From: Candidatus Rokuibacteriota bacterium | Lineage (GTDB): Bacteria > Methylomirabilota > Methylomirabilia > Rokubacteriales > CSP1-6 | Direction of reading: 5' to 3' | Length of the DNA stretch: 33,299 bases | Assembly (NCBI GenBank): GCA_003221515.1 | Contig: QHSI01000021.1 | Location: 1-33,299, forward strand | Shown: one piece after another, positions 1-33,299 of the stretch | Numbering within the stretch: position 1 is the first letter of the stretch | How the letters are laid out: each line of letters starts with the position of its first letter | Program-made: the position numbers and the translations under genes | The notes under the pieces: generated by a model | What the model saw: the letters and a program-made list of their open reading frames with translations, nothing else | What the model was told of the DNA's origin: nothing | The model's database searches: none

Positions 1-17
1 TACGTGCCGCCTCGCAC

Positions 18-494
18 ATGCCGGACCCGATCATGAGCGAATGGCGTAGATTCGGTCCGCTTTCAGTCGGCGGCGGGTGGCTCGTCGATGCGTCGCTGTT
101 CGCGTTCCTCGTCGACTTCGAGATCCACAAGGCGCAGCGACTGCGATACAGCCTTTCGCTCGTGTGCTTCGCCGTCGAGGGCGTCCCCGCTGGGAATGAA
201 GAAAGCGTCGTCCCTCCGACCGCGGAGCACGTCGCGCGATACCTCCGGGCGACAGACGCCGTGACGTCGGGGGCTGGCCCCTGGCTGGCGCTGCTCCTGG
301 TGGACGCCGAATCGATCCACCTGCCGTTGATCCTCCACCGGTTGACTACCCAGCTCGAGACGAGCGCGTGGAGTGCCGGGGGGTCTTGCTATCCGAGAAC
401 GGCGACGCGCGCCGAGGACATGCTGAGCCAGGCGGTCGACTTGATGGACAGGGCGAAGGTAGAGGGCGGAAACCGGCTCTACGTCGCGTCGTGA
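18..494 (+). CDS. Degenerate GGDEF-like domain protein
   Basis: A 158-residue protein with no transmembrane segment. Its outline follows a GGDEF (diguanylate cyclase) fold. An early stretch (about residues 28-52) resembles the helix and first strand with an xxKAQRLRYSLSL pattern, a RATDAV segment lies near residue 76, and the C-terminus (about 128-155) has the typical 'ML..AVDLMDRAKVEGGNRLY' ending seen after the active site. The signature GGDEF loop is replaced by GPWLALLL, so catalytic activity is not expected; a sensory or regulatory role is inferred. The frame is open to the left edge of the window, so the true start could lie upstream; ATG at 33 is another candidate. It is convergent with the receiver gene at 479-856 and overlaps it by 16 nt. 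The family call is from pattern only. Confidence 0.55.
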   Translation: MPDPIMSEWRRFGPLSVGGGWLVDASLFAFLVDFEIHKAQRLRYSLSLVCFAVEGVPAGNEESVVPPTAEHVARYLRATDAVTSGAGPWLALLLVDAESIHLPLILHRLTTQLETSAWSAGGSCYPRTATRAEDMLSQAVDLMDRAKVEGGNRLYVAS

Positions 495-856
495 AGGCGC
501 TCGCGGTTCGCGATGCGAGCGAGCGCGTCCTTAAAATGCCTCAGGACCTCCGGCTTCTCGATGATCTCGGTGACTCCAAGCCGGTGAAGCTCGGCGACCT
601 CGCCCGGGGTCGCGAGGCCCGTCAGGATGATGACCGGGAGCGCGAGATCGGTCGACCGGATCTGACGCAGGACCGCGACGCCGTTGAGCCGGGGCAAGCG
701 GACGTCGAGCACTACCGCGTCCGGACGCTCGCTCGCGACATACGCGAGGCCGTCTTCCCCCGTGTACCGGATGATCGTCTCGTGCCCCTGAGAGCCGAAG
801 GCCTCCGCTAGGACCTGAGCGACGGCCTCGTCGTCCTCGATCAAGAGGAGCCTCAT
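479..856 (-). CDS. Stand-alone response regulator receiver protein
   Basis: A 125-residue single-domain CheY-like receiver. The acidic pocket is visible near the N-terminus (LLLIEDDE, residues 3-10), the phospho-acceptor Asp is D51 in VVLDVRLP, the conserved Thr is in ILTG, and the conserved Lys is in IIEKPE. All key residues are present, so it should be phosphorylatable. There is no output domain. I start it at ATG 856: an SD-like TGAGGT lies 5-10 nt upstream, and the longer reading to 934 adds residues unlike a receiver. It is divergent from the sigma-54 activator that begins at 1001, which lacks its own receiver, so a functional pairing is possible. No histidine kinase is visible in the window. 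Confidence 0.9.
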   Translation of the reverse strand: MRLLLIEDDEAVAQVLAEAFGSQGHETIIRYTGEDGLAYVASERPDAVVLDVRLPRLNGVAVLRQIRSTDLALPVIILTGLATPGEVAELHRLGVTEIIEKPEVLRHFKDALARIANRERLHDAT

Positions 857-880
857 GAATACCTCAGGTGTAATCCTATC

Positions 881-886
881 ATTATA
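881..886 (-). promoter_or_regulatory. -10 element upstream of the receiver gene
   Basis: A perfect TATAAT on the minus strand, 24 nt before the ATG at 856. No good -35 is seen at 16-18 nt spacing (CGTGGA at 17), although an A8 tract (897-904) lies in that area. The 144-nt divergent gap between 856 and 1001 probably holds both promoters. Confidence 0.45.
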
Positions 887-1000
887 GCGTGAGGAATTTT
901 TTTTCCACGTGACAGCCAAAGTGTGGAGTGGCATACTCTGCCTCCCACTGGAAGTCGCGGTGCAGAGTTCCCGGAAACATCAAGCACTCGGAGGGTTTGC

Positions 1001-2038
1001 GTGGGCGGCGCGAGGCACGTCGACTCAGCGGACAAGCCGCTGGCTCAGTCGAATGATCGCAACGCCGTCGATCATCTCCCGCTCTTCGATGGACATCCCC
1101 GGATGCAGGAAATCCGGTCCATCATCGAGAGCATCGCCGACACCGACGCGACCGTACTCATTCGCGGCGAGAGCGGCGTCGGCAAAGACCTTGTCGCTCG
1201 CGCTATTCACGCCGCATCGGCCCGCCGCCTCGGACCCTTCGTCAAGGTGAACTGCGCGGCGATCCCGCAGGGGCTTCTCGAGTCCGAACTCTTCGGTTAC
1301 GAAAAGGGCGCGTTCACCGGCGCCCACCGGCGCAAGCCCGGGCAATTCGAGTATGCGAACAAGGGCACGATCCATCTGGACGAGATCGCGGAGCTGCCGC
1401 TGGCGCTGCAGGCAAAGCTCCTTCACGTGCTGCAGGACTTTCAGTTCTCACGGGTCGGGGGCCACGGGCTGATCGATGTCGACACTCGCGTCATCGCGGC
1501 GACGAACCGCGATCTCGAGGAGGCGATTGCCCTCGGCGAATTCCGGGAGGACTTCTACTATCGCCTCAACGTGGTGGAGATCAAGGTTCCTCCGCTTCGG
1601 GAGCGCCGGGCGGAGATTCCGAGGCTGGCCGCGTGGTTCCTGGCGAAGTTTAACGCGCAGTACGGCCGGAGCAAGCAGCTGTCGCCCGAGACCGTGGCGC
1701 GCCTGATGGAGCACACGTGGTCCGGTAATGTGCGCGAGCTGGAAAACACGATTCGACGCCTGGTGGTTCTGACGGACAGCGAGCAGACGATCGACGCGCT
1801 GATGACGGGTCGCCGCAACGGCCACCCGGAGCCGCCGCGGCCGCCGGTGACCGAGAGCCTCAGGGAGATCGCCCGCCGTGGCGCGCGAGAGGCCGAGCGC
1901 AAGGTCCTCGCCGAGGTGCTCGCGCAGGTCGGGTGGAATCGCGCAGAGGCGTCGCGCATTCTCAAGGTCAGCTACAAGACGCTGCTCAACAAGATCTGCG
2001 AGTGTGGGCTCACGCCACCCTCGCGCTGCGCCCCCTAA
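1001..2038 (+). CDS. Sigma-54-dependent activator, AAA+ plus Fis domains, no receiver
   Basis: 345 residues from GTG 1001, which has GGAGGG 5 nt upstream; a longer reading from GTG 923 is open but lacks an equivalent SD. The AAA+ domain covers about residues 28-260: Walker A GESGVGKD (56-63), sigma-54-contacting GAFTGA loop (103-108), Walker B TIHLDE (123-128), arginine-finger region FREDFYYRLN (181-190) and GNVRELEN (242-249). A Fis-type helix-turn-helix follows at about 300-335. The protein should remodel RNA polymerase-sigma-54 closed complexes at enhancer-dependent promoters. The N-terminal receiver or sensory domain usual in NtrC-type proteins is missing (only ~27 residues precede the AAA+ domain), as in PspF-type activators. 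A separate receiver is divergently encoded at 479-856. Target genes are not evident. Confidence 0.93.
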   Translation: MGGARHVDSADKPLAQSNDRNAVDHLPLFDGHPRMQEIRSIIESIADTDATVLIRGESGVGKDLVARAIHAASARRLGPFVKVNCAAIPQGLLESELFGYEKGAFTGAHRRKPGQFEYANKGTIHLDEIAELPLALQAKLLHVLQDFQFSRVGGHGLIDVDTRVIAATNRDLEEAIALGEFREDFYYRLNVVEIKVPPLRERRAEIPRLAAWFLAKFNAQYGRSKQLSPETVARLMEHTWSGNVRELENTIRRLVVLTDSEQTIDALMTGRRNGHPEPPRPPVTESLREIARRGAREAERKVLAEVLAQVGWNRAEASRILKVSYKTLLNKICECGLTPPSRCAP

Positions 2039-2053
2039 CCCCTGCCCGGCGCC

Positions 2054-2164
2054 GTTCTCAAAGCACTGACCAAGCGCTACGGCGATGTCGCGGGCGTCGA
2101 GAGCCTGTCACTCGACATCAAGCCGGGCGAGCTCGTCTCCCTCCTCGGGCCCTCCGGATGCGGC
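2054..2164 (+). pseudogene. Truncated ABC transporter ATPase remnant (Walker A cut)
   Basis: Translating 2054-2164 gives 37 residues that read like the N-terminus of a PotA/FbpC-type ABC ATPase: VLKALTKRYGDV, then SLSLDIKPGELVSLLG, then GPSGCG. The next codons are Asn-Arg-Val-Glu instead of Lys-Thr-Thr, so the Walker A motif (GPSGCGKT) is broken at its Lys and all later domain sequence is gone. No start codon with an SD is visible. It lies 15 nt after the stop of the sigma-54 activator and in the same frame. It is best read as a scar of a deletion or rearrangement whose right-hand side is the G-rich hairpin at 2199-2218. Confidence 0.75.
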
Positions 2165-2198
2165 AATCGAGTAGAGTTAGGTGGCCAAGGGGGGTCTG

Positions 2199-2218
2199 GG
2201 GGACCCGTCTAGGTCCCC
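2199..2218. repeat. G-rich hairpin, copy 1
   Basis: A perfect 7-bp stem, GGGGACC (2199-2205) with GGTCCCC (2212-2218), and a 6-nt loop CGTCTA. A G-run (AAGGGGGG) lies just upstream. It resembles the hairpin at 18067-18088 in layout and loop pattern (C-N-T-C-N-A). There is no T-run, so it is not a standard intrinsic terminator. It stands 7 nt before the deaminase ATG, where a ribosome binding site would be expected. Confidence 0.6.
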
Positions 2219-2225
2219 TGGTACG

Positions 2226-2684
2226 ATGAACGAGTTCCTGCGCGCCGCGATCGACGAAGCCGAAGCGGGCCTGGCGGAGGGCGGGATTCCCATTGGGTCG
2301 GTCCTGGTGCACGCCGAGCGTATCCTCGGCCGCGGCCATAACAGGAGAATCCAGCGCGGCAGCGTCGTGCTCCACGGCGAGATGGACGCGCTGGAGAACG
2401 CGGGCCGACGGCCGGGGCGGATCTATCGCGAGTGCACGCTGTACACGACGCTGTCGCCGTGCGCCATGTGCAGCGGGGCGATCCTGCTCTACGGGATCCC
2501 GCGGGTTGTCGTCGGCGAGAATGTGACGTTCCTCGGTGAGGAAGACCTGTTGCGAGCCCGCGGCGTGGTCGTGGAAGTCGTTCAAGATGCGCGGTGCCGG
2601 GAGCTGATGGCACAATTCATTCGAGCCCAGCCGACGCTGTGGGCGGAGGACATCGGAGATGGTGACGATCGAATCGACCGTTGA
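2226..2684 (+). CDS. Cytosine deaminase, fungal FCY1-like (CDA superfamily)
   Basis: 152 residues of the zinc-dependent cytidine/deoxycytidylate deaminase superfamily. Zinc ligands and catalytic Glu are visible: H50-G-E52 and C79-A-M-C82. Around them the sequence strikingly matches yeast cytosine deaminase Fcy1 as I recall it: EGGIPIG, LGRGHN, LENAGR, TLYTTLSPCAMCSGAI, YGIPRVVVGEN, and a C-terminal LWAEDIG like the yeast FEDIGE end. The expected reaction is cytosine to uracil plus ammonia (pyrimidine salvage) in the cytoplasm; a related heterocycle is possible. I start at ATG 2226; GTG 2181 would translate the hairpin sequence. No SD is seen. Its last 26 nt overlap the aconitase start, suggesting translational coupling. 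Confidence 0.85.
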   Translation: MNEFLRAAIDEAEAGLAEGGIPIGSVLVHAERILGRGHNRRIQRGSVVLHGEMDALENAGRRPGRIYRECTLYTTLSPCAMCSGAILLYGIPRVVVGENVTFLGEEDLLRARGVVVEVVQDARCRELMAQFIRAQPTLWAEDIGDGDDRIDR

Positions 2685-4935
2685 AATGGCCGCCAAGGTC
2701 TACGAGACCATGGAGCGCAACCTCGCCATCGTCCGCCGTCGCCTGGGCCGGCCGCTGACCCTGGCGGACAAGGTGTTGCTCGGCCACCTCGACGACCCCG
2801 AGCACCAGGAGATGGAGCCGGGCAAGAGCTATCTGATGCTCCGGCCCGACCGCGTCGTCCTGCAGGACGTCCTGGGCCAGACCGCGATGCTCCAGTTCAT
2901 GCAGACGCGGCGCGCGCAGGTCGCGGTGGCCACGACGATCCACTGCGACCATCTCATCCAGGCCAGGGTCGAAGGCCAGGCCGACCTGCGTGAGTCCCTC
3001 ACCGAGAACAACGAGGTCTACGACTTCTTGCGCTCGGCGGCCGCCAAGTACGGCGCGGGCTTCTGGGGCCCCGGCGCCGGCATCATCCATCAAGTGGTGC
3101 TGGAGCAGTACGCGTTCCCGGGAGCGCTGATCATCGGCACGGACTCGCACACGCCCAACGCCGGCGGGCTTGGCGCGTGCGCCGTCGGCGTCGGTGGGGC
3201 CGACGCGGTCGAGGTCATGGCCGGTCTGCCCTGGGAGGTGCTCTACCCCAGGCACATCGCCGTGTACCTGACGGGCAAGCTCGGCGGATGGACGGCGCCC
3301 AAGGATGTGATCCTCTACGTGGCCGGGCAGCTGACGGTCGCCGGCGGCACCAACGCGATCGTCGAGTACATCGGGCCCGGTGCCCGGACGATCAGCGCGA
3401 CCGGCAAGGCGACGATCACCAACATGGGCGCCGAGCTGGGCGCCACGACGTCCATGTTCCCGTCCGACGAGAAGATGGGCGTGTATCTGCGAGCGACGGG
3501 CCGGGGCGAGCTGGTGCCCATCGCTGAGCGGTATCCCCACCTGCTGGCGCCCGACAAGGAAGTCGAGGCGAGCCCCGAGAAGTTCTACGACCGCGTGATC
3601 ACGCTCGATCTGTCCAAGCTCGAGCCGTACGTCGTCGGGCCGCACTCCCCTGATCGCGCCCGGCCGATTGGCAAGCTCGCGGCTGAGGTGGCGGATCCGA
3701 AGAACGCGTTCCTCGACAAGATCTCGAACGCGCTGATCGGCAGCTGCACGAACTCTTCCTACGAGGACATGAGCCGGGCGGCCGACGTGGCCGAGCAGGC
3801 GCAGGCCCACGGGCTCAAGGCGTCCGTGCCGTTCCTGGTCACGCCGGGCTCGGAGCAGGTGCGCGCCACGATCGAGCGCGACGGCCAGATGCAGTCGCTC
3901 AAGAACATCAACGGCGTCGTCCTGGCGAACGCCTGCGGGCCGTGCATCGGCCAGTGGCGGCGCGCCTCGTCGGAGACGGCGACGCCCAACACCATCGTCA
4001 CCTCGTACAACCGGAACTTCCCGGCGCGCAACGACGGCGCGGCGACCACGATGAATTTCATCGGCAGCCCCGAGATCGTGACCGCGATGGCGCTGGCCGG
4101 GCGGCTCTCCTTCAACCCGCTGACCGACTCGCTGACGGGCGCGGACGGCAAGACGTTCAAGCTGTCGCCCCCGAAGACGGCGCCCGAGGTGCCGGCAGCG
4201 CGCTTCGACCGCGGCCGGCCCGTCTACCTGGCACCACCGGCGGACGGTAGCGCGATCACGCTGAAGGTCGATCCGAAGAGCCAGCGGCTGCAGCTGATGG
4301 AGCCGTGGCCCGCGTGGGACGGCCAGGACTTCAAGGACATGCCCATTCTGTTGAAGACCAAGGGCAAGACCACGACCGATCACATCTCACCGGCTGGGAT
4401 CTGGCTGCGCTTCCGGGGACACCTGGACAAGTTCAGCGACAACATGTTCATGGGCGCGATCAACGCCTACACGGGCGAGGCCGGCAAGGGGAAGAACGTG
4501 CTGACCGGCGCCACGGGACAGGCGATCTCGTCGATCGCCCGCGACTACAAGGCCAAGGGCGTCAGATGGGCCGTCGTCGGCGACGCGAACTACGGTGAGG
4601 GCTCGAGCCGCGAGCACGCCGCGCTCTGTCCCCGGCTGCTGGGCGGGGCGGCCGTCATCGCTCGCAGCTTCGCGCGGATCCACGAGTCCAACTTGAAGAA
4701 GCAGGGGCTTCTGGCGCTGACGTTTCAGAACCCGGCGGACTACGATCGGCTGCGCGAGGACGACCGGATCAGCCTGCTCGGGCTGCGCGACATGGCCCCG
4801 GGGAAACCCGTCGAGTGCCTGACCAAGCACGCCGACGGGACGAGCGAGATGCTACGGCTCAACCACACGTTCTCGACGTCTCAGCTCGAGTGGTTCAGGA
4901 AGGGATCAGCCCTCAACCTCTTCCACGGCAAGTAA
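2659..4935 (+). CDS. acn: Aconitate hydratase, mitochondrial type
   Basis: 758 residues, close to mitochondrial ACO2 in length and style and shorter than the ~890-residue AcnA/IRP form. It interconverts citrate and isocitrate via cis-aconitate in the TCA cycle. [4Fe-4S] ligands are C363 (GSCTNSSYED), C426 and C429 (CGPCIGQW). Substrate-site motifs TDSHTPNAGGLG and GEGSSREHAA are present, and the C-terminal LNHTFSTSQLEWFRKGSALN matches the ACO2 ending. The ATG at 2659 has CGGAGG about 9 nt upstream and overlaps the deaminase by 26 nt. Its 3' end overlaps the convergent TPP-enzyme gene by 23 nt. With KorAB (30336-27440) it could serve an oxidative or a ferredoxin-linked TCA cycle. Confidence 0.96.
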   Translation: MVTIESTVEMAAKVYETMERNLAIVRRRLGRPLTLADKVLLGHLDDPEHQEMEPGKSYLMLRPDRVVLQDVLGQTAMLQFMQTRRAQVAVATTIHCDHLIQARVEGQADLRESLTENNEVYDFLRSAAAKYGAGFWGPGAGIIHQVVLEQYAFPGALIIGTDSHTPNAGGLGACAVGVGGADAVEVMAGLPWEVLYPRHIAVYLTGKLGGWTAPKDVILYVAGQLTVAGGTNAIVEYIGPGARTISATGKATITNMGAELGATTSMFPSDEKMGVYLRATGRGELVPIAERYPHLLAPDKEVEASPEKFYDRVITLDLSKLEPYVVGPHSPDRARPIGKLAAEVADPKNAFLDKISNALIGSCTNSSYEDMSRAADVAEQAQAHGLKASVPFLVTPGSEQVRATIERDGQMQSLKNINGVVLANACGPCIGQWRRASSETATPNTIVTSYNRNFPARNDGAATTMNFIGSPEIVTAMALAGRLSFNPLTDSLTGADGKTFKLSPPKTAPEVPAARFDRGRPVYLAPPADGSAITLKVDPKSQRLQLMEPWPAWDGQDFKDMPILLKTKGKTTTDHISPAGIWLRFRGHLDKFSDNMFMGAINAYTGEAGKGKNVLTGATGQAISSIARDYKAKGVRWAVVGDANYGEGSSREHAALCPRLLGGAAVIARSFARIHESNLKKQGLLALTFQNPADYDRLREDDRISLLGLRDMAPGKPVECLTKHADGTSEMLRLNHTFSTSQLEWFRKGSALNLFHGK

Positions 4936-6589
4936 CCCGCAGCGCAAGATCGAGGGGCGCCACGGGGCCCCCCATCTCCCAGGGCGGGTCGACCGTTATC
5001 CTCAGCTCGAGGACGGTCGGCCCGTCGGCGGCGAGCGCCCGTGTGATCGCCGCTTCCAGGTCGTCGAGTCCCGGCACGCGGTCGCCCCGCGCGCCGAAGG
5101 CTTTCGCCAGCGCGGGAAAGTCGGGATTCGTCAGATCGGCCTCGCCCCACCGCCCGGCAAACATCGTTTCCTGGAGCCACTTGATCGCGCCGTAGCGGTC
5201 GTCGTTCATCACGAGGAACACGATCGGCAGCCGGTACTTCACCGCCGTCGCCAGCTCGTTCACCGAGTACATGAACCCACCGTCGCCCACGACGCACACG
5301 ACCGGACGCCCGGGATTGGCGATCTTGGCGCCGATCGCCGCGGGCACGCCGTAGCCGAGCGTCGCCGAGCCCACCGGATACAGGAACGTCCTCGGCCGCA
5401 CGATCGGAAAGCGCCACTCCATCCAGTAGTTGATCCCGGTCTGGTCGTTGACGACGATCGCGTCGTCCGGCAGCGCCGCGCGCAAGCTCCCGATGAGCCG
5501 CGCGACTGTGTCGGTGTAGCGAGGGCTCGCCGCGGTGCGGAGCCCATCGCGCCAGCCCCCCTCCCAACCGTTGCGTGCCTCGCCCGGCCCGAGCTCCTGG
5601 AGCAGCGCCGCGAGCCCGTCCGCGGCGTCGCCCACGATCGCGAGCTGCGGCTTGAAGAGCCGGCCGATCACGGTCGGATCCAGGTCGAGATGGATCAGGG
5701 TCTGCGAGGGGGCGAACGCGAGATTCAGGAGGAGCCCCTGCGTCGACCGGTGCGCGAAGCGGCACCCGACGGCGAGGACGACGTCCGCGGCCTTGATCAC
5801 GTCCTCGGTCGCGCGGCTGTTCGGCAGCACCCCGTGCCACAGCGGATCGCGCTCGCTGATCGCGCCGCGGCCCATGACGGTGGTGATCACGGGCGCGCCG
5901 AGCCGTCGCGCGAGCTCGGTCAACCGAGCCTCCGCGCCCGCGGCGATCACGCCGCCGCCCGCGATCAACAGCGGCCGGGCGGCGCCGCCGAGCAGCCGCG
6001 CGGCCTTGCGGATCTCGTCGACGTGACAGGGCGGGCGGCGACCGTGGCCGCCGCTCCGCTGCGGCGCCTCGAAACGAGCCGACAGGAAGTCGTTGGGGAT
6101 CGAGATCGCGATCGGCCCGGGGCGGCCGGTGCGCAGCAGATCGAACGCCGCGTGCACCGCCGCCGGGATCGCGCCCGCCTCGGTGACTGCTTCGGCCCAG
6201 CGCGTGACCGGCTTGAAGCACTCGATCTGGTTCGGCACCTCGTGGAGCGCGCCGACGTCGCGGCCGACCAGCTGAGATGCGACGTCCGACATCACGAGGA
6301 CGATCGGCATCGACCCGGCGTACGACTCGACCAGCGGCGTCAGCGCGTTCGTTGCCCCAGGCCCCGTCGTCACCACCACCACGCCGGGACGCCCGGAGGC
6401 GCGGGCATAGCCGTCGGCCATGAAGCCGGCGCCCGCCTCGTGGCGGGCCAGCACGTGCGTGATCTCGGACTGTCGTAGCAGCGCGTCGTAGATCGCGAGG
6501 TTGTGGACACCGGGGATCCCGAACACGTGACGCACGCCCTCCGCGCGCAGCGCCTCGACCACCCACTCCCCGCCCGTCCGCGGCGGCAT
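4913..6589 (-). CDS. TPP-dependent enzyme, acetolactate synthase-like
   Basis: 558 residues with the three-domain TPP-enzyme order: N-terminal pyrimidine-binding domain, central DHS-like domain (about 195-330), and C-terminal PP-binding domain. The activating Glu is in RHEAGAGFMADGYAR near residue 50, TTGPGATN follows, and the Mg-TPP motif is VVGDGGFMYS...MNDDRYG (about 430-465). The family includes acetolactate synthases, glyoxylate carboligase and several 2-oxoacid decarboxylases; no small regulatory subunit gene is nearby, so a biosynthetic acetolactate synthase is less likely. The substrate is not readable. It follows the benzoylformate-decarboxylase-like gene by 56 nt, so the two are probably cotranscribed. 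Its end overlaps the convergent aconitase gene by 23 nt. Confidence 0.88.
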   Translation of the reverse strand: MPPRTGGEWVVEALRAEGVRHVFGIPGVHNLAIYDALLRQSEITHVLARHEAGAGFMADGYARASGRPGVVVVTTGPGATNALTPLVESYAGSMPIVLVMSDVASQLVGRDVGALHEVPNQIECFKPVTRWAEAVTEAGAIPAAVHAAFDLLRTGRPGPIAISIPNDFLSARFEAPQRSGGHGRRPPCHVDEIRKAARLLGGAARPLLIAGGGVIAAGAEARLTELARRLGAPVITTVMGRGAISERDPLWHGVLPNSRATEDVIKAADVVLAVGCRFAHRSTQGLLLNLAFAPSQTLIHLDLDPTVIGRLFKPQLAIVGDAADGLAALLQELGPGEARNGWEGGWRDGLRTAASPRYTDTVARLIGSLRAALPDDAIVVNDQTGINYWMEWRFPIVRPRTFLYPVGSATLGYGVPAAIGAKIANPGRPVVCVVGDGGFMYSVNELATAVKYRLPIVFLVMNDDRYGAIKWLQETMFAGRWGEADLTNPDFPALAKAFGARGDRVPGLDDLEAAITRALAADGPTVLELRITVDPPWEMGGPVAPLDLALRVTCRGRG

Positions 6590-6645
6590 GCGCCTACTCG
6601 ACTTTCGAGATCATAGACTCGCCTCGCCTTCGGCTGCGGCTCGCA

Positions 6646-8304
6646 CTACTTGAAGCCGCGGTCGATCGCGACGTCGACGAGCGTGGGTCCGCCGTGGGCG
6701 AGGCAGGAGGCCAGCACGTCGCGGAGATCGCCCGGCTTGTCGACGCGCTCGGCGCGAACGCCCAGCGAGCGCGCGAGCCCCGCGTAGTCGATCTCGGGCT
6801 CCACGAGATCCATCCCTGGATAGATACCGCGCTTGGCCGAGCCGAGGCCAAGGCTCAGCATGCCGGACTTGAGGATCGCGTAGGACGCGTTGTTCGGGAC
6901 CACGTACGTGATCGGCAGGCTGTAGTGGGCCGCCGTCCACAGCGCCTGCGGGGCGTACATCACCGAGCCGTCGCCGATCGTCGCGACGACCTTGCGGCCG
7001 CCCGAGGCAAGCTGAACACCGATGGCCGCACCCATGGCCCAGCCGAGGGTGCCGGTCTTGCTGCCGTAGAGCGACCCCGGCATCGAGAACGGCATGTAGC
7101 GGAGCACGAACGGGAGCGAGGTCGCCGACTCGTCAACGACGATTCCGTCGGCCGGAAGCAGCGACGCCAACGTGTGCATGAGGTGCGCCTGGCCGATGGG
7201 CTTGCGTTCGGCTTCAGCCTCGGCGGTCGCCTTCAGGCGGGCCATCAGCTCGCCCCGCGCCTTGCCGATCTTCTCGACGCGCGCCGCCGCCGCCCGCCGT
7301 TCGGCCTCGCCGAGCCGGGTCCGCAGCGCTCCGGTGAGCTCGGCGATCGCCGTGCGCGGGTCGGCGACGATGCCCAGCGCCACCGGGTAGCTGCGGCCGA
7401 TCTCCCACGAGTCGTCGTCGATCTGAACGACGTGGAGACCGCGCGGAAACGGCTCGCCTTCGGTGTGGAGGAACCAGGTGAACACGTTGGCGCCGACCAC
7501 CAGCAGCGCGTCGCATTCCTCGAGCGCTTTTCGCACCGCCGGCGGCGAGGGATAGAGGCCGCCGCGCCAGAGCGCGTGATGGCCAGGGAAGCTAGTGCGC
7601 CGGTACACCGGCTCACCGTGGACCCGCGCGCCGATCAGCTCGGCGAGCTCGGTCAGCTCGTGGACGGCGCCGGACCGCGCGACGCCGTCGCCGGCGATGA
7701 TGATCGGCGCCCGCGCTCCCGCGAGCAGCCCCGCGGCCCGACCGATCGCGCCAGCCTCCGGTCGAGTGCGCGACGCGACGGGCAACGGACCGGCGCCGGC
7801 GTCCTCGACGACGGCGCCCATCAGCTCCATCGGCAACGAGAGGAACACGGGTCCGGTGGGGGGTGTCAGCGCGATCTTGAGCGCCCGGCGCAACACCCCG
7901 GGGGCTTCCGGGGCCCCGCGGATCTGGTAGGACCACTTCGTGAACTGCTCGGCCATCCGGACCAGATCGCCCGCGAGGATCGGATCATCGACGAGGAACC
8001 GCGTATCTTGTTGACCCGCGGTCAGGACCAGCGGCGTCTTGGCTCGCGCCGCATTGTGGAGGATCGAGAGGCTGTTGGCGAGGCCCGGAGCGACGTGCAC
8101 GTTGGCGACGCCCAGCTGCCCCGAGGCCTGCGCGTAGCCGTCGGCCGCCGCTACGGCGGTGGCTTCCTGGAGCCCCACGACGTACTCGAGGCCGGAGTCC
8201 GGCAACGCGTCGAGGAACGGGAGCTCGGTGGTGCCGGGGTTGCCGAAGAGACGGCGGACACCGGCCGACCGGAGAATCTCCATCAGGACCGCGGCGACGT
8301 TCAT
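6646..8304 (-). CDS. TPP-dependent decarboxylase, benzoylformate decarboxylase-like
   Basis: 552 residues aligning with Pseudomonas benzoylformate decarboxylase (MdlC) through FGNPGTTELPFLD, LQEATAVAAADGYAQASG, NVHVAPGLANS, KTPLVLTAGQQ and the TPP motif IGDGSVMYAPQALWTAAHYS. The TPP-activating Glu (E in LQEA) and the His of NVH (H70 in MdlC) are present. The substrate-contacting Ser26 of MdlC is Thr25 here, and the region of MdlC His281 reads VFTWFLH, so an aromatic or branched 2-oxoacid decarboxylase is likely but benzoylformate itself is unproven. It starts 13 nt after the TAG that ends the PCYCGC reading, consistent with one operon. No mandelate-pathway genes are seen. Confidence 0.85.
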   Translation of the reverse strand: MNVAAVLMEILRSAGVRRLFGNPGTTELPFLDALPDSGLEYVVGLQEATAVAAADGYAQASGQLGVANVHVAPGLANSLSILHNAARAKTPLVLTAGQQDTRFLVDDPILAGDLVRMAEQFTKWSYQIRGAPEAPGVLRRALKIALTPPTGPVFLSLPMELMGAVVEDAGAGPLPVASRTRPEAGAIGRAAGLLAGARAPIIIAGDGVARSGAVHELTELAELIGARVHGEPVYRRTSFPGHHALWRGGLYPSPPAVRKALEECDALLVVGANVFTWFLHTEGEPFPRGLHVVQIDDDSWEIGRSYPVALGIVADPRTAIAELTGALRTRLGEAERRAAAARVEKIGKARGELMARLKATAEAEAERKPIGQAHLMHTLASLLPADGIVVDESATSLPFVLRYMPFSMPGSLYGSKTGTLGWAMGAAIGVQLASGGRKVVATIGDGSVMYAPQALWTAAHYSLPITYVVPNNASYAILKSGMLSLGLGSAKRGIYPGMDLVEPEIDYAGLARSLGVRAERVDKPGDLRDVLASCLAHGGPTLVDVAIDRGFK

Positions 8305-8317
8305 GGCGCGGAAGATA

Positions 8318-8770
8318 CTACCGCGGTGTGGGCGTCGGGGTCCCGAACTTGAGGTACTTCGCGTCGATGGCTGCGCGGATCGCGGCGAGCGGCTTGCCCT
8401 CCGCCTTCATCTGCATCACGTCCCGCGTGATGTCGAGGCAGAGCGTTCAGGTCGCGGCGTGGCTCGTGAAGGTGACCCGGCCCGCCGGCTCGTCCTTGAT
8501 GTAGCAGGAGCGGTTCGAGACGTGGCCGAACCGCTCACACCCACACGTGCACGGGATTTTTCCGAGCGTGTCGGGATTCGCCAGCGCAAACGTGTAGAGC
8601 CGGGCCGCGTCGCCCCTGGCCGCGAAGACGGGCAGCTGACCGCGCGCCACGGTCTGGTTCTGATCGCCGATCGCGTCGATCGTGACGCCGCCATCGTCGG
8701 CCCAGAGCCACCAGACGGCGCCGGTAGCCGTGAGCGCCAGCACGAGGACGACGACGAGTGCCCGGATCAC
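8318..8770 (-). CDS. PCYCGC-family protein with in-frame TGA: candidate selenoprotein
   Basis: Read with TGA 8447-8449 as selenocysteine, this is 150 residues. Residues 1-23 form a hydrophobic signal/anchor, so the protein acts outside the cytoplasmic membrane. The family signature is KIPCTCGC (C74, C76, C78), then FGHVSNRSCYI (C89), then TSHAAT-U108-TLC111-LDITRDVMQM, ending in a TPTPTP tail at a TAG (8318-8320). In PCYCGC proteins (PF13798, from memory) the 'HG..C..CxDI' segment has a CxxC, and here its first Cys is TGA. All 42 codons after TGA keep the frame and family pattern (LDI, KAEGKPLAAIR, IDAKY). Taken as a true stop, the protein would be 107 residues and lack this conserved end. 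Start is GTG 8770, sharing GTGA with the DUF1285 gene. Function of the family is unknown; thiol/selenol redox or metal binding is inferred. The alternative is a nonsense mutation or sequencing error. Confidence 0.72.
8399..8443 (-). promoter_or_regulatory. Candidate bacterial SECIS element
   Basis: Immediately 3' of the in-frame TGA on the minus strand is a perfect stem CATCACG / CGTGATG (8414-8432) with loop CGGGA. The loop starts 21 nt after the TGA and has G as its second base. An outer helix pairs CTCTGCCT (8436-8443) with AGGCGGAG (8399-8406): eight pairs, one of them G-U. Bacterial SECIS elements lie within the coding region with the apical loop about 16-37 nt from the UGA and a G among the first loop bases, which this fits. 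No folding program was run. Confidence 0.6.
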
Positions 8771-9219
8771 GCGCCGCGCTCCAGCGGATAATGCCGTTCC
8801 CCGAGCTGCAGCGTGCCGCGCCCGGTGTCCTCGTCGTACTGGGCGAGCGCCAGGAGCTGGAACGCGGCCGCGCGGCTCAGCCGGGCCTCGAAGGCGCCGC
8901 CTTTGACCGCGCAGTACGGGACGTCGTCGTGGCCGATCCTCAGCGTGCCCGGATCGACGTCCTCGCTCGTGCCGTCGATGAGGACGGCGTTGAGCGCGTC
9001 TTCGCGGCGCTGGATACGGGCGACGACGAAGGGGACGTCGACGACGGCGACCGGGATGCGCACGCGCGTCTGGATGAAGTATCCCTGCCCGTCGCGGCGG
9101 AGGCCCGAGCGGAGATTGGCGAGGATCCCGGGATGGGTGATCTGCACGTCGTCATCGTACCAGTCGCCGTTCACGTCGACCCGGAGGTTCGGGAGGGTCC
9201 ATTGTGCTGGCGTCGTCAT
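8767..9219 (-). CDS. DUF1285-family protein
   Basis: 150 residues from ATG 9219, which overlaps the stop of the MEMO gene (ATGA). The sequence follows the DUF1285 pattern: NLRVDVNGDWYDDDVQITH (about 9-27), LRRDGQGYFIQTRVRIPV and VVDVPFVVAR, then a second half with IGHDDVPYCAVKGG and ARLSRAAAFQLL. These are small soluble proteins of unknown function. There is no signal peptide or catalytic motif. Its stop overlaps the GTG of the PCYCGC gene (GTGA), so the two are translationally coupled. A reading from 9267 would be 16 residues longer but overlaps the MEMO gene further without an SD. Confidence 0.8.
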   Translation of the reverse strand: MTTPAQWTLPNLRVDVNGDWYDDDVQITHPGILANLRSGLRRDGQGYFIQTRVRIPVAVVDVPFVVARIQRREDALNAVLIDGTSEDVDPGTLRIGHDDVPYCAVKGGAFEARLSRAAAFQLLALAQYDEDTGRGTLQLGERHYPLERGA

Positions 9220-10445
9220 TCGAACGAAACGCTGGCGAAGGACACCACCCCCTGAGGATCGGGCCACTGACCGTAGCGCTTCACGCGGCCGGCGCCGCCG
9301 CCGAGCACTTTCAGCAGGGCGTAGATCGGCGAGAGGCCACAGATGCGCCGCCGGTCGCCGTCGCGGGCCACCGCGTCGAAGAACGCCTGCGCGTCCCCGG
9401 CGGCCACCGGCTCGAGCATCTCGCGGTCCTCGCGCTCGATCTGCGCCAGCTCCGGCGCGGAGACGAGCTCGGGATCACCGAAGCGTGGCCCCACGTGCGC
9501 CAGGTCGGCGCCCGCCACCAGCGCGACGCGCCACCCGCTCGCCGCGATCGTGTCGGCCAGCGCGTCCAGGAACCGGGGCACGCGCGGATCGGCCTCGGGC
9601 CGTCGCCCCGCGAGCATCGCCTCATGGGCGAAGCTCGCCAGCACCGGCACGATCCGGATGTCGCGGCGGTCCGCGTAGAGGTAGCGAAGGCACACGGCCT
9701 GGAACTCGATCGAGTGCTCCGTCCGGTGCGCGAGCTCCGAGCCGAAGCAGTCCTGGCGCGACCGCGCAGCCAGCGCCTCGACGAAGTCGCGGTCGACCTG
9801 CGCGGCCCCCAGCGGGCTTTCGTAGTCCTTGCGCGTCAGCGCCCAGGGATCCGCCATCCCGGTGTGGCAGGTGCCGAAGATCACGAACAGGTCCGCGTCG
9901 CATCGCTCCGCGACGTCGCGATAGGCCCACGCGTACGCCGGGCCGCCGCGGTGGAAGTCGATGTGGGGCGCGATGACGGCCCGCACCCGGGAGCCCTCGG
10001 TCCGGTATCCGGCGATCGGACCCGGGCCGTCCGGCGGAGCGAAGAAGCCGTCGATCATCGTTCGGAGCTCGTCGGCCTCTCCGGCGTATGCGCCGCCGGC
10101 GTGGGTCGCCCGGCGCGTCGGCGCGGCGAGGAAGCCGCCATCGATCGACGCACGGCGCTCGGCGAAGCCGGGGCTGTCGAGAAAGCCCTGCTGATCGAGC
10201 GCCTCGGCGATCTCCTCGATCTGGCGCCGCTCGATCAACTTGCCGCCGTGGCGCCGCATCACGGCCGCCTGGATCTCGGCGACCGTGTGCTCGCCGTCGA
10301 ACAGCGACACGATCTCGAGGAGGGGCCCGTGCAGCAGCACGATCGAATCGGTGTACCCCGCGGGATCGCGAAGGGCCACGCAGCTCCGCCCCTCGTGCTC
10401 GACGGGAAAGGCTTCGACGTGGCGGAGGCGCGGTGCGTCGGACAT
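9216..10445 (-). CDS. MEMO/AmmeMemoRadiSam B-like protein with N-terminal PqqD-like domain
   Basis: 409 residues. Residues about 112-409 match the MEMO family (PF01875; AmmeMemoRadiSam protein B, related to the class III extradiol dioxygenase fold): AGGAYAG, VIAPHIDFHRGG (H161), FGTCHTG (H194), HSIEFQAV, VAGADLAHVG and ICGLSPIYALL. The His/Cys set suggests a metal site. Residues about 20-92 form an extra domain resembling PqqD/RRE winged helices (LLEIVSLFDGEHTVAEIQAA ... IEEIAEALDQQGFLD); that assignment is weaker. Partners of the AmmeMemoRadiSam system (AMMECR1 and a radical SAM protein) are not in the window. ATG 10445 overlaps the stop of the M20 gene by one base (TGATG), and the end overlaps DUF1285 (ATGA). 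Function is unknown. Confidence 0.85.
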   Translation of the reverse strand: MSDAPRLRHVEAFPVEHEGRSCVALRDPAGYTDSIVLLHGPLLEIVSLFDGEHTVAEIQAAVMRRHGGKLIERRQIEEIAEALDQQGFLDSPGFAERRASIDGGFLAAPTRRATHAGGAYAGEADELRTMIDGFFAPPDGPGPIAGYRTEGSRVRAVIAPHIDFHRGGPAYAWAYRDVAERCDADLFVIFGTCHTGMADPWALTRKDYESPLGAAQVDRDFVEALAARSRQDCFGSELAHRTEHSIEFQAVCLRYLYADRRDIRIVPVLASFAHEAMLAGRRPEADPRVPRFLDALADTIAASGWRVALVAGADLAHVGPRFGDPELVSAPELAQIEREDREMLEPVAAGDAQAFFDAVARDGDRRRICGLSPIYALLKVLGGGAGRVKRYGQWPDPQGVVSFASVSFE

Positions 10446-11677
10446 CAGCGAAGGAAATTCAGAGCCGAGGCGACGTAAATCTTCGCCGCGTCGACCAGCT
10501 CGTCGACTTCGACATACTCGTCGGCCTGATGGGGGATCTGCCGATTGCCCGGCCCGCAGGTGACGATCGGAATGCCGAGCTCCATGCGTAAGATCGTCCC
10601 GTCGGTCGACCCGGGCACGCCACCGAAGACGGCGCGGCGTCCGGTCGCCTGCCGCACGCCCGCCACCATCGCTCGCACCAGCGGCTCGTTGCGCTCGACG
10701 CGGGTCGCCAGCCGGAAGCCGTTCACGGCCTCCCACGAAATCGTGCTCCCGGGACAGCGCGCCATCGCCGCGCGACAGGCGGCGTCGATCTCGAGAGCCA
10801 CCGTGGCCTCGTCGGGGCCGGGCGTGAGCCGCACGTCGAGGATCGCGCGGGCGCCGGAGGGGATCACGTTGGACTGCTCGACGCCCTGCAGGGGGGCGCG
10901 GACGATCGTCGGCGTCACCGTGGGCGGACGAAGGTGCGGGCTCCGACGGCAGAGCTTGCGGAGGCGCCGCTCGAGGCCCGGGACTTCGTGGAGCAGCGAA
11001 GCGAGCGCGGTGATCGGGTTCACGCCCGCCTCCGGCATCGCCCCGTGCGCCATGCGGCCGTGGATCGCGACGCGCGCCCAGACCACGCCCCGCTGCTCGA
11101 GGCACAACTCGTTCTGCTCGGGCTCGCAGATGATCGCCGCGCTGAGCCCACGGCCGATCGCGGTCGTGCACAGGTGCTTGACCCCGAGCATGTCGCCTTC
11201 CTCGTCGACGAGCGCGCCGACGACGAGGCGGCCGTTGAGCGCGGCGGCGCTTCGCTTGATGGCGACGGCCGCGACCATCGCCGCCGCCAGGCCGCTCTTC
11301 ATGTCCGCGGCTCCCCGCCCGTAGATGCGGCCGTCGACCAGCTCGGCGCCGAACGGCGCGTGGGTCCACTCGGCGGGGTTCCCCTCGGTCACGACGTCGG
11401 TGTGGCCTTCGAGGAGCAGGCTCGGACCGTTGCCAGATTCGCCGAGCCACGCGACGACGTTCGGCCGGCCCGGCGCCACCTCTTGGACTTCGAGATCGAG
11501 CCCGTGCTTGCCGAGCCACTGCTCGACGTGACGGGCGACGGCGGCCTCGGTGGACGCCGGATCGCCGGGCCGGACCACGCTCGGGATCCGGATGAGATCG
11601 CGGGTGAGCTCGACCAGCTCGTCTCGGTCGATACAGGCCAGCGCGTCTTTCAGCGCCGCGGCGCCGCGAGGGGCCAC
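10445..11677 (-). CDS. M20 family metallopeptidase (ArgE/DapE-like)
   Basis: 410 residues. Dinuclear-zinc M20 motifs in order: LLLEGHTDVV (first His and Asp), YGRGAADMKSG (bridging Asp), VDEEGD (catalytic Glu pair), CEPEQN (metal acid), and PGNRQIPHQADEYVE (final His). The dimerisation domain sits between (about 185-300, including HGRMAHGAMPEAGVNPI). The family removes acyl groups from amino acids (acetylornithine deacetylase, succinyl-diaminopimelate desuccinylase) or cleaves carbamoyl or peptide bonds; the precise substrate cannot be read. It starts at GTG 11677, 6 nt after the stop of the GroES-like gene, and is coupled to the MEMO gene. No arginine or lysine biosynthesis genes adjoin it, so a salvage or catabolic role is as likely. 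Confidence 0.92.
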   Translation of the reverse strand: MAPRGAAALKDALACIDRDELVELTRDLIRIPSVVRPGDPASTEAAVARHVEQWLGKHGLDLEVQEVAPGRPNVVAWLGESGNGPSLLLEGHTDVVTEGNPAEWTHAPFGAELVDGRIYGRGAADMKSGLAAAMVAAVAIKRSAAALNGRLVVGALVDEEGDMLGVKHLCTTAIGRGLSAAIICEPEQNELCLEQRGVVWARVAIHGRMAHGAMPEAGVNPITALASLLHEVPGLERRLRKLCRRSPHLRPPTVTPTIVRAPLQGVEQSNVIPSGARAILDVRLTPGPDEATVALEIDAACRAAMARCPGSTISWEAVNGFRLATRVERNEPLVRAMVAGVRQATGRRAVFGGVPGSTDGTILRMELGIPIVTCGPGNRQIPHQADEYVEVDELVDAAKIYVASALNFLR

Positions 11678-11683
11678 GCAGGA

Positions 11684-11989
11684 CTACTCGTGCGGGAAGG
11701 ACAGGATGACGGAGTCGAGGCGGATGACCCGGTACTCCTCGCCGGCGATGTAAAAGTAGTGCCCCTCGACTTCCTCGGCGGACTCCTCGAACGCCACGAC
11801 CGCCTTGAGATCCGGCATCTCGCGGAACGCGTTGGCGCCCTCGTCGAACCCGTCGCCGCGCGCGATGACCTCGCCGTAGCGGATCGGCGAGCCCTTCGGG
11901 CAGTGGACGCGCACGTCGGCGGGGCCCTCGGCCATCAAGCGGACCAGGAGGTTGATGCCGTAAACCTGGATCGGGATGGGCGGAGTCAT
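11684..11989 (-). CDS. Small GroES-like (Cpn10-fold) protein
   Basis: 101 residues. The order of motifs resembles a divergent GroES: INLLVRL near the N-terminus (GroES RVIVKR), RYGEVIARGDGF (about 37-48; GroES RGEVLAVGNG), a VVAFEESAEEV strand, then IAGEEYRVIRLDSVILSF (about 81-98; GroES IDNEEVLIMSESDILAIV). The GroES mobile loop appears altered and no groEL is adjacent, so it is probably a specialised Cpn10-fold protein. It lies between rmuC and the M20 peptidase (gaps 24 and 6 nt). A TATGAT sits exactly 6 nt before its ATG, which would put transcription start at the A of the start codon (leaderless), but no -35 is seen. Confidence 0.6.
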   Translation of the reverse strand: MTPPIPIQVYGINLLVRLMAEGPADVRVHCPKGSPIRYGEVIARGDGFDEGANAFREMPDLKAVVAFEESAEEVEGHYFYIAGEEYRVIRLDSVILSFPHE

Positions 11990-12013
11990 GGATTGATCAT
12001 ACCCCAGTCGTCG

Positions 12014-13369
12014 TCAGGGGGCCTCTTCGGGGGGGACGTCGCTCGTCGTGAGCTGACGCGGAAATTCCGGCGCGTCCGGCTGGCGCGGCGCCTGCTCGAC
12101 GGCCGGCAGCGGCGGGATCTCCTCGCTCGCGGTGGCGCCGAGGTCGCGGAAGCGACGGGCCGCCGGCAGGACGCGCGTTTCCATCGAGCCGACGAAGCCG
12201 TTGTAGGCGTTCACGGCGCGTGAGAGCGCGCCGCCGAGCGAGTCGAAGTGGCCGGCCAGCGTCCGCAGACGGTTGTAGAGGTCGTTGCCGAGACTTCGGA
12301 TCTGCTCGGCGTTGGCGGCGACCTGCTCCTGGCGCCAGCCGTAGGCGATGGCCCGCAGAAGCGCGATCAACGTCGTGGGCGTCGCGACGACGACCTTCAT
12401 CGCCATGCCGTCCTCGATGAGCGCTGGATCGGCCTCCGCCGCGGCGCCGACGAACGATTCGCCGGGGATGAACATGACGACGAGCTCGGGCGTCGACGCG
12501 AACTGCTCCCAGTACGCCTTGGCGGCCAGCGTCGTCATGTGCTCGCGGACCTGCTTCGCGTGGCGGGACAGCGCGGACGCGCGCTCAGCGTCGCTCGTCG
12601 AGCCCACCGCCTCGAGATAGGCGGCGAGCGGTACCTTGGCGTCCACGACGATGTCGCGGCCGCCGGGCAGGTGCACGACCATGTCGGGACGCAGCCGGCC
12701 GTCCTCTCCCTCGACCGTGACCTGCTCGACGTAGTCGCAGTGGCTCGTCAGCCCGGCCAGCTCGACGACCCGGTGGAGCGTGATCTCACCCCACCGCCCC
12801 CGCACCTGCGGCGAGCGGAGCGCGGTCACGAGGTTGCCGGTCTCGCCCCGGAGCCGCTCGCTCAGCCTCGCCAGCGTCTCCACCTCGCTCCGCAGGCCGC
12901 CGTACGCCTGGTCGCGCGCCTGTTCCAGCTCGCGAATCCCGGCCTCGTAGCGCGCCAGCGCGTCTTTCAGCGGCGTAACGCTCGCGTCGATCTCCTTCTG
13001 CCGGTGGCCCAGCCGCTCCTCGGCCAGCGTCAGGAACTCCTCGTTGCTCCGGCGCAGGGCGTCACCGCTCAGCGCCTCGAACGTCCGGCTGAGATCGGCG
13101 CCCGCGTCGTCCAGCAGCCGACGCTGATCCTCGAGGTTCTGCCGGGCTGCCTCGAGCCGCGCGCTCGCCTCGGCGTGCTCGCGCTGCTCCTTTTCGAGGC
13201 GCAGGCGGAGCGCAGCGGCCTCGCCTTCCCGCGCCGTCCGCTGCTCACGCAGCTCGCGGACCAGCGCATCGAGCGATGCGAGCCTCGCGCCGAAGTGGGC
13301 CCGCGCCACCAGCCACGCGAACACGGCTCCCAGGACCAGGCCGACGACGACCAGGACCGGATCAGGCAC
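12014..13369 (-). CDS. rmuC: DNA recombination protein RmuC
   Basis: 451 residues. An N-terminal membrane helix (about 4-22) is followed by a long coiled coil (about 30-170), then the RmuC nuclease-like core: LRSPQVRGRWGEITLHRV, GLTSHCDY, LRPDMVVHLPGGRDIVVDAK, PLAAYLEAV, and YGWRQEQVAANA. The PD-(D/E)xK-like core is thought to act on DNA ends and to limit inversion or rearrangement; in E. coli RmuC affects recombination at short repeats. The C-terminal ~40 residues are proline-rich. It starts at GTG 13369 and overlaps the DUF2400 gene by 8 nt, so the two are coupled and may act in the same DNA-maintenance process. Confidence 0.95.
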   Translation of the reverse strand: MPDPVLVVVGLVLGAVFAWLVARAHFGARLASLDALVRELREQRTAREGEAAALRLRLEKEQREHAEASARLEAARQNLEDQRRLLDDAGADLSRTFEALSGDALRRSNEEFLTLAEERLGHRQKEIDASVTPLKDALARYEAGIRELEQARDQAYGGLRSEVETLARLSERLRGETGNLVTALRSPQVRGRWGEITLHRVVELAGLTSHCDYVEQVTVEGEDGRLRPDMVVHLPGGRDIVVDAKVPLAAYLEAVGSTSDAERASALSRHAKQVREHMTTLAAKAYWEQFASTPELVVMFIPGESFVGAAAEADPALIEDGMAMKVVVATPTTLIALLRAIAYGWRQEQVAANAEQIRSLGNDLYNRLRTLAGHFDSLGGALSRAVNAYNGFVGSMETRVLPAARRFRDLGATASEEIPPLPAVEQAPRQPDAPEFPRQLTTSDVPPEEAP

Positions 13370-14243
13370 GCGGCCGCCCTCGGCGCCAGTGCCGGCAGAC
13401 GGTTTTGAGGCCGCAGGGCGCGCAAACGACCGTATCGCGCCGATCGAGACAGTCGCCGGACATGCGCTTGTGGCAGAGCGCGAAGTCGAACTTCACGGGG
13501 TCGGTGGGATCGATCGCCGCGAGCTTCTGCGTGATCTCCTCGGCCATCCGCCAGTTTCGCGAGCGCCGGCGGGTGAGGCCGATCGACCGGCTGATGTTCT
13601 CGATGTGCGTGTCGATCGGCATCAGCAGCCGGGCCGGCGAGACTCCGGTCCACAGGCCGAAGTCCGGCGGCTCGCGCCGGACCATCCAGCGCAGGAACAG
13701 ATTCAGCCGCTTGCAGGGGCCGCCGACCGACGGCAGCGGGAACAGATGGCGATAGCCGCGCGAGATCCGGCCGCGCCCGAACACGGGACTTAGATCCGCG
13801 TCCAGGAACTTCCGGGAGAAGCGCTCCAGGGTCGGGCCGATGGGGCCGCGCCCGTCGTCGTCGCCAGCGAGGAAGCACTTCTCGAGCGTGCCGTACCGGC
13901 CGAGCAGAGCGCGCGCGGCGATGCAGAAGGCGGCGAGGTCGCGGGGGCGGTTGAACCGATACCAGAAATCGGCGAAGGCGCCCGCGTCGCGGCGCGGGTC
14001 GAAGCCTGTCACGAAGGCCGCGGGCGACGGGCTCATCTTGGCGAGCACGCCCTCCAGGGCGCCGCTGAACAGATCGACACGGCCGTAGGCCAGGCAGGCG
14101 CTCAGCAGCGCCACGATCTCGCGGTCGCGCGAGTCCGGGTAGCGGAGGGGGAATCGAATCGCGTCAAGCTCGACTCGGCTCGTGTAGTCGAACTCGCGGT
14201 AGAGCCGCTCGAGCGGCTGTCGCAGATCGTGCGCGGCCGTCAT
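13362..14243 (-). CDS. TIGR02757/DUF2400 family protein
   Basis: 293 residues from ATG 14243 (ATG 14261 would add six residues). Recognised by DYTSRVELDAIRFPLRYPD, IVALLSACLAYGRVD, LFLRWMVRREPPDFGLW, MPIDTHIENISRSIGLTRR and DPTDPVKFDFALCHKRM, the DUF2400 pattern. The family is uncharacterised but distantly resembles helix-hairpin-helix DNA glycosylases. The C-terminus has a Cys cluster (C in SGDCLDRRDTVVCAPCGLKTVC) spaced like the Fe-S loop of endonuclease III-type enzymes, which supports a DNA-related role. It is upstream of rmuC and overlaps it by 8 nt. I prefer the downstream ATG because a TATCAT (14260-14265) overlaps the upstream ATG, and nadX starts only 35 nt away on the other strand. 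Confidence 0.88.
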   Translation of the reverse strand: MTAAHDLRQPLERLYREFDYTSRVELDAIRFPLRYPDSRDREIVALLSACLAYGRVDLFSGALEGVLAKMSPSPAAFVTGFDPRRDAGAFADFWYRFNRPRDLAAFCIAARALLGRYGTLEKCFLAGDDDGRGPIGPTLERFSRKFLDADLSPVFGRGRISRGYRHLFPLPSVGGPCKRLNLFLRWMVRREPPDFGLWTGVSPARLLMPIDTHIENISRSIGLTRRRSRNWRMAEEITQKLAAIDPTDPVKFDFALCHKRMSGDCLDRRDTVVCAPCGLKTVCRHWRRGRPRA

Positions 14244-14278
14244 TCGAGTGTCAGGCGGCATGATACCATGCGCGCACG

Positions 14279-15076
14279 ATGGACGTGGGCGTGGTCGGGC
14301 TCGGCGCGATCGGCCGGCAGGTCTGCCGCGCCCTCGATGAGGGCATTCCCGGGCTCCGACTGGCCGGCGCGACGGCGCGCGACCGGGCGAAGGCCGAGCG
14401 CTTCCTGAAGGACCTCCGCTCCCCCGCCCCGTTCCTCTCGCTCGCCGCGCTCGTCGAGGCGTCGAACCTCGTCGTCGAGGCGTCGACGCAGAAGCACCTC
14501 GAGGAAATCGCCCCCACGGCGCTCAAGGCGGGCCGCGACCTCGTCGTGCTCTCGTGCGGCGGCCTGCTGGGTCGCCAGGACTGGGTGGACGTGGCGGCGG
14601 CCAACCACTGCCGCATCCTCGTCCCGTCGGGAGCGATCGCGGGCCTCGACGGCGTCAAGGGCGCCCGCATCGGCGCGATCACGTCGGTAACGATGGAGAG
14701 CCGCAAGCCGCCGCGCGGCCTCGCCGGCGCGCCCTGGATCGAGCAGCAGAAGATCGACCTCGACGCGATCACGCAAGAGACGCTGATCTTCGAGGGGCCG
14801 GCCACCGAGGCGTGCCGGGCCTTCCCGGCGAACGTCAACGTGGTCGCGGCGCTCTCGCTGGCCGGCATCGGCCCCGAGAAGACGCGCATCAAGATCTTCG
14901 CCTCGCCAGAGCGCCCGCTGAACCGCCACCGCATTTCCGTGGAGGGCGAGTTCGGCCGGCTCACGATCGAGATCGAGAACGTCCCGTCGGAGAACCCGCG
15001 AACGGGAAAGCTCTCGTATCTCTCGACGATCGCCCTGCTGAAGGATCTCGCCGCTCCCCTCCGCGTCGGGACCTAG
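14279..15076 (+). CDS. nadX: L-aspartate dehydrogenase NadX
   Basis: 265 residues. The N-terminal Rossmann motif is VGVVGLGAIGRQVCRAL (residues 3-19), and the C-terminal aspartate dehydrogenase domain (PF01958) has VPSGAIAGLDGV, FPANVNVVAALSLAGIGP, and ENPRTGKLSYLSTIALL. It oxidises L-aspartate to iminoaspartate with NAD(P)+, feeding NAD synthesis in place of aspartate oxidase NadB; a role in aspartate catabolism is possible. nadA and nadC are not adjacent. It is divergent from the DUF2400 gene with a very short gap and no clear SD; it is convergent with the ABC permease gene, 14 nt apart, and no terminator is seen between them. Confidence 0.92.
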   Translation: MDVGVVGLGAIGRQVCRALDEGIPGLRLAGATARDRAKAERFLKDLRSPAPFLSLAALVEASNLVVEASTQKHLEEIAPTALKAGRDLVVLSCGGLLGRQDWVDVAAANHCRILVPSGAIAGLDGVKGARIGAITSVTMESRKPPRGLAGAPWIEQQKIDLDAITQETLIFEGPATEACRAFPANVNVVAALSLAGIGPEKTRIKIFASPERPLNRHRISVEGEFGRLTIEIENVPSENPRTGKLSYLSTIALLKDLAAPLRVGT

Positions 15077-15090
15077 CTGCACAGGCTGCG

Positions 15091-15924
15091 TTACTTGACG
15101 CTGCCGGCGGTCAAGCCGCCGACCAGGTAGCGCTCGATCAGGATGAACAGCACGACCACCGGCACGATCGCGATGATCGAGGCCGCGAAGAGCGAGTTCC
15201 AGTGCTGGACGTACGCCGTGACGTAGGACGTCACGCCGACGGTCAGCGGCTTCTTGTCCGGATCCGTCATGAGTGTGAGCGCCACGATGTACTCGTTCCA
15301 CGCCGCGATGAACGCGAAGATCGCCGCCGTCACCAGGCCGGGCCGCGAGAGCGGGAGCACGATCCGCACGAGCACGCGCAGCCGGCCGCAGCCGTCGACC
15401 GCCGCCGCCTCTTCGATCTCGCGCGGGATCGACGCGAAGAACGCGCGCAGGATCCAGATGGCGAACGCGAGGTTGAACGCGGCGTTGGTGAGAATGAGCG
15501 CCGTGTAGGTGTTGATGAGGTCGAGCTCGAAGAATTCTCGATGCAGGCCCACCACCAGGCTCGTGGGCGAGAACATCTGGGTCACCAGCACCAGGAACAG
15601 GAACGCGGTGCGGCCGCGGAAGCGGTGGCGCGCCGTGTGATAGGCGGCCGGCACGGCGGCCGCGACCACGAGCGCCATCGAGGCGAGGGCGACCACGAGC
15701 GAGACCCGCAGCCAGGTCTGGAACTCCCCGTCGCGCAGCACGGCGAGGAAATTCGTCCAGTGCCAGACGGGCGGCATGAGGCGCGGCGGCGACATCCGGA
15801 GCTCGGCCTCCGGCTTGGCGGCGGTGAACAGCATGACCAGGTAGGGCGCCAGGAATGCGAGAGCCAGGAGCGCTCCGGCGCCGCTGAGCCCCGCCCGCCC
15901 GAGCGCGCGGCGAGCGCCGCTCAC
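15091..15924 (-). CDS. ABC sugar-type transporter permease, MalG family
   Basis: 277 residues and about six membrane helices. The binding-protein-dependent transport signature (EAA loop) is near residues 180-205: REIEEAAAVDGCGRLRVLVR, followed by LPLSRPGLVTAAIFAFI and AWNEYIVALTL, typical of MalG/UgpE permeases. The first helix starts near residue 12. It starts at GTG 15924, overlapping the upstream permease stop (GTGA), so the two permeases are coupled. It is the last gene of the importer operon; no ATPase gene follows. The substrate is probably a sugar or polyol, judged by family only. Confidence 0.93.
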   Translation of the reverse strand: MSGARRALGRAGLSGAGALLALAFLAPYLVMLFTAAKPEAELRMSPPRLMPPVWHWTNFLAVLRDGEFQTWLRVSLVVALASMALVVAAAVPAAYHTARHRFRGRTAFLFLVLVTQMFSPTSLVVGLHREFFELDLINTYTALILTNAAFNLAFAIWILRAFFASIPREIEEAAAVDGCGRLRVLVRIVLPLSRPGLVTAAIFAFIAAWNEYIVALTLMTDPDKKPLTVGVTSYVTAYVQHWNSLFAASIIAIVPVVVLFILIERYLVGGLTAGSVK

Positions 15925-16823
15925 GCTTCGGCCTCCCGCCAGCGCACGGTCCGCAGATAGACGATCACCGCGACGAGGATCAGCGCGACGTTGACGACGC
16001 CGAGCGCCGCGGCCAGGCCGACGTCGCGAAGCGAGCTCTTGAAGGCGATCTTGTACATGTAGGTGATCATCGTGTCGTGGCCGAAGCCGGGGTTCCGGTC
16101 GTTGAGCGTCCACACGATCGGGAACGAGTTGAAGACGTAGATGATGTTGAGCACGGCGGCGACCAGCAGGGCCGGGCGGAGCAGCGGCAGGGTCACCGAC
16201 CGGTACGTGCGCCACGCCGAGGCGCCGTCGACGCGCGCCGCCTCGTACACGTCGGCGGGAATGGTCTGGAGCCCGGCCAGCAGGACGTAGCTGGTGAACG
16301 GCAGCGACACGAAGACACCCACGGCGATCATCGCCCCCATCACCGTCGAGTCGTCACCCAGCCAGTCCACCGGCTGCGCGGGGACGCCGAGCGACTGCAG
16401 CACCGGATTGAGGATCCCGAAGTAGTAGTCGTAGATCCACACGAAGAGCTTCGACGTCATGATGAGCGACGCGGCCCACGGCACGATCAGCGCCCACCGC
16501 ACCAGCCGCCGGCCCGGGAAGCGCCGGTCCAAGAGCTGCGCGAGCGCCAGCGAGATCAGCACGGTCACCACGACGATCACCGCCACCCAGACCACGGTGT
16601 TCATGGCGACCGTCGCCAGCGCCTCCTGCCGCAAGAGCCGCGCGTAGTTCCGCAGGCCGACCCAGCCCTGGTAGAGGCCGGTGACCGAGTACTGGCTGAG
16701 CGACGCCTGGACGAGCCGCGCCGCCGGATACAGCACGACGCCGCCGATGAGGAGGAGGCTCGGGCCGAGCCAGAGGAGCGCCTGCCAGTCGGTCGCTCGC
16801 CGCGTGCGGCGAGGACCGGGCAA
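15921..16823 (-). CDS. ABC sugar-type transporter permease, MalF family
   Basis: 300 residues from TTG 16823; no ATG or GTG is available before the first membrane helix (LLWLGPSLLLIGGVVLYPAA), so TTG is the most plausible start. About six helices are visible, with the EAA loop VYEAARVDGASAWRTYRSVTLPLLRP in the second half, typical of MalF/UgpA. It begins 2 nt after the stop of the binding-protein gene, so translation is probably coupled. It would form the heterodimeric channel with the next permease. Confidence 0.9.
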   Translation of the reverse strand: MPGPRRTRRATDWQALLWLGPSLLLIGGVVLYPAARLVQASLSQYSVTGLYQGWVGLRNYARLLRQEALATVAMNTVVWVAVIVVVTVLISLALAQLLDRRFPGRRLVRWALIVPWAASLIMTSKLFVWIYDYYFGILNPVLQSLGVPAQPVDWLGDDSTVMGAMIAVGVFVSLPFTSYVLLAGLQTIPADVYEAARVDGASAWRTYRSVTLPLLRPALLVAAVLNIIYVFNSFPIVWTLNDRNPGFGHDTMITYMYKIAFKSSLRDVGLAAALGVVNVALILVAVIVYLRTVRWREAEA

Positions 16824-16825
16824 CG

Positions 16826-17974
16826 TCAGCGGCCGCCTGCCGTGGTGGCGTTCTTCTGGAGTTGGTCGAGGACCTGCTTGGGGTTGCCCCCGGGCTGCAC
16901 CGCCAGCCCGATGTTCTGCTGGACGTCGAGCTTGACCTTGTCCCACGCCGGATCGGTCGTGGGAACGAGCCTGGCGTTGGGCAGCGCGTCCAGATAGGGC
17001 TTGAGCTTGGGGTTCGAGCGCATCTGGTCGAGACCGGATTTGGTCACCGGGAGGAAGCCCTCGGCGGTGATCCATCGGGTGATGTTCTCCGGCTGATAGT
17101 AGAGGTCGAGGAACTTCGTGCCGTAGTCCACCTTGCCCTCGGCGTCGAGCTGCTTGGCCAGCGGGCTGAACCCCATCACCATGCCGACCTTGCCGTCCTT
17201 GAAGAGCTGAAAGGCGCCGTCCGTGCGGTTGGTCTTGCCCGGGTTCACCTGCGTGACCTTGTGCGTGTTCGCGAGGTCGGCGAGGAACTTCAAGGTTTGG
17301 AGGTTCTTCTCGCTGTTGATCGCCCACTGGTCGCCGGACTTCCAGTCGCCTCCGTTGTTCCACATCCAGATCGACCACTCGGCCTGTGCTTCTTCGGGGC
17401 CGAGCGGCAGCGCGTAGCCGATCGTGCCCTTGCCGAGCGCCGTGATCTTCTGGGCGGTCTTGACGAACTCGTCCCACGTCTTCGGGGGCGCGGCGATCTT
17501 CGCTTTCGCGAAGAGGCTCTTGTTGTAGAAGAACGCCCGCGCGCTCGACAGGATCGGAAAGCCGTAGAGCTTGCCCTGGTATTCCCCGCCCCGCGCGAAC
17601 GCGGCGAGGAAGTCGTCGCGGGTCTTGGGCGACAAGACGTCCTCGGAGGAGTTGAGGAGCCCGTCCTTCGCGTAGCTGGAGAAGGAGTTCAGGTTCAGCA
17701 CGTCCGGCGGCTGGTTGTTCTGGATCATCGTGGTGACCTGCTGATCGATGGAGTTCCAGTCGATGACCTGCAGGTCGACCTTGACGCCGGTCTGCTTCGT
17801 GTATGCCGCGGAGAGCGCCTGCCAGAAGGGCCGCGTGTTGTCCTTGCTGTAGTCCGCGATGACGACCTTGATCGAGGCGACACCGCCGCTTTTTGCGCTC
17901 GGCCCACGGTCGCAGGCGATGGCGAGGAACGAGATGACGACGCTCAACAGCAGCACGGGCATCACACGTCGCAC
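16826..17974 (-). CDS. ABC transporter extracellular solute-binding lipoprotein, family 1
   Basis: 382 residues. The N-terminus has a signal sequence with lipobox FLAIA-C21, so it should be lipid-anchored outside the membrane. The mature part follows the MalE/UgpB-like fold: VVIADYSKDNTRPFWQAL, VDLQVIDWNSIDQQVTTMI, PDVLNLNSFSSYA, YGFPILSSARAFFYNKSLF and TWDEFVKTAQKI. The ligand is likely a saccharide or polyol. It starts at GTG 17974 with a strong SD, AAAGGAGGG, 7 nt upstream (17979-17987). It is the first gene of the three-gene importer operon. Confidence 0.95.
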   Translation of the reverse strand: MRRVMPVLLLSVVISFLAIACDRGPSAKSGGVASIKVVIADYSKDNTRPFWQALSAAYTKQTGVKVDLQVIDWNSIDQQVTTMIQNNQPPDVLNLNSFSSYAKDGLLNSSEDVLSPKTRDDFLAAFARGGEYQGKLYGFPILSSARAFFYNKSLFAKAKIAAPPKTWDEFVKTAQKITALGKGTIGYALPLGPEEAQAEWSIWMWNNGGDWKSGDQWAINSEKNLQTLKFLADLANTHKVTQVNPGKTNRTDGAFQLFKDGKVGMVMGFSPLAKQLDAEGKVDYGTKFLDLYYQPENITRWITAEGFLPVTKSGLDQMRSNPKLKPYLDALPNARLVPTTDPAWDKVKLDVQQNIGLAVQPGGNPKQVLDQLQKNATTAGGR

Positions 17975-18066
17975 GGATCCCTCCTTTTGCCGCTATGACT
18001 TTGTCACACCGTGCGCGGAGGCGGTAAGACTTTTCTTGCGCGAACTTGGGGGGCGTGGGGGGGCTT

Positions 18067-18088
18067 GGGGGGCCCTTCGAGGCCCCCC
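18067..18088. repeat. G-rich hairpin, copy 2, next to G-runs
   Basis: A perfect 8-bp stem, GGGGGGCC (18067-18074) with GGCCCCCC (18081-18088), loop CTTCGA. Upstream on the plus strand are two more G-runs (18047-18053 and 18057-18063 area), so three runs of six or more G occur within 30 nt and a G-quadruplex is possible. It lies between trxB and the binding-protein gene, both minus strand. It is not followed by a T-run on that strand, so it is at most an atypical terminator for trxB. Layout and loop resemble the copy at 2199-2218. Confidence 0.6.
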
Positions 18089-18094
18089 ATATAA

Positions 18095-19033
18095 TCAATG
18101 TGGCTGGGTCGCCTCCAGGTAGCGCTCGGCCTCCAGCGCGGCCATGCATCCGGTCCCGGCCGCCGTCACCGCCTGACGGTACGTGAAGTCCTGCACGTCA
18201 CCCGCGGCGAACACACCGGCCACGCTGGTCTGCGTGGTCCCGGTCTTCACCTTGACGTAGCCGTTCGGCAACAGCTCGATCTGGCCCCGGAAGATCTGGG
18301 TGTTCGGCTCATGGCCGATCGCGACGAAGAGGCCGTCGACCGGGCGCTCGTGGAGCGCGTCGGTCTTGACGTTCTTCAGGCGCACGGTCGTGACCTTGCC
18401 CTTGTCCACGTCGAGGATGTCGTCCACCGCGGTGTCCCAGATGAACTCGATCTTCGGGTTCTTGAAGGCGCGCTCCTGCATGATCTTCGAGCCGCGAAGC
18501 GCGTCGCGCCGGTGGACGACGTCCACCCGGCGGCCCAGGCGTGAGAGGTAGAGTGCCTCCTCGAGCGCGGAGTCGCCGCCGCCCACGACCATGATGTTCC
18601 CGTCCTTGAAGAAGAAGCCGTCGCAGGTCGCGCACGTCGAGACCCCGCGCCCCATCAGCTTCGACTCCGCCGGCAGGCCGAGGAGCTTCGCGGAGGCGCC
18701 GGTGGCGATGATGACGGTGTGGCCCTCGAAGGTCTGATCGTCTGTCTTGACCACGAACGGGCGCTTCGAGAAGTCGACCGACGTCACGTCCTCGGTGATC
18801 ATCTCGGTGCCGAAGTGCTCGGCCTGTTTCTTCATGATCTCCATGAGCTCGGGTCCCTGGATGCCTTCCACGAACCCGGGATAGTTCTCGACGAGCGTCG
18901 TCAGCATGAGCTGCCCGCCGGCCTGTACACCGCTCAGCATGAGCGGGGCCAGGTTGGCGCGCGCCGCGTAGATCGCCGCCGTGTAGCCCGCCGGGCCGGA
19001 CCCGATGATGATGACTTTTCGCGTGGTCGCCAT
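18095..19033 (-). CDS. trxB: Thioredoxin reductase
   Basis: 312 residues, the usual length for low-Mr bacterial TrxB. FAD-binding GSGPAGYTAAIYAARA (11-26), redox-active C134-A-T-C137 in STCATCDGFFF, NADPH-binding VVGGGDSALEEALYLS, and the C-terminal FAD motif AAGDVQDFTYRQAVTAAGTGC are all visible. It reduces thioredoxin with NADPH in the cytoplasm. The start ATG 19033 has AAGGAGA about 9 nt upstream. It is the last gene of the twelve-gene array, 24 nt after the HAD gene. No thioredoxin gene is adjacent. Confidence 0.97.
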   Translation of the reverse strand: MATTRKVIIIGSGPAGYTAAIYAARANLAPLMLSGVQAGGQLMLTTLVENYPGFVEGIQGPELMEIMKKQAEHFGTEMITEDVTSVDFSKRPFVVKTDDQTFEGHTVIIATGASAKLLGLPAESKLMGRGVSTCATCDGFFFKDGNIMVVGGGDSALEEALYLSRLGRRVDVVHRRDALRGSKIMQERAFKNPKIEFIWDTAVDDILDVDKGKVTTVRLKNVKTDALHERPVDGLFVAIGHEPNTQIFRGQIELLPNGYVKVKTGTTQTSVAGVFAAGDVQDFTYRQAVTAAGTGCMAALEAERYLEATQPH

Positions 19034-19057
19034 GAGCGCGTTCTCCTTGCCTCCGCT

Positions 19058-19816
19058 TTAGATGCTCGACCCGACTCCCAGGATCCCGGCGAGCTCGCCG
19101 AGGTCGCGGATCTCGTAGGTCGGCGGCGCGACGCCGGCCGGCAGCTTCTCGCGGTCCCGGTTGATCCACGCCGCGTCCATGCCGATCTGCTGCGCGCCCA
19201 GCACGTCCATGTCGGCACGGTCGCCGACGAACAACGACTCCTCGGCCCGCACCCCCAGCCGGCTGAGCGCCGCGTCGAAGATATCGCGTCGCGGCTTGCG
19301 CCAGCCGACCTCGTCCGACACGACGATCGTCCGGAACAGGTCGGTGACGCCGGCGCGCTCGAGGATGTCGAGCGCGGTCGGCGTGTAATCGAAGTTCGAC
19401 ACGACCGCCAGGCGGTAGCGCTCGGCGAGCCGGCGCAGCAGCGGGCCGTGGTGCGCGGGGAACTCGGCGGCGCGGCCGAGCGCGCCGCGATGGGCGTCGA
19501 TGAGCGAGAGGCCAAAGCCGGGCGGCAGCGCCGCTTCGTCCAGGCCGAGCGTCTGGAAGAAGTGCGCGAACCGGACGGGGGCCGCCACTTCACGATGATC
19601 GAGCGCGCGCAGTCGCTCCGCCTCCCGCCAGCTGGCGGAGAGCGCTTCGTAGCACGCCTCGAGCTCGATGTGGGGCGCGTGCGTTCGCAGGATCGCGTGC
19701 AACATCCCGGCCGAGGAGCGAACCGTCTTACCGTTGATCTGGATCTCGGGCATCCGCTGCCGGTCGAAGCGCACCAGCGTGTCGAAGAGGTCGAAGAGGA
19801 CGGCGGCGTAGCGCAT
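19058..19816 (-). CDS. HAD-family hydrolase
   Basis: 252 residues of the haloacid dehalogenase superfamily. Motif I is LFDLFDTL (nucleophile Asp at residue 9 and Asp 12 within FDLFDTL), motif II VVSNFD, motif III Lys in WRKPRRDIFDAAL, motif IV FVGDRADMDVLGA. A helical cap lies between motifs I and II (about 30-120). It is probably a small-molecule phosphatase; phosphoglycolate phosphatase would suit the glycolate oxidase genes in the same array, but that is only context. ATG 19816 overlaps the DUF2203 stop by one base (TGATG). Confidence 0.9.
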   Translation of the reverse strand: MRYAAVLFDLFDTLVRFDRQRMPEIQINGKTVRSSAGMLHAILRTHAPHIELEACYEALSASWREAERLRALDHREVAAPVRFAHFFQTLGLDEAALPPGFGLSLIDAHRGALGRAAEFPAHHGPLLRRLAERYRLAVVSNFDYTPTALDILERAGVTDLFRTIVVSDEVGWRKPRRDIFDAALSRLGVRAEESLFVGDRADMDVLGAQQIGMDAAWINRDREKLPAGVAPPTYEIRDLGELAGILGVGSSI

Positions 19817-20217
19817 CAGAGGGGCTTCCTCGCGGTGTAGCCTTCGTCGAGCCCGTGCCAGTGACGGATCTCGCGCTCGCCGTGCTTCCAGCAAAGGTTC
19901 ACTTCCCGGCCCTCCCGCAGGTGGAGGAAGTCGACCAGCCCGAGCCCGAGGTCCTTGGGGACGCCTCCGAGCTTGACGATCTTCTCCACGCCGTTCTGGA
20001 TCTCCCGCGTCATCCGCTCGATGCGCGCCTTCGACCCCTGCCACGCCGCGCGATCGAGCACGCCGCCGCCGGCCACGGCGATTCGCTGCTGTTCGGCCTG
20101 AATCCGATCGCGTGCCTCGCCGGCTTCGACGTGCGCGGCCATGACCTGCTCCATGATCTGCGTGAGTCTCGGGATCAGGGCTTCGACCTCGGCGGGCGTG
20201 AAGTAGCGCTCAGCCAC
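19816..20217 (-). CDS. DUF2203 family protein
   Basis: 133 residues from GTG 20217, which overlaps the lutC stop by 8 nt. The start of the family pattern is RYFTPAEVEALIPRLTQIM, followed by a long helix (about 20-85), then GGVPKDLGLGLVDFLHL and VNLCWKHGEREIRHWHGLDEGY near the C-terminus, all characteristic of DUF2203. No function is known for this family. A predicted helical hairpin and the conserved Cys-Trp and Trp-His positions are the only visible features. Its place inside the Lut/Glc array suggests cotranscription, not necessarily a shared pathway. Confidence 0.87.
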   Translation of the reverse strand: MAERYFTPAEVEALIPRLTQIMEQVMAAHVEAGEARDRIQAEQQRIAVAGGGVLDRAAWQGSKARIERMTREIQNGVEKIVKLGGVPKDLGLGLVDFLHLREGREVNLCWKHGEREIRHWHGLDEGYTARKPL

Positions 20218-20953
20218 GGATCGCCTGGTCGACGAAGATCGCGTGAACTTCTTTGGGGCCGTGGACACCGCGGGTAAGGGTGAGCTCGATGTCGGCGGTC
20301 CGGCTCGGTCCGGTGATGAAGCTTGTCACCGCACCAATTCTGCCCTCGAGCTCGCCCCGGTTCCACAGCTCGAGGAACACGCCGGCCTGGCCCAGCGTCT
20401 CGATCAACGCGGTGCGATCGAAGACGGCGATGTGGCAGGCCGGCAGCAGCGAGGTCGAGCGTGGGCGCCCCGCGCCGGACCGGAGCACGAGCGTGCCGGT
20501 CTCGGCGATCGCGAGATCGACGCCGGTGAGTCCGAGCTCGGCGTCGGCGACGCGGCGGCGGAGCTCGGCGCGCTCCGTTGCGTCGGCGAGATCGCCCGGC
20601 GGCATCGCGAAGGGCTCGAGTCCACGCGCCGTCAGCGCGTCCAGGAGATCGGCGCCCAGCTCGGGCGCGTCCCAGGCCACGAGCCGCCGCACCTCGTTCT
20701 CGCGCGCGATGCCGGCGACGACCTGAGGGACGACGGCGATCGAGGCCGCGCGATGGAACACGCCGGCCACGCGCTCGAACTCGAGCTGGAAACGCTCGAG
20801 CGCCTGCGGCCAACGCTCGGCCAGCTCGCGCTTGATGGTCTCGCTGACCGCTCGCGGATCGGACGGACGCGGCGCCGTTCGCGCGGAGAAGAGGCCCGGG
20901 GTCTTGCCGACCTCGGTGCGGATGCGCGACAGGAACTCGGTCCGTGTTGTCAT
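20210..20953 (-). CDS. lutC: LUD-domain protein LutC
   Basis: 247 residues of the LUD domain family (LutC/YkgG). Typical parts are IAVVPQVVAGIARENEVRRLVAW in the middle, LTGVDLAIAETGTLVLRSG (about 160-178), the LLPACHIAVFD strand, and the C-terminal ITGPSRTADIELTLTRGVHGPKEVHAIFVD, which is the family hallmark. With LutA and LutB it forms the L-lactate-utilisation iron-sulfur oxidase complex known from Bacillus subtilis. ATG 20953 overlaps the lutB stop (ATGA). Confidence 0.95.
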   Translation of the reverse strand: MTTRTEFLSRIRTEVGKTPGLFSARTAPRPSDPRAVSETIKRELAERWPQALERFQLEFERVAGVFHRAASIAVVPQVVAGIARENEVRRLVAWDAPELGADLLDALTARGLEPFAMPPGDLADATERAELRRRVADAELGLTGVDLAIAETGTLVLRSGAGRPRSTSLLPACHIAVFDRTALIETLGQAGVFLELWNRGELEGRIGAVTSFITGPSRTADIELTLTRGVHGPKEVHAIFVDQAIRG

Positions 20954-22356
20954 TTCAGCGTGGGCCATTGCTCGTGGAAGGTCTGGGGGGCGAGGGCGGG
21001 AAGGTCGCGCGTGCGCGTCCACTCGGTGAAGGCCAGGGGCACGCTCCGGATCCGACCGTCGCGGGCGAACGGGCGTTGCAGCAGCCGCGCCAGCGGCTTG
21101 CTCCAGCGATAGAGGCTCGGGCTCGCGAGGACCTTCTCCATCAGCCCGTAGGCCAGACGCTCCGTCCACGGCGCGATGCGAGCCTCGTGGATCTCGCGGC
21201 GCAGCTCGACGAGCATCTTGGGGATGTCGATCCGGACTGGGCACGCGTCGGCGCAGGCTCCGCAGAGGGACGACGCGTGGGCGAGGTCCTTCACCGAGCC
21301 CGGGCCCTCGAGCATCGCGGTCAGGAGGATGCCGATCGGCCCGGGATACGTGTAGCCGTAGGCGTGGCCGCCGATCTGCCGGTAGACGGGACAGACGTTG
21401 AGGCAGGCGCCGCAGCGCAGGCAGTAGAGCGCCTCGCGGAGCGGCCCCGCGATCTGGCGGATGCGGCCGTTGTCCAGCAGCACCAGGTGAAACTCGTCGG
21501 GTCCCTCGAGCTCGCCGGGCCGGCGCGGCCCGCGGACGAGCGTGGTGTAGACCGAGAGCTTCTGGCCCGTCGCGCTCTTGGCGAGGATCTGGAGAAACAC
21601 CATGAGGTCGGTCATCGAGGGTACGACTTTCTCGACGCCCATGACCGCAACGTGAACCCGCGGGAGCGAGGTGACCATCCGCCCGTTGCCCTCGTTGGTC
21701 ACCAGCACGACCGTCCCGGTGTCGGCGACGGCGAAGTTCGCGCCGGTGATCCCGAGATCGGCCTCGAGGAATTTCTGGCGCAGCTCGACGCGCGCGATCC
21801 GGGTCAGCTCCTCCGGGTCCGCCGCCACCTGCCGCTTCAGCTCCTTCGCGAAGAGGTCGGCGACCTGGCCCTTGGTCTTGTGGATCGCCGGCGCGATGAT
21901 GTGCGACGGGCGCTCGTGCGCGAGCTGGATGATGTACTCGCCGAGGTCGGTCTCGATCGGGATCACGCCGGCCGCCTCGAGCGCCTCGTTCAGGTGGATC
22001 TCCTCGCTCGCCATCGACTTCGACTTCACCGCCATGCGAGCGCCGGTGCGCGCGGCGATGTCCAGGACCACGCGGCGCGCCTCTTCCGGCGTCGTCGCGT
22101 AGTGCACGTGGCCGCCGAGGCGCTCGACGCTGTCGATCAGCTGCTCGACGTAGCGATGGAGGTGCTGGAGCGTCGCTTCCTTGATCTCGCGGGCCAGGTC
22201 GCGGAGGCGCTCGCCCTCCGGGAACTCGTCGAAGGCGTCGCGCCGGAGGCCGATGAACTTGGTGGTCGCGATCGTCAGCGCCTCCTGCAGGTGCTTGTCC
22301 CCGAGGGCGCTGCCGGCACGCCGGCGGAACGGGACGGACAGGTCCGTCTCGCTCAT
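20950..22356 (-). CDS. lutB: Lactate utilisation iron-sulfur protein LutB
   Basis: 468 residues, the usual LutB length. N-terminal LUD domain (about 65-300) with KSKSMASEEIHLNEAL, ADLGITGANFAVADTGTVVL and TSLPRVHVAVMGVEKVVP, then a ferredoxin-like region with CLRCGACLNVCPVY and CGACADACPVRIDIPK, which would bind two [4Fe-4S] clusters, and a C-terminal LutB helix. It carries electrons in L-lactate oxidation to pyruvate. ATG 22356 overlaps the lutA stop (ATGA). Confidence 0.96.
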   Translation of the reverse strand: MSETDLSVPFRRRAGSALGDKHLQEALTIATTKFIGLRRDAFDEFPEGERLRDLAREIKEATLQHLHRYVEQLIDSVERLGGHVHYATTPEEARRVVLDIAARTGARMAVKSKSMASEEIHLNEALEAAGVIPIETDLGEYIIQLAHERPSHIIAPAIHKTKGQVADLFAKELKRQVAADPEELTRIARVELRQKFLEADLGITGANFAVADTGTVVLVTNEGNGRMVTSLPRVHVAVMGVEKVVPSMTDLMVFLQILAKSATGQKLSVYTTLVRGPRRPGELEGPDEFHLVLLDNGRIRQIAGPLREALYCLRCGACLNVCPVYRQIGGHAYGYTYPGPIGILLTAMLEGPGSVKDLAHASSLCGACADACPVRIDIPKMLVELRREIHEARIAPWTERLAYGLMEKVLASPSLYRWSKPLARLLQRPFARDGRIRSVPLAFTEWTRTRDLPALAPQTFHEQWPTLK

Positions 22357-23087
22357 CGCTCGTCCCCGGCGAGCAGCTCGGCCAGGTGCAGCGGGCGCAC
22401 CTTCGAGCGGCGGCGGCCGAGCCCCCCGCCCATCTGCATGAGGCAGCCGGAGTCGCAGGCGACGACGCACGCGGCGCCGGTGGCCTCGATGTTCCGGATC
22501 TTCTTGTCGAGGATCTGCGAGGAGACCTCCGGCAGGCGCACCGAGAACGAGCCGCCGAAGCCGCAGCACTCGTCGCCGCCCGGCAGCTCGACCAGCTCCG
22601 CGCCCTCGAGATTCTTCAACAGAATCCGCGGCGCTTCGGACTCGTGGAGCCCGCGCAGCAGGTGGCAGGAGTCGTGATAGGTCACGCGCCCGCTCACGCT
22701 GGCTTTGAACCGTGTCTTGCCCAGGACCCTCACCAGGAACTGAGACAGCTCGTACGTCCGGCCGGCGAGCCGCTCGGCCTCGGCGCGGGCTGGAGTGTCG
22801 CGCAGCAGCGCCGGGTACTCGTGGCGGACCATGTAGGCGCACGAGCCCGAGGGCACGACGACGTGCTCGGCGTCCCGGAACACCTCGACGGTCCGGGCGG
22901 CGACCCGCGTCGCGCCGGCGTGGTAGCCGGAGTTGAACAGTGGCTGGCCGCAGCAGGTCTGGCCCTGGGGAAAGTCCACGGTCACCCCCAGGCGACGGAG
23001 GAGCCGCGTGACGCTCACGCCGACTTCCGGGAAGAACATGTCGCCCAGGCAGGTGACCATCAGCGCCGCGCGGACGGGAGCGTTCAC
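22353..23087 (-). CDS. lutA: Lactate utilisation (Fe-S)-binding protein LutA
   Basis: 244 residues with two Cys-rich CCG domains: GQTCCGQP and SGSCAYM in the first, YHDSCHLLRGL, ECCGFGG and CDSGCLMQ in the second. This is the LutA/YkgE family (also like GlcF and HdrB C-terminal parts). It would be the catalytic or cluster-bearing partner of LutB and LutC. It starts at GTG 23087, overlapping the cupin stop (GTGA). Confidence 0.95.
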   Translation of the reverse strand: MNAPVRAALMVTCLGDMFFPEVGVSVTRLLRRLGVTVDFPQGQTCCGQPLFNSGYHAGATRVAARTVEVFRDAEHVVVPSGSCAYMVRHEYPALLRDTPARAEAERLAGRTYELSQFLVRVLGKTRFKASVSGRVTYHDSCHLLRGLHESEAPRILLKNLEGAELVELPGGDECCGFGGSFSVRLPEVSSQILDKKIRNIEATGAACVVACDSGCLMQMGGGLGRRRSKVRPLHLAELLAGDER

Positions 23088-23407
23088 GCGTGCGGGGGCG
23101 GCGGTGTGACGACGACGAGGACGAGCAGCGGCGCGGCCCCTTCGTTGAGGAGACCGTGCTCCACGCCAGCTCGCGCGACCGTCGCGTCGCCGGCCTCGAG
23201 GGTCTGGGTCTCGGCGCCCACGGTGAAGCGCCCCTTGCCTTCGAGGACGTAGTAAATCTTGTCCTGATTCCCGTGCGTGTGCGGCCGCTGGGCCTGGCCC
23301 GGCGCCACGCAGTAGAGGTCGAGCTGGGCGCGCTCGGTCGTGGCGAGCGCGATCCTCGCCATCCGATCGGCCTGGAGCTTCACGTGGTCCTTAACTCGTA
23401 TGCGCAT
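23084..23407 (-). CDS. Small single-domain cupin protein
   Basis: 107 residues. Cupin motif 1 is RPHTHGNQDKIYYVLEGKGRFTVG (about 42-65) with metal-ligand His, His and a late Glu; motif 2 is AGDATVARAGVEHGLLN. A His-only ligand set with Glu is consistent with a mononuclear metal site. Whether it is an enzyme or a sensor for the adjoining lactate/glycolate genes cannot be read. ATG 23407 overlaps the glcF end by 17 nt; GTG 23383 with AAGGA upstream is an alternative start. It ends on lutA (GTGA). Confidence 0.9.
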   Translation of the reverse strand: MRIRVKDHVKLQADRMARIALATTERAQLDLYCVAPGQAQRPHTHGNQDKIYYVLEGKGRFTVGAETQTLEAGDATVARAGVEHGLLNEGAAPLLVLVVVTPPPPHA

Positions 23408-24641
23408 CCACCGCTCTCGCCAGCAACTCTACGGGATGAACGAGCGTCACGTCCAGACCACGCTGGCGGCACCCGCTGGCGATCTGCAGGAGGCATCCGG
23501 GGTTCGCGGCCGCGACAAGCCGAGCGCCCGTTTCCGCGATGCGCGCGATCTTGAGCTCCAGCAGCTCGTCGGCGATACCGGGCTCGAGCAGGTTGTAGAC
23601 GCCGGCGCTGCCGCAGCAGAGGTCGCTGTCCCCGAGCTCCACGAGCTTGAGCCCCGGGATCCGCCGGAGCAGCTCGCGCGGTTCCTGACGCACGCGCTGG
23701 CCGTGAGCCAGATGGCAGGCGTCGTGGTAGGTCACGGTCAGATCGAGCCTCCCCAGCGGCAGCTCGGCCCCGGCCAGGACCTCAATGACGTCCCGGACGC
23801 GCCCGGCGAAGGGGGCGAGCTCGGGAAGCCGATTTCCGTACTCCTTCATCGCCGAGCCGCAGCCCGCGGCGTTGGTGACGACGAAATCGAGATCGCTGGG
23901 GAACGAGGCAGCAAGAGTGCGGGCCCTGGCTGAGTACGCGTCCACCAGGCCGGCGTGGAGCTCGAGGGCTCCGCAGCATCCCTGCCCTGTTGGAATCACG
24001 ACCTCGTAGCCGGCGATCGCCAGGAGCCGAGCGGTGTCCCGATTCACCTGAGGATAGAGCTGGCGTTGCACGCAGCCCGTGAGGAGCCCGGCCCGTCCGC
24101 GCACCCGGCCGCGGGCGGGGACGAGCTCTGGCAAAGGCCCGGCCCGCGGGACCTCGTCGAGCAGCGCGTCCATTGCCGCGAGCGTTGGCGCCAGACGAAG
24201 GACGCCGATTGCGCGGACGAGGGCGCGGAGCCCTGACGCCCTGTAGAGGCGGAAGGCCGCGAGGGCCGCGCCGAGCCGCGCCGGCTCTGGGAAGAGCGAG
24301 AACGCGAACGCCTCGAGCAGGCGATGCTTCGGCGGCGGCCCGTGCCGCCGCAGCTGAGCGCGCGTCGCCTCGAGGAGCGAGCCGAACCTCACGCCCGACG
24401 GGCACGCGGTCTCGCAGGCGCGGCAGCCGAGACAGAGATCCAGATGGCGCCGGAAGGTCTCGCTGAGCTCCACGCGCCCCTCCGCGGCGGCGCGCATCAG
24501 GTAGATGCGGCCGCGCGGGGAATCCATCTCCTCACCGAGGACGCGATAGGTCGGGCACGTCGGCAGGCAGATCCCGCAATGCACGCACTTCCTGATCTCT
24601 TCGACGTCGGGGGCATCCGGTCCGCGGAAGGCCGAGGTCAT
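23391..24641 (-). CDS. glcF: Glycolate oxidase iron-sulfur subunit GlcF
   Basis: 416 residues. Two ferredoxin-type cluster motifs at the N-terminus, CVHCGICLPTCPTY and CLGCRACETACPSGV, are followed by two Cys-rich CCG domains (LTGCVQRQLYPQVN, GQGCCGALELH, NAAGCGS; then YHDACHLAHGQ, LCCGSAGVYN, NPGCLLQ). It passes electrons from the flavin subunits to the quinone pool or another acceptor. ATG 24641 overlaps the glcE stop by one base (TGATG). Confidence 0.95.
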   Translation of the reverse strand: MTSAFRGPDAPDVEEIRKCVHCGICLPTCPTYRVLGEEMDSPRGRIYLMRAAAEGRVELSETFRRHLDLCLGCRACETACPSGVRFGSLLEATRAQLRRHGPPPKHRLLEAFAFSLFPEPARLGAALAAFRLYRASGLRALVRAIGVLRLAPTLAAMDALLDEVPRAGPLPELVPARGRVRGRAGLLTGCVQRQLYPQVNRDTARLLAIAGYEVVIPTGQGCCGALELHAGLVDAYSARARTLAASFPSDLDFVVTNAAGCGSAMKEYGNRLPELAPFAGRVRDVIEVLAGAELPLGRLDLTVTYHDACHLAHGQRVRQEPRELLRRIPGLKLVELGDSDLCCGSAGVYNLLEPGIADELLELKIARIAETGARLVAAANPGCLLQIASGCRQRGLDVTLVHPVELLARAVDAHTS

Positions 24642-25960
24642 CACAGGCCCCCGACGAACCGGCCGGGATTTAGCACGCGCTTGGGATCGAGATCGTCTCT
24701 CAGCGCTCGCATGAGCGCGAAGGCACCGGCCTCGACGGGGCCCCATGGATCGACCGCTGCCCGCAGCGCGGAGGGTCCGCGCGCGATGACGACGCTACCG
24801 CCGATCTCGGCGACCTCGTCGCGCAGGCGTTTCGTGATCGCCGTCGTCACGGCCAGGTCGGTATCGGCAAGACGGACGCGAACCGTCCCCAGCGGAGCGC
24901 AGCAGCTCGTCCACACCCGCGCCCGTGGTGCGCTGGCCCGTACGGCCTCGACGATCGCTCGCTGGGTCGTCGCGAGCCGACCGGCCAGCGAGGCGATCTG
25001 GAGCAGCGCCTCGCCCTCGGACGGCGTCAACGCCCGCTCGGCGTCGCTCCAGAACGCGTCGGGCACCGGAAGGATCTGCGCTCCTTCAGCCTTGGCGAGC
25101 GCGGCCAGCCGCTCGCCCCCTTCGACGACCGCTTCCTCGACGCTCCCGATCGACACCGCCACGGCCGACGACGTCGGGCCCGGGAAAACCGCCTCGAGCA
25201 CCTGCTCGCCGAGGTATTCGAGCCGGTTCGGCTGGAGCGACGAATCGACGACCCGCTCGACGAACGCCTGCGCCGCTTCGGCCGAGGGCAGCCGCACGAG
25301 CCACGAGCGCTCGGCGTCGGGCAGCGGATGCAGGCGGAGCGTCAGCTCGCCGAGCACGCCGAGCGTTCCGAGCGCGCCGATCATCAGCTTCGGTACGTCG
25401 TATCCGCTCACCGACTTCACGACCTTCGAGCCGCCCCAGGTCAACACGCCGTCGGCCTGGACGAAGCGGACGCCCAGCAGCAGATCACGCATCGTGCCGT
25501 AGCGCACGCGGAGCGGACCGCTGGCGTTGGTCGCCGCGATGCCACCCAGCGTCCGCGTCGACGCGCCCGGAGGGTCGAGCGCCAGGAATTGCCGGTGCGG
25601 CGCCAGCCGGGCGGCCAGCGCTCCCACAGTAATGCCGGCTTCCACCGTGATCGATACATCGGCCGGGTTGTACTCGACGACCCGATCCAGGCCGCACAGG
25701 TCGAGCGCCACGTCCAGGCGCGCCGGAGGACACCCGAGCTCGAGCGCGCTGCCGCTGCCGCGCGGCGCGACCGCCAGCGCGGCCTCGTGGGCGAGGGCGA
25801 CGACCTGGCTCACCTGCTCGAGCGACGCCGGGCGCACGACCCAGCGCGGGACCAGCCCGTCGACCGCCGCGGCGGCGCGCGCGGGCACGTCGTCCCGAAC
25901 GCCGTCGCGTCCGGCGATCGCGACGAACGCCTCGCCCACCGAGCGCCCCGCGACTGACAT
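24641..25960 (-). CDS. glcE: Glycolate oxidase FAD-binding subunit GlcE
   Basis: 439 residues, longer than the ~350-residue E. coli GlcE. The PCMH-type FAD-binding domain is visible: VVRPASLEQVSQVVALAHE, VAPRGSGSALELG, VEAGITVGALAARLAP, LGGIAATNASGPLRVRYGT, and KVVKSVSGYDVPKLMIGALGTLG. The C-terminus ends LDPKRVLNPGRFVGGL, typical of this family. ATG 25960 lies 8 nt after the glcD stop. Confidence 0.94.
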   Translation of the reverse strand: MSVAGRSVGEAFVAIAGRDGVRDDVPARAAAAVDGLVPRWVVRPASLEQVSQVVALAHEAALAVAPRGSGSALELGCPPARLDVALDLCGLDRVVEYNPADVSITVEAGITVGALAARLAPHRQFLALDPPGASTRTLGGIAATNASGPLRVRYGTMRDLLLGVRFVQADGVLTWGGSKVVKSVSGYDVPKLMIGALGTLGVLGELTLRLHPLPDAERSWLVRLPSAEAAQAFVERVVDSSLQPNRLEYLGEQVLEAVFPGPTSSAVAVSIGSVEEAVVEGGERLAALAKAEGAQILPVPDAFWSDAERALTPSEGEALLQIASLAGRLATTQRAIVEAVRASAPRARVWTSCCAPLGTVRVRLADTDLAVTTAITKRLRDEVAEIGGSVVIARGPSALRAAVDPWGPVEAGAFALMRALRDDLDPKRVLNPGRFVGGL

Positions 25961-25968
25961 GCGCGCGC

Positions 25969-27414
25969 CTAGATCCAGGCGCCATCGGGCACGCGGGGTC
26001 GCGCCGGCCGGAAACCCTCGCCGCAGGCCGGGTGAGACGGCAGGAGCTTGCCGGGATTCATGATCGTCTCCGGGTCGAAGGCCCGGCGCAGGCGATACAT
26101 GAAGTTGAGGTCGGCGTCGGCGTACTGCAGTGGCAGGTTCTTGGCCTTGTCGAGCCCGACGCCGTGCTCACCCGTCACCGTCCCGCCCATCGCGATGCAG
26201 GCGTTCAGCAGCTCCTCGTTGGCCGCCTTCGCCCGCTCGAGCTCCTCGGGGTCGCGGTCGTCGTAGAGGATCAACGGGTGGAGGTTCCCGTCGCCGGCGT
26301 GGAACACGTTGGCGATCCGGACGCGGTGGCGGGCGCCGATCGCGATCAGCTCGCGCATGATCGTGGGCAGCTTGGAGCGCGGAACGACCGCGTCCTGGAG
26401 CAGATAGGTCGGCGCGAGCCGGCCGACGGCCCCGGCGGCCTCCTTGCGCCCCTTCCAGAGCAGCGCCCGCTCGGCGTCGTCGCGCGCCACGCGTACCTCG
26501 AGGGCGCCACGCTCCCAGCAGATCTGGGCGGCGCGCTCGCTCTGCGCCATGACTTCGGCGAGGGGACCGTCGAGCTCGATCAGGAGCACGGCTGCGGCGT
26601 CCTTCGGGTAGCCCGCGTTCGATCCCTCGTTGATAGCGCGGATCATCATCTCGTCGAGCATCTCGAGGGCCGCCGGGATCATGCCCGCCGCGATGATCGC
26701 CGACACCGCCTCGGACGCGTCCTCGATGGCCACGAACGAGGCCAGGATCGTTCTCACTGCCTCAGGGGCGTGCAGAAGACGCACGGTGACGGCGGTCACG
26801 ATGCCGAACGTGCCTTCCGAGCCGACGGCGATTCCCGTCAGGTCGTACCCCGGGCGATCGACCACCTTGCCGCCCAGGCGTACGGCCTCACCGGTGCCCG
26901 TCACGAGCTCGAGCCCGAGCACGTGGTTGGTGGTGATGCCGTACTTCAGGCAGTGGGGTCCACCGGCGTTGGTGGAGACGTTGCCCCCGATGGAGGAGAC
27001 CATCTGGCTCGAGGGATCAGGAGCGAAGAAATATCCGCTGTTTGCGACCGCCTGGGTCAGGAAGAGGTTGATCAGGCCCGGCTGGACTGTAGCGCAGCGG
27101 TTCGGCAGGTCGATTTCTAGAATTTTGTCCATCCGGTTCAGGCCGATCATCACGCCGCCCTGAGGCGCCATGGCCCCGCCGATCAGCCCCGTACCGGAGC
27201 CGCGGGGAACGATCGGTACGCGCTCGGCACGGCAGAGTCGAACGATCGCAACGACCTGGTCGGTACGGGTCGGAAGGGCCACCACGTCGGGCGCGCCCTT
27301 GTAGAACGTGTGCATGTCCGACTCGTAGACCAGCCGGCCCTCGTAGGAGCGCACGAGACCACCGGCGCCGACGATTCGCTCGAGGTCCGCGAGAAGGGTG
27401 CGGCTCAGGGGCAT
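25969..27414 (-). CDS. glcD: Glycolate oxidase flavoprotein subunit GlcD
   Basis: 481 residues (E. coli GlcD ~499). FAD-binding motifs PRGSGTGLIGGAMAP, VQPGLIN, SIGGNVSTNAGGPHCLKYG, and GSEGTFGIVTAVTVRL are followed by the FAD-linked oxidase C-terminal domain with NVFHAGDGNLHPLIL and TGEHGVGLDKAKNL. Expected to oxidise glycolate (or D-lactate and related 2-hydroxyacids) to the 2-oxoacid. It starts at ATG 27414, 25 nt after korB, and is the first of the Glc trio. Confidence 0.95.
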   Translation of the reverse strand: MPLSRTLLADLERIVGAGGLVRSYEGRLVYESDMHTFYKGAPDVVALPTRTDQVVAIVRLCRAERVPIVPRGSGTGLIGGAMAPQGGVMIGLNRMDKILEIDLPNRCATVQPGLINLFLTQAVANSGYFFAPDPSSQMVSSIGGNVSTNAGGPHCLKYGITTNHVLGLELVTGTGEAVRLGGKVVDRPGYDLTGIAVGSEGTFGIVTAVTVRLLHAPEAVRTILASFVAIEDASEAVSAIIAAGMIPAALEMLDEMMIRAINEGSNAGYPKDAAAVLLIELDGPLAEVMAQSERAAQICWERGALEVRVARDDAERALLWKGRKEAAGAVGRLAPTYLLQDAVVPRSKLPTIMRELIAIGARHRVRIANVFHAGDGNLHPLILYDDRDPEELERAKAANEELLNACIAMGGTVTGEHGVGLDKAKNLPLQYADADLNFMYRLRRAFDPETIMNPGKLLPSHPACGEGFRPARPRVPDGAWI

Positions 27415-27439
27415 GTGGCGACGTGCCCCGCGCGGCGAG

Positions 27440-28467
<1,028 letters not shown>

Positions 28468-28468
<1 letters not shown>

Positions 28469-30336
28469 CACTTGCTCCCCAGAAGCTGGTTGATGGCTTC
28501 GTGGATTTCCTCGGTGGGCAGCGGCAGTCCGCGTACCCGGTTGAAGCCGACCGCGTCGACCAGGTACTCGGCGCGCAACACCCGCACGAGCTGCCCGCTG
28601 TTGATCTCCGGCACCAGCACCTTGCGGTACTCGCGCAGAATGTGGCCGAGGTCCGGCGGAAGCGGGTTCAGATGGCGCAGATGGACCGAGGCGACCGACT
28701 TCCCTTCCGCCTGAGCCCGCTCGACCGCCGCGGTGATCGCGCCGTACGTGCCGCCCCAGCCGACGACCAGAAGGTCGCCCGTGGCCGGGCCGTTGATCGA
28801 CGTCGGGGGGATCTCCTGTGCCGCACGCCGAACCTTCTCGGCCCGCGTGCGGATCATGTGGTCGTGGTTCTCCGGGTCATAGGAGATGTTGCCGGTGACG
28901 TCCTGCTTCTCGATCCCGCCGATGCGGTGCTCGAGACCGGGCGTGCCGGGCTTCACCCAGGGCCGCGCCAGCGTGGCCGGGTCGCGCAGGTACGGGAAGA
29001 ATCCTTCCCGCTCCGTCCGGAACTGGATGTCGATCGGCGGCAGCGTGGACGCATCCGGGATCAGCCAAGGCTCCGAGCCGTTGGCCAGGAAGCCGTCGCT
29101 CAGCACGATCACCGGGACCATGTACTTGGCGGCGATCCGCACGGCCTCGTACGCGATGTAGAAGCAATCGCCGGGCGTGGCCGGGGCGAGCACGATCACC
29201 GGGGCCTCGCTGTTGCGGCCGTAGAGCGCCTGCATGAGGTCGGCTTGCTCGGTCTTGGTGGGCATGCCCGTCGATGGGCCGGCCCGCTGGATGTTCAGGA
29301 CGACGAGCGGGAGCTCCGCCGTCACGGCGAGGCCGATGCCCTCACCCTTGAGCGCGATGCCCGGGCCGCTCGATGCCGTGACGCCGATGGCTCCGCCGAA
29401 CGAGGCGCCGATCGCCGCGGTGACCGCCGCGATCTCGTCCTCGGCCTGGATCGTCCTCACCCGGAAGCGCTTGTGCATGGCCAGCTCGTGCAGGATGTCG
29501 CTGGCCGGCGTGATCGGATAGGCGCCGTAGACGACCGGAACCCTCGAGCGCTGCGCGGCCGCCAGGATGCCCCAGGCAAGAGCTCGGTTGCCGGTCATGG
29601 CCCGGTAGAGTCCCGGCGCCATCTCGGCGGGCTCGACCGCGTAGTGCTCGGAGAAGATCTCCGCGGTCTCGCCGAAGGCGTGGCCGGCCTTGAGCACGCG
29701 AGTGTTGGCCTCCGCGATGTCCTTGTTCTTGGCGAACCGCTTCTCGATCCACGCCAGCGTGGGTTCGAGCGGCCGCGTGTAGATCCAGGAGACCAGGCCC
29801 AGCGCGAAGAAGTTCTTGGTCCGGTCCTTCTCCTTCGTGTTGAGCGCCAGGTCCTTGATGGCCTCGTGGGTGAGGCCCGTCATGTCGACCTTGTGCAGCC
29901 GATAGCGCTCGGCGAGCGTGGGATCGTCGAGCGGGTTCGCGGTGTAGCCGGCCTTGTCCAGGTTGCGCTTGTCGAACGCTTGCGTGTTGACGATCAGCAA
30001 CCCACCGGTCTTGAGGTCACGCAGATGCACCTTCAGCGCGGCCGGGTTCATCGCGACCAGACAGTCCAGGCGATCGCCGGGGGTGTAGACGCGCTGGCTA
30101 CCGAACTGCAGCTGGAAGCTCGAGACACCGAACAGCGTGCCGGCCGGTGCGCGGATCTCCGCGGGGAAGTTCGGCAGCGTGGCGAGGTCGTTACCCGCCC
30201 ACGCCGACTCGGTCGTGAATTGCTCCCCGGTCAGCTGCATGCCGTCGCCGGAATCCCCGGCGAACCGGATCACGGCGCGGTCGAGCGCTATTCGCGACTT
30301 CTCGACGCCTGTGGCGGGAGTCGCTATCCGGCCCAT
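28468..30336 (-). CDS. korA: 2-oxoacid:ferredoxin oxidoreductase, fused gamma-alpha subunit
   Basis: 622 residues. The N-terminal ~190 residues are the gamma domain (IRFAGDSGDGMQLTGEQFTT, AEIRAPAGTLFGVSSFQ), and the rest is the alpha domain (GAYPITPASDILHELA, IQAEDEIAAVTAAIGASFGG, SSGPGIALKGEGIGLAVTAE, RAGPSTGMPTKTEQADL, and a C-terminal VGWGGTYGAITAAV). The gamma-alpha fusion is typical of KorA-type 2-oxoglutarate oxidoreductases. It is the first gene of the twelve-gene array. ATG 30336 is preceded by GAGGAG, and the stop overlaps the korB start region. Confidence 0.95.
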
Positions 30337-30454
30337 GCCTGTCGTGTCTCCTCGCTCAGCTTACGCAGTCATATCCCGCGAGCCCGATGCGGGAAAATTG
30401 GTTCCAGAGGACACCACCGACGGCCGTCAAGTCGAACGTCGGCACACCAGGGCC

Positions 30455-30483
30455 ATTTTATCGGAGGCTGGCGGGGCGGGCAA
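30455..30483 (-). promoter_or_regulatory. Sigma-70-like promoter for the korA array
   Basis: On the minus strand, TTGCCC (30478-30483) and TAAAAT (30455-30460) are separated by exactly 17 nt. Transcription would start near 30448, giving a ~112-nt leader before korA. The leader includes a short hairpin CCCGC/GCGGG (30375-30393). The rest of the 204-nt gap 30337-30540 shows no gene. Confidence 0.5.
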
Positions 30484-30540
30484 GATTCCTCCCGGCGGTC
30501 AGTCCACCGCACCGCATCGCATCGCCAATTCTGAGCGCCA

Positions 30541-31068
30541 TTAGCCGGCGTCGACGTCCTGGGGGTGCTTGAGCGCGTCACCCGGGCGGAGGTTCAGGAC
30601 CTCTTCCGGAAATAGGGCGGCCAGCCAGCAGATGACGTCGTTCACGGTGACGACGCCGATCGGACGGCCGTCCGGGTCGACCAGCGGGATCGTCCGGTAG
30701 CCCGCGACGCTCATGCAGTGCACGGCGTACGCCACGCGATCGCGTGCCGTCAGCGCCTGGGGGGAGCGCGTCATCACGTCGCTGAGTGGCGTGCGGCGCG
30801 CCTCGAGATTCTTACCGACGACGCGGGTCAGCACGTCGCGCTCGGTGAAGATGCCGGTGAGCCGCCCGCCGCCATCGGTGATCAACACCCCTGCCTGCCG
30901 GCGCGACAGCATGCTCTGAATAGCCTCGTGGACGGTCGCCGTCTCGGCGAGGCAGATGGGCTCGGCGGGGGTCAGGACCGCGATCGTGTCGTCGAGCAGG
31001 GCGCCGCGGGTTGCCCGCAGATCGTCGTCGAGACGCGCGGAGTACTCGTCCTCGAACTCACCAGCCAT
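30541..31068 (-). CDS. CBS-domain pair protein
   Basis: 175 residues with two CBS modules: first about 40-95 (EAIQSMLSRRQAGVLITD, RLTGIFTERDVLTRVVGKN), second about 98-155 (VMTRSPQALTARDRVAYAVHCM, RTIPLVDPDGRPIGVVTVNDVICWL). Tandem CBS modules bind adenosine nucleotides and act as energy sensors. There is no other domain, so it presumably acts on a partner. AAGGGG lies 6-7 nt before ATG 31068. It is followed by a 204-nt gap that holds the korA promoter, so it is likely its own unit. Confidence 0.93.
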   Translation of the reverse strand: MAGEFEDEYSARLDDDLRATRGALLDDTIAVLTPAEPICLAETATVHEAIQSMLSRRQAGVLITDGGGRLTGIFTERDVLTRVVGKNLEARRTPLSDVMTRSPQALTARDRVAYAVHCMSVAGYRTIPLVDPDGRPIGVVTVNDVICWLAALFPEEVLNLRPGDALKHPQDVDAG

Positions 31069-31131
31069 GACGTGTCCCCTTCAAAGCCGATCGTAACTCG
31101 CCCCTCGTGGCCCGGCAACGACCCATCGCGT

Positions 31132-32043
31132 TCACGAGCGCGCGGCGGTCTGCGCGGGCTCCTCGTTAACATCCCGAAGCAATTGGATGAACCGCTCGAC
31201 CGTCGGTGTGAGCGGCTTTCCGCGACGGTGGATCAGCCCGACCGGACGCACCAGGTGCGGGATGCCCAGCGGCACGACGGCCAGCGTGCGGATCGACGCC
31301 TCGTTCTGGACGGTGTGCCGGGGCAGGATCGAGACGCCCGCCGCGATGATGATCGCCTGTTTGATCGTCTCGATGTTGTCGAACTCCATCACGGTGTTCA
31401 CCCGGACGTTGTGCTGGCGGAGCGCCTTGTCGATCGCCTTGCGAATGGTCAGGCCGGCGTCGAACGCGATGAACGTCTCACCGCCGAGGTCGGCCGGCGC
31501 CACGACGCGCCGCCGCGCCAGACGATGGTTCGGGTGACACACGAACGCCATCGGCTCGGACCGCAGCGGCACGATCGAGAGCGCGCGGTCGGCCGGTGGA
31601 TACGACATGATCCCGACGTCGGCCTCCCCGTCCCGCACCGCTTCGACGACCTTGTGGGGATGCAGGCACTCGAGCTGGACTCGTGCGTCGGGATAGAGCG
31701 ACATGAACCGTTGCATGTGGCGACTCACGTCGTGCAGGCCGACGGAGTAGATGGCCGCCACCCGGACCGTGCCGTCGACCCTGGCCTTGACCGCGGCGAT
31801 TCCCGCCTTCGCCTTTTCCCACGACTCGAGCAGGCTGCGGCAGGCGTCGTAGAAGGCCCGGCCCTCGGGTGAGACGACGAACGGGCGCTGGGTGCGATCG
31901 ACCAGCGAGACGCCTAGTTCGCCCTCGAGCTGCTGGATGGCCTGACTCGCCGCCGACTGGGAGACGAAGTTCTGCTCGGCGCCCCGCGAGAAGGATCGTA
32001 GCCGCACGACGTCGCAATAGAGGCGGAGCGTCTCGAGGTGCAC
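31132..32043 (-). CDS. LysR-family transcriptional regulator
   Basis: 303 residues. Winged helix-turn-helix at 1-60 (HLETLRLYCDVVRLRSFSRG, FVSQSAASQAIQQLEGELGV, LVDRTQRP) and a two-lobed effector domain (about 90-295). It starts at GTG 32043 and diverges from gltB, so it may control glutamate synthase, as GltC does in Bacillus, though orthology is not shown. A TATAAT (32050-32055, minus) lies exactly 6 nt before the GTG, suggesting a leaderless mRNA. Confidence 0.93.
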   Translation of the reverse strand: MHLETLRLYCDVVRLRSFSRGAEQNFVSQSAASQAIQQLEGELGVSLVDRTQRPFVVSPEGRAFYDACRSLLESWEKAKAGIAAVKARVDGTVRVAAIYSVGLHDVSRHMQRFMSLYPDARVQLECLHPHKVVEAVRDGEADVGIMSYPPADRALSIVPLRSEPMAFVCHPNHRLARRRVVAPADLGGETFIAFDAGLTIRKAIDKALRQHNVRVNTVMEFDNIETIKQAIIIAAGVSILPRHTVQNEASIRTLAVVPLGIPHLVRPVGLIHRRGKPLTPTVERFIQLLRDVNEEPAQTAARS

Positions 32044-32049
32044 GGGCCG

Positions 32050-32055
32050 ATTATA
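32050..32055 (-). promoter_or_regulatory. -10 element of the LysR gene, leaderless layout
   Basis: A perfect TATAAT on the minus strand, ending 6 nt before the GTG start codon at 32043; transcription would begin at or next to that codon. No good -35 is found at 16-18 nt spacing. Confidence 0.4.
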
Positions 32056-32090
32056 AGCCGCTCTGATACTTACTATCCGACTTTTTGGGG

Positions 32091-32119
32091 ATGACTAATA
32101 ATGGGAATGCCAGTAATAT
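32091..32119 (+). promoter_or_regulatory. Candidate gltB promoter
   Basis: ATGACT (32091-32096) and TAATAT (32114-32119) with 17 nt between them, about 30 nt before the gltB start. The 105-nt divergent gap with the LysR gene also holds AT-rich stretches in which a LysR site would be expected, but no clear T-N11-A palindrome can be named. Confidence 0.4.
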
Positions 32120-32148
32120 CGTGCAACCATTCACAAAGGGGAGCCGCA

Positions 32149-33299
32149 ATGACGGAAGTTCAACGCCGAACCGCCGCTCAGCCGGGCCCGCCGGCCGCCC
32201 AGGGTCTGTACGACCCGCGCTTCGAGCACGACTCCTGCGGAGTCGGATTCGTCGTCGACATCAAGGGCCGGCGCTCGCACACGATCGTGAGCCAGGCCCT
32301 GCAGGTGCTGATCAACCTCCTGCACCGTGGCGCCTGCGGCTGCGAGGCGAACACCGGCGACGGCGCCGGCATCCTGCTGCAGATGCCCGACAAGTTCCTG
32401 CGGCGGGAATGCACTCGCCTGCAGATCGCCCTTCCCGGTCCCACCGAGTACGGGTGCGGCCTGGTGTTCCTGCCGCGCGATGCCCAGCAGCGCGAGAAGG
32501 TGCAGGTCCTGCTGCACACGATCGTCGAGGAAGAGGGCCAGCTCATGCTCGGCTGGCGCGACGTGCCGACCGACGACCATCTCCTCGGCGATTCGGCGCG
32601 GTCGGTCGAGCCCGTGATCAAGCAGATCTTCGTCGGCCGGGGGCCCGCCGTGCGTGACCACACTCACTTCGAGCGGAAGCTCTACGTGATCCGGAAGCTC
32701 TTCGAGAAGGCGGTGGCGGCCCTCGACATCCCGGAGAACAAGCACGCCTATCTGCCGAGCCTGTCCTCGAACACGCTCATCTACAAGGGCATGCTCAGCG
32801 CCGACCAGATCGCGACGATGTATCCGGACCTCACGGATCCCGACCTCGAGTCGGCGCTGGCCCTCGTCCACCAGCGGTTCAGCACCAACACGTTCCCGTC
32901 GTGGCCGCTCGCCCACCCGTACCGGTACATCGCCCACAACGGGGAGATCAACACCCTGCGCGGCAACATCAACTGGATGAAGGCCCGCGAGGCGCTGTGC
33001 CGGTCCGACGCGCTGGGCGCGGACCTCGCGAAGGTCCTGCCGGTGACGCGCGACGGGCTTTCGGACTCGGCGACCTTCGACAACGTGCTCGAGTTCCTGG
33101 TGATGACCGGGCGCTCGCTGCCGCACGCGATCCTCATGATGATTCCGGAGCCGTGGCAGAACCACGAGTCGATGAGCGCCGAGCGCCGCGCCTTCTACGA
33201 GTACCACTCCTCGCTGATGGAGCCGTGGGACGGGCCGGCGTCGATCGCGTTCACCGACGGCACCGTCATCGGCGCCGTCCTCGACCGGAACGGGCTGCG
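32149..33299 (+). CDS. gltB: Glutamate synthase large subunit (5' part)
   Basis: The first 383 codons of the gene; it runs past the window edge. It begins with a 29-residue leader, then DSC30-GVGF: Cys30 should become the N-terminal nucleophile of the class II glutamine amidotransferase domain after propeptide removal. Other glutaminase signatures are LLHRGACGCEANTGDGAGIL, HQRFSTNTFPSWPLAHPYRYIAHNGEINTLRGN, and the ATFDNVLEFLVMTGRSLPHA segment. It transfers glutamine amide nitrogen to 2-oxoglutarate. ATG 32149 has AAAGGGGAG about 5 nt upstream. It diverges from the LysR gene. Confidence 0.97.
   Translation, partial: MTEVQRRTAAQPGPPAAQGLYDPRFEHDSCGVGFVVDIKGRRSHTIVSQALQVLINLLHRGACGCEANTGDGAGILLQMPDKFLRRECTRLQIALPGPTEYGCGLVFLPRDAQQREKVQVLLHTIVEEEGQLMLGWRDVPTDDHLLGDSARSVEPVIKQIFVGRGPAVRDHTHFERKLYVIRKLFEKAVAALDIPENKHAYLPSLSSNTLIYKGMLSADQIATMYPDLTDPDLESALALVHQRFSTNTFPSWPLAHPYRYIAHNGEINTLRGNINWMKAREALCRSDALGADLAKVLPVTRDGLSDSATFDNVLEFLVMTGRSLPHAILMMIPEPWQNHESMSAERRAFYEYHSSLMEPWDGPASIAFTDGTVIGAVLDRNGL

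Follow-up and report, generated by a model that had tools for sequence, protein, structure and literature searches.

A gene on the minus strand of the window, the 33,299-nucleotide stretch analyzed here of a contig (QHSI01000021.1) from an uncultured soil bacterium of Candidatus Rokuibacteriota, very probably encodes a short, cysteine-rich PF13798 selenoprotein with selenocysteine (Sec) at an in-frame TGA at positions 8447-8449 (probability about 0.9). This reading draws on four lines of sequence evidence that all agree: a TGA at this position throughout the phylum, its alternation with Cys elsewhere, a SECIS-like hairpin, and the Sec machinery of the genome. Judging by conservation and gene presence, the hairpin just downstream would direct SelB and tRNA-Sec(UCA) to insert Sec at the UGA. 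The insertion would yield a UxxC motif beside a cluster consisting of C-x-C-G-C, a His, and a further Cys. The features of the gene and its surroundings are as follows.

8318..8770, minus strand: predicted PF13798 (PCYCGC) selenoprotein gene; GTG start at 8770, TAG stop at 8318-8320; 150 residues with one Sec
8447..8449, minus strand: in-frame TGA, probable Sec at residue 108; TGA in 77/77 phylum loci, Cys in other taxa
8438..8449, minus strand: U-T-L-C (UxxC) at residues 108-111, a putative redox motif with which a predicted helix starts (sequence, alignment, and fold model)
8414..8432, minus strand: SECIS-like apical hairpin CAUCACG-CGGGA-CGUGAUG; 7-bp stem and 5-nt loop with G as the second loop position
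8537..8554, minus strand: P-C-T-C-G-C motif, residues 73-78, corresponding to the family signature PCYCGC (sequence and alignment)
8504..8524, minus strand: conserved H83 to C89, both invariant in a 16-sequence alignment
8699..8767, minus strand: hydrophobic stretch at the N-terminus (residues 2-24) that is likely to anchor the protein in the membrane (from sequence; fold-model confidence is low there)
8321..8341, minus strand: T-P-T-P-T-P-R tail, residues 144-150, common to the long subfamily
8767..9267, minus strand: ORF upstream of the selenoprotein gene, sharing GTGA with its start codon; without a Pfam match; relatives have ORFs 64-70% identical to it close to the gene
6646..8304, minus strand: downstream neighbor, a thiamine pyrophosphate-dependent enzyme (acetolactate synthase-like, by domain match), probably not a component of the system

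The in-frame TGA and its conservation

An earlier note on this DNA described a gene split by a single TGA, with 42 further codons in frame before a TAG, and direct reading of the minus strand bears this out. The TGA is the sole interruption of the 150-residue frame. The 42 codons after the U read TLCLDITRDVMQMKAEGKPLAAIRAAIDAKYLKFGTPTPTPR and end at the TAG at 8318-8320. The read-through protein matches PF13798 over residues 37-149, spanning the TGA, with an E-value of 7.3e-23 and 81.6 bits against a gathering cut-off of 25, and it belongs to that family by this measure. As the note had anticipated, an ORF caller halts the gene at 107 residues (8447..8770). Standard gene calling thereby loses the last third of the protein together with its active-site residue.

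Homologues are present in 70 of 95 genomes of the phylum, and the codon at the Sec column is TGA at every one of the 77 homologous loci read there, which speaks against both chance and sequencing error. The column is also TGA in Tectomicrobia (L128), Deltaproteobacteria/Myxococcota (L134), Bacillota (L138 and L141), and part of the Chloroflexota (L140, L142, L170, L171, and L185). It is a Cys codon, TGC or TGT, in other Chloroflexota (L130, L131, L133, L168, L169, L172-L179, L182, L184, L186, and L187) and in a metagenome-assembled genome (MAG) of Nanoarchaeota (L139). The alternation of Cys and TGA that the note had proposed looking for is therefore found, and its view that Sec stands in for the first of the two cysteines in a CxxC is supported. 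As in bacterial selenoproteins generally, the TGA occupies a conserved redox position. Across 16 diverse members the invariant residues are C74, C76, C78, H83, C89, U/C108, and C111.

These observations bear on three other explanations of the TGA. The source genome is a draft assembly in 191 contigs, which would suit a nonsense mutation or a sequencing or assembly error in a Cys-type gene. However, the same TGA recurs at all 77 loci of the phylum, and several other phyla have it too, in independent assemblies, while the flanking codons diverge and stay open, so that such an origin is extremely unlikely. A real stop, giving a 107-residue product with a downstream stretch that is rarely or never read, would agree with the ordinary use of TGA here, where it ends the upstream ORF and most homologues at their natural C-terminus. 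Yet the 42 downstream codons show conservation at the protein level, which extends to C111, the helix pair, and the tail. The Cys homologues continue straight through, and both the Sec machinery and a SECIS-like stem exist. A real stop is thus very improbable. That an altered code or near-cognate suppression turns the TGA into another amino acid, such as Trp, has next to no likelihood. No point in its favor was found. In the sequences read, the alternative at the column is only Cys and never Trp, TGA serves as a stop at other places in these genes, and the genome has a complete Sec system.

About six changes between Sec and Cys are needed on a 97-sequence tree, of which the starred branches force only one. 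Among the 34 Chloroflexota genomes that hold PF13798, selA occurs in 33, with Sec and Cys forms alike, so a lost machinery does not account for the choice between the two residues in that phylum. The phylum of the window, where each homologue read has Sec, and the selA-bearing Chloroflexota with Cys forms make a natural Sec/Cys pair in which one can ask why Sec is kept.

Several homologues depart from the common layout. Two (L050 and L051) have a TAG soon after the UxxC helix and are missing the last helix and the TPTPTP tail. A second in-frame TGA in about a dozen homologues raised the possibility of double-Sec proteins; in all but one, it is the natural C-terminal stop. The exception, from an NC10 MAG (L055 931-1329, the same as L136), has PCYCGL for PCYCGC, its additional in-frame TGA falls within the last helix, and it looks decayed or erroneous.

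A SECIS-like hairpin and the selenocysteine machinery

A bacterial SECIS element is a stem-loop immediately downstream of the UGA in which the first or second loop base is a G. The window gene has such a structure, CAUCACG-CGxGA-CGUGAUG, which starts at a distance of 17 nt, counted from the first UGA base, and belongs to a set with the loops CGGGA and CGUGA. For the window gene alone, folding of the TGA region gives a z-score of -3.07. Across 83 TGA loci, the stretch from +15 to +39 relative to the UGA has a mean MFE of -9.3, compared with -5.1 for synonymous recodings, and the 24-nt hairpin stretch averages 4.2 kcal/mol more stable than its recodings. Under this codon-preserving control, the excess is confined to scan windows starting at +12 and +18; those that begin no later than +6, or no earlier than +24, show none at these loci. 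Sequence by sequence the excess is modest (median p 0.11), and its strength lies in the whole set.

All seven stem pairs form in 45-47 of the 47 distinct long-type sequences, that is, those of the type to which the window gene belongs. In two of the 47, the loop-closing pair 23/29 carries a compensatory change from G-C to C-G. The short OS_HP4 paralogues have a different stem, for example GAGGCGC-UGGAC-GCGUCUC, shifted by one base. In the Cys forms, the stems are weaker or displaced overall; several loci retain most pairs, an effect of protein conservation in that stretch. A search with Rfam RF00031 gave no match, nor did it give any in the control genomes, so its silence carries no weight.

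Parts of the hairpin also remain in some members of one Chloroflexota Cys-form clade (L169 and L172-L178; CSICVDITQDVM). These remnants are possibly the trace of a Sec-containing ancestor.

The Sec genes and tRNA-Sec that the note had suggested looking for are all in the genome. The genes selA and selB are adjacent on one contig (C184), both scoring over their cut-offs. The same contig carries a tRNA-Sec at 69.8 bits, also over its cut-off, and ARAGORN reports a tRNA-SeC with anticodon TCA in this genome. On another contig, selD scores 339 bits, again over the cut-off (L054, C150:27763-28707). The full set expected of a genome with bacterial selenoproteins, selA, selB, selD, and tRNA-Sec, is thus in place. 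The selD product is itself a Sec protein, with an in-frame TGA in the usual site (CAGU).

A divergent branch of a known selenoprotein family

The note had proposed a new selenoprotein family, and this part does not hold, because the family is on record. A 2026 review lists a “CYCXC family protein (hypothetical protein OS_HP4)” with PF13798 and UxxC (PMC13188914), and its entry for OS_HP4 gives a 2007 study of Olavius as the source (PMC13188914). The family also appears in PMC9312934, and NCBIfam holds it as NF041379, “CYCXC family (seleno)protein”, OS_HP4. The review further reports a Methylomirabilota MAG with 63 predicted selenoproteins (PMC13188914). What the window gene adds is a divergent, lineage-wide branch of this family.

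The window protein has a PF13798 domain with UxxC, as in the OS_HP4/PF13798 class of the review. Against NF041379 it scores 62.9 bits (E = 2e-17), short of the equivalog cut-off of 90, and it is a homologue and not a member by that model’s own standard. Short paralogues from the same phylum score 122-131 bits, above the cut-off. In the tree, the long clade with the window protein (support 100/98) and the short OS_HP4 clade (100/99) are separate. Contigs were scanned with an alignment of the long form, since one that combined both forms proved too divergent. This long divergent branch of a known selenoprotein family is missed by the existing NCBI model.

The long and short forms share the CxC motif, GH, SC(Y/F), and the same Sec column, where the UxxC is followed by a helix and then by a “G...EI/R..ID..Y” helix. 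Unlike OS_HP4/NF041379 proteins, the window protein is longer, with extra residues ahead of UxxC and a TPTPTP tail. With the Cys forms of PF13798, such as Bacillales lipoproteins, it shares the whole-domain match across the TGA (7e-23) and the conserved set of cysteines described for Parageobacillus (PMC13068155). It differs from the Cys forms in having Sec for the first Cys of the CxxC, and from the Bacillales lipoproteins in a hydrophobic N-terminus without a lipobox Cys.

Fold, gene neighborhood, and putative function

The AlphaFold2 model of the window protein is confident and compact (pLDDT 86.6) and places Sec immediately ahead of helix 109-123. Foldseek found no significant fold relative in the PDB or BFVD, and a sequence search of the PDB found no relative. 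The second-ranked PDB hit is the N-terminal domain of CcmH (2kw0; TM 0.54 by target), and both proteins have a similar “GKSxxEI..RYG” stretch. The C-terminal UxxC helix pair could accordingly be proposed as a distant CcmH-like domain that reduces the thiols of apocytochrome CxxCH. Such a role is improbable, given the Foldseek statistics (E 1.3, probability 0.30) and an hhalign probability of 5% over only 23 columns, with the CxxC positions outside the alignment. Moreover, genuine CcmH occurs separately in 54 of 60 genomes, the source genome included. No match to PF03918 (CcmH) was found at E-values up to 10. The window protein thus shares a helix pair with the CcmH N-terminal domain (2kw0 and 2hl7) in model comparison but has no significant sequence-profile relation to it. 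Homology to CcmH is not supported and is a weak lead only.

The note had also suggested a membrane anchor, which hydrophobic residues 2-24 make likely. This segment would lie in the membrane and leave the remainder outside the cytoplasm. The neighbors of the window gene are an ORF without a Pfam match, Memo, and TPP enzymes, and the 25 families listed for the window, which has 31 ORFs, include none of the copper, cytochrome, or thiol-redox families that accompany the relatives. Functional inference therefore rests on the relatives. A scan of 82 ORFs, mostly neighbors of related loci with three from the window, found cytochrome c (6), cupredoxin (4), multicopper oxidase (3), COX2 (2), and thioredoxin-like proteins (2); a simple script supplied the neighbor ORFs, and the background control was small. 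SCO1 lies upstream in L120, CtaG is near the homologue in L125, and COX2 follows the Cys forms in Chloroflexota L131 and L133. Around the short forms are Fer4_5 (6), P-type ATPase-like HAD (3), cytochrome c (3), redoxin (2), and SCO1 (1).

Because the genes of relatives adjoin those for SCO1, CtaG, COX2, cytochrome c, multicopper oxidase, P-type ATPase, and thioredoxin-like proteins, the window protein may, tentatively, be an extracytoplasmic selenol/thiol reductant or metal carrier serving the copper centers and c-type cytochromes of terminal oxidases. This is plausible at somewhat less than even odds. The main rival is a Sec protein with a general extracytoplasmic role in thiol redox or metal detoxification and no link to copper centers or cytochromes. 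It accords with the UxxC motif, the metabolic neighbors in the window, the thioredoxin and redoxin genes near some relatives, and a Parageobacillus Cys member that adjoins an iron-uptake binding protein (PMC13068155). Set against it are the recurrent SCO1, CtaG, COX2, cytochrome c, and multicopper oxidase neighbors of relatives, and it too has a serious chance that falls short of one half.

More doubtful is the specific proposal of a Sec-based extracytoplasmic assembly factor for copper centers or cytochromes, fixed across Rokubacteria/Methylomirabilota, whose UxxC selenol and CxCGC/His/Cys cluster would handle Cu(I) or reduce the thiols of cuproproteins or cytochromes. To our knowledge, no selenoprotein family has such an assembly role. 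The gene company of the relatives makes the function testable in oxidase and copper biology.

The stop codon (TGA) of the upstream ORF overlaps the GTG start of the selenoprotein gene as GTGA. In L116, L122, and L129 the homologue has an ORF nearby that is 64-70% identical to this one (8767-9267), and the upstream ORF is an uncharacterized conserved neighbor.

What the first reader, a model, noticed from the sequence alone, without database searches (positions are those of the whole stretch)
8399..8443. SECIS-like stem-loop directly after the TGA
Perfect 7-bp apical stem CATCACG/CGTGATG with loop CGGGA, loop 21 nt after the TGA, G as second loop base, plus an outer 8-pair helix. This is independent support for recoding; a chance nonsense mutation would not be expected to have this geometry.
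Basis: partly seen in the sequence, partly recalled or inferred. Interest (0 to 1): 0.75.

Follow-up and report, generated by a model that had tools for sequence, protein, structure and literature searches.

The report
Selenocysteine signal hairpin in PCYCGC gene
The hairpin just after an in-frame TGA stop codon is very probably a real signal that makes the bacterium insert selenocysteine there instead of stopping; the protein family was already listed as a selenoprotein family, so this is a well-supported but expected case.

Summary
The stem-loop exists as described: 7 bp, loop CGGGA, 21 nt after the TGA, meeting all four published bacterial SECIS criteria. In this sequence alone it is weak evidence: four of seven pairs are dictated by the amino acids ITRDVM, and 18% of synonymous sequences would form the stem. 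Comparison makes it strong. All 81 PF13798 (PCYCGC) matches in the phylum carry TGA at this codon. Among 59 distinct TGA homologues with this motif the inner six pairs are intact in 59; among 20 distinct Cys homologues, in 2. The freely wobbling pairs and the loop Arg codon (CGT/CGG 59 of 59, CGC never) are held at nucleotide level. A sister subfamily uses a different hairpin shifted by one base, intact in 34 of 34. The genome encodes SelA, SelB, SelD (itself with a Sec codon and hairpin) and tRNA-Sec. The outer helix is not conserved. So this is a SECIS element in a UxxC selenoprotein gene. The family is already catalogued (CYCXC/OS_HP4), but this protein belongs to a sister subfamily below NCBI's selenoprotein-model cut-off, and a relative in Thermomicrobium roseum is annotated as ending at this very TGA. 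New member of a known kind.

The parts
8318..8770 (-). Selenoprotein gene, 150 residues, GTG start, TAG stop, Sec at codon 108; PF13798 PCYCGC family, N-terminal helix (possible membrane anchor) then CxCxC...H...C...UxxC domain
   Evidence: Translation with TGA=U; PF13798 81.6 bits with read-through against 37.9 bits for the part before the TGA; predicted structure mean pLDDT 87.3 with U108 just before helix 109-123
8447..8449 (-). In-frame TGA read as selenocysteine
   Evidence: TGA at the same column in 81 of 81 matches in the phylum; Cys at this column in 48 of 71 loci from other groups, Sec in 22, Arg in 1
8414..8432 (-). SECIS apical stem-loop (CATCACG-CGGGA-CGTGATG)
   Evidence: conserved in TGA homologues and not in Cys homologues
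8421..8425 (-). Apical loop CGGGA (most relatives CGTGA); G then G/U, inferred contact site of SelB
   Evidence: Loops CGTGA 49 and CGGGA 10 of 59; Arg codon CGC 0 of 59 although it is 58% of Arg codons upstream in the same genes
8397..8445 (-).
   Evidence: Pairs kept in 17-31 of 41 relatives
8767..9267 (-). Upstream 166-codon ORF whose TGA stop overlaps the selenoprotein's GTG start (GTGA); neighbour, function unknown
   Evidence: also found beside the gene in 24 of the 80 other loci fetched from the phylum
9216..10430 (-). Memo-like protein gene (PF01875, 128 bits), conserved neighbour, stretch as I searched it

Best explanation
The stem-loop is a bacterial SECIS element. The mRNA hairpin starts 14 nt after the UGA, so it can stay folded while the UGA sits in the ribosomal A site; SelB carrying GTP and Sec-tRNA(Sec) binds its small loop and delivers selenocysteine at codon 108, making a UxxC protein of the PF13798 family. 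The element is written inside the codons for the conserved peptide ITRDVM, so it serves as RNA signal and protein sequence at once. Shown here: geometry, conservation with TGA, absence with Cys, changes on both sides of pairs, selected synonymous sites, presence of the machinery genes. Inferred from established knowledge of the Sec system: binding by SelB and insertion of Sec. Inferred only weakly: that the protein is an envelope-anchored thiol/selenol redox or metal-handling protein.
For: 81 of 81 PF13798 matches in 95 genomes of the phylum have the TGA. Inner six pairs 59 of 59 TGA versus 2 of 20 Cys with the same motif; both wobble pairs kept 59 of 59 versus 2 of 20. 7/7 pairs in 55 of 59 where coding alone predicts 10.4; in Cys 2 of 20 where 3.3 are predicted. 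Loop Arg codon CGT 49, CGG 10, CGC 0, versus CGT 7% and CGC 58% upstream in the same genes. Changes on both sides at four pairs, 0 of 500 shuffles. Sister subfamily hairpin in a shifted register, five inner pairs 34 of 34. Any 5-bp SECIS-like hairpin: 96 of 97 distinct TGA sequences, 8 of 47 distinct Cys. tRNA-Sec with anticodon TCA, SelA 566.8 bits, SelB 359.2 bits, SelD 339.1 bits with its own in-frame TGA followed by an 8-bp hairpin whose loop is also 21 nt away.
Against: The sequences are related, so the counts are not independent: on the tree only 3 independent TGA/Cys pairs lie on well-supported branches; they agree but cannot reach significance. Pair 19-29 covaries in Cys homologues too, so that pair is not diagnostic. 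SelB does not separate the groups: over cut-off in 19 of 21 TGA genomes and 35 of 42 Cys genomes outside the phylum. Seven of the TGA-bearing genomes of the phylum gave no SelB at E 1e-80 (draft assemblies). One TGA homologue, L042, lacks the hairpin. No Rfam family matched. No protein-level evidence of Sec exists here.
Confidence: 0.95

Rival explanations
1. The stem is only a by-product of coding: ITRDVM codons are nearly self-complementary, and the hairpin has no function.
For: Four of seven pairs are fixed by the amino acids; 17.6% of synonymous sequences form the stem; Cys homologues also pair 83.6% of cells.
Against: Free wobble pairs kept 59 of 59 with TGA, 2 of 20 with Cys; Arg codon choice in the loop opposite to the genes' usage; a different hairpin in the sister subfamily.
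Confidence: 0.02
2. The TGA is a nonsense mutation, pseudogene or assembly error and the reading frame after it is dead.
For: The genome is a draft of 191 contigs; one relative (L042) has a second TGA, a lost Cys and a broken stem and does look decayed.
Against: TGA at the same column in 81 of 81 loci of the phylum and in 22 of 71 loci from other groups, including a complete Thermomicrobium plasmid; conserved protein after the TGA.
Confidence: 0.01
3. TGA is reassigned genome-wide (to Trp or Gly) or simply read through, without a SECIS.
For: The frame is open past the TGA.
Against: Homologues have Cys there, not Trp or Gly; neighbouring genes end in TGA; the tRNA with anticodon TCA is a tRNA-Sec.
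Confidence: 0.01
4. Sec is inserted, but with an extended element in which the outer helix also matters.
For: RNAfold adds an outer helix in this sequence.
Against: Outer pairs kept in only 17-31 of 41 relatives.
Confidence: 0.05

Closest known systems
Bacterial SECIS consensus (bSECISearch model, as given in PMC13188914 section 5; best characterised in E. coli formate dehydrogenase genes)
   Same: Stem 4-16 bp, loop 3-9 nt, G in the first two loop positions followed by G or U, 16-37 nt from UGA, energy at or below -7.5 kcal/mol
   Different: Sequence unlike the E. coli elements as I recall them; built into the codons of a conserved ITRDVM peptide
CYCXC family selenoprotein, hypothetical protein OS_HP4 (NF041379; listed with PF13798 and UxxC in PMC13188914, and as OS_HP4, UxxC in PMC9312934)
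   Same: Same Pfam family, UxxC, Sec-containing
   Different: The window protein scores 62.9 bits, under the NF041379 cut-off of 90; it belongs to a sister subfamily with a different SECIS sequence and register
PCYCGC motif-containing (lipo)proteins on plasmids
   Same: PF13798-type CxCxC and a conserved CxxC or UxxC
   Different: Of the four plasmid records I opened, three have Cys (Paenibacillus, Exiguobacterium, Burkholderia) and one has Sec (Thermomicrobium)

Membership tests
Bacterial SECIS element | 3-9 nt loop on a 4-16 bp upper stem | tested here: met
   5-nt loop, 7-bp stem
Bacterial SECIS element | G in the first two loop positions | tested here: met
   CGGGA; CGTGA or CGGGA in 59 of 59
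Bacterial SECIS element | 16-37 nt between UGA and loop | tested here: met
   21 nt
Bacterial SECIS element | Minimum free energy at or below -7.5 kcal/mol | tested here: met
   -7.7 for the 19-nt hairpin
Bacterial SECIS element | Conserved with UGA, not with Cys | tested here: met
   59 of 59 versus 2 of 20
Bacterial SECIS element | Bound by SelB and needed for Sec insertion | not testable with these tools
   Needs experiment
Selenoprotein gene in a Sec-using genome | SelA, SelB, SelD and tRNA-Sec in the same genome | tested here: met
Selenoprotein gene in a Sec-using genome | Cys homologues at the UGA position | tested here: met
   48 of 152 loci have Cys, 103 TGA, 1 Arg
Selenoprotein gene in a Sec-using genome | Sec present in the protein | not testable with these tools
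   Needs mass spectrometry or 75Se labelling
PF13798 PCYCGC | Score over gathering cut-off 25 | tested here: met
   81.6 bits
NF041379 CYCXC family (seleno)protein (OS_HP4) | Score over curated cut-off 90 | tested here: not met
   62.9 bits; two sister-subfamily members 121.1 and 136 bits

The most novel reading that the evidence does not exclude
The window gene represents a second selenoprotein subfamily of PF13798, separate from OS_HP4 proper and lying below NCBI's model cut-off, spread over Methylomirabilota (Rokubacteria), Chloroflexota with Thermomicrobium, Acidobacteriota and Tectomicrobia, and at least once deposited as a protein truncated at its Sec codon. Its RNA signal shapes the protein: the loop fixes Arg (R in 59 of 59 Sec forms; Q or K in 12 of 20 Cys forms, counted), and pairs of residues change together (ITRDVM, VTRDVT, VARDAM, ITREVM) so that the hairpin survives.
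Probability: 0.5. Interest if true: 0.4.

Novelty: new member of a known kind. Interest (0 to 1): 0.28.

Why it matters
It turns a tentative hairpin into a tested SECIS, shows that the PF13798 selenoproteins are wider than the curated model covers, and points to truncation of such proteins in databases (Thermomicrobium roseum WP_012642643.1 stops at the Sec codon). It also gives a clean natural example in which an RNA signal and a conserved peptide motif are encoded in the same 19 bases, with Cys relatives as the built-in control. The kind of element and the family as a whole were already known, so the general surprise is limited.

Tried and rejected
Rejected: coding constraint alone, pseudogene or assembly error, reassigned TGA, and the outer helix (reasons under rivals). 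Led nowhere: Rfam scan of 8250-8900, three chance-level matches; search of solved structures by sequence, none at E 0.1; fold search of the AlphaFold model, nothing at E 0.001 and no chain at Z 5 or more, so no function from fold; SelB co-occurrence, too common in all groups to discriminate; tree-based independent pairs, only 3 on supported branches. Among the Cys homologues two (L136, L139) do carry a 7/7 stem counting G-U. L125 and L176 are the same gene and both stand in the 152 loci; distinct-sequence counts are not affected. L156 (Arg) is in neither the TGA nor the Cys counts. Not all TGA matches were fetched: 30 loci of each search were. The motif filter [IV][TA][RKQ][DE][VA][MIT] was chosen after seeing the rows; the hairpin count without it (96 of 97 versus 8 of 47) does not depend on it. 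Codon usage for the synonymous test came from three genes of the window and was applied to all species.

Full report
OBSERVATION. On the minus strand the TGA lies at 8449-8447 and is followed, 14 nt later, by CATCACG (8432-8426), loop CGGGA (8425-8421) and CGTGATG (8420-8414). The 61-nt fold gives -24.4 kcal/mol, z -2.60, 3 of 200 shuffles as good; the 19-nt hairpin alone -7.7 kcal/mol.

THE GENE. With TGA read through, 8770-8318 encodes 150 residues matching PF13798 PCYCGC at 81.6 bits; the part before the TGA alone scores 37.9. NCBIfam NF041379, 'CYCXC family (seleno)protein' OS_HP4, matches at 62.9 bits, under its cut-off of 90. Two reviews list OS_HP4 as a UxxC selenoprotein family, the newer with PF13798 (PMC9312934, passages; PMC13188914, passages and section 5). 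The original 2007 paper is not held.

THE MACHINERY. The same assembly has tRNA-Sec (69.8 bits; anticodon TCA), SelA (566.8 bits) and SelB (359.2 bits) on one contig, and SelD (339.1 bits). SelD itself has an in-frame TGA followed by an 8-bp hairpin, -12.6 kcal/mol, whose loop is also 21 nt away and begins with G. So Sec use does not rest on this gene alone.

IS TGA CONSERVED? In 95 genomes of the phylum, 70 have a PF13798 match, 81 matches in all, every one with TGA inside, and in all 81 it falls at this column. Record titles of close relatives read Candidatus Rokuibacteriota. Outside, of 71 loci kept, 22 have TGA, 48 Cys and 1 Arg; they come from the phylum of L128, a Chloroflexi contig (search of 400 genomes), the phylum of L125, an Acidobacteria contig (396 genomes), named contigs and plasmid records.

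CODING CONTROL. ITRDVM is nearly self-complementary: pairs at positions 16-32, 17-31, 19-29 and 20-28 after the TGA are forced by the amino acids. With the codon usage of three window genes, 17.6% of synonymous sequences form all seven pairs. The geometry in one sequence is therefore weak evidence. What is informative are the wobble positions. Of 59 distinct TGA sequences with the motif, the inner six pairs are intact in 59 and all seven in 55 (10.4 expected from coding); of 20 distinct Cys sequences, 2 and 2 (3.3 expected). Both wobble pairs are kept in 59 of 59 and 2 of 20. Outside the phylum alone: 18 of 18 versus 2 of 20, Fisher p 6e-9, not corrected for relatedness. Without any motif filter, a hairpin of at least 5 bp with G in the first two loop bases is present in 96 of 97 distinct TGA and 8 of 47 distinct Cys sequences. 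Most of the Cys-bearing genomes tested also have SelB (35 of 42 over cut-off; TGA genomes 19 of 21), so the stem goes with the TGA, not with Sec ability in general.

LOOP. The Arg codon in the loop is CGT 49, CGG 10 and CGC 0 times of 59; upstream in the same genes CGC is 115 of 199 Arg codons and CGT 14. This points to selection on the RNA, giving G followed by U or G, as the published model has it. The window carries the rarer CGG form.

COVARIATION. On the 57 distinct rows, four of seven pairs have changes on both sides, 0 of 500 shuffles reach that, and 99.0% of cells pair against 4.0-67.9% for slid versions. Examples: VTRDVT (L028, L038, L052) makes G-C of A-U at 16-32; ITREVM (L045) makes C-G of G-C at 21-27. 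The A-U to G-C change at 19-29 (VARDAM) also occurs among Cys homologues and is not counted as proof.

SISTER SUBFAMILY. Members with DITLDAYAM or DEALDAS score 121.1 and 136 bits with NF041379 (two scanned), that is, OS_HP4 proper. Their hairpin is different and shifted by one base: TACGC-TGGAT-GCGTA or GAGGCGC-TGGAC-GCGTCTC, loop after 22 nt. Its five inner pairs are intact in 34 of 34 distinct sequences; the two outermost fail in about half. The Leu codon in this loop is CTG in 34 of 34, against 62 of 150 upstream. Two unlike sequences with one geometry at one place are the best sign of function.

OUTER HELIX. Its ten pairs are kept in 17-31 of 41 relatives, against 40-41 for the apical stem. 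I do not count it.

TREE. With the Sec column and the stem codons masked, the tree needs 12 Sec/Cys changes, but only 3 independent pairs lie on supported branches; the stem goes the same way in 2.3-2.6 of 3 on average and almost never the other way. Direction agrees, power is too low.

FUNCTION OF THE PROTEIN. AlphaFold gives mean pLDDT 87.3, an N-terminal helix 3-22 and U108 just ahead of helix 109-123, a placing common for redox UxxC/CxxC sites (recalled). No solved fold matched. The neighbours are a 166-codon ORF, whose stop overlaps the GTG start, and a Memo-like gene; the 166-codon ORF is beside the gene in 24 of 80 other loci of the phylum. A Cys relative lies near copper genes on an Exiguobacterium plasmid. 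A redox or metal role is a guess.

LITERATURE. Searches for selenoprotein with OS_HP4, selenocysteine with Rokubacteria, selenoprotein with Methylomirabilota or Thermomicrobium roseum, groundwater MAGs with deep-Sep, and PCYCGC showed me no paper describing this subfamily's SECIS in the held library; of most hits I saw the listing only. The newer review mentions a Methylomirabilota MAG with 63 predicted selenoprotein genes from a study that I did not see, which may already contain it. From the deep-Sep paper (PMC12013277) I saw passages.

VERDICT. A SECIS element, in a known selenoprotein family, in a subfamily that the curated model does not reach.

Noticed in passing
L099 1375-1692 (NC_011961.1, Thermomicrobium roseum plasmid): WP_012642643.1 is annotated as ending at a TGA that is followed by the same hairpin (CATCACG-CGTGA-CGTGATG); the frame continues with the conserved C-terminal part, so the deposited protein looks truncated at its Sec codon.
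   Followed up: partly
L156 1453-1830 (Chloroflexota genome G311): A relative with an intact hairpin (loop CGTGA) but CGA (Arg) in place of TGA: a recent change or a sequencing error. The genome has SelB over cut-off.
   Followed up: no
L042 / L124 (NC10 bacterium SPGG6): A copy with a second in-frame TGA, a lost Cys (PCYCGL) and a broken stem; looks like a decaying gene.
   Followed up: no
L189 1531-1590: SelD of the same genome has an in-frame TGA (AACAGUASK) followed by an 8-bp hairpin with loop GATC, also 21 nt away.
   Followed up: partly
L097 3664-3761 and 4896-8406: tRNA-Sec, selA and selB lie together on one contig of the genome.
   Followed up: partly
window 9216-10430: Memo-like protein gene two ORFs upstream of the selenoprotein, conserved as neighbour in a number of relatives; a link between Memo and this selenoprotein is untested.
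   Followed up: no
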